Shown piece by piece: positions 1 to 40,623 of a DNA stretch of 40,623 nucleotides. Within the stretch, counting starts at the first letter, position 1, and each line of letters begins with the position of its first letter. A model generated the notes under the pieces. That model was not told where the DNA came from. It saw only the letters and a program-made list of their open reading frames with translations, and did not search any database. The translations under genes and the position numbers were made by a program. This DNA is from Candidatus Zixiibacteriota bacterium (lineage in GTDB: Bacteria; Zixibacteria; MSB-5A5; JAABVY01; JAHJOQ01): assembly GCA_018820315.1 (NCBI GenBank), contig JAHJOQ010000090.1, forward strand, positions 1 through 40,623, given 5' to 3'.

Positions 1-88
1 CGCTACGCTCACTCCGACTTACCTGCTCTTGAACCATTCCTTTATCAACCTTTTTCCATTCTTCCCCCAGATCAGAAGGGGGGTACCT
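1..88 (-). repeat. Probable truncated copy of a GGTACCCCC-type intergenic repeat
   Basis: Read on the minus strand from 88 downwards, the sequence begins AGGTACCCCCCTTCT and continues through a GGGGGAA block and a GAAAAAGG tract. The left end of the inverted-repeat element near 30047 has the same order: AGGTACCCCCTTCT, GGGGAA, then a GAAAAAG tract. I infer a second, diverged copy that the window edge may cut. Nothing protein-coding is seen in positions 1-237. Confidence 0.4.
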
Positions 89-180
89 TTTACGTTCCGA
101 GTCCCACACGACCATCAAAATCGGTGTTGACTAATGAGAGGATTTATTGCTTCTTGCGAATCAACAAAGCTTCGGGACTG

Positions 181-205
181 CTCGGAAAATCAGATCCTTT
201 CCGAG
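181..205 (+). promoter_or_regulatory. Hairpin in the leader of the first gene
   Basis: CTCGGAAA (181-188) and TTTCCGAG (198-205) form a perfect 8-bp stem around a 9-nt loop, 33 bases before the start codon of the kinase-like gene. No U-run follows, so an operator or leader structure is more likely than a terminator. The role is not known. Confidence 0.35.
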
Positions 206-237
206 TACATTTAGAACGGAGACCTGAGTGAGGCAAA

Positions 238-1740
238 ATGCAGATCATCAGTATATCGCGGGGTAGCCAGTCCGGGGGAACAGAATTCGCCACAGATCTT
301 GCTAACAAGCTTGGATACGAATGCATAAGTAGGGAAGATCTTCTGGAGGAGGCGACTCGGCAAAAGATCCCGGTGGGCAAGCTCGAGACTTCCATCGTCA
401 AACCACACATATTCTCAGAACGTCTGGCAATCGAGTTAGAGCACTACAAGGCTCTGGCCACGTCCATTTTGTGCGAAAAAGCCCTCGATCACGATATCAT
501 ATATCACGGCCGCACCGGCCATCTGCTTCTACCGGGCGTAGACAATGTCCTTAGAATAAGAGTGGTCACAAGTGACGAACAACGGATAGCGTCGGTCATG
601 AGCCGACTAAATCTTTCGCGAAATAGGGCTAAGCAGTATATCGAGGCGGTCGAAGAGGACAGGAGAAAGTGGGTCAGGAAGTGTTACAATGTGGAATGGG
701 ACGTGTTCACGCTGTACGATGTTGTATTGAATCTGAGTCAGGTGCACCCAGCCAATGCCGCAGCTGCAATCTGTTCCATGGCACAACTGCCGGAATTTCA
801 GTCTACCCCGGCATCAAGAAGCGCTCTCCGGGATTTGCTGCTAGCAGCTAGGGCACGGTTGGCACTGCTCCGGGATGACAAGACGAGACCGATGAACCTG
901 AAGTTAATGGCGAATAAGGGCGTCCTGCATGTAACTTACAGCTTTCAGCACGTTGATGATACGGATGCAATCACAGGTGCACTGCACTCATTGACCGGCG
1001 CCACAGAGATCGTCTGCACAGAAGCACAGAGTAATATTCTCTGGATTCAGGAGAGTTTCGATCCTGATGACAGCGCGTACGGAGACGTGCTATCGCTCGC
1101 CAATTCATGGGACGCCGCAGTAGAAGTCATCAAGATGACACCGGGAGAAGATTTTGCTCGATATCCAGTCAGGAAGGAGATCGCCAAAGAGGCCCTTGGA
1201 TACTGGCTCGAGACGGGCATTATCGATGAAGTCGAAGAGTTGAACGATGGGGATCCGACCGACATCTCCAGAGTCTACGAAAAACTGATAACAGACGGCA
1301 GAGCAGGAGGGAAACGGATCATTGAGGGATCGCGAAAGACTCTGCTCAATGCCATTGATCGCTCCAGAGACTACCGGCTGATCGTGTTAGATAACATGTT
1401 TCTCTCAAAGACAACGGATACACGGAAGCATATGACCCAGGAATGGGTTAATGCGCTGTCCGAATCACTGAAAACTCCTGTGGTATCAATGAAGGAAATT
1501 CAGCAATTCTATCGCTTTGGAGCTAAACAGGTTTTCAGAATGGCTTTTTTTGCAATACTAAGTGCGTTGATTCTCGCTGCGATATTTCATTTTGACGATC
1601 AGATTATGGCGCTGTTGATGCGCGAAGGAACATCTTCAAGAATTCTGGCGACAACATGCATCGTTATCTTCATTCCGATCTTTGCATATGTATATAGCTC
1701 CGCCGTCGGATTGTTCCTGCGGATGATACAACTTGATTAG
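238..1740 (+). CDS. Membrane-anchored cytidylate-kinase-like protein with BON-like domain
   Basis: A 500-residue protein. Residues 1-190 match the cytidylate-kinase-like family (Cytidylate_kin2): the N-terminus has ISRGSQSGGTEFA where a P-loop would be, and YHGRTGHLLLPGV follows near residue 90. The classical Walker A Lys is absent, as is usual in this family. Residues about 195-275 resemble a BON domain. Residues about 285-430 match nothing I recognise. Two hydrophobic segments (about 435-455 and 465-490) should anchor the C-terminus in the inner membrane. The start is ATG with a weak GTGAGG site 4 bases before it. The gene is followed 18 bases later by a TauE/SafE permease, then a response regulator and a sensor kinase, all on this strand. 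The paralogue at 4846-5679 lacks the middle and membrane parts. A nucleotide-sensing or signalling role coupled to the permease is inference. Confidence 0.75.
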   Translation: MQIISISRGSQSGGTEFATDLANKLGYECISREDLLEEATRQKIPVGKLETSIVKPHIFSERLAIELEHYKALATSILCEKALDHDIIYHGRTGHLLLPGVDNVLRIRVVTSDEQRIASVMSRLNLSRNRAKQYIEAVEEDRRKWVRKCYNVEWDVFTLYDVVLNLSQVHPANAAAAICSMAQLPEFQSTPASRSALRDLLLAARARLALLRDDKTRPMNLKLMANKGVLHVTYSFQHVDDTDAITGALHSLTGATEIVCTEAQSNILWIQESFDPDDSAYGDVLSLANSWDAAVEVIKMTPGEDFARYPVRKEIAKEALGYWLETGIIDEVEELNDGDPTDISRVYEKLITDGRAGGKRIIEGSRKTLLNAIDRSRDYRLIVLDNMFLSKTTDTRKHMTQEWVNALSESLKTPVVSMKEIQQFYRFGAKQVFRMAFFAILSALILAAIFHFDDQIMALLMREGTSSRILATTCIVIFIPIFAYVYSSAVGLFLRMIQLD

Positions 1741-1758
1741 CTACGTGGTGGAGGAACG

Positions 1759-2829
1759 ATGGAAGATCTGTTAATACATATTACGACCGGGTCAGCAATC
1801 CAGATTATTATTCTTGGATTCATCGGAGGTGTGCTGAGTGGTTTTATCGGAAGTGGCGGAGCCTTCTTCATGACACCAGGGATGATGAATCTGGGCGTTC
1901 AGGGCATCATGGCGGTCGGATCGAATATCACTCATAAATTCGGCAAGGCTCTTGTGGGGTCACGGAAGCATGGCGAGCTGGGACACGTCGACAAGAAGCT
2001 CGGTATCTTCATGTTGATTACCGCAGTGATTGGGATCAGACTGGCAGTATGGGTATCGAGCGCGCTTTTTGGCATCAGCGACACCCACGGCGAGAAAGGT
2101 GCTGCTGCAAACTTGTACATAAGCACCGTATTCGTGGTAATTCTGTCCGGCGTGGCAATCTCGATGGTCCTGGATGTCTTGAGGTCAAGGAAGGAGAGCG
2201 ACACTGGTCCCTCCAAGAAGATAAGCGGCTTTCTTTCGAAGCTGCGACTCTTCCCTATGATCTATTTTCCAGTTGCTGATGTCAGAGTCTCTTTGTGGGC
2301 ACTGCTTTTGGTTGGATTGTTCACCGGATATCTTGCCGGAACGATTGGAGTCGGCGGATTTGTCGGTGTGCCGGCCATGATATATGTCTTCGGCGTTCCA
2401 GCTGCTGTCGCGGCGGGCACGGAGCTGTTCCTGGCAATGTTCATGGGTGCATTCGGTGCAATAAACTACGCCTTTCTCGGATTTGTCGATATACGTCTTG
2501 TGGTGCTGCTGTACATCGGATCTTTACTCGGAATCTTCGTCGGGGCGTACGGAACCAAGGTGGTCAATGAAGTAGTCATCAGGCTCGTGACCGGTATCAT
2601 CATTCTCCTGTGTGTTATCAGTCGTGTCATCGCTATTCCCATTTATCTGGCACAGTTGAATATGATTGGTTTTGTGGAACCATCGCAGTTCCCACTCCTC
2701 AACGATATCAGCAAGTATTTCCTTTACATCAGCGGGATCGGCGGCGTCACTGTGATCCTGATACAAGTAATACGGGCGTACATACGCAAGAGACGGGTTT
2801 ACGCTACGATCGTTACAAGAACCGAATAA
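1759..2829 (+). CDS. TauE/SafE (TSUP) family permease
   Basis: A 356-residue polytopic membrane protein of the sulfite exporter TauE/SafE family, which moves sulfite, sulfonates or other small organic acids across the inner membrane. About eight hydrophobic segments are visible. The two family repeats both have a Gly-rich helix: GGVLSGFIGSGGAFFMTPG near residue 25 and GYLAGTIGVGGFVGVPAMI near residue 195. The loop after the first, with SNITHKFGKALVGSRKHGEL, is typical of the larger TSUP members. A GGAGGA site (1750-1755) sits 3 bases before the ATG. The gene lies between the kinase-like protein and the two-component genes, with short gaps, so it is probably co-transcribed with them and may be their signalling partner. 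The substrate cannot be read from the sequence. Confidence 0.88.
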   Translation: MEDLLIHITTGSAIQIIILGFIGGVLSGFIGSGGAFFMTPGMMNLGVQGIMAVGSNITHKFGKALVGSRKHGELGHVDKKLGIFMLITAVIGIRLAVWVSSALFGISDTHGEKGAAANLYISTVFVVILSGVAISMVLDVLRSRKESDTGPSKKISGFLSKLRLFPMIYFPVADVRVSLWALLLVGLFTGYLAGTIGVGGFVGVPAMIYVFGVPAAVAAGTELFLAMFMGAFGAINYAFLGFVDIRLVVLLYIGSLLGIFVGAYGTKVVNEVVIRLVTGIIILLCVISRVIAIPIYLAQLNMIGFVEPSQFPLLNDISKYFLYISGIGGVTVILIQVIRAYIRKRRVYATIVTRTE

Positions 2830-2853
2830 TGTCATTGCAGGGAGGTATGGCTT

Positions 2854-3231
2854 ATGAGCAGCCGTGGCCTTGATATTTGCATCATTGATGATGAGATTGT
2901 GGTTTGCAAGAGGCTCCAGCAGTATCTGAGTAAGATAGGTTACTCGGTGGAGACGTTTGTTGACAGTCAGACCGCCATTGGCCGTATAAACGAGAAGCGA
3001 TTCGACATTGTCGTAACTGACATCCGCATGGACAACATTGATGGGATGCAGGTCTTGAACCACATCATGGAAAAAGGAGAAAGCACAAAGGTCATTCTCA
3101 TAACTGGCTACGCAACGATCGAAATCGCCAGGGAAGCTCAGGCCAAGGGAGCCTTCGACTTCATTTCAAAACCGTTCAGACCCCAGGACCTGAAAGAGGT
3201 TATCGACCGGGCCGCACAACTAGCAGGATGA
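2854..3231 (+). CDS. Single-domain response regulator (receiver only)
   Basis: A 125-residue CheY-type receiver domain with no output domain. The acidic pocket (D12, D13), phosphoacceptor D56 in VVTDIRM, switch T84 and conserved K106 in FISKPF are all present, so it should be phosphorylatable. A strong GGAGGT site (2841-2846) precedes the ATG. The stop is separated by one base from the start of the histidine kinase gene, so the two are almost certainly a cognate pair. With no DNA-binding domain, the output is likely protein-protein, perhaps onto the permease or the kinase-like proteins; that is inference. Confidence 0.93.
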   Translation: MSSRGLDICIIDDEIVVCKRLQQYLSKIGYSVETFVDSQTAIGRINEKRFDIVVTDIRMDNIDGMQVLNHIMEKGESTKVILITGYATIEIAREAQAKGAFDFISKPFRPQDLKEVIDRAAQLAG

Positions 3232-3232
3232 G

Positions 3233-4849
3233 ATGAACAAGAACAGATCTGGAAAGAACTCCCTTTCCGAGATACTGCAGAACAATCTGACGTCTGCTTC
3301 TTCCGAGGCCAGCTCTGACTCAGAGGAGACCAGGATAAAGCAGTCGCTTCTTGAACGCCCTCGTTTTACTGTCAAAGCAAGACTCACACTCATTTTTGTT
3401 ATCTTCTTTATCATCAGCGCCGCAGTTTCCGTGGCTGCGATGCTTATGCTATCGATGATCAATGATCGCGTGCAATTCGTGTCGCTGGCTGACAAGTTCG
3501 CCAACGAGATTCAATCTGCAAGACGCAGCGAGAAGAACTACTTTCTTTATGATTCCGACCTGGAGGAGGTGAGGCAACACGTCGACAGCGCCAACCACAT
3601 ATTGCGGCTTGCCGCGCTGGAATTGGGACACGTTGTCGGACGTCAGGAGATAGACAGCTTGCAGGAATACTTGACAAATTATGAGGTTCTCGTTGATACA
3701 ATTCTCTCTCATGGGAACGATCCAGCATTCAAGGAATCGGAGAGCTTCAAGAGTGTATCGCAGTCTCTGAGAAGTTTCGGTTCCCAGATGCTTCAATTGT
3801 CCCTGGACGTCTCCCGCCAGGAACGACTTCTCATCTCCGGGACGATCGCCAATGCGAAGCGAGTTCACATTGCTCTGCTTGCTGTACTCCTGGGTTTCTC
3901 GGTTTTCATGGCGTCGTATATATCACGGCACATAATCTCGCGTCTAAGCAGGCTCATGACAGCTACACAGCGGTTTGCCAGCGGTGATTTTCTGCCGATT
4001 ACACCGAAGCGCAAGTATCAAGACGAATTCTCGTATGTAGCAATCGCGCTGAACCATATGATGTACGAGTTGAATCGGAGGCAGAACATACTCGTCGAAT
4101 CACACAAGCTCCGCGCGATCGGTAACCTTACAGCCGGGATAGCTCACGAGTTGAACAACCCTTTGAACAATATCATCTTGACATCAGAAATGCTCAAGGA
4201 AGGTATTAAGGACCTCTCTGACGAAGAACTTGCGGATATGATCAATGACCTGGTTACGCAGGGTAGGCGCGCAGAACAGGTCGTAAAGAACTTGCTTGAC
4301 TTCGCTCGCGAGAGTGAAACTAGCTCGGAGCACCTGCACATTGAGACTCTGATAGAAGATACAGTCCGTCTCGCGAAAAACCAGATTAAATTGAGCGGAA
4401 TTGAAATCAGCGAGGAGATTCCGGAGAATCTGCCCCCGATATACGGCGATAGAAAGCTTCTTGTCCAAGTTCTTCTCAACTTACTGCTGAACGCGATCGA
4501 TGCGATGCCGGATGGCGGATCGCTCAAGGTCAGGGTGGCTCCGGAAGCCAAGACAGGATTTGTTTCTATTCATGTTTCCGACACTGGATGCGGTATTCCT
4601 GGTCACATTCTCGGATCAATCTTCACTCCGTTCTTCACGACCAAACCGACCGGCAAAGGTACCGGTTTAGGTCTTGCAGTGTCAAAGGGCATAATTGAGA
4701 AGCATGGCGGCAGCATTGAGGCGGATAGTAAATTAAACGAGGGGACCACGGTTACCGTGCACCTGCCGATTGTGCCAATCCCGGCGGACATCACCGATGG
4801 GCATAGTCAATCGAAGGAACACAATTCATCGAAAGGAAACGACAATTAG
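3233..4849 (+). CDS. Membrane sensor histidine kinase (HAMP-HisKA-HATPase)
   Basis: A 538-residue orthodox kinase. A Ser/Glu-rich cytoplasmic N-terminus of about 50 residues is followed by TM1 (about 51-75), an extracytoplasmic helical sensor of about 135 residues resembling a four-helix bundle, TM2 (about 211-232) and HAMP (about 233-285). The HisKA H-box GIAHELNNPLNN has phospho-His H305. The HATPase domain has N-box LLNAIDAMPDGG, G1 DTGCGIP, F-box FTPFFTTKP and G2 GKGTGLGLAVSKG. The NNPLNN sequence is NtrB-like. The start lies one base after the response regulator stop. The C-terminal end overlaps by 4 bases the end of the convergent kinase-like gene. It probably senses a periplasmic signal and phosphorylates the adjacent receiver. 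Confidence 0.95.
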   Translation: MNKNRSGKNSLSEILQNNLTSASSEASSDSEETRIKQSLLERPRFTVKARLTLIFVIFFIISAAVSVAAMLMLSMINDRVQFVSLADKFANEIQSARRSEKNYFLYDSDLEEVRQHVDSANHILRLAALELGHVVGRQEIDSLQEYLTNYEVLVDTILSHGNDPAFKESESFKSVSQSLRSFGSQMLQLSLDVSRQERLLISGTIANAKRVHIALLAVLLGFSVFMASYISRHIISRLSRLMTATQRFASGDFLPITPKRKYQDEFSYVAIALNHMMYELNRRQNILVESHKLRAIGNLTAGIAHELNNPLNNIILTSEMLKEGIKDLSDEELADMINDLVTQGRRAEQVVKNLLDFARESETSSEHLHIETLIEDTVRLAKNQIKLSGIEISEEIPENLPPIYGDRKLLVQVLLNLLLNAIDAMPDGGSLKVRVAPEAKTGFVSIHVSDTGCGIPGHILGSIFTPFFTTKPTGKGTGLGLAVSKGIIEKHGGSIEADSKLNEGTTVTVHLPIVPIPADITDGHSQSKEHNSSKGNDN

Positions 4850-5679
4850 TCGTGACCGAAGGTGCCTTTGCTCAGCCGATCGGTTGTGAGGCTGATATTG
4901 ACTTGGCATGCAGTAACACCTTTTACCTGAGAGGCAATCGCTACAAACGCATCCCGCACTTTGCTGTCTTTGACCGTGCCGCGCAAGGTAACAACGCCAT
5001 TATTCGCTGCAACTGTTATCGGGATGTTCCACATCTTGTCATCTGAAGCTAATGCCGCCTTGACTTCACAAACCAGCGAAAGGTCTTCAAGCCCGCGAGC
5101 GGCTTCAGCGCTTGTTCTGAATTCCGGACGACCCACAGTCAGTGCAACAATCTCGCATATCGTATCTATCGTCATGTTCTCAGTGCTGAACGAAATATCA
5201 TAGAGAGAGGGATCGCGCCAGTTCTCACCGCAGACATACTTGACCCAGAGCATTCTCTGCTCATCGATCTTGGCGACGTAATAGCTTGCCTCGTCGTAGT
5301 TCTTACCAGATTCCTCCATAACTGCCCTTACTCGTTCTTCCAGAGGTGCATAGAGATGCACTTTCAGAACATGCCTGATTCCTCTCAGAAAGAGCTGACC
5401 AGCGAACCCGTGGTATATGATGTTATCTTGTTTCACGGCATCGATTAGTGAACACTGAAGGAAAATCTGATTTCGCTCGTGTTCACGCGTCAACTTCTGC
5501 CATAATCCGGGAGATTTTTCAAGTTGTCGAAAGAGATCCTCTGCCATGATGTTGTACTTCTTTGCCCCTTCAAGAACCACTTCCCGATTCTTGCAGGTGT
5601 ACTCCAACCTTTCCGACAATTGCTTCGCCAGCTCTGCCCCACGACTTTTTATGCCTCTGGAAATAGTAATGATTGCCAT
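4846..5679 (-). CDS. Cytidylate-kinase-like protein with C-terminal BON domain
   Basis: A 277-residue soluble paralogue of the protein at 238-1740. Residues 1-190 form the cytidylate-kinase-like part, with ISRGIKSRGAELAKQL at the P-loop position, again without the Walker Lys, and YHGFAGQLFLRG near residue 90. Residues about 205-270 are a clear BON domain containing VAANNGVVTLRGTV. BON domains usually bind membranes or phospholipids or act as interaction modules. AGGAG precedes the ATG by 7 bases on the minus strand. The gene is convergent with the histidine kinase and their stop codons overlap. Having two such paralogues flank a permease and a two-component pair suggests one functional unit; the biochemical activity is unknown. 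Confidence 0.78.
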   Translation of the reverse strand: MAIITISRGIKSRGAELAKQLSERLEYTCKNREVVLEGAKKYNIMAEDLFRQLEKSPGLWQKLTREHERNQIFLQCSLIDAVKQDNIIYHGFAGQLFLRGIRHVLKVHLYAPLEERVRAVMEESGKNYDEASYYVAKIDEQRMLWVKYVCGENWRDPSLYDISFSTENMTIDTICEIVALTVGRPEFRTSAEAARGLEDLSLVCEVKAALASDDKMWNIPITVAANNGVVTLRGTVKDSKVRDAFVAIASQVKGVTACQVNISLTTDRLSKGTFGHD

Positions 5680-5948
5680 CCTGATCTCCTCTGTAGACTT
5701 GCAGGTCTAAGTTCCTTCAAGTCTGGCCTGTCAGCAAGTAGTCTCGCGCTTAAACAACATATTGATAATAGCAAAATCGACTCGCTGCGTCAAGGGATTG
5801 TGAATCAGGGTAGTGCGACTATTTGTAGTGCGAACTCTGAGTGGCGATGTGAGGTGACGACTACCGGAACTTGCATCTGATTCTGTCGGAAGCGTTCTTC
5901 AGACAGGTTGAGCCATCTTTTCAAGAAGCTCAGGCTCAGGTCGACATC

Positions 5949-6227
5949 TTAGACCCATCGAACGGTCTCGACCCTAGTGATCCACAAACGTGGAATGGCT
6001 ACCCGTCCCACGCTGCCGCTCTCTTGAAGATCAGATTGGCGCCGATATGCTTCTTTAGACAGGAGCAAGATCATTTCGAACCATACTCTGGCTCGGTGCA
6101 GGATTCTGTCCAGGATAACGGTTGCAGTCGACACTGTTGATATATCAGACCTCGTGAGACGAAGATATTTGCCTACAGACATGCAGTATGCAGTACAGGA
6201 TGGCATGGAGTGGAGTTCCCTGAGCAC
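5949..6227 (-). pseudogene. Degenerate HD-GYP-like phosphodiesterase fragment
   Basis: A minus-strand reading of about 90 codons contains YCMSVGKYLRLTRSDI, then VSTATVILDRILHRAR, and later VAIPRLWIT. This follows the order of HD-GYP domains: Y.V.IG..L.L, then A..HDIGK.., then an IP..I..HHE-like segment. The metal-binding HD pair and the GYP motif are lost or altered and there is no credible start or ribosome site. I read it as a relic of a cyclic-di-GMP phosphodiesterase-like gene. The match is by eye and weak. Confidence 0.35.
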
Positions 6228-6309
6228 TCGAACAGTCAGGTGTTTTCCGCTCTTCTTTCTAACAATTTTCTAACAGCCAAGTCCTCTAAACTCAACTCAA
6301 CTCGCTTGT

Positions 6310-6337
6310 ACTTGCACCAACTTGCACGAACTTAACA
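6310..6337 (+). repeat. Tandem 10-bp direct repeats (ACTTGCACNA)
   Basis: ACTTGCACCA (6310-6319), ACTTGCACGA (6320-6329) and a partial ACTTAACA (6330-6337) stand head to tail with a period of 10 bases, one helical turn. They lie about 70 bases before a copy of the tRNA-Ser 3' end, which is where arm-type integrase sites would be expected. That link is inference. Confidence 0.5.
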
Positions 6338-6401
6338 TATGAAAGGGCATCAAATTACGCGTAGTTTCATGTGTAATAAAAAGTTACGCGAAATCCCTAG
6401 C

Positions 6402-6426
6402 GTCGAATCCCTGCCTCTCCGCTTGA
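6402..6426 (+). repeat. Partial copy of tRNA-Ser 3' end (att-like relic)
   Basis: The bases GTCGAATCCCTGCCTCTCCG followed by CTTGA match the T-arm and acceptor end of the tRNA-Ser gene at 7379-7467 plus its first downstream bases, with one T missing. Such copies are left where an element integrates into, or is lost from, a tRNA 3' end. The similarity to the 6690 copy continues about 35 bases beyond the tRNA-derived part, suggesting a shared ancestry outside the tRNA. Confidence 0.6.
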
Positions 6427-6516
6427 TTTGTCGTGGCTCCTGTAAGATTATCCTAGACATAGACTTATGATCTCGCACATTGGGACTATGAAGTTCGTGT
6501 GCCCAGTTGTGAGTAA

Positions 6517-6627
6517 TCAACAATCCGGAAATTCGTCACCGTTCGGATCGCAGGGAGCGTTGCCGCCAAGAAATACATGTCCTACCAAGCAGATGATATC
6601 ATCAATATCTATATCTCAGTCACAGGC
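6517..6627 (-). pseudogene. Decayed dockerin-domain fragment
   Basis: On the minus strand this reads C-D-stop-DIDIDDIICLVGHVFLGGNAPC followed by a short tail ending in DC and a stop codon (6517-6519). This is clearly the same module as the intact dockerin tails at 16909-21172 and 34289-37503 (DIDDVVYLI.YIF.GGPAPC). An in-frame TGA at 6616-6618 and the absence of an upstream reading frame show that it is dead. It marks a deleted secreted-protein gene and is independent evidence of decay here. Confidence 0.65.
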
Positions 6628-6689
6628 CTACGCTCATCATCGTGTCGGTGCGCGGCACAGTGGTAAGCGGGAGCGTGATGGTTGTGTCA

Positions 6690-6704
6690 GCCTCTCCGCT
6701 TGAT
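6690..6704 (+). repeat. Second partial copy of tRNA-Ser acceptor end
   Basis: GCCTCTCCGCTTGAT repeats the acceptor end of tRNA-Ser and its flank. The following bases (to about 6742) align loosely with those after the 6402 copy, including AAGATNATCCT. Two such scars 288 bases apart suggest repeated integration or duplication. Confidence 0.5.
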
Positions 6705-7094
6705 TCATCAAGCTACCATTAAGATCATCCTGACACAAAGACAATCTCCTCCCGGTCATGCCAAACCTGCAGAATCACCGCCTAACCCAATGCTCCACCT
6801 ATCGACTTTGCGCTGGCAGGAGGCAGTCAGCTGAAGTGCTGATGGCGGAGCTATCTCTACGAGCATAGTTCTGAAAAAAGTCTGAGTGGTGTGGAGTTGG
6901 AGTAAGACTTCAGAAGCAATACAGCCAAGCGGAGTAGATGGATAAATCAGGACGGTGGGGGTTCAGAGTTATCAGTCTGCATGACCCTTGAGGAACTGGA
7001 TATCAGTTCGAGTACATTCCACGAGTTGCGTTGGGAGTATCACGAATCTCTGAGCAATCTGACACCGACTGATGCCTGTGTGGGAAAATCAAAA

Positions 7095-7168
<74 letters not shown>

Positions 7169-7378
7169 ATTGCAATCGATCAATTTACCGCAGGAGAGAG
7201 TTATGTCAAGTTTTTTTTCTGAATGCCGTTGCTCTCGAGTGAGTGGTCTTGTGCATTTGGACATTGCCGTCATTACGATATATCATCACCTGATCGGAGC
7301 AGCAGATTGTGGTTGAATGTCTTTGCTCTATGCATATATTGATAAAACTTTTCCTAAGAAGCGGAGAAGTTGCTCATC

Positions 7379-7467
7379 GGAGAGGTGTCCGAGTTGGTCG
7401 AAGGAGCGCGCCTGGAAAGTGCGTAGGCCCCAAAAGGGTCTCCAGGGTTCGAATCCCTGCCTCTCCG
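7379..7467 (+). tRNA. tRNA-Ser (anticodon GGA)
   Basis: An 89-base class II tRNA. Acceptor GGAGAGG pairs with CCTCTCC (7460-7466), with discriminator G. The anticodon stem CGCGC/GTGCG encloses loop CTGGAAA, giving anticodon GGA for UCC and UCU. A long variable arm (TAGGCCCCAAAAGGGTCTCC) is typical of serine tRNAs, and the T-arm is GGGTTCGAATCCC. CCA is not encoded. An integrase remnant begins 106 bases downstream and truncated copies of the tRNA 3' end occur upstream, so this gene was probably an integration target. Confidence 0.96.
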
Positions 7468-7572
7468 CTTGAATTCTTTCTAACAAATTATTACCCCCTA
7501 TCTTACAGAAAGTTATTGACACAAAGTTCTCCGCTAGTTGGAGTTTCTAACAGAATTCTCACAGGAGAACAC

Positions 7573-7797
7573 GTGGCAAGCATTCAATCCAAGCGCTCAA
7601 AGTCCGGGAAAAAGACATTCTACGTCGTAGTTTCCCTCGGCACAAAGCACAAATGGATCAAGGCCGGTTCACTCCAGGACGCCAAGATTCTCAAGAAGAC
7701 TATCGAGGGAATGGCTGAGTCAGAGCGCCTGGACAAGCTCGGGATTTCTCCGAGAGAGAAGCGTATTGACGATGTCTTTCAAGAATATCGGGACAGT
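7573..7797 (+). pseudogene. Tyrosine integrase, N-terminal remnant
   Basis: A GTG start with AGGAG 5 bases upstream opens a frame whose first 75 or so residues look like the arm-binding and early core-binding part of a phage-type tyrosine recombinase: SIQSKRSKSGKKTFYVVVSL, then SLQDAKILKKTIEGM and ISPREKRIDDVFQEYRD. A full integrase has about 350-400 residues, including a catalytic R-H-R-Y domain; all of that is missing. At about 7798 the frame passes directly into an ABC-ATPase C-terminus. Position immediately downstream of tRNA-Ser, in the same direction, is the classical layout of an integrated element. Confidence 0.7.
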
Positions 7798-8139
7798 GAG
7801 CGAGGTCTTGCGCTGTCTGGAGGAGAGAAACAGAGAGTTTGTCTTGTGCGAGCAATACTGAAGGAACCTCCGATCTTCATTCTTGACGAAGCGACTTCGG
7901 CCCTGAACTCGAAGTCTGAGTATCTCATACAAGATTCTCTGACAAATATACTGAGTGACAAGACTGCTATAATCATCGCCCATTGACTGTCCACCGTTCA
8001 GCATGCAGATAGAATCATAGCGATCGACAAGGGCAAGATCATTGATGATGGCATGCACTCGGAGTTGCTTGAAGGATCTTCGTTTTATCGGGAATTGGCT
8101 ATGAATCAACTGACGTTGCAGTTGCCCGAATCTAACTAA
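7798..8139 (+). pseudogene. ABC exporter ATPase, C-terminal remnant with nonsense codon
   Basis: The frame shows the ABC signature LALSGGEKQRV, Walker B IFILDEATSAL, D-loop and H-loop IIIAH, then a TGA stop (7984-7986), then LSTVQHADRIIAIDKGKI and a typical exporter end to TAA at 8137-8139. In intact family members the residue after the H-loop His is Arg (AHRLST), so TGA most simply arose from CGA by one transition. Walker A, the Q-loop and the membrane domain are absent because the sequence is fused to an integrase remnant. It is a double relic: truncated by rearrangement, then interrupted. Confidence 0.8.
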
Positions 8140-8402
8140 TGAGTGGACATGAGTGGCGATACGCGTCGATGTACTTCCCGACAGTGTTGATCAGTGTGCA
8201 CAATCCGATCGTCCAACCGTGCAACAGAGTGACTACCGCCGGTTGTAGCGAGATTACACCGATGCCAGACGATATTCTATTTCTAAGCTTTCGGATCAGA
8301 TTCTCCGAAAGGTCCTAGCGACATACATATTTGACTGTCGGCCCATGAGAATGAGGCATTATTCGTTGCAACCGCCATCGCACCAGGTACTGTTCTAATG
8401 GC
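8140..8402. other. Intergenic region, nothing recognised
   Basis: No open frame with a ribosome site, no hairpin followed by a T-run and no repeat shared with the rest of the window was noticed between the ABC relic and the end of the phosphoesterase gene. Confidence 0.5.
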
Positions 8403-9683
8403 TCATTGTACAGCCACCGAAGTGATGCCTTTGCCTGTCTCGTACAGAAACACTTCGGCGCCTCCGAACACTTTCTGTCCCGCATCGTTTCTTCTCCAGA
8501 GCCATCCACCGGTGTTGAACAGGTCGAGTCTCTTGTTGTCAGTCAGTTGCTCGTGACTCGCGTGTGGGGGATCGACAGTGTCCCACGAAATGGGAACATG
8601 TGTGTGACCAAAGATCAACTTCAATGGTGCCGGAATGTTTAACTTGGAATCTCTTTCGATGCTTTCAAGCTCTCGCTTGCAGCTCGCATAATAGCGCCAG
8701 AATCTATCGCGCACTTCCGGGTTGTATATAAACTCATCATCATATCTGGTGTCGTTGTATTTCCCAAGTGACTCCATGAGGTCTTTCTTCAGATTGTTTG
8801 AAATGGCGTCCGTCAACCACTCTTTCGGATTGAAGGCCGAGTAATCGAAGAGGTCGTCGATCTTATTGTCAATCCTGTCCATGTACTTCTTCACATTTCC
8901 AAGGTTGTGGTCCTTGACATCGCGTTGGATTTTGCGAATCGTATCGGTGAGCGGTCCCGCCTGCCCGATTCCTGAACAGGAAGCCTGGCAGAGTGGAAAA
9001 TTGATACTCACCAGTTGCTTTATAGTCGGGACATCATCGATCTTGAGACCCTCCTGCAGAATCCCGATCGTCCATTCGCCAAGCAGCGTCCAGAAATACT
9101 CCAGGTAGTGTCCGTGAGTCAGGAGTACGGATTCTCCTTCGTCGGTAACGAGATACAAGTTCGGATATACAAAGATGAAGTTTCCGGGATCTTGATCAGG
9201 CTCCGATATGTGATCCAGGAACAACCCGCCGTACGGGTCGGGTCCGGACCGTATCGTAACTCCGGGCAGCATAGCGCCTCTTGTGACCGCGTCAGGTCTG
9301 TCGTCTACTACACCCGGCACTGCCATCTTAAACTTGCGAGGGACTTTTCCCGCACCTATCTGGTGAATGATGTTGACTTCATATTCCACAGCAGTCCAGA
9401 TGTCGAAATCGTGATTGCCGGGAACATAGATGAACGTGGTCGTAAGACCGTCCTCCTGCATCTTTGTGAAAAGGACTTTTGCAGCGGCAAATGCCTTTTC
9501 ATATCCGACTATAGAGCAATCGAGGACGTCACCGAGCAGGACAAGATAATCGAGTTTTCCGCCGACAGCTTTAACCAGATCTGAGTACATTGAGCCGAGT
9601 ACTGGATTGCCGGCAGGATCGAAGCCGACAAGGCTTCCCATTGGATCGCCACAGTGTAAATCCGAGATGGCAGCAAGTCGCAT
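8403..9683 (-). CDS. Calcineurin-like metallophosphoesterase
   Basis: A 426-residue cytoplasmic protein without a signal peptide. It has the full set of binuclear metal-site motifs in order: SDLHCGD at the N-terminus (D-x-H), LLGDVLD (GDxxD), VPGNHDFD (GNHD), LLTHGHY, and FGHTHVP near the C-terminus (GHxH). An insertion of about 130 residues with little recognisable sequence lies between the last two motifs. Such enzymes hydrolyse phosphomono- or diesters; the substrate is not evident, and the sequence does not look like LpxH, MPPED or the SbcD nuclease. GGAGG on the minus strand precedes the ATG by 6 bases. It stands alone, with about 480 bases to the divergent operon at 10167. Confidence 0.9.
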   Translation of the reverse strand: MRLAAISDLHCGDPMGSLVGFDPAGNPVLGSMYSDLVKAVGGKLDYLVLLGDVLDCSIVGYEKAFAAAKVLFTKMQEDGLTTTFIYVPGNHDFDIWTAVEYEVNIIHQIGAGKVPRKFKMAVPGVVDDRPDAVTRGAMLPGVTIRSGPDPYGGLFLDHISEPDQDPGNFIFVYPNLYLVTDEGESVLLTHGHYLEYFWTLLGEWTIGILQEGLKIDDVPTIKQLVSINFPLCQASCSGIGQAGPLTDTIRKIQRDVKDHNLGNVKKYMDRIDNKIDDLFDYSAFNPKEWLTDAISNNLKKDLMESLGKYNDTRYDDEFIYNPEVRDRFWRYYASCKRELESIERDSKLNIPAPLKLIFGHTHVPISWDTVDPPHASHEQLTDNKRLDLFNTGGWLWRRNDAGQKVFGGAEVFLYETGKGITSVAVQ

Positions 9684-10166
9684 CTCACACCTCCATGCGC
9701 ATTAGCCCCCGTTGATGTTTGTTTACGATGTCGAATTGTTCTAGATCAACCGACTAAGTATAGCTCGCGGACATGTGATTGTCAATGCTTTCGGTAGCAA
9801 TGTCTGATGTGAGTTCCGCGTGGAATCGGACGTGGGGTGAATCGTGGCAATTACCTTTACGAGACACATTCTGCACTGCCCTGCATCGAAATCTCTTGCG
9901 TTTTGGCTATCTCCAGACTATAGTCAGGCATGTTTGAGTCAGTCAGCAAAGTAGAATTCCGGGAGCCTGATAGTCCGGTGCTCCCCAGTCATTGTCAAGC
10001 AAATCCCCCGTACACCTGACGTTAATCTCCCGTTGTCCGTGAGACAATAGAGTCTCTGCCTCTAATAGCCAATAGAAGCATCAACTGAAAATCTATCGCT
10101 ATTTTGGGCGAACGGATGTCTTCTCACGGTTGGATTTTGGTCAACTCATGATGAAGGAGATTTACA
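9684..10166. other. Divergent intergenic region
   Basis: This 483-base stretch separates the phosphoesterase (minus) from the reductase operon (plus) and should hold promoters for both. No clear promoter pair was found. GGGAGC and GCTCCC (about 9960-9985) could form a 6-bp hairpin with a loop of about 13 bases. An AAGGAGA ribosome site (10154-10160) serves the gene at 10167. Confidence 0.4.
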
Positions 10167-11453
10167 GTGTCAGACGATTATTATCAGATGTGGACGGATT
10201 TGGGGTTAGATTTGGAATCCCATGATGCCCTCCTCGGCATTCTTGGTCAGGCCTATCAGGACGTATACTTGTCGCAGAAAAACCGGCCGCGTGGAATGCA
10301 ATATTTCGATTTTGTGATGTCTGAGGTGCACGGATTACGCATAAAGGAACTCCTGGATGCCAAACGACAGGGCAGACCGGTCGTTGGAGCTTTCTGCACC
10401 TTTGTTCCCGAGGAAATGGTCCTGGCGATTGATGGCGTCTGCGTCGGTCTCTGCGCAGGCGCGGAATTCGGTTTTGACGAGGCCGAGAGATATGTACCAC
10501 GCAATACCTGCTCGCTCATAAAATCTATATTCGGCTTCAAGCTTGGCAAAGTTTGTCCTTACATCGAATCAGTCGACCTGCTGGTTGGCGAAAACACATG
10601 TGACGGCAAGAAAAAGGCCTATGAAATACTTGGCACGCTGGTCGATTGCCTCTATGTGATGGACTTGCCCCAGATGAAAAGCGATGCCGGTCGCGCATTA
10701 CTGAAGTCAGAATATACGAAGTTCATGGCGAAGATCGAGGAAATCTCCGGCAAAGAGATCAGTCTGCAGAACCTGCGAAGAGGTGTCCAAATCGCAAATA
10801 ATAAACGAAAGGCCGCACACCGTCTCAACCGGCTGCGTGCTGCGAATCCAGCTCCTATCTCCGGACTTGACGCACTGCTTGTCAATCAGGTCTACTTCTA
10901 CGATGATCCCGTTCGATTCACCGATTCCGTGAATAAGATTTGTGATGAACTTGAGGATCGGATTGCTGAGAATGATGGTGTCTTCGCTCCGGATACACCA
11001 CGGATTCTCATTTCCGGATGTCCCATGGCTGTCCCCAACTGGAAAGTGCCTGCGATAGTCGAAGATTCCGGCGCGGTGATTGTCGGAGAGGAATCCTGCG
11101 TTGGAGAGCGAGGAACGCAGAATCTTGTAGATGTCACTGCCGATTCGTTGGACGGGCTGCTCGATAGTATCGTCGACAGGTACTGCAGAATTGATTGCGC
11201 AATCTTCACTCCCAACGAATCCCGTCTGGATCATGTCAAGCAGTTGGTGCAGCAGTACAAAGCAGACGGCGTCATACATTACTGCCTCCAATTCTGTCAG
11301 CCGTACCAGATGGAGAGTGGCCCTGTGGAAACGGCTCTCGAAAACTCTGACATTCCTGTCCTCCGCATCGACACCGATTACAGCCAGGAAGATGTCGGTC
11401 AGATCAGAACCCGAGTGGAGGCGTTTATCGAGAGGATCAGCGCTCAGTCATGA
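10167..11453 (+). CDS. 2-hydroxyacyl-CoA dehydratase family / double-cubane-cluster reductase
   Basis: A 428-residue protein of the HgdB/BcrC/YjiM family (PF06050). Conserved cysteines typical of the family are visible: C77 in GAFCTFVPEE, C115 in RNTCSLIKS, C145 in ENTCDGKKK, C285 in ISGCPM, C311 in GEESCVGER, and C373/C377 in HYCLQFCQPY. The single-subunit build with an adjacent activase, plus the GCPM and EESCVGER motifs, fits the double-cubane-cluster anaerobic reductases better than two-subunit dehydratases. These proteins receive low-potential electrons from an ATP-driven activase; their natural substrate is mostly unknown. The start is GTG, 6 bases after AAGGAGA. The stop overlaps the activase start (ATGA). 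No partner dehydratase subunit is present. Confidence 0.85.
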   Translation: MSDDYYQMWTDLGLDLESHDALLGILGQAYQDVYLSQKNRPRGMQYFDFVMSEVHGLRIKELLDAKRQGRPVVGAFCTFVPEEMVLAIDGVCVGLCAGAEFGFDEAERYVPRNTCSLIKSIFGFKLGKVCPYIESVDLLVGENTCDGKKKAYEILGTLVDCLYVMDLPQMKSDAGRALLKSEYTKFMAKIEEISGKEISLQNLRRGVQIANNKRKAAHRLNRLRAANPAPISGLDALLVNQVYFYDDPVRFTDSVNKICDELEDRIAENDGVFAPDTPRILISGCPMAVPNWKVPAIVEDSGAVIVGEESCVGERGTQNLVDVTADSLDGLLDSIVDRYCRIDCAIFTPNESRLDHVKQLVQQYKADGVIHYCLQFCQPYQMESGPVETALENSDIPVLRIDTDYSQEDVGQIRTRVEAFIERISAQS

Positions 11454-12217
11454 TTTCCGCAGGAATTGACATCGGATCTCGTACTGTCAAGGTTGTGGTT
11501 GTCTCTGAGAGACATACCGTCAAACGCATTGCCGAGAACACGTTTGATCCACTGTCTGTCTGCACATCCCTACTCGAGGGACTCGAATATGATACAATCA
11601 CCGCTACGGGATACGGTCGTCATCTCTTTGGTCAGCATTTCGAGTGCAATATCATTAGCGAAATAAAGGCGTTCTCAATGGGAGTAAGAGCGGTCGCCGT
11701 CACAAGTAGAACGATTCTTGACATAGGTGGTCAGGACATTAAAGCAATTTCATTGGACCAAGGGGGCAACATGAGAAAGTTCGAGATGAACGACAAATGC
11801 TCCGCTGGGACGGGGCGGTTTCTGGAGATTATGGCATTGGCGCTGGGATGCAGCGTGCGGGGATTCGGGGAACTTGCGCTGACCGCCGACAATGCAGAGA
11901 ATGTAAGCAGCATGTGCACTGTCTTTGCGGAGTCGGAAGTGATATCGATGTTGGCAAAAGGCGCTCCGAGAAACGAGATCGCCCTCGGAATTCACAAGTC
12001 GATCATCGGGCGAGCGAAGTCGATGTTACAGCGGGTATCTCTCGAGGAGAGCCTTGCATTTGTTGGAGGAGTATCACTTAACAGATGTATCGTTCGCCTG
12101 ATAGAGGAGAGTCTTGGCGTTAGGGCTTATGTACCTGATGCGCCGCAATTGATGGGTGCATTGGGATGTGCCCTTCACGGTTTGGGTCAGAAGGAAGCCG
12201 CTTGGGAAAGCTTATAA
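11450..12217 (+). CDS. Acyl-CoA dehydratase activase (BadF/BcrA/HgdC ATPase family)
   Basis: A 255-residue actin-fold ATPase. Phosphate-binding loops GIDIGSRTVK (residues 5-14) and LDIGGQDIK (90-98) are present. C117 in NDKCSAGTGRF and C156 in CTVFAESEV are the two ligands that let the homodimer bind one [4Fe-4S] cluster; their spacing of 39 residues equals that of HgdC. FVGGVSLN near residue 205 and QLMGALGCALHG near the end complete the fold. Known members hydrolyse two ATP to push one electron into the dehydratase or reductase partner. Its start overlaps the stop of that partner by 4 bases, so the two are translationally coupled. Confidence 0.93.
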   Translation: MISAGIDIGSRTVKVVVVSERHTVKRIAENTFDPLSVCTSLLEGLEYDTITATGYGRHLFGQHFECNIISEIKAFSMGVRAVAVTSRTILDIGGQDIKAISLDQGGNMRKFEMNDKCSAGTGRFLEIMALALGCSVRGFGELALTADNAENVSSMCTVFAESEVISMLAKGAPRNEIALGIHKSIIGRAKSMLQRVSLEESLAFVGGVSLNRCIVRLIEESLGVRAYVPDAPQLMGALGCALHGLGQKEAAWESL

Positions 12218-12232
12218 GAGGAGAATCTGAAA

Positions 12233-12580
12233 ATGTATGTTGACGAAGATCTGTTGTTGATTCTGAAGTCAGCCGGAATCGGCGATGGTGCACCCGATTT
12301 GGGATCAAAGCTCATTAACTCGTTCCTTAAGATGCTTCTTGAATCCGGGTCCATCCCTTCGAAGGTCATTTGCTTGAATACAGGTGTCTTCCTGACGACC
12401 AAAGGGTCCGATGTGGAAGATGAAATGAGACAACTATCGGAAGCCGGTGCGGTGGTCTTGTCTTGCGGAACCTGTCTCGATTACTTCGACAGAAAAGAAA
12501 TGCTGATAGTCGGTGAAGCCACTAACATGAGAGACACTGTCGCAGCAATGTTGAGCGCCAAGAAGGTGATAACCCTGTAA
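12233..12580 (+). CDS. YedF-like/DsrE-family small protein
   Basis: A 115-residue soluble protein matching the C-terminal half of YedF, the selenium-metabolism-associated sulfurtransferase-like protein. The hallmark LSCGTCLDYF places C78 and C81 as a CxxC pair, followed by GEATNMRDTV. The N-terminal TusA-like domain of full YedF, with its CP motif, is missing, so this is a stand-alone DsrE-like domain. It starts 16 bases after the activase, with AGAGGAG upstream, so it belongs to the same operon. The genomic link with an activase and HgdB-like reductase suggests sulfur or selenium delivery or a redox role connected with the metallocluster; that is inference. Confidence 0.82.
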   Translation: MYVDEDLLLILKSAGIGDGAPDLGSKLINSFLKMLLESGSIPSKVICLNTGVFLTTKGSDVEDEMRQLSEAGAVVLSCGTCLDYFDRKEMLIVGEATNMRDTVAAMLSAKKVITL

Positions 12581-12662
12581 GAAGACATATGGCTGAATCC
12601 TGATGTCTCGTCTGTGATCATTGAGCTTTCGAGAGCAAGTGCAAACGGTGTCGAAACTGCAG

Positions 12663-12687
12663 AGGCGGATGCGAGGAGCATCCGCCT
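12663..12687. terminator. Bidirectional hairpin between convergent genes
   Basis: AGGCGGATGC (12663-12672), a 5-base loop and GCATCCGCCT (12678-12687) form a perfect 10-bp GC-rich stem between the end of the YedF-like gene and the end of the M16 protease gene. There is no T-run on either side, so it may act through Rho or just stabilise both 3' ends. Confidence 0.55.
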
Positions 12688-12721
12688 TGAGGAAGTCAGA
12701 CCAGTTTATCGGGACCCATTC

Positions 12722-15487
12722 TCATTCTGCGCTATTGAGTTTCTCGATCTTATCGAGACTGGCTCCCGTTCCGATACCCTCAACTCTTCCAATATTCAAG
12801 TTCTTGAGATCTTCCTCGATTCGGACTCTGTCACCTACCACTATTATCACCAGTGATTCGGGTCGAATAAACTTGCTGGCGACGCGAGATGCGGTAGCTT
12901 CGTCAACAGCCGCAACGCGGTCGACATATGTCGACCACCCATCAAGGGGAAGATCGTAGAGCACAAGAGTGTTGAGTCCACCGGCAATCCCACCGTAAGT
13001 TTGGAATCCCTGTGGGAATCCCTTGATGAGACTGCTCTTGGCAAACTCGAGTTCCTCCGCAGTCAGGGGATGGTCCTGCGACACTCCCCGCAGTTCGGAA
13101 ACGATCTCGACGACCGACTCTTTTGTGAACTCCGTATGCACCGGAGCATACGTGATAAATGGAGCGTCATATCGCCCTGCCCTGACGAAAGAGCCTGCAC
13201 CGTAGGTGTAACCCTTGTCTTCGCGCAAATTCATATTGATTCGGCTGACGAATTGACCACCAAGTGCCTGATTCATCACCTGAAACGCCAAATAGTCCGG
13301 ATCAGTCCGGGCCATGGCTACGTTTCCGGCTATTATGGCCGACTGCTCCGCATTCTGTTTGTCGATCACATAAATGACGGGTTCTGTCGGCGTCGGAGGT
13401 GCAGTCAGCTCATGTACTATCACAGTGCCCTGCTCCCACTTGCCGAATACACGCTCGATCTTCTTTCTGGCCTCCGCGAGCGTTATATCGCCGGCAATGG
13501 TAATCGCAGCATTATTGGGGAAGTAGTTGGCCTTATAGTAATCAACGAGATCGGCACGGGTAAGCGCGTTGATGCTTTCTTCGTTCCCGTACCCAGTGTA
13601 CGACTGGCTATATGCGTGATCCTTGCCGTACAATGCCTCAGCAAATGACTTGAGTGCAGCTGTAAACGGCTGCTTGCCTTCCTGAGCGATTTGACCAAGA
13701 TATGTCTTGCGCAAGCGCTCTAATTCTTCTTCAGGAAACGTTGGATTCAAAGCGATATCAGCCATCAACTCCAGGGATGGATCGATGTTTTTTGTAAGTG
13801 AGTTGAGATTGACGTTGGATCCATCAAAATAACTTCCCGTAGTCAGGATGGCTCCCAGTTTTTTCGCCTCGTCGGCAATTTCGAGGGCGACACGGCTCTT
13901 TGTGCCTTCATTCAGCATGTCTGCTGTCAGTGCAGCGGTTCCGAACTTGCCGGCTGCATCGGCAGACCAACCACTCTTCAGCACCAGATTCATCTGAATC
14001 AGGGGTAATTTGTGGTCCTCAACCAGAAGAATCCTGAGTCCATTTGTAAGCGTTGCCTGCTGGATCTCCGGCGGTGAGAAAGAAGGTTCCGGCATTTCTG
14101 TTGGTTTCGTCGATCTGTCAATGACATTGTCGCTCGCGACAAGCATCCCCTGCGGCACGATGTGAATGATTCCGCGTTTGTCGAGATCAATGTATTCTCT
14201 TGCATATTTCATCACACTCTCGATCGTTGCCTTTGAGTATCTTTCCATATCCCATGCGAGATAACCGGGACCACCGAGAAATGTGTTATAGCGATTCAGG
14301 ACATCTGCCCGTCCCCCAAAGCCGCCGACGTTTTCCAAACCTCTTACGTAGGTGGCCTCCCATGTTGTCTTTGCCTGTTCCAGCTCAGAAGGGGTAATGC
14401 CTTCTGTAAGAAGTCTGCGAAGTTCGGCATCCACGGCCTGCTCGATTTCTTCCAGAGTGTGTCCCTGGCGGGCCATAACCTGGATACGAAATGTGCTGCT
14501 CAACTCTGCTGAAGCCTGGTATGCAACGACATTCTGAGCTATCTCCTGCTCGTAGACGAGTGCTTTGTAAAGACGCGATGTTTTTCCCGTCGAAAGTATG
14601 TTCGCCAGCAGGTCAAACTCGGCATCGCCCGGATCGTAGAAAGCAGGAGTGTGCCAGATGTAATCGAGCCGAGCCAGTTCCACATCATCTTCGATGGTGG
14701 CACGTTTGATGTCATCAAGTTTCGGCACCCACCGGGTCATGCGCTGAATCTCGGGACCCGGCATCAGGTTCGCAAAGTACTTATTCACAAGCTGCTTTGC
14801 CTGTTCGGGCTTGAAGTCGCCTGCAATCACAAGTGAAGCATTGTTCGGAGTGTAGTACTGCTTGAAGAAGTTGCCGACATCGTCCAGAGAAGCTGCCGAT
14901 AGATCTTCCATGCTACCGATCACAGGCCATGAATATGGATGATCGTCCGGATACATCAGCTTCAATTCTATCTCCCCTGATGTGCCGTACGGTTGGTTGT
15001 CGACACCCTGTCTGCGTTCGTTCTTCACCACATCACGCTGGTTGTCGAGCTTCTCTTGATCCATCGCGCCGAGGAGGTAACCCATCCTATCCGATTCGAG
15101 CCACAGAGCCAGTTCAAGATAGTTGCTGGGGACATTCTCCCAGAAATTGGTGCGATCTTCCGATGTCGAACCGTTTACCTGTCCTCCAATTTCCTCAAGG
15201 GGTGTGAAATACTCTCCCTGTATGTGCTCGCTGCCCTGGAACATCATATGTTCGAACAGATGAGCGAACCCGGTCCGTCCTTTTACCTCGTTCTTCGATC
15301 CTACGTGGTACCAAATATTCACTGCCACTATCGGGATCGAATGATCCTCGTGCAAGATCACGTCGAGGCCGTTCTCCAAAGTGTACTTCTCGAACTTGAT
15401 CTCCGGCAAGTCAGTCGCTACGGCAGTAGAAAACGCAACCGCAATCAAACCGCAGGCAACTACAATAGCTTTCGACATCTGATACAT
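12722..15487 (-). CDS. Secreted M16 family zinc metallopeptidase, two-domain
   Basis: A 921-residue insulinase-type protease. An N-terminal signal peptide (about residues 1-25, ending AVA) exports it. The first M16 half has the inverted zinc motif HLFEH (H76, E79, H80) and the distal Glu ligand E157 in NERRQG, so it should be active. The second half starts near residue 475 (LTNGLRILLVEDHKLP) and has no HxxEH, as is normal for the non-catalytic half. The length of about 920 fits fused bacterial M16B pairs, which degrade short peptides in the periplasm. GGGAGG precedes the ATG by 9 bases; a second ATG three codons in is possible. It is convergent with the reductase operon and probably monocistronic. 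Confidence 0.94.
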   Translation of the reverse strand: MYQMSKAIVVACGLIAVAFSTAVATDLPEIKFEKYTLENGLDVILHEDHSIPIVAVNIWYHVGSKNEVKGRTGFAHLFEHMMFQGSEHIQGEYFTPLEEIGGQVNGSTSEDRTNFWENVPSNYLELALWLESDRMGYLLGAMDQEKLDNQRDVVKNERRQGVDNQPYGTSGEIELKLMYPDDHPYSWPVIGSMEDLSAASLDDVGNFFKQYYTPNNASLVIAGDFKPEQAKQLVNKYFANLMPGPEIQRMTRWVPKLDDIKRATIEDDVELARLDYIWHTPAFYDPGDAEFDLLANILSTGKTSRLYKALVYEQEIAQNVVAYQASAELSSTFRIQVMARQGHTLEEIEQAVDAELRRLLTEGITPSELEQAKTTWEATYVRGLENVGGFGGRADVLNRYNTFLGGPGYLAWDMERYSKATIESVMKYAREYIDLDKRGIIHIVPQGMLVASDNVIDRSTKPTEMPEPSFSPPEIQQATLTNGLRILLVEDHKLPLIQMNLVLKSGWSADAAGKFGTAALTADMLNEGTKSRVALEIADEAKKLGAILTTGSYFDGSNVNLNSLTKNIDPSLELMADIALNPTFPEEELERLRKTYLGQIAQEGKQPFTAALKSFAEALYGKDHAYSQSYTGYGNEESINALTRADLVDYYKANYFPNNAAITIAGDITLAEARKKIERVFGKWEQGTVIVHELTAPPTPTEPVIYVIDKQNAEQSAIIAGNVAMARTDPDYLAFQVMNQALGGQFVSRINMNLREDKGYTYGAGSFVRAGRYDAPFITYAPVHTEFTKESVVEIVSELRGVSQDHPLTAEELEFAKSSLIKGFPQGFQTYGGIAGGLNTLVLYDLPLDGWSTYVDRVAAVDEATASRVASKFIRPESLVIIVVGDRVRIEEDLKNLNIGRVEGIGTGASLDKIEKLNSAE

Positions 15488-16029
15488 AGTCAGATTCCTC
15501 CCATGTTAGTTCAGGATGTGTACTTACACATTTCTTTGGTAAATGTACGAACTGGACAGTCATTAGGTTACAATTATGGGAGATATTTCTTCATAAACAT
15601 CTGCGGAGGACTGACATTGAGTTTGAAATCTGTAAATCTGTGCGAATGTCTCTGCACTGAGCGCTCCAATTGGGTAATTAATGCGTAGGTTGACATACGC
15701 CCTTTGTTGGCACTCTACACGCCTTGCTATTTTGGGATTATTCACGCAATTCATACAGCGAACATGATATGACATCGGACCGATCAACGGCTTGACACCA
15801 TAGATTAGACATCGGTTTGACAACGTGGCAGATGGATTGAGGGAAAACTCCCCCGTTTCCCTGAGGAAGAAGCCGGCGAATTTATTCGCCGGCTTTATTT
15901 GTTCGTGCTGATTTGATAGCCGCGGACACGCATGGATCAGGAGAGCGGAATCACGGATGCGCCATGCTGACCTTGTTCGAGTAGTGAGCCGAGTGCATCA
16001 TAATACACCAGGCATGTCAAGGTGCCCTG
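15488..16029. other. Intergenic region, no gene seen apart from a hairpin pair
   Basis: This 542-base stretch lies upstream of the M16 gene and downstream of the Rrf2 gene, both on the minus strand. Its only clear structures are the two consecutive hairpins at 15841-15900. Short frames on either strand lack ribosome sites. Confidence 0.45.
15841..15900 (+). terminator. Two consecutive hairpins ending in a T-rich tract
   Basis: GGGAAAAC (15841-15848) can pair with GTTTCCC (15855-15861) with one bulge. It is followed by a perfect 10-bp stem AGCCGGCGAA/TTCGCCGGCT with loop TTTA (15871-15894) and TTATTTG. The second looks like an intrinsic terminator acting on the plus strand, yet no plus-strand gene precedes it. 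It may end a small RNA, or serve the minus-strand Rrf2 transcript with a poor U-tract. Confidence 0.55.
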
Positions 16030-16419
16030 TTACTTTCTCAGAACATACCGGCTGTTGTCGAGGGTGACTCCCTGGAAAGTCTTGATCAGAGTGTCCTGCA
16101 GCTCTGACCAGAATAGCTGCAACGGAGCCCCTTTCTTATCGACATACAAACTCACTTTGATCTTGTCGTTCATCGCTTCGATGATCTGGAGAAAGGTAAT
16201 CTCTGATTTCCTCTTTGCAAGCTGATAACCACCCGTTACCCCTTGATATGATTTCAAAAGTCCCTTGCCAGTAAGCTCCTTGAGTATCTTGGCCAGAAAG
16301 TCGCGCGGGATTGCCTCATTCTCCGCGATCTCCGATATGGAGCTTCGCTTTCCGTCCGGTTGATTTGCCATGTACGACATTGCTCGAAGAGCGTAATCTG
16401 CCTTGCGAGAAATCCTCAT
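16030..16419 (-). CDS. Rrf2 family transcriptional regulator, cysteine-free
   Basis: A 129-residue winged-helix regulator. The family start MRISRKADYALRAMSYMA, the recognition region ISEIAENEAIPRDFLAKILK and the wing KSYQGVTGGYQLAK are all present. Well-known members (IscR, NsrR, RsrR) bind Fe-S clusters through three cysteines near residues 90-105; this protein has no Cys at all, so it must sense something else or act as an apo-regulator. GAGAGG precedes the ATG by 6 bases on the minus strand. It is divergent from the propeller-dockerin gene, about 490 bases away, with a perfect palindrome between them. Confidence 0.9.
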   Translation of the reverse strand: MRISRKADYALRAMSYMANQPDGKRSSISEIAENEAIPRDFLAKILKELTGKGLLKSYQGVTGGYQLAKRKSEITFLQIIEAMNDKIKVSLYVDKKGAPLQLFWSELQDTLIKTFQGVTLDNSRYVLRK

Positions 16420-16551
16420 AATAATCCTCTCTTATCGTTCTCAGATACACCACTCTCATGAATGAGTTCGCGAAAGATGATTTCATGCGAATGATGCAGG
16501 ACTCAATTAGTCTCCAAAGTAATGATCCTTTTTCAAAAAAGCAAGCATTTT

Positions 16552-16578
16552 ATCCATTTACACCGATAACATGAAGTA
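16552..16578 (+). repeat. Upstream element shared with 23612-23638
   Basis: The core TTACACCGATAA, followed by AAGTAT a few bases later and preceded by ATCC, occurs here and at 23612-23638. Both copies lie in gene-start regions of divergent pairs and a CAAAAT follows each within about 20 bases. It may be a binding site or promoter class of this genome. Confidence 0.4.
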
Positions 16579-16657
16579 TTTGTTCCCGACAAAATATCGA
16601 AAAGCGAATTTATGGGTCTTATTCTGCATATGAAATCACACTTCTGTCCATCGAATA

Positions 16658-16671
16658 TCATGTCGACATGA
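16658..16671. promoter_or_regulatory. Perfect 14-bp palindrome
   Basis: TCATGTCGACATGA equals its own reverse complement. It lies about 240 bases from each of the two divergent gene starts, a plausible operator for a dimeric regulator such as the adjacent Rrf2 protein. Binding is inferred only. Confidence 0.4.
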
Positions 16672-16908
16672 ATACATCGCACAGAGAACGCACAGCTCTC
16701 ACTTTGTCAAGATCAATGGCAATTGCGTGCTGCCGGCCTGATTCAGCACTTGACTTCGGGGACTTTTGCACTAAATTGAAGTGTAAACTTACATATCCTG
16801 GATTTATACATGCATGAGAATATGCCCGCTCGGCAAGAAACGGGACGCACGAAGGAGAATGTCCGAGTCGGCGCGAATCCCCAATAAATCAGTAGTCGGA
16901 GGTGACAA

Positions 16909-19758
16909 ATGAGAGTGCGCACTTTACAACCTGTGGTGTCGGTGGCACTGATGCTTGCGCTTTGCGCGATCCTATCCATGCCTCTCTCCAATGCGGAAGC
17001 AGGCCAGCGCGACTGGTCCATTGTGGCGACGTACACCATACCAGAGGGGGCATCAGGGCTTGCCTGGGACGGTTCTTATCTTTATTGCGGCATCTATGGA
17101 GCCAACGGCAATCAGGTCTACCGGATAGACCCGTCGACCGGTGACTATACGCTTCTTACTACCGGACCTCAGGAGGATGCCTTCGGATTGACATTCGATG
17201 GAACGTATCTCTGGACAACAGATCATGCGGGCAGCAGTTCCGATCCGGCAGTCGCTCTGCAATTCAACATGAGCGGCGGACTGGTGTCACAGTTCAACCT
17301 GCCAGATCACTATATGTCCGGCATTGCTTACGACGGTGGCGATTTCTGGGTAGCCACATATTATCCTGACCCGGCGACTATCTACAAGGTCAATTCATCA
17401 GGCGTCGTACTCGATCAGTTCACTGCTCCCGACAATCAGCCGTGGGATTTCTGCATTGAGAATAGTAATCTATGGATGGCCGATTATTGGGGGGATGCAC
17501 TCTACTTGATTGATCCATCAGATGGAAGTCTCATCGAATCGCACCCGAGTGATGGTGTCGATCCGGCTGGAATAGTGTGGGACGGACAGTATTTGTGGTA
17601 CTGTGACAATGGTGCCGACTATGCCTTCGATTATCTCTACAAGGTCGATCTGTCCGGCAGCGGAACACCCGCGATCTCATTTCCCTACACACAGCATAAC
17701 TATGGAATCGTGACGGTCGGATCGCCGGGGACCTGGAATGCGACGGTTGAAAATGTTGGCACCGACAACCTTGTCATCACCGGCGTCTCCTTCTCCGGCT
17801 CAGTGGATCTGTCTTGCACCTCCACGTTCCCATTAACTCTGCTGCCGACCGAACAGGCGCAGCTGCCGATTGTCTGGTCGCCTCTCGATTTTGGCGCACT
17901 TGACGCAATTGCAACCGTCGAATCGAACGATCCTATCAATCCGTCATCCGATCTTACTCTGACCGGCAATGCCGTATATCCCGGAGCTGATATCTATCTT
18001 GTGGAAACTCTGCACGACTATGGACAGGTGAGGCTCAACGCGAATACTCGATGGTTCATGGTCATCGAGAACCGTGGCGATGCTGTCCTGACGATTGACG
18101 ATGTCTACTCTGATAACAGCCGCTTCATTGTAGACAAAGATCTTGAATTCCCGATTGATATTGCAGTGCTGTCGTCTGAGCAGATCGGTATCTGGTTTCG
18201 CCCCGATGCTGTGGGTGGATTCAGCGCGAGTTTGACGGTTAGCAGCAATGATCCCGATGAAAATCCGCAGGGCGTTTCAATCCAGGGAGAAGGCATCGAC
18301 ATACCGTATCCCTACGGCGCCGGCCTTTGGGAGTTCACAATCACAACCGACAACTATGATAACAGCGTCAAGGCGATTGCGCCGATTGAAGATATCAATG
18401 ATGATGGCGTCCCAGATGTTATTATCTGCTCAGAAGATGACTACATCCGTTGTTTCAATGGCAACGCTCATGCCCATGGTGATGTTCTCTGGGAGCACTA
18501 CATATATTCCGGATCAGTTTACTCGCAGGTAGGATTAGCGATAATGGATGATATCGACATGGATGGATTTGATGATGTTGTTGTCGGATCAGCCTGGGGT
18601 GGCAAGCTCATCCGAGCCTTGTCCGGTCTGACTGGTGAAGAAATCTGGACTCACTACACGAATGAGTACGGCGGCGGTGCATGGGTGTATCAGGTAGACT
18701 GCAGCTACGACTATAATGGCGATGACATAAGAGATGTGCTCGCATCGACAGGCGATGACGGTGACAACACCGGTCCCAGGCGTGTCTACTGTCTCGATGC
18801 ACTAACGGGAGTTTCTATCTGGGAGTGCCCGACAAATGGTCCCGGATTCTCCGTGATCGGTGTGGAGGATTTCACGGGCGACGGTCAGCCGGATGTCGTC
18901 GCAGGCGCTTCAGTCAATTCCGAGACTGAAGCGAGAGTGTATGGAATCAATGGAGAGACCGGCGGTATAGAGTGGACATTTTCGCCGACTGGATCATCGG
19001 TCTGGGCGCTGGGGCAGGTCGATGACTTCACCGGCGATGGCAAGAAGGACATTGTGGCAGGCGATTTCAGCTTCACAACAGGCAATCTCTATGGGCTCGA
19101 TGCTGCCGATGGCTCACAGGAATGGATTGAACCATCGGTCGGGTCTGTGATCAGGATCGAGATAATCGCTGACGCAAACGCTGACGGTCATCCTGACGTC
19201 ATTCCGGCACATACTTCGCCAACAGCGAAGGTAGTCGACGGACAAACGGGCGAAGTGATCTGGAGCCATCCCATCGCAGACAAACCGTGGTGTCTGGATG
19301 TTTGTCCCGATATCAGCGGCGATGGCATCGAGGATCTGATGGTCGGCACTCTGTACTCGAGCAACTATTGCTATTTCCTCAACGGCAAAGATGGATCTGA
19401 GCTTGAGGCGGTGTATGTCGGCTCACCGGTTGATGGACTTGCAGCCATTCCGGACATTGTCGGCGACGGTTCTTGGGAAGTGGTCGTTGGCGACAGAGAT
19501 GGTCATGTCTACTGCCTTTCGGGCGGAACTGAATCGCAAGTTGTTGTGTGTGGCGATGCTGATGGCTCGACCGCGATCGACATCGATGACGTTGTGTATC
19601 TGATAGCATACATTTTCGCGAGTGGTCCGGAACCGATCCCGCTTGTGTGCGTGGGTGATGCCGACGGTGCCGCAGGTGTTGATATTGATGACGTGGTCTA
19701 CTTAATCACGTACATATTCGCCGGCGGTCCCGCACCGGTCTCGAATTGCTGCGGGTGA
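16909..19758 (+). CDS. Secreted beta-propeller/FG-GAP protein with dockerin tail
   Basis: A 949-residue exported protein. The signal peptide covers about residues 1-31. Residues 35-245 form a propeller-like repeat region (SGLAWDGSYLYCGIYG, GLTFDGTYLWTTDHAG, GIAYDGGDFWVATYY, GIVWDGQYLWYCDNG). Residues about 260-465 hold two ASPM/SPD-2/Hydin-like Ig domains of the choice-of-anchor-D kind. Residues about 475-880 carry FG-GAP/PQQ-like blades, with repeated DINDDGVPDVI, DIDMDGFDDVVVG and DFTGDGQPDVVAG calcium loops. The last 67 residues are two dockerin-like repeats (GDADGSTAIDIDDVVYLIAY and a second copy), ending in NCCG. GGAGGTG precedes the ATG by 4 bases. Its job is probably extracellular adhesion or structure; no catalytic motif is seen. 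Confidence 0.88.
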   Translation: MRVRTLQPVVSVALMLALCAILSMPLSNAEAGQRDWSIVATYTIPEGASGLAWDGSYLYCGIYGANGNQVYRIDPSTGDYTLLTTGPQEDAFGLTFDGTYLWTTDHAGSSSDPAVALQFNMSGGLVSQFNLPDHYMSGIAYDGGDFWVATYYPDPATIYKVNSSGVVLDQFTAPDNQPWDFCIENSNLWMADYWGDALYLIDPSDGSLIESHPSDGVDPAGIVWDGQYLWYCDNGADYAFDYLYKVDLSGSGTPAISFPYTQHNYGIVTVGSPGTWNATVENVGTDNLVITGVSFSGSVDLSCTSTFPLTLLPTEQAQLPIVWSPLDFGALDAIATVESNDPINPSSDLTLTGNAVYPGADIYLVETLHDYGQVRLNANTRWFMVIENRGDAVLTIDDVYSDNSRFIVDKDLEFPIDIAVLSSEQIGIWFRPDAVGGFSASLTVSSNDPDENPQGVSIQGEGIDIPYPYGAGLWEFTITTDNYDNSVKAIAPIEDINDDGVPDVIICSEDDYIRCFNGNAHAHGDVLWEHYIYSGSVYSQVGLAIMDDIDMDGFDDVVVGSAWGGKLIRALSGLTGEEIWTHYTNEYGGGAWVYQVDCSYDYNGDDIRDVLASTGDDGDNTGPRRVYCLDALTGVSIWECPTNGPGFSVIGVEDFTGDGQPDVVAGASVNSETEARVYGINGETGGIEWTFSPTGSSVWALGQVDDFTGDGKKDIVAGDFSFTTGNLYGLDAADGSQEWIEPSVGSVIRIEIIADANADGHPDVIPAHTSPTAKVVDGQTGEVIWSHPIADKPWCLDVCPDISGDGIEDLMVGTLYSSNYCYFLNGKDGSELEAVYVGSPVDGLAAIPDIVGDGSWEVVVGDRDGHVYCLSGGTESQVVVCGDADGSTAIDIDDVVYLIAYIFASGPEPIPLVCVGDADGAAGVDIDDVVYLITYIFAGGPAPVSNCCG

Positions 19759-19854
19759 GCGGTTTCTTGGTGAAATCTCCGTCCTGACAGCGGCAGGATT
19801 CTGAGATTGATTGATGCCATCTTAAAGCTGGTTTTCGTCAGACTTGGCATGTCC

Positions 19855-19886
19855 TTGACGAAACGGGACGGATTTGCTACTAATAT
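19855..19886 (+). promoter_or_regulatory. Candidate sigma-70 type promoter
   Basis: TTGACG (19855-19860) and TACTAA (19878-19883) are separated by 17 bases, about 60 bases before the DUF1028 gene start. An overlapping TAATATTTG also resembles the FCB-group -7 element. This suggests that the gene is transcribed separately from the propeller gene. Confidence 0.5.
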
Positions 19887-19942
19887 TTGGTATTCGCATC
19901 ACTCAATTCGTGGAAACCAATATCAGATTGGGAGGACCAATC

Positions 19943-21172
19943 ATGCCTCCGGTTAGAGCTGTATTCGCTGTGTCAGTTGCACTAGCGCTGTTTGTCCTGA
20001 TGCCAGGATTGGCGCACGCTACGTTTTCGATAGTGGCAATCGATTCTGTAAGCGGCGCGGTCGGTGGAGCTGGGGCTTCATGCATAGACGGCTCGCATAT
20101 CATCAACCGCATGGTCGAGGCCATCGGCTCGATACACACGCAGGCCTACTGGAACGGTGACAATCAGAGCAATGCCGATTCATTGCTGAGAGAAGGGTTG
20201 ACTCCCGATTCGATTATAAGTTGGCTTGCCAATAATGACGCCCAGGGTAATCCGGCCATTCGCCAATACGGAGTTGTTACTCTCGCCGGTCCGGGAGCAT
20301 CCGCCGGATATACCGGTTCCGGCTGCGCCGCCTATGCAGGTCATCGGATAGGACCAGGGTACGCAATTCAGGGGAATATCCTGCTCGGTCCGGAGATTCT
20401 CGATGACATGGAGACAGCGTTTCTGACGACACCGGGAGATATCGACGAAAGACTCATGGCTGCGCTCGCGGCTGCTGATGTTCCGGGCGCGGATACACGT
20501 TGCATGGATTGCGAGAAGCCCGCGATTTCAGCGTTCATAAGAGTGAAGCTGCCCGGCGATGGCATGACCTCATATCTGTACAAAGTCGTTTCCACTACGC
20601 CGTGCGAAGAAGACCCGATTCCGATTCTGCAAGCACAGTATGCCGAATGGCAGGCCGAACATGTTGCTGACGGCAATCTGTCCGGTGCGACTATCGCTCC
20701 GACACTCGTGCCGACAGAAGGTACACTGCTGCCGCAATTGACAATAAACGCACGCAACGATCTCGGTGATCCTATCGAAAAAGGTCTTTCCTTTGTGATC
20801 ACAAACAGCGGCGGCGGTATTGTCGGCGAAGTCACGAATAGTGGTGGAGGAGAATATGCAGCCACAGTTGCTCCTCCTGCGATCGCGGGAAGTGACACAT
20901 TCACGGTCTCAATCTATGGCGGTGGTGAACCGGTCGAATTGAGCGATCATCCAGTGATCGACTATTACTTGTGTGGTGATGCGGATTGGAGTGGTCAGCC
21001 GGACATCGATGACGTCGTTTATCTGATTCAGTTCATCTTTGCAGGAGGCGCACTGCCCGATCCGTATGAGGCGGGCGACGCAGACTGCACAGGTGAGATT
21101 GACATTGACGACGTTGTTTTTATGATTCAGTACATTTTTGGCGGCGGGCCAGCACCTTGCTCAGGGTGTTGA
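19943..21172 (+). CDS. Secreted DUF1028 (Ntn-hydrolase-like) protein with dockerin tail
   Basis: A 409-residue exported protein, placed at the ATG 6 bases after GGGAGGA rather than at an upstream TTG, because the signal peptide then begins properly (MPPVRAVFAVSVALALFVLM, cut after AHA). The mature N-terminus would be TFSIVAIDSVSG, the start of the DUF1028 family, placed in the Ntn-hydrolase clan where the N-terminal residue is the nucleophile. The DUF1028 part runs to about residue 215, an Ig-like domain (about 245-320, INARNDLGDPIEKGLSFVIT) follows, and two dockerin-like repeats end with GGGPAPCSGC. It follows the propeller-dockerin gene by 184 bases with its own candidate promoter. An extracellular amidase-like role is inferred. 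Confidence 0.85.
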   Translation: MPPVRAVFAVSVALALFVLMPGLAHATFSIVAIDSVSGAVGGAGASCIDGSHIINRMVEAIGSIHTQAYWNGDNQSNADSLLREGLTPDSIISWLANNDAQGNPAIRQYGVVTLAGPGASAGYTGSGCAAYAGHRIGPGYAIQGNILLGPEILDDMETAFLTTPGDIDERLMAALAAADVPGADTRCMDCEKPAISAFIRVKLPGDGMTSYLYKVVSTTPCEEDPIPILQAQYAEWQAEHVADGNLSGATIAPTLVPTEGTLLPQLTINARNDLGDPIEKGLSFVITNSGGGIVGEVTNSGGGEYAATVAPPAIAGSDTFTVSIYGGGEPVELSDHPVIDYYLCGDADWSGQPDIDDVVYLIQFIFAGGALPDPYEAGDADCTGEIDIDDVVFMIQYIFGGGPAPCSGC

Positions 21173-21181
21173 GTTTCTGAG

Positions 21182-22399
21182 TCACTTGACATGGAGCTTT
21201 GAGCGGATACTGCCGAACTTCTCACGCAGAATGGCGGCGGATTCGTCCACAGATGGACGAGGATCGTCCCATGCGAATACAGCCGCTTCCGTTTCCCCGA
21301 GTAGAGTTCTGATCCACGGTCGAAGAGAGAGGGAGCCTTCCTTGCGGTAATCCAGAAACGCATCGATATCTCTGCGCATGCTGACCCACTTCACTCCCGA
21401 TCGATATTTGGGATTAAACTCATATGGAATACCTGTCTCGCGAGCATATGCAAGAAAAGCCAGATCGATCCCGCAGCGTGCCGCCAGGCCATCCCAGAGT
21501 CCCCAGCGGACGTTGACCTCAATGATTTTATAGATTCCATCGCGGGCGTCTTTCTTGAATTCGACACCGAAGAGTCCTCGGTAACCGAGAGGTGCAAGAA
21601 GATTATACGCCGCTTCGAACAACACCTCGTCATAAACGCTCTCAACGAAAGATGCACTGCCATAGTGAATCGGCGTCAAGCGCACTTTCCTGCCGGCGAA
21701 TACGGCTTCCATCTCCGCGTTGGAATTGAAGTATCCGCAAACGTAATAAAGGCTGGCATCGTCACCCGGAATGAACTCCTGCAGAATGACCCTGGGGTCC
21801 ACATCACTTACTTTGTCATACCACGACCTTAGCGCATCAGCATCTTCGGAGACAAATGCCTTGCGGATGCCGACTCGATCGACAATCTCCTGACGATACC
21901 ATGAGGCTGAGTAGACCGGTTTCATGAGGGCAGGGGGGCCGACAAATTCGACTGCATCTCTAAATTCATCTCCGTTCTCGACGATCCTCGCGCGCGGTCC
22001 GGGAAGCTCGTATGTCGAGATGATGTCGGCGAGACCCGCCTTGCTTACGAGACTCTCGGCAATCCCGCACGATGGCATAAGACATTTGAAGTGTTGCTGC
22101 AGTGTTTCTCTGTTTCGAATCACCGGGAGTACTATCGCATCGCCGGTGCAATACAGAACTGCCGGTTCGCCGATGGTTTCAGAGAGTCTGAGCAAGGCAT
22201 TGACCGTGTCGGTCTCGCTTCTGATGAAATGGGGAATGACAACCGGTGTAGCGTATCGAGATTTCATCCCTACTTCGTTACCGGAACCTGCGACGGCATG
22301 GACTTTGATTCCACGGCGTCCAAGGCTGCGAGCCACAGCTAATCCCGAGTATGACATAGTCGCTACTACCGCAGGTGGCAGCTTACTCGATGCAGTCAT
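21182..22399 (-). CDS. ATP-grasp carboxylate-amine ligase
   Basis: A 405-residue cytoplasmic ATP-grasp protein. The N-terminal Rossmann-like part has MSYSGLAVARSLGRRGIKVH. The ATP-grasp core has PALMKPVYSASWYRQEI, VILQEFIPGDDAS and the metal-binding end GLFGVEFKKDARDGIYKIIEVNVR. Relatives ligate a carboxylate to an amine (peptide-like bond), as in D-aspartate ligase, PylC and cell-surface modification enzymes. Its start overlaps the stop of the methyltransferase gene by 4 bases (ATGA), so the two act together. The end lies 9 bases from the convergent DUF1028 gene. The substrate is unknown. Confidence 0.85.
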   Translation of the reverse strand: MTASSKLPPAVVATMSYSGLAVARSLGRRGIKVHAVAGSGNEVGMKSRYATPVVIPHFIRSETDTVNALLRLSETIGEPAVLYCTGDAIVLPVIRNRETLQQHFKCLMPSCGIAESLVSKAGLADIISTYELPGPRARIVENGDEFRDAVEFVGPPALMKPVYSASWYRQEIVDRVGIRKAFVSEDADALRSWYDKVSDVDPRVILQEFIPGDDASLYYVCGYFNSNAEMEAVFAGRKVRLTPIHYGSASFVESVYDEVLFEAAYNLLAPLGYRGLFGVEFKKDARDGIYKIIEVNVRWGLWDGLAARCGIDLAFLAYARETGIPYEFNPKYRSGVKWVSMRRDIDAFLDYRKEGSLSLRPWIRTLLGETEAAVFAWDDPRPSVDESAAILREKFGSIRSKLHVK

Positions 22400-23442
22400 C
22401 GATCATCTCTCTTGCGAGCATATACGATGCAGATCTTACCTTCAAGAATCCGCGCTTTGACAAGCGCATGGTCCAGCCACCCGAGAAACAGCGTCGCCGG
22501 CATTCTCAGAAACCGTGGAAGAAAGAGGCTTCTGAGGATTTCCTCGGTGAATCCTCCGTAGTTCTCCATTCGCTCTATATCAAAGCGCTTTGTAACTTCA
22601 TCGATTATCTCCTGACCGCAAGCATCCTCAAACGGGGAGCAGAAGCCATCGTCTTTAATCTGCCACGGCATCTGTGTGTGTTTCTTGCGCAGGATCTTGG
22701 TCTTAAAGAATAGGCTCAGCGTGCCGTAGAACTCCCTAAATTTCCGGCGGTATGTATACGGTGATGGCGTGGGGACAAGAGTCCAGAGAAACCGTTCGAG
22801 ATACATTCCAATGCGGGCGCGCACAGAGGGATTCTCACTTCCCCAGACTCTTTCGCTCAGCAGGAAGTACCCGCCAGGTTTGAGACCCCTGTCAATCTGC
22901 TCGATCAGCCCCGAGATGTTCCTGATGTGATGGAGAGCATCCCATGCAGTCACGACATCATATTCAGCGATCTTCGTCTCAAAGCGATTGAGGTCAGCAA
23001 CAACCCAGTTGATGCTGCCTGGTATAGTCTCTTCGAGTGTGCTCTGATATTCTCGCGCGACATTCTGTTCTTCGGCGCTTATGTCGACGGCATCGACGAG
23101 TTTGCCTGCCCGAGCTTCCTCGAGTGCCAGCCATCCCGCTCCGCAGCCGAGATCGAGAGCGCGATTACCGGAAGTGCTCTGTGTCTTGTTGATAAATCGA
23201 ATTCGAGCGCGCCCGAATGGTGTCAGCGCATCCGCCTTTGGGTCCTGGAAATAATCACCCCAGCCGAGCTCAGCTCTCCTGACCCTGTATCGAGTGGCGC
23301 GCGTGAAGTCCATCGTCATTGGGATGCCGCCGTCCCAGCGGACTCGCGCCATCTTTCCCCAGAATTCGGCCTCTTTCCTGAGCTGCCAGTCGTAGCTGCT
23401 CTCCTGCTCAGGCGTCACCAGCTTGATATTGTTATCATTCAC
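22396..23442 (-). CDS. Class I SAM-dependent methyltransferase
   Basis: A 348-residue protein from the GTG at 23442, preceded by CGGAG at a good distance; a TTG 30 bases further upstream has no ribosome site. SAM motif I is ALDLGCGAGWLALEEA, the acidic end of strand 2 is VDAVDIS, and motif II is YDVVTAWDALHHI, followed by LKPGGYFLLSERV. The C-terminal third (about 120 residues) is basic and hydrophobic (LRSLFLPRFLRMPATLFLGW) and may touch membranes. It is translationally coupled to the ATP-grasp gene and divergent from a FemAB/CelD-like acyltransferase; the three may build a modified surface molecule. The substrate is not evident. Confidence 0.85.
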   Translation of the reverse strand: MNDNNIKLVTPEQESSYDWQLRKEAEFWGKMARVRWDGGIPMTMDFTRATRYRVRRAELGWGDYFQDPKADALTPFGRARIRFINKTQSTSGNRALDLGCGAGWLALEEARAGKLVDAVDISAEEQNVAREYQSTLEETIPGSINWVVADLNRFETKIAEYDVVTAWDALHHIRNISGLIEQIDRGLKPGGYFLLSERVWGSENPSVRARIGMYLERFLWTLVPTPSPYTYRRKFREFYGTLSLFFKTKILRKKHTQMPWQIKDDGFCSPFEDACGQEIIDEVTKRFDIERMENYGGFTEEILRSLFLPRFLRMPATLFLGWLDHALVKARILEGKICIVYARKRDDR

Positions 23443-23745
23443 AGTTAGACTCCGGTTCGAATGGAAGGTCAATGGCTCGTTGGGCTGAGCCCTCTGATCA
23501 CTCCGTAAGCTCTCGCCAGCAATGAGGCTTCGCGCGAGCTTGTCTCTGCATATCCGTTATGTGACGATCGGATAGCTTCCTGATACTTAATAATTTATCG
23601 GATAAAGCTTCATCCCATTACACCGATAAATAAAGTATACCGTCAAAATCCGGGCCGACTGCTCAGCATTTGAGCAAGTCCAACTAAGCGCATCAACTAT
23701 CGAACGGCCATGATGGTGTATTTGACCTAACGGGGGATTGTGCGC
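23443..23745. other. Divergent promoter region
   Basis: About 300 bases between the methyltransferase (minus) and the acyltransferase (plus). It holds the shared element at 23612-23638. TTTATCGG (about 23594-23601) and CCGATAAA (23623-23630) form an inverted repeat that includes part of that element. Confidence 0.45.
23612..23638 (+). repeat. Second copy of the TTACACCGATAA element
   Basis: The partner of 16552-16578, sharing ATCC, TTACACCGATAA and AAGTAT in the same order. Here the CCGATAAA part also pairs with an upstream TTTATCGG, giving an operator-like inverted repeat about 110 bases before the acyltransferase start. Confidence 0.4.
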
Positions 23746-24855
23746 GTGAGCCAACTCAAACTAATCGAGACTTTCAGCGATTTCATGAAGTTGGGAACTG
23801 CGTGGGACGAACTCCTCTGTCACTCGGAAGCCGACCACGCATTCATGAAGCATCGCTGGTTCGATCAGTGGATCAGAGCGTTTGAGGCTCAGGATTCTCT
23901 TACAATCGTAACTGCGTGGAGAGACGGGCAATTGGCCGGTGCATTGCCGCTTCACAGGAGGGACTTCAACTTCAGAGGCGTTCGAGCGCGCGGGTTGTCC
24001 TTTTTGTCGTCAGATTTTACCCCACGCTGCAACTTCATTTGTGTCGACAACGACTTAGTGATGGATCTGGGAGATGCGGCATTCTCGTTGCAGGACTGGG
24101 ATATTATCTACATGGGGAATCTGGAAGAAGAGACCGCGGCTACGAACAAGTTTGTCAAGTTTCTCGGTGGCAAGGGGCAAAGATTCGATTCTCAGATTGT
24201 GGAAGGACTGCACTCGCCTTATCTGCTGACTGACGGGAGTTGGGATGATTACTGGAGCACGCTCCCGACAAAGACCAAGAGACATCTGGAAAGAATGTGC
24301 ATAAGGAGACTCGACAAAGTTGATTCTTGCGAATTGGTGAAAATCGAGACCCCTCAGCAGTTCGAAGATTTCAAGCAGGCAATGTTTGACATTTCGGCAA
24401 AGAGCTGGAAAGCGGACAGTGGCGATCACCTGATCGCTGATACTCCTCAAGGAAGATTCTATTCAGAGTACACTCCGGTTGCGCTCGAAAGTGGTGATGT
24501 GTGTCTGTATGTTCTCAAGATAGAGGGTACTGCCGTTGGTTTCGAATATCATCTGAGCTGCAATGATAGACACTCGATGATTCGATGCGATTTTGACAGG
24601 GAATACAAATACTACACCCCCGGCAACGGTCTCAGAGTGCTCATTCTTAAGAGGATGTTCGAGCAGAAGAAAGCATGCGAATACGACATGGGCGGTGATG
24701 CCTATTCTTACAAACTGAAGTGGACGAGCAACATCAGAAAACACGTCAGCATCACGATCGGAAACAGCACGCCGCGTGGTGTGATCATAATGACCGCCAA
24801 GAACAAGATTCTTCCGAAATTGCGCTCCTATCGACGCCTTGTTCCATTCAACTAG
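23746..24855 (+). CDS. GNAT-fold acyltransferase of FemAB/CelD (BcsL) type
   Basis: A 369-residue protein started at the second of two GTG codons, 8 bases from GGGGGA; the first, at 23740, is too close to it. The N-terminal part (WDELLCHSEADHAFMKHRWF, then GQLAGALPLHRRD) and the C-terminal GNAT half (VCLYVLKIEGTAVGFEYHLS, then YKYYTPGNGLRVLILKRMFE and YDMGGDAYSYKLKW) match the Acetyltransf_6 family. Members add acyl or aminoacyl groups to cell-surface polymers or cellulose-like polysaccharides. It is divergent from the ATP-grasp/methyltransferase pair, which supports a joint surface-modification role; that is inference. Confidence 0.85.
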   Translation: MSQLKLIETFSDFMKLGTAWDELLCHSEADHAFMKHRWFDQWIRAFEAQDSLTIVTAWRDGQLAGALPLHRRDFNFRGVRARGLSFLSSDFTPRCNFICVDNDLVMDLGDAAFSLQDWDIIYMGNLEEETAATNKFVKFLGGKGQRFDSQIVEGLHSPYLLTDGSWDDYWSTLPTKTKRHLERMCIRRLDKVDSCELVKIETPQQFEDFKQAMFDISAKSWKADSGDHLIADTPQGRFYSEYTPVALESGDVCLYVLKIEGTAVGFEYHLSCNDRHSMIRCDFDREYKYYTPGNGLRVLILKRMFEQKKACEYDMGGDAYSYKLKWTSNIRKHVSITIGNSTPRGVIIMTAKNKILPKLRSYRRLVPFN

Positions 24856-24885
24856 AAGATTCTGTGGACATCTTCCGCGCACCGA

Positions 24886-24922
24886 TTGAGATCGCCACGT
24901 CGCTTCGCTCCTCGCGATGACG
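24886..24922 (+). repeat. Interspersed repeat (GAGATCGCCACGTCGCTTCG type)
   Basis: TTGAGATCGCCACGTCGCTT CGCTCCTCGCGATGACG matches the sequence at 30145-30181 at about 30 of 37 positions, with G/A and C/T changes. The half CGTCGCTTCG...ATGACG is weakly palindromic. It lies between two convergent genes. Similar sequences recur in many bacterial genomes, as far as I recall. Confidence 0.65.
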
Positions 24923-24932
24923 ATAATCCACT

Positions 24933-27900
24933 CTATCTAATCAGCTTGCTCATAGGCGGCGGACCGCCGGTGAACATGAAATCGTACAGATGCTGCGCGT
25001 CAGCCGTATTCACAGCGTCATCGCAATTGACATCGCCGAGATAGACAAACGGACACGGCGGACCGCAATTGTCGGCCGGGCTGTAGACATATCTCGCTAA
25101 GTGAGTCAGATCGAGCAGATCAATCAACCCGTCGTTGTTGATATCACCACGACCATAACCCGCCCATTGGTTTGCGAATCGCATCAGGTCGGTGATCTCG
25201 CCGACAGTTGCGCCTGTTGGGAATGCAAAAACAACGAATGCACCCTGTATAGTTTCATAACCGGCGAATGAGTGCTTATTCGCGGTCAGGATCATGCACA
25301 TGTCATCGGGCGGCGAGCCTGGAGCAGCGTTTGGGCCATAGGCAATATTGTAAGGACCTGTTGCCTTCACGTACTCTATGAACAGGTGATGGAGGTAATC
25401 GGTAGGATACCACCAATCGAAATGGAACCCGTAGCCATTGTAAGCGCCTTTCGTGGCTGATCCAACTGGATAGACGAAACTGCCGCTCATCGGAAGGATG
25501 CCGTATCCTGCAATCTCGCCTGAGACTTCATTGTACTGCCACATCGCGCTGGCACTCAGGTCGCCGTAAACCTGTTCGTATCCTGCCGGGTCACCCGGCA
25601 TATCCCAGTCAGCAAAGACTCCCCAATAGAGACTGTCCACAGGCGTTGAGTTCCGATTGCTGAAGTCGTAAGCAATTAACTTGAAGTTGTTGAAGTACTC
25701 CGTGCCGCTTTGAGAGAACGCTCCGTATTCCCTGTATACCATTCGCATTCCTATCGTAAGGGAATCGGAAGGATCGCCTGTAATATAGTCGTAGATTGAA
25801 TCGATCACAGCAGCACTGAAGAAGTCACCATATATGTTGGTGCCATCGCAATACTCGTCAAGCATGATGTTGTCGTGGCTTGTGCACACTGTGTCTGGGA
25901 AGAGGTGGTTGTAACCCTCGCTGCACTCCTCAAGCCACGCCAGTCGGGTTGCGCTCAAACCCCACCAAAATGTTCCCAGATACAGCGGGTCAGCCATACC
26001 GTCAACTATGAAGGCATCGTCAATGTCGCCGTTGTCAAACCATCCGCCATTATTGGCATATTCCCAATCATCTCCGCCATATCCAAAATCGAGATAGAAG
26101 TCACAGAACGCATAGCCTACAATAGCTTCGATTACGATCCTTGCGTTAGCTTCGAGGCCACCGCATGACGGTAGAGACGAGGGGCATTCGTTGTAGTCTG
26201 GGTCATCTGTTGCAACAATGAGATAGAATAGACTCGAGCCGCGAAGCATATTCGGCACATCAAACTCGAGGATCGCGTCGTAGCATTCTGTCGCTGAAAG
26301 CATGCCTGTTGCCGAAGAGGCGAGTGTCACCCAGCTCGGTGGACCCGATAGGCTGAAGTCAGATTGCTTTACCTGCATTACGCGATCGGCATATTCAGAT
26401 TTCAGAACTGAGTGATTCTGCATCCGCGCCTCTTTCCATCCCTGCATCGCATTGAAGTCATCAATTGTGTGCTGCACCATTTGATCGGTTGACTTATCGG
26501 CTCTCGCCTTAACTTGCGGGTCAATCGTTGTGACAAACGCAGTCGCCGGATAGTCAGCGTGAGCTTCGAGTAATAGACAGTATTCTAGCGGCGCGCATCC
26601 ATAGTTGCAGAACACTTCCTCGACTGTTCGCTGCGTTCCAGCCGGATCGCTGAAGTCTAGCGGCGGATCGAGTACTACTCCGCCGGGGATGTCGAGCCTC
26701 GGGCGATCATCACCTATGGAATACATCGTCAGCCTTCCGCCGCCGGTGCCGCAGTCAGACCAGAGCTGTAGCTGTGCGATATACGGCGTGTCACCATACT
26801 TGGCGATAGCGGGGCCGAAACCGTAGCCAGTAAGTTCATATGTGAAGATGTGCGCTCCGGTGATAGCATTGTTACAGTTAAATGTTCCGTAAGGGGGTAC
26901 ACGCGTTCCCCAGAAGACTAACGGATCGCAGGTCAGCGCAGCGGCGTTGGTCATCTGTCCGCGGGTGACATCCCACCACGTGGCGTTGTTGTCCCAGTAG
27001 CTTCGACACCAGATACCGGCGTAGCGGCTGTCTTTGCTGGGTACTGCGCCGTGATACCAAAGCTCCGCTGCGTCAAAGACTGCCGCAGGGGCATAGAACG
27101 GCTGACCTGACAACCAGTATTGATCAGTTGCAGGCGTACCGTCGGCGGCGTCAATGGACATCGCATAGCTGTCAAATGAAGTATGATCTGCCATCGCCAG
27201 ATTCGTGAATAGCCAATTCTTCGATTCGCTATAAGTTGCCCCGGCGGTTGTACCTTCATTCCAACCGAGAAGTCCTGAGAATCCGCCCTCGGGCCAGTCG
27301 GGATGCAATTCGAGGTCCGTGGCTCTCAATTTGTATACTGCTCCCACGGTCGCACCAGGGCCCGCATCGCCGCCATAGAGGCCTTCTGCACATCCAATGA
27401 ACAGGTCGACACCGTCCGATGACGGTGAATTCCAGATCGGATTGCCGTGAGGGGTGTAGCGCCAGACGTCGGTGACACCGGTGAACTTGTCGAGCTTGTA
27501 TATCGTGCCGCCATCTCCACCGAAGTAGATGAAGTCGCCAAGGATAACAGTCGGGCAGAAACGCATCTGACCAGCTGTACCTTCGAGGCCGGTGCCGAGA
27601 ATCGGACTGCGATGCCAGATAACAGCTCCGGTAAACGCGTCAGCACACACCATCGATTCAAACGTACCGCCTCCGAAGTATATCAAGCCGTCTTGAACTG
27701 TCGGGCTGCTACGTACGGCACCGCCGATAATGCTCGAATACAGCGGATCAGCGGTCAACGTGCTCCATACCGAAACCGGACCGCCGGAGCCGTCCCCCTC
27801 AACCGTGAAACATTCGAGATGCACTCCGAATGAGGCATAGACGAGGCCATCTGCAATCGTCGGGTTCGCGAAATAGCAAAAATCATACGGCGACCAGTAT

Positions 27901-29807
27901 TCCCAGATCTTCTGGAAACCGCAAAGATCACCGATTTCGATCTGACTATCACCAGTACGAGCGTAGTCGTGAGAGAGTGTCGGCCACTCACCCTCGTCTA
28001 CACATGGATATGTTGGCGGGCATCCTACGAGGCAACATGTTCGAGCCTTCATAAGAAATGCGACGTCGAGGCTCCAATCCTCGATCATCGTATACCAGTT
28101 GCCATCCCACAGACCGCCTCTGCCGGTTTCAGTAGAGCCGTCGTCGGAAATGACAGCCAGAACGTCATCCGGATCATTTAGAATGGGATTGAACCCAAGA
28201 TGGAATTCATCATAGATCCAAATGTGGTCGTCATAAATATCGATCATCTCATAATTCGGATACCAGTTCGTGATTTCCGGCACGGTGTAGACAGCGATTG
28301 TGTCCGTCGGGTAAGTCCCGTCGGTATTGAAGAGTATGAAGTCTGCGCCGGGATTACCGACCGATGCACCCCGATAGAATGCAATCCCGATCTCAGCTAT
28401 TTCGCAGCAGTTCTGCCATAGCATTGTGAATCGCATATTGTAATAGGCATCGCCGTATTCGTCGGGTAGCACCCAGTAGTAGAAGGCGTCTCCGTTGTAC
28501 TCCAATATGTAATTACATTCCGGCGGAGGAATGTCTTCCTCGCACACATACGCTTCGATAAGAAAGTCGTAATCGGTCCCCCAGTCATCGATCATCAGGC
28601 CCCAGTAACCGGACCAGAATTCAGAACTGCGATACTCGGCGTTGCCTGAACCATCGTCCGAAAGTACAGCCATTACGTTTCCAGCTGCCTGGTTGACCGT
28701 CGTATAGCCGACGTGGAAGTCCGTGTTCGGCGGGATGATAATGTCGTACGGCGTCAGGTCGACCTGAGTCTCGTCAGGATACCACAATATTTGAGAGGTG
28801 GGGATGTTTTCGGTAAGCAGAAGCTCTCCGGGAAATCCGTTTCCGTCATCCCACCAGATCATCAAGTCGATTCCTTCACCGGTGACATCGATCGAGCCTT
28901 CTTCATACAGACTAATTCCGGCAGTTCGGAGTTCGCGGGGCCAAATCATGTTGTTTGTAAATCTCTCGTTGAAGAAGTCATCGCTGTACTGATCGGGAAT
29001 TGTCCAGTAATAAGCAGCGGCGTAATTACCGTACTTCAGCCATGAGCATGGTCCCGGGTCACCGAAACATAACTCAGCCTCAATTACGAAGTTGACATCG
29101 AGTCCCCAGTCATTCAGCATCGTCCCCCACACGCCGGTGTAGTGCTCCGATGACCTACCGGTCCCAGTTGTCCCTTCGTCAGACAGTAGGGCATAGACAT
29201 CATCGGTTTGATTAACTGTTGTGAAGCCTATATGAAAATCTTCATCCATGAAAGTCAGATCGAAAGGAGTGAAGTCGACTGCAACTGCGTTAGGATACCA
29301 GGCCATTTCGGGGGCTGGGATATTGATCCGCGCAAGCTCGCCTCCGGGAAATCCGAAGCCGTCATCATGCCAGACTATGATATCAACACCATCCGGACTG
29401 ACCACCGAACTGGCTGCGTCGTAGAAACCGAGGTAGACATTTGCCAGAGTTGCAATCTGACCACTCGGTGCCGTGAAACGCATGTTGAAGAAATCATCGT
29501 CGTACACATCGGGAATAGTCCAGAACCAGAACGGAGTACCGTCCCAGTACGAATAGGTGTCACAACCTGTGGGCGCGTGACTGAATGTGCCGCTGACAAC
29601 CGCCTGCTGATCGGGCGTCGCTGTTTTGGTAAACTTCGGAGGCATCTCCGGAAGAGCTGAATTCAACTCGCCGGATGCCTTCGGAGCATCTGGTTGAGAT
29701 TGTGGTATGCGTTTTGCATCGTTCGGATCTTTGACGGCAAATGATGCACTGCTCGATGCCAGAAAAAGCCCGACGAGCAGGACAGCCAGAGTTACATTCC
29801 TCGACAT
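24933..29807 (-). CDS. Giant secreted repeat/PQQ-propeller protein with dockerin tail
   Basis: A 1624-residue exported protein (signal peptide about 1-24, ending SFA). Three copies of a domain of about 180 residues fill residues 70-600, each starting with a variant of YYWTIPDQYSDDFFNERFT and ending with NVMAVLSDDGS...GYWGLMIDDWG. Residues about 610-1080 contain PQQ-like propeller blades (GLIYFGGGTFESMVCADAFT, DFIYFGGDGGTIYKLDKFTG). A C-terminal region of about 450 residues is unrecognised. The end is a dockerin pair (GDINNDGLIDLLDLTHLARY, GDVNCDDAVNTADAQHLYDF) that belongs to a different sequence subtype from the DIDDVVYLI tails and lacks the terminal cysteines. GGGAGG precedes the ATG by 6 bases. 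A palindrome lies about 105 bases upstream. No catalytic motif was recognised. Confidence 0.87.
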   Translation of the reverse strand: MSRNVTLAVLLVGLFLASSSASFAVKDPNDAKRIPQSQPDAPKASGELNSALPEMPPKFTKTATPDQQAVVSGTFSHAPTGCDTYSYWDGTPFWFWTIPDVYDDDFFNMRFTAPSGQIATLANVYLGFYDAASSVVSPDGVDIIVWHDDGFGFPGGELARINIPAPEMAWYPNAVAVDFTPFDLTFMDEDFHIGFTTVNQTDDVYALLSDEGTTGTGRSSEHYTGVWGTMLNDWGLDVNFVIEAELCFGDPGPCSWLKYGNYAAAYYWTIPDQYSDDFFNERFTNNMIWPRELRTAGISLYEEGSIDVTGEGIDLMIWWDDGNGFPGELLLTENIPTSQILWYPDETQVDLTPYDIIIPPNTDFHVGYTTVNQAAGNVMAVLSDDGSGNAEYRSSEFWSGYWGLMIDDWGTDYDFLIEAYVCEEDIPPPECNYILEYNGDAFYYWVLPDEYGDAYYNMRFTMLWQNCCEIAEIGIAFYRGASVGNPGADFILFNTDGTYPTDTIAVYTVPEITNWYPNYEMIDIYDDHIWIYDEFHLGFNPILNDPDDVLAVISDDGSTETGRGGLWDGNWYTMIEDWSLDVAFLMKARTCCLVGCPPTYPCVDEGEWPTLSHDYARTGDSQIEIGDLCGFQKIWEYWSPYDFCYFANPTIADGLVYASFGVHLECFTVEGDGSGGPVSVWSTLTADPLYSSIIGGAVRSSPTVQDGLIYFGGGTFESMVCADAFTGAVIWHRSPILGTGLEGTAGQMRFCPTVILGDFIYFGGDGGTIYKLDKFTGVTDVWRYTPHGNPIWNSPSSDGVDLFIGCAEGLYGGDAGPGATVGAVYKLRATDLELHPDWPEGGFSGLLGWNEGTTAGATYSESKNWLFTNLAMADHTSFDSYAMSIDAADGTPATDQYWLSGQPFYAPAAVFDAAELWYHGAVPSKDSRYAGIWCRSYWDNNATWWDVTRGQMTNAAALTCDPLVFWGTRVPPYGTFNCNNAITGAHIFTYELTGYGFGPAIAKYGDTPYIAQLQLWSDCGTGGGRLTMYSIGDDRPRLDIPGGVVLDPPLDFSDPAGTQRTVEEVFCNYGCAPLEYCLLLEAHADYPATAFVTTIDPQVKARADKSTDQMVQHTIDDFNAMQGWKEARMQNHSVLKSEYADRVMQVKQSDFSLSGPPSWVTLASSATGMLSATECYDAILEFDVPNMLRGSSLFYLIVATDDPDYNECPSSLPSCGGLEANARIVIEAIVGYAFCDFYLDFGYGGDDWEYANNGGWFDNGDIDDAFIVDGMADPLYLGTFWWGLSATRLAWLEECSEGYNHLFPDTVCTSHDNIMLDEYCDGTNIYGDFFSAAVIDSIYDYITGDPSDSLTIGMRMVYREYGAFSQSGTEYFNNFKLIAYDFSNRNSTPVDSLYWGVFADWDMPGDPAGYEQVYGDLSASAMWQYNEVSGEIAGYGILPMSGSFVYPVGSATKGAYNGYGFHFDWWYPTDYLHHLFIEYVKATGPYNIAYGPNAAPGSPPDDMCMILTANKHSFAGYETIQGAFVVFAFPTGATVGEITDLMRFANQWAGYGRGDINNDGLIDLLDLTHLARYVYSPADNCGPPCPFVYLGDVNCDDAVNTADAQHLYDFMFTGGPPPMSKLIR

Positions 29808-29908
29808 GACATGCCTCCCATGGATCAGTAGCTGTAAGTCAGCCGAGCAGGTGGCGGTTGGTCGCGACCGGAGATGTTGTTCTAGCCTTTTCTCGACCCT
29901 AAATTCCT

Positions 29909-29925
29909 ATCTGCATTATGCAGAT
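29909..29925. promoter_or_regulatory. Palindrome upstream of the giant dockerin gene
   Basis: ATCTGCAT and ATGCAGAT flank a single central T, a perfect 8-bp dyad about 100 bases before the minus-strand gene start. On that strand CATAAT lies beside it, so it may overlap a promoter and act as an operator. Confidence 0.4.
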
Positions 29926-30046
29926 TATGTTTGAAAACAAATGCCTATAGACCAATATGTCGGTAGTCAGAGTACATAAACAATGTAGTCTCTGTTCTCC
30001 GGTTCGTCAAGGTAATTGTAGTCGGGAATTAGGACTCGGAAGTTAG

Positions 30047-30241
30047 AAGGTACCCCCTTCTCGGGGAATGTTGAAAAAGCCCAAGTTCTGTCATTACTAG
30101 CGGAGCATGGCAATCTCTATCATGACTGATTCCTATAGTTACCAATGAGATCACCACGTCACTTCGTTCCTCATGATGACGGAGAGCAGCCGATTTTTGT
30201 ACAAGTGGACTTTTTCAACAAGCCCCTTGCTGGGGGTTCCT
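30047..30241. mobile_element. MITE-like inverted-repeat element
   Basis: About 195 bases with nested terminal inverted repeats. Outer: GGTACCCCCNNNNNGGGGNNT at the left (from 30049) against the inverse of AAGCCCCTTGCTGGGGGTTCC at the right. Inner: GTTGAAAAAGCCCA (30070-30083) against TGGACTTTTTCAAC (30206-30219), 13 of 14 pairs. The centre carries the interspersed repeat at 30145-30181. There is no coding frame and no obvious target-site duplication. It resembles a small non-autonomous element or a genome-specific intergenic repeat; a probable partial copy is at 1-88. Confidence 0.55.
30145..30181 (+). repeat. Interspersed repeat, second copy
   Basis: ATGAGATCACCACGTCACTT followed by CGTTCCTCATGATGACG is the diverged partner of 24886-24922. 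It sits inside the inverted-repeat element, so one may have travelled within the other. Confidence 0.6.
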
Positions 30242-30255
30242 CTGGTGAATGAACT

Positions 30256-30294
30256 CACCCGACAGAATCCGTCAAAGGCGGATTCCGTCGGGTG
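30256..30294. repeat. Large imperfect hairpin (15 of 16 bp)
   Basis: CACCCGACAGAATCCG (30256-30271) and CGGATTCCGTCGGGTG (30279-30294) pair with one mismatch around a 7-base loop. There is no T-run in either direction. It lies beside the MITE-like element, between two minus-strand genes, and may be another intergenic repeat or may act as a terminator for the small secreted-protein gene. Confidence 0.6.
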
Positions 30295-30368
30295 GGGCAC
30301 CATGCCTATTAGATAGTATTGGGTTGATTCTTTTCTGGAAGATTGGGACGTGCAATGGGCTGCTTGGG

Positions 30369-30971
30369 TTAGAAGTCAATCTGCGTACCTATCAAGAACG
30401 CATGTATTCCCACAGCAGAAGGAGAACCACACGCGACTTTCGCTCTGACCATTCTAATCTCTCCAACAACCCCGATTGCACTGGATAAGAATAAGACAAA
30501 TCCGCCTGTGACAGCGAGGCCGAACTTGCCCTCACTTATCCAAATACTATTCCCGCGAGGAACGTCAAAAGCACCGGCTCCCACTCCAACATACAACACT
30601 GTGTTCTCTCTTGAATGCTGTATCATGCAAGACGCGACATAGTAGTTTCCTTTTCCAGCTGTTAAGCTTGGAAGCCATGTGGCTTCACGCACGAAGACAC
30701 CTGAATGAGTCGCACAGTCGAGCTGAAATGCAAATAGGCCACCTGTTCGATAACCAATACCATAACCCCAGCCTCCTCTGCTTTTCATGTACGTTGTTGG
30801 TGCACGGTCGAACGCTACACAGTCTTGTGTCCAGTTCAAGCTGGAATAAAACCCATGGATGTATCCGCCCTTGTGCGTGCCTGCCCGCAAGTCGTCAGCC
30901 CCCACAGCTCCGAAGGTTGAAGCGAGTAGTAACGTAGCAAACACGTGCCTCCACAAACCGAAATTTATCAT
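30369..30971 (-). CDS. Small secreted protein of unknown function, possibly outer membrane
   Basis: A 200-residue protein from the ATG at 30971, chosen because GGGAGAGAG lies just upstream; an in-frame ATG 15 bases earlier has no ribosome site. The N-terminal signal peptide FATLLLASTFGAVGA is clear. The mature part has glycine- and aromatic-rich alternating stretches (GGWGYGIGYRTGGLFAFQLD, then NTVLYVGVGAGAFDVP and GKFGLAVTGGFVLFLSSAIG), as in small beta-barrels or lipocalin-like folds. Four cysteines are spread in the mature chain. I do not recognise a family. It is isolated, with repeats downstream. Confidence 0.6.
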   Translation of the reverse strand: MINFGLWRHVFATLLLASTFGAVGADDLRAGTHKGGYIHGFYSSLNWTQDCVAFDRAPTTYMKSRGGWGYGIGYRTGGLFAFQLDCATHSGVFVREATWLPSLTAGKGNYYVASCMIQHSRENTVLYVGVGAGAFDVPRGNSIWISEGKFGLAVTGGFVLFLSSAIGVVGEIRMVRAKVACGSPSAVGIHAFLIGTQIDF

Positions 30972-31083
30972 CACTCTCTCCCGCATAACGGTCGATTATT
31001 CGATGCCTGTATCCAAGGAAAGCCGAGAGGTATACTTTGTCAAGGAGTTTCAGGAGACTTGACTCAGATTGGATATTTGTCTG

Positions 31084-32202
31084 CTATGTCAGGAGCCTGC
31101 CCATGGCTTCTGCCAGCTTAGCCACACCGGCATCTAAACGTTCTGATTCACCGCCGAAACCGATCCTGATATGAGACGGTTCGCCGAAGAATCTTCCCGG
31201 TACTACATAGATGTTATGCCGGGATGCGAGCTCATCAACGAATGAATCAGTATTGTTGAGGGATCTGATTCGAGGGAAGTATATGCAGCCGAATTCAGGA
31301 ATCGCTCCCGAGAGAAGCCCCTCATCAATCAGCGGACCGAGGTGAGTCGTGAGCAATTCGCGATTCTTCGCTACATGCCCGATTGACCGATCCCGATATT
31401 CGTCGAGATTGTCGACGACAACAGATGCGATGCCGTCGTTGACTTTCGATCCGGAGCCTTCAACGATGACCTGCAGATTCCTCACTTTCGAGGCGACTTC
31501 CGACTGGGCAACGATCCAACCGGTGTGGATCGATCCAAGTCCGTAGACTTTGGTCAGGCCATCGAGTGATACAAAGCAGTCGTTTAGTGACACAGCATGT
31601 TTGCACTCGCGAGGTCCGAGGTCGTGATAAATCTCATCGACAACAATTGTAATCTTCGGGCTGACGCTTTGAGCCAAAGAAGCGATGTCGCGCAGATCAT
31701 CATCTGACATCAATGAGCCGCTTGGATTGTGAAGATTGCTTAGTATGAGCAATTTGCTGTTTGGCTTGAGGACACTCTCAAGATCATCTGCATCGATGCG
31801 AAATTCTGGAGGCCTTCGTCTAATCGAATCGATTTCACATCCGATGAAATCTGGCGCGGCAACGAGTGGCTCATACGCGGGTGATTCAATTACCACATGA
31901 TCGCCGGCTAACAGCAGCGCGCCGCAGAGTATATAGATGGCATTTGAGACGCCATTCGTTGTCACAATCCTGTCAGCAGCGATCTCATATCTTGCGGCGA
32001 TGCTCTCAATCAGAGGAACATGCCCCCATGCATTGGACATTCGAAGGTGATCGCTAATGTCATTCCGGCAGAACCTGTCGATATCTCTCCTCAACATCTC
32101 AGTCGGTTCATCGACAGAGCTCGACATTAGGAAGTGAATGCCCGGTTTGCAAAGCAATCTGACTTCGATGTCTTTGTACCATGTCAAATAGTCTATCAGC
32201 AT
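31084..32202 (-). CDS. PLP-dependent class I/II aminotransferase
   Basis: A 372-residue fold-type I enzyme, started at the ATG at 32202; the frame opens 36 bases earlier at a TTG, but neither has a strong ribosome site. Motifs: TTNGVSNAIY (phosphate cup), NLHNPSG (N-x-x-N-P-S-G), VVDEIYHDL (Asp and Tyr contacts to PLP), SLDGLTKVYGLGSIHTGWI with the PLP-binding Lys, and SHIRIGFGG with the substrate-carboxylate Arg. The amino donor and acceptor cannot be told from sequence. It is divergent from the operon at 32443. Confidence 0.92.
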   Translation of the reverse strand: MLIDYLTWYKDIEVRLLCKPGIHFLMSSSVDEPTEMLRRDIDRFCRNDISDHLRMSNAWGHVPLIESIAARYEIAADRIVTTNGVSNAIYILCGALLLAGDHVVIESPAYEPLVAAPDFIGCEIDSIRRRPPEFRIDADDLESVLKPNSKLLILSNLHNPSGSLMSDDDLRDIASLAQSVSPKITIVVDEIYHDLGPRECKHAVSLNDCFVSLDGLTKVYGLGSIHTGWIVAQSEVASKVRNLQVIVEGSGSKVNDGIASVVVDNLDEYRDRSIGHVAKNRELLTTHLGPLIDEGLLSGAIPEFGCIYFPRIRSLNNTDSFVDELASRHNIYVVPGRFFGEPSHIRIGFGGESERLDAGVAKLAEAMGRLLT

Positions 32203-32442
32203 AGTCGTGTAATAAAATGAAAACGTGCCTGCAATCAATAAAAGATTGCCCGGTGGATTGCACGACCCTTGCCGAAATCACTCCATCCACAGACCTAATA
32301 TGGAAGTGTGAGCAAAGTCCGTAAGCTGCTACAGGAATATGGATTGTGATAGTCTATGACACCAGAATTCTATTGTGATACAGGATGCTTATACTTATAC
32401 TTATTCTACCTGGGGCGTCAGAATCACTTCGGGAGGTGAGCC

Positions 32443-32907
32443 TTGAAGCTGTTCTTAACACTAATTGTTTTCTTGATTCTTGGTTCAGTGACGTCATTTG
32501 CTTCTGATGATGCGAGCAATTCCGATGCGATCAAGCCGTCCAAGGCTTGTTTTGTCGATCTTGATGGTGATGGAATAAATGACAACGCTCGCGATATGGA
32601 CGATGACGGTATTCCTGATACATTCGGGGCTGAGGCCTCAGCGATTCCGTCAGAAACTGAAGGCATGTTCGCTCCCAGCATCAGCATAGACTGGAACGCG
32701 AGCGGTTTCGGGGCGGGGCAGGCAGAAGTCGAAACGAAGGAAGCAAATTCCGGGAAGTTCAGCGCGATAAGATTCTCTGCGCGTGATCTCGGTGCGTGCC
32801 GTGGTGGCCTGAAGGCTGGCGATGGCTTGGGGATTGGTGAAAGTGGCGGCGTAAATGCCGGAGGCGGTGGCATGGTTTGCGAAGGCGGAGTCTGCCGACC
32901 GCGATAG
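32443..32907 (+). CDS. Small secreted protein with Ca-binding DxDGDG loops and Gly-rich tail
   Basis: A 154-residue protein with a TTG start 2 bases after a very strong GGGAGGTGAG site. The signal peptide is MKLFLTLIVFLILGSVTSFA. Residues 36-60 contain two thrombospondin-3-like calcium loops (DLDGDGINDNARDMDDDGIP). The last 45 residues are Gly-rich with three Cys (LGACRGGLKAG, MVCEGGVCRPR). No catalytic domain is recognised. The stop is 12 bases before the outer-membrane barrel gene, so they form an operon, and the protein may be a partner or substrate of the barrel. The function is unknown. Confidence 0.72.
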   Translation: MKLFLTLIVFLILGSVTSFASDDASNSDAIKPSKACFVDLDGDGINDNARDMDDDGIPDTFGAEASAIPSETEGMFAPSISIDWNASGFGAGQAEVETKEANSGKFSAIRFSARDLGACRGGLKAGDGLGIGESGGVNAGGGGMVCEGGVCRPR

Positions 32908-32919
32908 AGGAGAGAGTAG

Positions 32920-34080
32920 TTGCATCTGGTTTGTAGATCCCTCTTTGGACTGGCATTAGGTTGCGTCATGTCGGTGACCGCCCTCGCCGATGTCGGTTTT
33001 GATTTTAGCTGCACGCATATAGATGCAGGCAATCTCTTTAATGATTCCACCGACATAACCGATGCTTACACGACTGCCAGTTCCACAATATTCTACTATC
33101 CGCATCCGAAGACCGAAATTACGTTCAACAATAACTACGCATACTATCGAGATCGCCTGTATCTCGGCTATTTTTCAAGTGGTGGTGGAGTCACATATAT
33201 TCCCACATCCGAAGGAGCGAAGTTTCAGCTTTATTCCTCTGGGAGCTTCACCGGCATGCTGTATCGCAAAGGCATGTCTGATTTTGATAATAACACCTTT
33301 GATCTCTCTGTATCAATAGGCTACAAGATTGATGAGTCGGTGCGAATACGGCAGGGGCTGTCGTACAAGTCGACCGCCTACACGAAGTCAGAATCGAGCG
33401 ATCAGGAGAGCTTTGAGATGTCTTTTGGCGGTAACTTCCGGTTGCTCGGCTCCAACGTGGTGGATCTTGAATTGGGCTACGCTTTCGCGAACTTTGATTT
33501 CATTTACCCGACTGATGCGGTCTTCCCAAAACTCGGACTGCCTGCGAGAATTACACCCGATGGGCGATTCTATGGGTTTACTGACGGGCAAATGAAATCG
33601 GTGTACTTCTCGCCCCGGTATTCGCGGCCAATCGGGCCAAAGACTGGACTAGCGATCACATACACATATCGCGAGTTCTTCAACACAGAGGATGCGGTTT
33701 TGCTCGGCATAACATCGGGTGATATTTCTGCTGAGAATCTTTCCCCGTGGTCATCTGTATGGCAGGGGAGAGCAGTTACCCTCATGCTGAAGACTTATGT
33801 ATTTCCGAAGATGATTGTCTCGGCCGGAGTCGGCTATTGGAATAAAGTCTTCTTAAGGACGTACTACGGCGAAGATGGCATCGACTACTTTTTCCAGGTT
33901 ACCGATCGCCATGACGACAAGTCCAAGTTTTACATCAGCATTCAGGACCCGATCCTCATGGAATCGGGTGTTCTGGTGGAAACGACAATATCGGCCGATT
34001 ACACCAATAATACGTCCTCGAAACCGCTCTACGATTACTCAGGATTGTCAGTATCGATTGGTTTCAGGGTTCACATGTAG
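32920..34080 (+). CDS. Outer-membrane beta-barrel protein
   Basis: A 386-residue exported protein with a TTG start after AGAGGAGAGAG. The signal peptide MHLVCRSLFGLALGCVMSVT is cut near ALA-DVG. The mature part is a series of amphipathic strands, with two-residue alternation and turns of small or charged residues, such as TFDLSVSIGYKIDESVRIRQ and VETTISADYTNNTSSKPLYD. It ends in SVSIGFRVHM, a typical final barrel strand. By length, about 16 strands are possible. It is downstream of the Ca-loop protein in the same operon. It does not resemble OmpA or TonB-dependent receptors; a porin or secretion channel role is open. Confidence 0.75.
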   Translation: MHLVCRSLFGLALGCVMSVTALADVGFDFSCTHIDAGNLFNDSTDITDAYTTASSTIFYYPHPKTEITFNNNYAYYRDRLYLGYFSSGGGVTYIPTSEGAKFQLYSSGSFTGMLYRKGMSDFDNNTFDLSVSIGYKIDESVRIRQGLSYKSTAYTKSESSDQESFEMSFGGNFRLLGSNVVDLELGYAFANFDFIYPTDAVFPKLGLPARITPDGRFYGFTDGQMKSVYFSPRYSRPIGPKTGLAITYTYREFFNTEDAVLLGITSGDISAENLSPWSSVWQGRAVTLMLKTYVFPKMIVSAGVGYWNKVFLRTYYGEDGIDYFFQVTDRHDDKSKFYISIQDPILMESGVLVETTISADYTNNTSSKPLYDYSGLSVSIGFRVHM

Positions 34081-34083
34081 GGC

Positions 34084-34099
34084 GTCACTTTTTCGTGAC
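34084..34099 (+). terminator. Weak hairpin after the barrel gene
   Basis: GTCAC (34084-34088) and GTGAC (34095-34099) close a TTTTTC loop, extended by GGG and CCC with one bulged C. It begins 3 bases after the stop. There is no downstream T-run. Confidence 0.35.
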
Positions 34100-34208
34100 C
34101 CGAAACTGAGAGTTGATGCTGGCTGGATATCGCAGAAAATGCGACGGAATAACCGATTAGAATGCAATTGAAATTCGGCGGCTGAGCGCTCGGAAACCGA
34201 TTTTGTTG

Positions 34209-34238
34209 TTGATTTATAACGGAAATTGTCTATATTAT
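34209..34238 (+). promoter_or_regulatory. Candidate sigma-70 type promoter
   Basis: TTGATT (34209-34214) and TATATT (34231-34236) are 16 bases apart, in an AT-rich stretch about 55 bases before the start of the first Omp28-like dockerin gene. Confidence 0.45.
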
Positions 34239-34288
34239 TACACCCTGCACGGATGTTTTATTGTACTTGTTATTGGAGGAACATCATC

Positions 34289-35680
34289 ATGATTTTTGGC
34301 CGAGGTGGCGCCATGCTGCTTCTTGGGGCATTTGCGCTTGTGATGCTTTTCTCGATCTCTGCGGAAGCTGAGAATTACAGCCCCTCGGGCGAGCCGGAAA
34401 GGGCTCTTGAATTACCGATCAATCCGCCGTCTCTTTCGAGTTCATCTACAACCTATGATGGGCATTTGCGACTATATATCGTCGAACCATCTTCAAGATG
34501 GAGAAGCACCAGAGAGGAGTTCGGCCGGCCGTACTTTCATTATGGTCTTCTTGACTATGCATATAACGCAGATTTCTCCATCACTGAAAGCTCGACATTC
34601 GATCAGACTATTACGTGGGATGCCTCTGTCGCTGGATGGGGAGATGCACAGGAAGGCAACATAATGGTAATTGCCGTTGTCTTCAATCTCGTCTACACCA
34701 TAGGCTACGCGAATCCGCCATCGGGAAATCCTTTCATTTGCTATCCCGCAGATGCCGCAGCGGGTGCCAGGCCGGGAGAGACTGGCGCTAACGTTGCTGT
34801 CGGCGATTTCACTCACACCGTCTTCGCTGAGGAGGCAACACAGACCCCATGTACTTATTGCCCATACGCATTGTTTGCATTGGACTCAATAGATAAGTCG
34901 CTGGATTACCCCTTTTTCTATGTCGCTTTGGTCGAAGACAAAACCTCTGTTGCTCACAACAGGTGTGTTAACGATTTCAATACTGTCGGTTACCCGTCTC
35001 TCTTCTTTGATGGGGGAGATAGCGTCGTGGTTGGCGCTCTCAACGGTTATCAGGCCATCTACCGCGAGAAGATTGAAGCCTGCGGGCAGCGAGAGGTAAC
35101 AGGTTTACTGCTGAACATCGATGTTGAGTGGGTCGGTGACGATGTAGTATCGACTCATGTGACGATTGCTTTGGGCGATCCTACGAACCAGGCGCCGGTG
35201 TGTTCGTCGGCCCCAGTCGGGGCTGACACGGTTCTTAATGCGCTGAGTTACACTTACTCGGCCACCGCTACGGATCCCGAAGGGCAGCAGGTCTACTACA
35301 AGTGGGATTTTGGTGACGGTGTGACAGATTGGATCGGCCCCTTTGCATCTGGAGAGCCCGCGGAGCAGGAACATTCATGGTCTGTTGCGGGTGACTATAT
35401 CGTAAAGGTGAAATCCAAAGACCAGTGGGGAGAAGAATCTGGCTGGTCTGGTGGTATTACTGTGTCAGCGTTTTACTGTGGCGACGCAGATGGTCAGAAT
35501 CAAATCGACCTTGATGATGTTGTCTATCTGATTGCGTACATATTCACGGGCGGTCCGGCACCCGTTCCCCTTATCGCTGGGGACGCAGACTGTGTGAATG
35601 CAATCGATTTGGATGATGTGGTATATCTGATTGCCTACATCTTCACGGGCGGCCCTGCTCCGTGCATTTACTGTCCGTGA
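34289..35680 (+). CDS. Secreted Omp28/thioredoxin-like protein with PKD-like and dockerin domains
   Basis: A 463-residue exported protein placed at the ATG 8 bases after GGAGGA; upstream in-frame starts are not supported. The signal peptide is about residues 1-27 (ending AEA). A domain starting YDGHLRLYIVEPSSRW is followed by a thioredoxin-fold region with HTVFAEEATQTPCTYCPY (a CxxC pair) and GYPSLFFDGG carrying the cis-Pro loop, in the manner of Omp28-related proteins. Next is a PKD-like domain (ATATDPEGQQVYYKWDFGDG) and two dockerin-like repeats ending PAPCIYCP. It has a close paralogue immediately downstream. An extracytoplasmic thiol-disulfide role is suggested by the CxxC but not shown. 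Confidence 0.85.
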   Translation: MIFGRGGAMLLLGAFALVMLFSISAEAENYSPSGEPERALELPINPPSLSSSSTTYDGHLRLYIVEPSSRWRSTREEFGRPYFHYGLLDYAYNADFSITESSTFDQTITWDASVAGWGDAQEGNIMVIAVVFNLVYTIGYANPPSGNPFICYPADAAAGARPGETGANVAVGDFTHTVFAEEATQTPCTYCPYALFALDSIDKSLDYPFFYVALVEDKTSVAHNRCVNDFNTVGYPSLFFDGGDSVVVGALNGYQAIYREKIEACGQREVTGLLLNIDVEWVGDDVVSTHVTIALGDPTNQAPVCSSAPVGADTVLNALSYTYSATATDPEGQQVYYKWDFGDGVTDWIGPFASGEPAEQEHSWSVAGDYIVKVKSKDQWGEESGWSGGITVSAFYCGDADGQNQIDLDDVVYLIAYIFTGGPAPVPLIAGDADCVNAIDLDDVVYLIAYIFTGGPAPCIYCP

Positions 35681-35826
35681 CGGTTGGGTTTGTAGATTGA
35701 CTTTTTCTTGCTGCATCGACAGTTATACGCAGCGTGACAATACAGGATGCACGTCGTACTTGCTCGTTTGGATATTAGAAGTATATGAATAACATGTTTC
35801 TTTCAGAAACCAGAGGAGGTAATCGC

Positions 35827-37503
35827 ATGAAACGCCGCTACGGAGTCATCGGGATCTCTGTGGGAGCACTCCTAACCACAATGCTCTTGCTGTCATCGGC
35901 ACTCGCTGCCGACAATTTCTGCCCTCGGCCCGGACCAGAGAGAGTAGTTGACATTACCGAAGAACCGGCCATGAAGTCGGGAGATCGGGCAGCATATAAT
36001 GGTACCCTTCGGTTGGTCATTACCGAGCCGAATTCACGCTGGTACAATACGAAGTTTCACAGACCGCAGTACCATTTCGGTTTCATCGACTGGGCTCTCA
36101 TCCAGAATGTCGATTTGCCTACCGAGGCAGACACATTTGAAACGACGATTCAATGGGACGCATCTGACAATGGATGGACCGGGATAAGGTTCGACAATGT
36201 CGCGGTAGTGGCCGGGCTCTATGATGCTGATTGGGTGTGGAGATACTCCTATCCGCCTTCCAGCAATCCATTCCAGGCGCACTTCGTTGAAGCCTCCACA
36301 CATGCCATGCCGGGAGAAATGAAATCCAACTTCGCGACCTGCGACTACACACACAATGTTCTTGGCGAAGAAGGCACAGGCACCTGGTGCCCATATTGTG
36401 TCTATCAGATAGACGCCCTGCATGCTATCTCGCAAGCAGGCGATTTGCCGTTCCATTATGTCGCACTCATCCAGGATAAAGTGGCTGCTGCGGACAGCCG
36501 TTGCTCAAGCGATTACAATATTTACGGATACCCGACCTCTTGGTTCGACGGTGGTTATCAGGTTCTCGTTGGTGGATGGACCGGGATGGAGCCGGACCTA
36601 AGAGCAGATATTGCCACTTGTGGAAATCACATTGTACAGAATCTGAAACTTGAATTAGATGTTTCCTGGACTGACCCTGATCTCGTGACAGCCCATGTGA
36701 TAGTCACTCAGGGTCTTAATATGAATCTGGAGCCTGCGGTTCCCGGCGCTCCCAGTTGCCCGGCGACGGGCGATCAGTACACGCCAGTGACTATCACTGT
36801 CACCACCACAGATCCTGAAGTCGATGATGTCTATTACCAATTTGACTGCAGCGGAGATATCTCCGGTTGGGAAGGGCCGTTCCATTCAGGGGAACCGGCT
36901 GACTTTGAGTATTCTTTCTCCACCGGTGGTGACAACACGGTCATGGTGAGAGCAAAAGACAATTGGGGTTGTGAAACTGCATGGTCTCCGGCAGCCGATA
37001 TCTATATTAATCCCAATCTCGCACCGTCGACGCCCGACGCAGTCTCAGGCTCTGACTCTATAGTCGTTGACAGGAGCTTCACGTATTCCACCAGCACGAC
37101 CGATCCTGAAGGTGATCAAGTATATTACATGTGGGATTGCGGTGATGGTGTGTCTGGCTGGCTTGGCCCATACGACTCGGGCGAGCAGATGAATTATGAT
37201 CATAGTTGGGCGACCGCTGGCGATTACAGCGTGATTGTCAAATCCAAGGATGAATGGGACAACGAGTCCGCCTGGTCCGAAGCTGTCACAGTATCTGTCT
37301 TTGTCTGCGGTGACGCTGACCTGAACGGTTCGGTCGACATTGACGATGCCGTTGCATTGATATGTGTGATATTTTCGGGTTGTCCGCTCCCACCGACAGT
37401 AGTCGTTGATTCCGACTGTACGGGAGCTCCTGATATCGATGATGTCGTGTACCTGATAACGTACATCTTCGCTCAGGGACCTGCGCCTTGTGAAGGGTGC
37501 TGA
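35827..37503 (+). CDS. Paralogous secreted Omp28/thioredoxin-like protein, two PKD-like domains and dockerin
   Basis: A 558-residue exported protein, started at the ATG 6 bases after AGAGGAGGT. The signal peptide ends near ALA-ADN. It aligns along its length with the preceding protein: YNGTLRLVITEPNSRW, the thioredoxin-like GEEGTGTWCPYCVYQIDAL (CPYC pair) and GYPTSWFDGG. It differs by having two PKD-like units (TDPEVDDVYYQFDCSG and TDPEGDQVYYMWDCGDG) instead of one. Two dockerin repeats follow, the first altered (DLNGSVDIDDAVALICVIFS), ending PAPCEGC. The tandem arrangement shows a local duplication followed by domain gain or loss. A hairpin terminator follows. Confidence 0.86.
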   Translation: MKRRYGVIGISVGALLTTMLLLSSALAADNFCPRPGPERVVDITEEPAMKSGDRAAYNGTLRLVITEPNSRWYNTKFHRPQYHFGFIDWALIQNVDLPTEADTFETTIQWDASDNGWTGIRFDNVAVVAGLYDADWVWRYSYPPSSNPFQAHFVEASTHAMPGEMKSNFATCDYTHNVLGEEGTGTWCPYCVYQIDALHAISQAGDLPFHYVALIQDKVAAADSRCSSDYNIYGYPTSWFDGGYQVLVGGWTGMEPDLRADIATCGNHIVQNLKLELDVSWTDPDLVTAHVIVTQGLNMNLEPAVPGAPSCPATGDQYTPVTITVTTTDPEVDDVYYQFDCSGDISGWEGPFHSGEPADFEYSFSTGGDNTVMVRAKDNWGCETAWSPAADIYINPNLAPSTPDAVSGSDSIVVDRSFTYSTSTTDPEGDQVYYMWDCGDGVSGWLGPYDSGEQMNYDHSWATAGDYSVIVKSKDEWDNESAWSEAVTVSVFVCGDADLNGSVDIDDAVALICVIFSGCPLPPTVVVDSDCTGAPDIDDVVYLITYIFAQGPAPCEGC

Positions 37504-37926
37504 TTGAGCCTTGACAGTATTGATTTGAATATAGACTGAAATGAGTAAGCCGGGAATCGTCTGAGACGGTTCCCAGCTTACGTTTGTGGTGCGCCGTTCT
37601 CCGAATTCAATCACGATTATAGCATCATCCGCTCAAGAATCCCACTTCCCATATAGTGTCCTGTACATGATTTTGATCTGGACAATATGGATATAAGTGA
37701 TCCGTCACAATATTCCCGGCAATGGCTTCTATAAACGCTTGACAAAGATGGCGTTTGGTAATTACTTAGTGCAAATCGTATTTGGGAGGTGACACGCATC
37801 TCTCTGAGCAAGATAGTGGGAACTTACTATGTATTTGATTGTGAAATTATTAACAATCTATGTCGATAGAAGAGAATAAGAGTGTTCGTTCGGTTACAGC
37901 CGAGCGCATAGAGCAAGGAGAAGGAA
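37504..37926. other. Leader region of the qmo genes
   Basis: This 423-base stretch holds the terminator of the preceding gene, a candidate -35 box TTGACA (37739-37744), a Shine-Dalgarno-like GGGAGGTGA (37784-37792) with no start codon at the right distance, and a possible 16-codon frame (37829-37879, MYLIVKLLTIYVDRRE). AAGGAG (37915-37920) serves qmoA. The long leader suggests post-transcriptional control or gene decay. Confidence 0.45.
37545..37581 (+). terminator. Hairpin terminator after the second Omp28-like gene
   Basis: GTAAGC/GCTTAC (6 bp), then GGGAA/TTCCC (5 bp) and CGTC/GACG, with two mismatches, make a long stem from 37545 to 37581. A short GTTTGTGG follows. It lies 42 bases after the stop codon. 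Confidence 0.6.
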
Positions 37927-39204
37927 ATGGCAGAATTCGAACCGGCTGAAAGCCAAATCGCGGCCGATACTCTGGTCGTTGGAGGCGGAATATCCGGAAT
38001 GACTACCGCCATTGAGACGGCTGAAGTCGGCAAGCATGTTATTCTTGCCGAGAAGCTCCCGTCACTAGGCGGCAGAGTGGCATCGATGACTCAGTATTTT
38101 CCAAAGCTCTGCCCACCGACGTGTGGCGTGGAGATTAATCTGAAGAGGATCAGGCTGAATCCGTATATCCGTGTGCTTACACTTGCGGAGATAGAGAATG
38201 TGAGTGGTTCGCCCGGAGCTTATGAAGTCACCATCAAACTCAGCCCGCGTTTTGTGAACACAAAGTGCACGGCTTGCGGTGAGTGCGAGAAAGTCTGTGA
38301 GATTGAACGCGACAATGACTTCAACTACGGCATGGACAAAACCAAAGCCATCTACTTGCCTCACATGATGGCATATCCACAGCGCTATGTTGTTGACCCG
38401 CAGTTCGCGGCCGACGAGCGGATGAAGAAGTGCGTGGATGCGTGCGAATATGGCGCGATAGATTTTGACATGCAGCCGAAGACAATCACCGCGAAGGTTA
38501 AGGCTGTCGTATGGGCAACTGGCTGGAGACCATACGATGCTGCGAAGATAGAGAATCTTGGATTCGGCAAATTTCCGAATGTTATTACGAATGTGATGAT
38601 GGAGAGAGTAGCCTCTGAAAGCGGGCCATATCAGGGCAAGATTCATCGTCCTTCGGACAAGAAGGAAGTCACGAGGATCGGGTTCGTTCAATGTGCCGGA
38701 TCGCGCGATGAGAATCATCTGCCGTACTGCTCAGGCATTTGCTGTATGGCTTCAATGAAACAGGCCACGTACATAAGAGAACAGTATCCGGACGCTGAAA
38801 TACACATGTTCTACATAGATGTCAGATCTCCCGGACGTCTTGAAGATTTCTATGTCGCACGGCAGGCAGACGAAAAGATTCACTTCCACCGAGGGAAGGT
38901 TGCTCGAATCACCGAAGCAGCCGGCTCCAACAATCTGATCCTTGAAGCGGAAAACACTCTGACCGGTGAGATAACCAAGACCGAAGTTGACATGGCTGTC
39001 CTGGCAACCGGCATGGTACCGAATACGGCCGACAGTCCTCCGCCTCTCGACACGCAGCTTGACGAGTTCGGCTTCATAGTGGAAGACTTGAAAAAGGGAG
39101 TTGTCGGCGCTGGATGCACGATGAGACCGTTTGACGTCTCGGCATCGATCCAGGACGCGACTGGAGCTGCCCTCAAGGCAATCAACATCGGACTGGGGAG
39201 GTAG
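37927..39204 (+). CDS. qmoA: QmoA, HdrA-like flavoprotein of the Qmo complex
   Basis: A 425-residue cytoplasmic flavoprotein. The FAD dinucleotide fold is TLVVGGGISGMTTAIETAEV (residues 15-34), followed by LPSLGGRVASMTQYFPKLCP. A ferredoxin-like cluster motif has C114, C117, C120 and C124 (CTACGECEKVC), and a second, reduced pair is C169/C173. The HdrA-type signature VQCAGSRDENHLPYCSGICC is near residue 260. The length matches QmoA rather than full HdrA of about 650 residues. In sulfate reducers Qmo links the menaquinone pool to APS reductase. AAGGAG precedes the ATG, and qmoB starts 5 bases after the stop. No aprAB genes precede it here; the neighbour is a dockerin gene. A generic HdrA-like reading is the main alternative. 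Confidence 0.88.
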   Translation: MAEFEPAESQIAADTLVVGGGISGMTTAIETAEVGKHVILAEKLPSLGGRVASMTQYFPKLCPPTCGVEINLKRIRLNPYIRVLTLAEIENVSGSPGAYEVTIKLSPRFVNTKCTACGECEKVCEIERDNDFNYGMDKTKAIYLPHMMAYPQRYVVDPQFAADERMKKCVDACEYGAIDFDMQPKTITAKVKAVVWATGWRPYDAAKIENLGFGKFPNVITNVMMERVASESGPYQGKIHRPSDKKEVTRIGFVQCAGSRDENHLPYCSGICCMASMKQATYIREQYPDAEIHMFYIDVRSPGRLEDFYVARQADEKIHFHRGKVARITEAAGSNNLILEAENTLTGEITKTEVDMAVLATGMVPNTADSPPPLDTQLDEFGFIVEDLKKGVVGAGCTMRPFDVSASIQDATGAALKAINIGLGR

Positions 39205-39208
39205 AGCG

Positions 39209-40623
39209 ATGGAAGCTAAAGTAGGTTGCTATATATGCAAAGGCTGCGATATCGGAAAATCGCTCGATATCGACAAGTTGATTGAGACTGCGGGAGAACT
39301 GAAGCCTGCTGTCTGTAAATCGCATGATCTCCTCTGCAGCGCCGAAGGCGTTGAGATGATCAGGAAAGATATCGAATCTGACGGGCTCAACAGAGTCTGC
39401 GTCTGCGCATGTTCGAATCGAGTATTTCCTGAGTTGTTCGATTTCGGGACGGATATCTTCACAGACAGAGCCAACCTGCGCGAATGGGTTGTCTGGACTC
39501 ATCCAGCTAACGATGAAGATACTCAGATGCTCGCGGAAGACTATATTCGTATGAGCATCACGAAGGTGCAGAAAGGTGAACCGCCTGTTCCTTTCACCGA
39601 AGAGACAAGCAGAGACATCATGGTGATTGGCGGCGGAATGTCCGGGATGACCTCGGCGAAAGCAGCCGCTGATGCTGGCTATAAGGTGACTCTTGTCGAG
39701 AAGGAGGATCATCTCGGAGGCTGGGCGACCAAGTTCACCAAGGTGTTCCCGAAGCGACCACCCTACAAAGAGCTGGAGGGCACCGGCGTGGAGGATCTGA
39801 TCGGTCAGGTCGAAAGCCACGAGAACATCACCATTCACAAATCGACCGTTGTCAAGAAGACAGATGGCCAACCCGGCAAATTCATGGTGACGTTGACAAG
39901 CAACGGTTCGACGAGTGAGTTGCAGGTTGGGTCGATAGTTCTTTCTGCAGGATGGAGACCGTACGACGCCTCGAAGCTGACTCATCTCGGATACGGATCG
40001 ACCCCCGATGTCATAACGAACATTCAGATGGAAGAGATGGTCCTGAATGGCGAACTGAAACGGCCATCGAACGGCAGGCCGATCGAGAGCATTGCATTTA
40101 TTCAGTGCGCTGGATCTCGGGATCAGGATCACCTTCCCTATTGCTCGGCAGTTTGTTGCCGCGTTTCGCTGAAGCAGGCTATGTACGTTAGAGAGAAGTA
40201 TCCCGACGCCAAGATATATATCATCTATAAGGATGTGCGGACTCCGCAGCAATTCGAACTCTTCTACGCAAACGTTCAGAACGACAATGGTGTCTTCCTA
40301 ACCAAGGGAGAAATTGCGAGTGTTTCGAACGGTTCCGGCGGACTGAAGATAGACGTCACAGATACGTTATTCGGTGAAGACATTCAAGTGCAGGCCGACA
40401 TGGTCGTGCTCGCGACCGGCATGGTACCGGCCACGAAAGTCGAAGATATCCAGGCTCCGGCAGAAGGTGAGGTGTCTGGAGCTGACGCCGACGGCGAGAA
40501 GAAGGCTGCAGAAGCTGCCGAACCGGGAGCGAAGATCATAAACCTGACCTATCGCCAGGGTACGGACCTCCCGACACTGAAATACGGTTATACGGATTCG
40601 CACTTCATTTGCTTCCCGTATGA
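39209..40623 (+). CDS. qmoB: QmoB, HdrA-like flavoprotein (3' end outside the window)
   Basis: The frame is open for 471 codons to the last base, so the stop lies beyond the window; full QmoB has about 750 residues. The N-terminal 120 residues are the Cys-rich HdrA-like domain (VGCYICKGCDIGKSL, VCVCACSNRVF). The FAD fold is IMVIGGGMSGMTSAKAAADA near residue 135. The signature IQCAGSRDQDHLPYCSAVCC matches the one in qmoA. The last visible residues, DSHFICFPY, are the usual lead into the rest of QmoB. The C-terminal ferredoxin and MvhD-like parts and qmoC are expected downstream. GGGAGG at the end of qmoA precedes the ATG, so the two genes are coupled. Confidence 0.9.
   Translation, partial: MEAKVGCYICKGCDIGKSLDIDKLIETAGELKPAVCKSHDLLCSAEGVEMIRKDIESDGLNRVCVCACSNRVFPELFDFGTDIFTDRANLREWVVWTHPANDEDTQMLAEDYIRMSITKVQKGEPPVPFTEETSRDIMVIGGGMSGMTSAKAAADAGYKVTLVEKEDHLGGWATKFTKVFPKRPPYKELEGTGVEDLIGQVESHENITIHKSTVVKKTDGQPGKFMVTLTSNGSTSELQVGSIVLSAGWRPYDASKLTHLGYGSTPDVITNIQMEEMVLNGELKRPSNGRPIESIAFIQCAGSRDQDHLPYCSAVCCRVSLKQAMYVREKYPDAKIYIIYKDVRTPQQFELFYANVQNDNGVFLTKGEIASVSNGSGGLKIDVTDTLFGEDIQVQADMVVLATGMVPATKVEDIQAPAEGEVSGADADGEKKAAEAAEPGAKIINLTYRQGTDLPTLKYGYTDSHFICFPY

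Follow-up and report, generated by a model that had tools for sequence, protein, structure and literature searches.

Cytidylate kinase-like/BON proteins in a candidate control unit for a sulfur-oxyanion permease of a Candidatus Zixiibacteriota bacterium

Results

We analyzed a 40,623-nucleotide stretch of a Candidatus Zixiibacteriota genome (GCA_018820315.1, contig JAHJOQ010000090.1; hereafter the window) and confirmed five genuine open reading frames, P1–P5, between positions 238 and 5,679. P1 (238–1740, forward strand, 500 amino acids) is a membrane-anchored member of a class that we name kinBON, defined as proteins that combine a Cytidylate_kin2 domain with a BON domain. Downstream on the same strand lie P2 (1759–2829, 356 amino acids), a TauE/SafE (TSUP) permease (PF01925, E 2.9e-36, 125.8 bits against a cut-off of 32.6 bits), P3 (2854–3231, 125 amino acids), a response regulator in which Pfam finds a receiver domain alone and no output domain (Response_reg, E 2.4e-29), and P4 (3233–4849, 538 amino acids), a membrane sensor histidine kinase with HAMP, HisKA and HATPase_c domains. 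P5 (4846–5679, reverse strand, 277 amino acids) is a soluble kinBON protein and paralogue of P1 that converges with P4. Gaps of 18, 24 and 1 nucleotides separate the first four genes, and the P4 and P5 reading frames overlap by 4 nucleotides at their stops. The P3 receiver and the P4 HisKA and HATPase_c domains make up a two-component pair, and the Asp/Lys residues of P3 and the H, N and G boxes of the intact P4 kinase are legible in the translations.

P1 is composed of three globular domains followed by a membrane anchor. The Cytidylate_kin2 domain (PF13189; 244–741, residues 3–168) scores 109.1 bits against a curated cut-off of 28 bits (E 3.6e-31) and matches the folds of PDB entries 3hdt and 3fdi. 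A degenerate BON-like domain (805–1047, approximately residues 190–270) is supported by alignment with P5 and by the AF2 model. The Pfam BON profile (PF04972, cut-off 27 bits) gave no match in P1, and among the 12 members of type A, the kinBON type that includes P1, it matched one, at E 0.15. Between the BON-like domain and the membrane helices lies an alpha/beta domain with a predicted USP-like fold (1048–1512, approximately residues 271–425), for which Foldseek matched the P1 model to universal stress protein structures 3tnj, 5ahw and 4wny (probability 1.00, TMt 0.55–0.60); Pfam Usp gave no match at E 1. Residues 306–337 of the model form a low-confidence loop inside this domain. Two transmembrane helices (1531–1716, approximately residues 432–450 and 467–493) are evident by hydropathy and as helices in the model. 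The P5 gene, on the reverse strand, encodes a BON domain (4894–5067, E 3.7e-10, 40.4 bits against 27) and a Cytidylate_kin2 domain (5179–5673, E 1.7e-35, 123.2 bits against 28); its AF2 model reaches a pLDDT of 88.7, and its nearest relatives in the family tree are loci L050, L056, L053 and L057. P5 has no USP-like domain, and no USP structure occurs among its top 50 Foldseek matches.

These results agree with a sequence-only reading of the locus in its list of permease, receiver-only regulator and sensor kinase, all recovered by Pfam, in the close packing of the genes, in the P1/P5 paralogue pair with Cytidylate_kin2 in both by Pfam, and in the membrane anchor on one of the two. That reading also assigned BON to both paralogues, which Pfam bears out for P5, whereas P1 falls below the Pfam cut-off and the domain is backed there by alignment and predicted fold. 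It mentioned neither the USP-like domain of P1 nor a kinBON–receiver fusion encoded elsewhere in the same genome.

The GxxxxGK[ST] Walker A motif of CMP kinase is absent from P1 and P5: P1 reads GSQSGGTE, with Thr at the Lys position followed by Glu, and P5 reads GIKSRGAE, with Ala at the Lys position. Both score far below the 102.1-bit cut-off of the CMP kinase equivalog TIGR02173 (30.9 bits for P1 and 25.6 bits for P5). Checked by alignment column across the family, the Walker A Lys is present in 1 of 12 type A rows (not P1), in roughly 9/35 type B rows, most of them from a second phylum and with E, M, K or A in place of S/T at the next position, and in none of the matched type C rows, where the position is mostly acidic (18/21). 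Because of the type B exceptions, the label "non-catalytic" may not hold for every kinBON protein. The best-kept pocket columns are G91, R116, D139 and D161, which suggests a ligand site, and a LID-like D-x-x-R motif is kept. Ordinary Cytidylate_kin2 proteins in these genomes have a strict GSxGS loop and likewise no Walker A Lys.

Across 133 genomes of the phylum we identified 57 full-length kinBON loci (12 type A, 22 type B and 23 type C) that are clearly set apart from ordinary Cytidylate_kin2 proteins. A TauE, SulP or PSE/YeiH permease lies within 6 kb of 47/57 kinBON loci (12/12 type A, 17/22 type B and 18/23 type C) compared to 0/20 control loci of ordinary Cytidylate_kin2 proteins; the remaining 10/57 have no permease within this distance, some of them at contig ends. 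P1-type genes occur at 12 loci in 11 genomes of six families, each adjoining a P2-type TauE gene. Conversely, all 12 P2-type TauE proteins (matches of at least 374 bits, P2 included; the next match scores 158 bits) adjoin P1, and the pair is never separated. Type B loci L055, L058, L060, L061 and L064–L066 adjoin sat-aprB-aprA, type B genes also adjoin a Fer4/NarI-like membrane protein, and three type A loci lie 2–4 kb from aprA. In type C, kinBON is fused to a receiver at 23 loci that carry a dCache histidine kinase, further receivers and SulP, and one such fusion (L074) lies in the genome of the window. With only 31% identity between the two, the fused receiver is not an ortholog of P3.

The intact five-gene order was found on this contig alone. 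Two other genomes carry cassette halves at contig ends (L037 and L056 in G089, L038 and L050 in G097) that would give the same order if joined. The histidine kinase–receiver pair accompanies P1-TauE on four contigs, or in 6 of the 11 genomes when split contigs are counted; in G116 and G122 it is divergent from P1-TauE. The P4-type sensor subtype occurs in eight genomes and adjoins kinBON in seven of them, and P5 is the least constant member of the cassette. The enclosure of permease and two-component genes by a paralogue pair, as the sequence-only reading described it, is thus not general, and what stays constant is the P1-TauE core, which recurs well beyond one genome. Nor do kinBON proteins occur mainly without a permease, the other circumstance under which that reading would have lapsed.

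Partner classes follow clades of the kinBON tree (19 changes versus 45 when shuffled), and a 100/99 branch has the SulP-linked kinBON proteins from two phyla on the same side. Most kinBON genes of the second phylum neighbour ABC, MFS or other genes, and specificity for sulfur may therefore not be universal. Among genome contigs, close relatives of P1 amounted to one locus (L006), pointing to the second phylum; plasmids gave one weak match, to the kinase domain only, and viral contigs gave no kinBON match. In the open-access literature we found nothing joining a cytidylate kinase-like to a BON domain, or cytidylate kinase to sulfate reduction and TauE/SafE.

Distribution across the phylum ties kinBON to sulfate-reduction genes. 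All 38 kinBON genomes carry aprB and/or dsrAB, and kinBON is absent from all 78 genomes that have neither (Fisher 2.5e-20; 0/20,000 within-family permutations reached this value). Seventeen apr- or dsr-bearing genomes have no kinBON, indicating that the pathway can do without it. Ordinary Cytidylate_kin2 proteins are only weakly tied to the same genes (present in 43/55 genomes with them versus 37/78 without, Fisher 3e-4). The genome of the window encodes sat, aprBA and dsrAB, with aprB on contig C164 beside sat and aprA (L124), and dsrA with a second dsr gene on C65. A DsrD search gave no match anywhere, controls included, and was not used. The 38/38 association with dissimilatory sulfate metabolism runs counter to the earlier statement that no known pathway combines these genes. 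The phosphate-responsive control suggested at the same time found no support and was dropped, as the identified neighbours of kinBON loci include no phosphate-transport or pho gene.

Discussion

Sulfate respiration is globally important and costly in ATP, and transport is its start; control of sulfate uptake and sulfite release in sulfate reducers is poorly known. Since, within this phylum, kinBON occurs only in genomes that carry sulfate-reduction genes and mostly beside sulfur-anion permeases, it may be an undescribed part of sulfur-transport control. We consider it an evenly balanced proposition that the cassette serves to control a sulfur-oxyanion permease in a bacterium equipped with a sulfate-reduction gene set, and the earlier suggestion of a nucleotide-kinase-like protein in control of an anion permease is, as a prediction, plausible. 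P2 would carry a sulfur anion, for example sulfate or sulfite, in a direction that we can only infer. P1, in which BON-like and USP-like domains come after a kinase fold whose phosphate-binding loop is degenerate, would be a dedicated membrane-anchored partner of P2 that probably binds a ligand, such as an adenine nucleotide or adenylyl sulfate, and ligand binding may then change permease activity by gating transport. P4 is predicted to sense a signal at the membrane and phosphorylate P3. Lacking an output domain, P3 probably works by docking on a kinBON protein, either P1 or its soluble paralogue P5; elsewhere a receiver is covalently fused to kinBON beside a predicted SulP sulfate permease. 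Domain content, gene linkage, the phyletic tie and the receiver fusion lead us to propose for kinBON the role of a ligand-sensing regulator, probably without catalytic activity, that would dock on the permease and take the histidine kinase–receiver signal.

Several other explanations would account for parts of these data. The phosphorelay might act through another regulator to control the transcription of genes for sulfur transport, with kinBON acting separately and clustering reflecting a shared regulon, an account consistent with the missing output domain of P3, which makes a relay possible, with the several receivers of type C clusters and with the divergent gene pairs in G116 and G122. The 23 kinBON–receiver fusions argue for direct contact, even though the fused receiver is no P3 ortholog, and P4-type sensors keep beside kinBON in nearly every genome that has them, leaving co-regulation alone a rather unlikely account. 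A scaffold role, in which kinBON places or stabilizes the permease near sulfate-activating enzymes while its BON domain and helices touch the membrane and no ligand is sensed, would fit the type B genes next to sat-aprBA and the Fer4/NarI-like membrane protein, as well as BON domains that match the OsmY type by sequence; the concentration of conservation in the pocket residues speaks against it, and we consider it unlikely.

An active phosphotransferase acting on a nucleotide or sulfonucleotide, and so feeding or clearing a sulfate-activation intermediate, is improbable: kinBON shares the fold of CMP, shikimate and dephospho-CoA kinases, keeps the LID-like motif and in some type B members retains GxxxxGK, yet P1, P5, all type A rows but one and every matched type C row lack the Walker A Lys, the CMP kinase scores are low, and both the fusions to receivers and the linkage to permeases point to a regulatory role. 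That the intact order occurs on a single contig could point to a chance neighbourhood or hitch-hiking with no functional link, an explanation we judge highly improbable as it is contradicted by the two-way pairing of P1 with TauE, the permease linkage compared to controls and the complete phyletic match.

Extending the regulator proposed for P1 to the whole family, we tentatively suggest that kinBON could be a general, undescribed ligand-sensing subunit of sulfur-oxyanion permeases from at least three unrelated families (TSUP, SulP and PSE/YeiH), which would read a nucleotide or adenylyl sulfate through a degenerate kinase fold, be set by a separate or fused receiver and gate transport in sulfate reducers, as a sulfur counterpart of GlnK-AmtB. 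By following three unrelated permease families, kinBON marks permeases that probably serve sulfur respiration and provides a named candidate for their regulator.

P2 is a clear member of the TauE/SafE (TSUP) family found in sulfate reducers, whose functions there are not predictable according to a survey of sulfate transporters that mentions no partner like P1 (PMC5840216). SulP permeases with a STAS domain are represented in the type C clusters, where the addition is the kinBON–receiver fusion and the dCache histidine kinase. The best sequence and fold matches of P1 and P5 are PF13189 proteins annotated "putative kinase" (3hdt and 3fdi), which share their fold and signature residues but, unlike kinBON, have no BON domain; ordinary copies of that family, again unlike kinBON, do not lie beside permeases. 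Universal stress proteins share the fold of the P1 middle domain, although that domain has no Pfam Usp match, and they usually carry an ATP motif that is not evident in P1. In the GlnK-AmtB and SbtB-SbtA systems, a nucleotide-sensing regulator is encoded with its permease. They resemble the cassette solely in the logic proposed for it, with the gene for a ligand sensor beside that for a permease: P1 and P5 have no P-II (PII) profile match in Pfam, the kinBON fold differs, the anions would be those of sulfur rather than ammonium or bicarbonate, and a receiver provides an additional input.

Results

All five open reading frames proposed in the sequence-only reading are borne out. They encode a membrane-anchored protein, P1 (238–1740, + strand; Pfam Cytidylate_kin2, 109 bits); a permease, P2 (1759–2829, +; TauE, 126 bits); a lone receiver, P3 (2854–3231, +; 102 bits); a histidine kinase, P4 (3233–4849, +; HAMP, HisKA and HATPase_c); and a soluble paralogue of P1, P5 (4846–5679, −; Cytidylate_kin2, 123 bits; BON, 40 bits). 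Gaps of 18, 24 and 1 nt separate P1 through P4, and the convergent P4 and P5 share 4 nt at their stops. The same reading assigned BON to both paralogues, which holds for P5; P1 scores below the Pfam BON cut-off, but its corresponding region aligns with P5 throughout and a BON-like element is visible in its model. The P1 AlphaFold2 model (12 sequences; pLDDT 82, pTM 0.74) has four parts: a kinase fold matching 3hdt/3fdi in Foldseek, the BON-like element, an alpha/beta domain and a pair of membrane helices, where hydropathy is highest at positions 432 and 475. Foldseek also matched P1 to universal stress proteins (USPs) with probability 1.00, a match we assign to the alpha/beta domain because the P5 model (pLDDT 88.7), which lacks that domain, gives no USP among its 50 best structure matches.

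Elsewhere in the window, the 3′ end of a tRNA-Ser gene is repeated upstream, with one copy of 27 nt at 96% and another shorter match (6403–6429, 6680–6706 and 7379–7475), as attachment-site remnants would be. An ORF overlapping the tRNA (7309–7986) ends in an ABC ATPase fragment, and two further ORFs are large: one of 949 aa with FG-GAP/BamB-like repeats and an Ig-like domain (16909–19758), the other of 1,624 aa with a dockerin-like end (24933–29807).

We searched the 133 genomes of the window's phylum with a profile of the kinase and BON region (alignment A1) and recovered two separated groups. Full-length proteins with Cytidylate_kin2 and BON domains, here kinBON, occupy 57 loci with both regions covered at 214 to 366 bits, versus ordinary Cytidylate_kin2 proteins covered in the kinase region alone at ≤103 bits; two partial loci score in between, a frameshifted copy in genome G129 (150 bits) and G099:C311 (121 bits). 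The kinBON loci comprise type A, which like P1 has a USP-like domain plus membrane helices (12 loci in 11 genomes of 6 families); type B, P5-like and mostly 265–300 aa (22 loci); and type C, with a receiver fused C-terminally (23 loci, one in the window's own genome, L004/L074). In a tree of 71 kinBON proteins from this and a second phylum, grouping follows partner: type A, type C and kinBONs linked to PSE permeases (PF03601) are each split off by a fully supported branch, and the kinBONs linked to SulP cluster together across both phyla (support 100/99).

For the kinBON loci retrieved, we matched neighboring ORFs against the proteins of the window and against Pfam-named SulP, PSE, sat, aprA and aprB. 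Permeases of the TauE, SulP or PSE families occur no more than 6 kb from 12/12 type A, 17/22 type B and 18/23 type C loci, against 0/20 control neighborhoods (10–14 kb) of ordinary Cytidylate_kin2 proteins. Type A genes always directly adjoin TauE (≤50 nt, same direction), and a reverse search of the phylum with P2 returned 12 matches of at least 374 bits that are exactly the partners of the 12 P1-like proteins, the next match scoring 158 bits. Type C clusters contain the kinBON–receiver fusion, a dCache histidine kinase, a receiver, a 220–235-aa protein without a Pfam match and a further receiver, with a SulP-STAS permease at the end or facing them. The cluster in the window's genome (L074:5978–12940, contig C66) joins the kinBON–receiver fusion to a dCache histidine kinase, a receiver, a 228-aa protein whose family has no Pfam match, another receiver and SulP-STAS, and this conserved multi-receiver arrangement is found at 23 loci in the phylum. 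Two TauE–kinBON clusters from different genomes carry an Alph_Pro_TM protein (PF09608) between TauE and the receiver (L048:7069–7854, L049:8876–9643), and a bacillithiol-synthesis BshC gene lies directly upstream of one kinBON and PSE permease (L059:5362–7089).

The P4 sensor part occurs in eight genomes of the phylum and adjoins a kinBON gene in seven; in the eighth, G091 (L157), it adjoins a PEP-synthase-like protein and a receiver, and a nearby ORF resembles qmoA by eye. In the window all five genes stand in unbroken order. In G089 (L037, L056) and G097 (L038, L050) the two halves of that order sit at the ends of contigs, G051 carries P1–TauE–receiver–kinase, and in G116 and G122 the receiver–kinase pair is divergent from P1–TauE. 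In three genomes a PPDK_N/PEP-utilizer protein (842–851 aa, 31–53% identical) adjoins P4-type kinase and receiver genes (L041:12489–15020, L048:9157–11712, L157:8344–10872) and is a possible sixth cassette component.

Within the phylum, aprB occurs in 48/133 genomes and clear dsrA/B matches in 53/133, with either in 55; all 38 kinBON-bearing genomes (counting frameshifted G129) fall among these 55, and kinBON is found in 0/78 genomes with neither (Fisher 2.5e-20). Within-family shuffling, which lessens the effect of relatedness and does not abolish it, matched the observed association in 0/20,000 trials. Many type B genes share a neighborhood (L055, L058, L060, L061, L064–L066) in which aprA-aprB-sat faces genes for a Fer4/NarI-like membrane protein, a protein of 103 aa, TauE and/or PSE, and kinBON itself, and aprA lies 2–4 kb from three type A pairs (L043, L045, L047). 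The set of 52 genomes that includes G133 (locus L006), which we treat as a second phylum, has kinBON in 10, beside SulP (L006, L098), TauE and ABC permeases (L101, L103), ABC permeases (L104, L105) or MFS (L099); AFOR or arylsulfotransferase genes adjoin two diverged copies, the latter at L108:8263–9714. These varied neighbors therefore point to a transporter linkage that is kept and a sulfur specificity that is weaker.

Discussion

The window's genome encodes aprB with sat and aprA, and also dsrAB, and because of this gene set its organism is probably a sulfate reducer. It may instead use these genes in reverse, for sulfur oxidation.

In the glycine-rich loop of P1 (GSQSGGTE) and P5 (GIKSRGAE), Thr and Ala occupy the Walker A lysine position, which varies over the family: Lys appears in 1/12 type A rows and in about 9/35 type B rows (mostly from the second phylum, the next residue being E, M, K or A), and 18/21 type C rows have Asp or Glu. 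Since this position is unconserved and other pocket residues are best kept (G91, R116, D139 and D161, P5 numbering), we read kinBON as a ligand-binding fold, with catalysis probably absent from P1, P5 and type C. A Cys placed two positions ahead of the loop's second glycine (GSYCHG; for example L074:5978–7186, L070:7634–8863) is present in each of the 21 type C loops aligned and in none of types A and B, and we conjecture that it could make SulP-linked kinBONs thiol- or sulfur-responsive.

Lacking an output domain and paired with an intact P4, P3 must act through contact or a relay once phosphorylated. Receiver–kinBON fusions at 23 loci suggest kinBON as the contact partner, an argument from architecture because the fused receiver is just 31% identical to P3. 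The permease link in turn suggests that the end effect would fall on transport; the kinBON ligand, the docking and the gating of the permease are all inferred.

A search of open-access papers found none joining these cassette terms. A survey covering the sulfate transporters of sulfate-reducing organisms measures distances to sat/apr/dsr, names no such partner and regards TSUP functions as not predictable (PMC5840216). Each part belongs to a known family, and a regulator that combines them and is linked to both a permease and a receiver seems not to have been described in the literature searched; what the cassette shares with known systems is its general kind, a permease with a dedicated sensory regulator.
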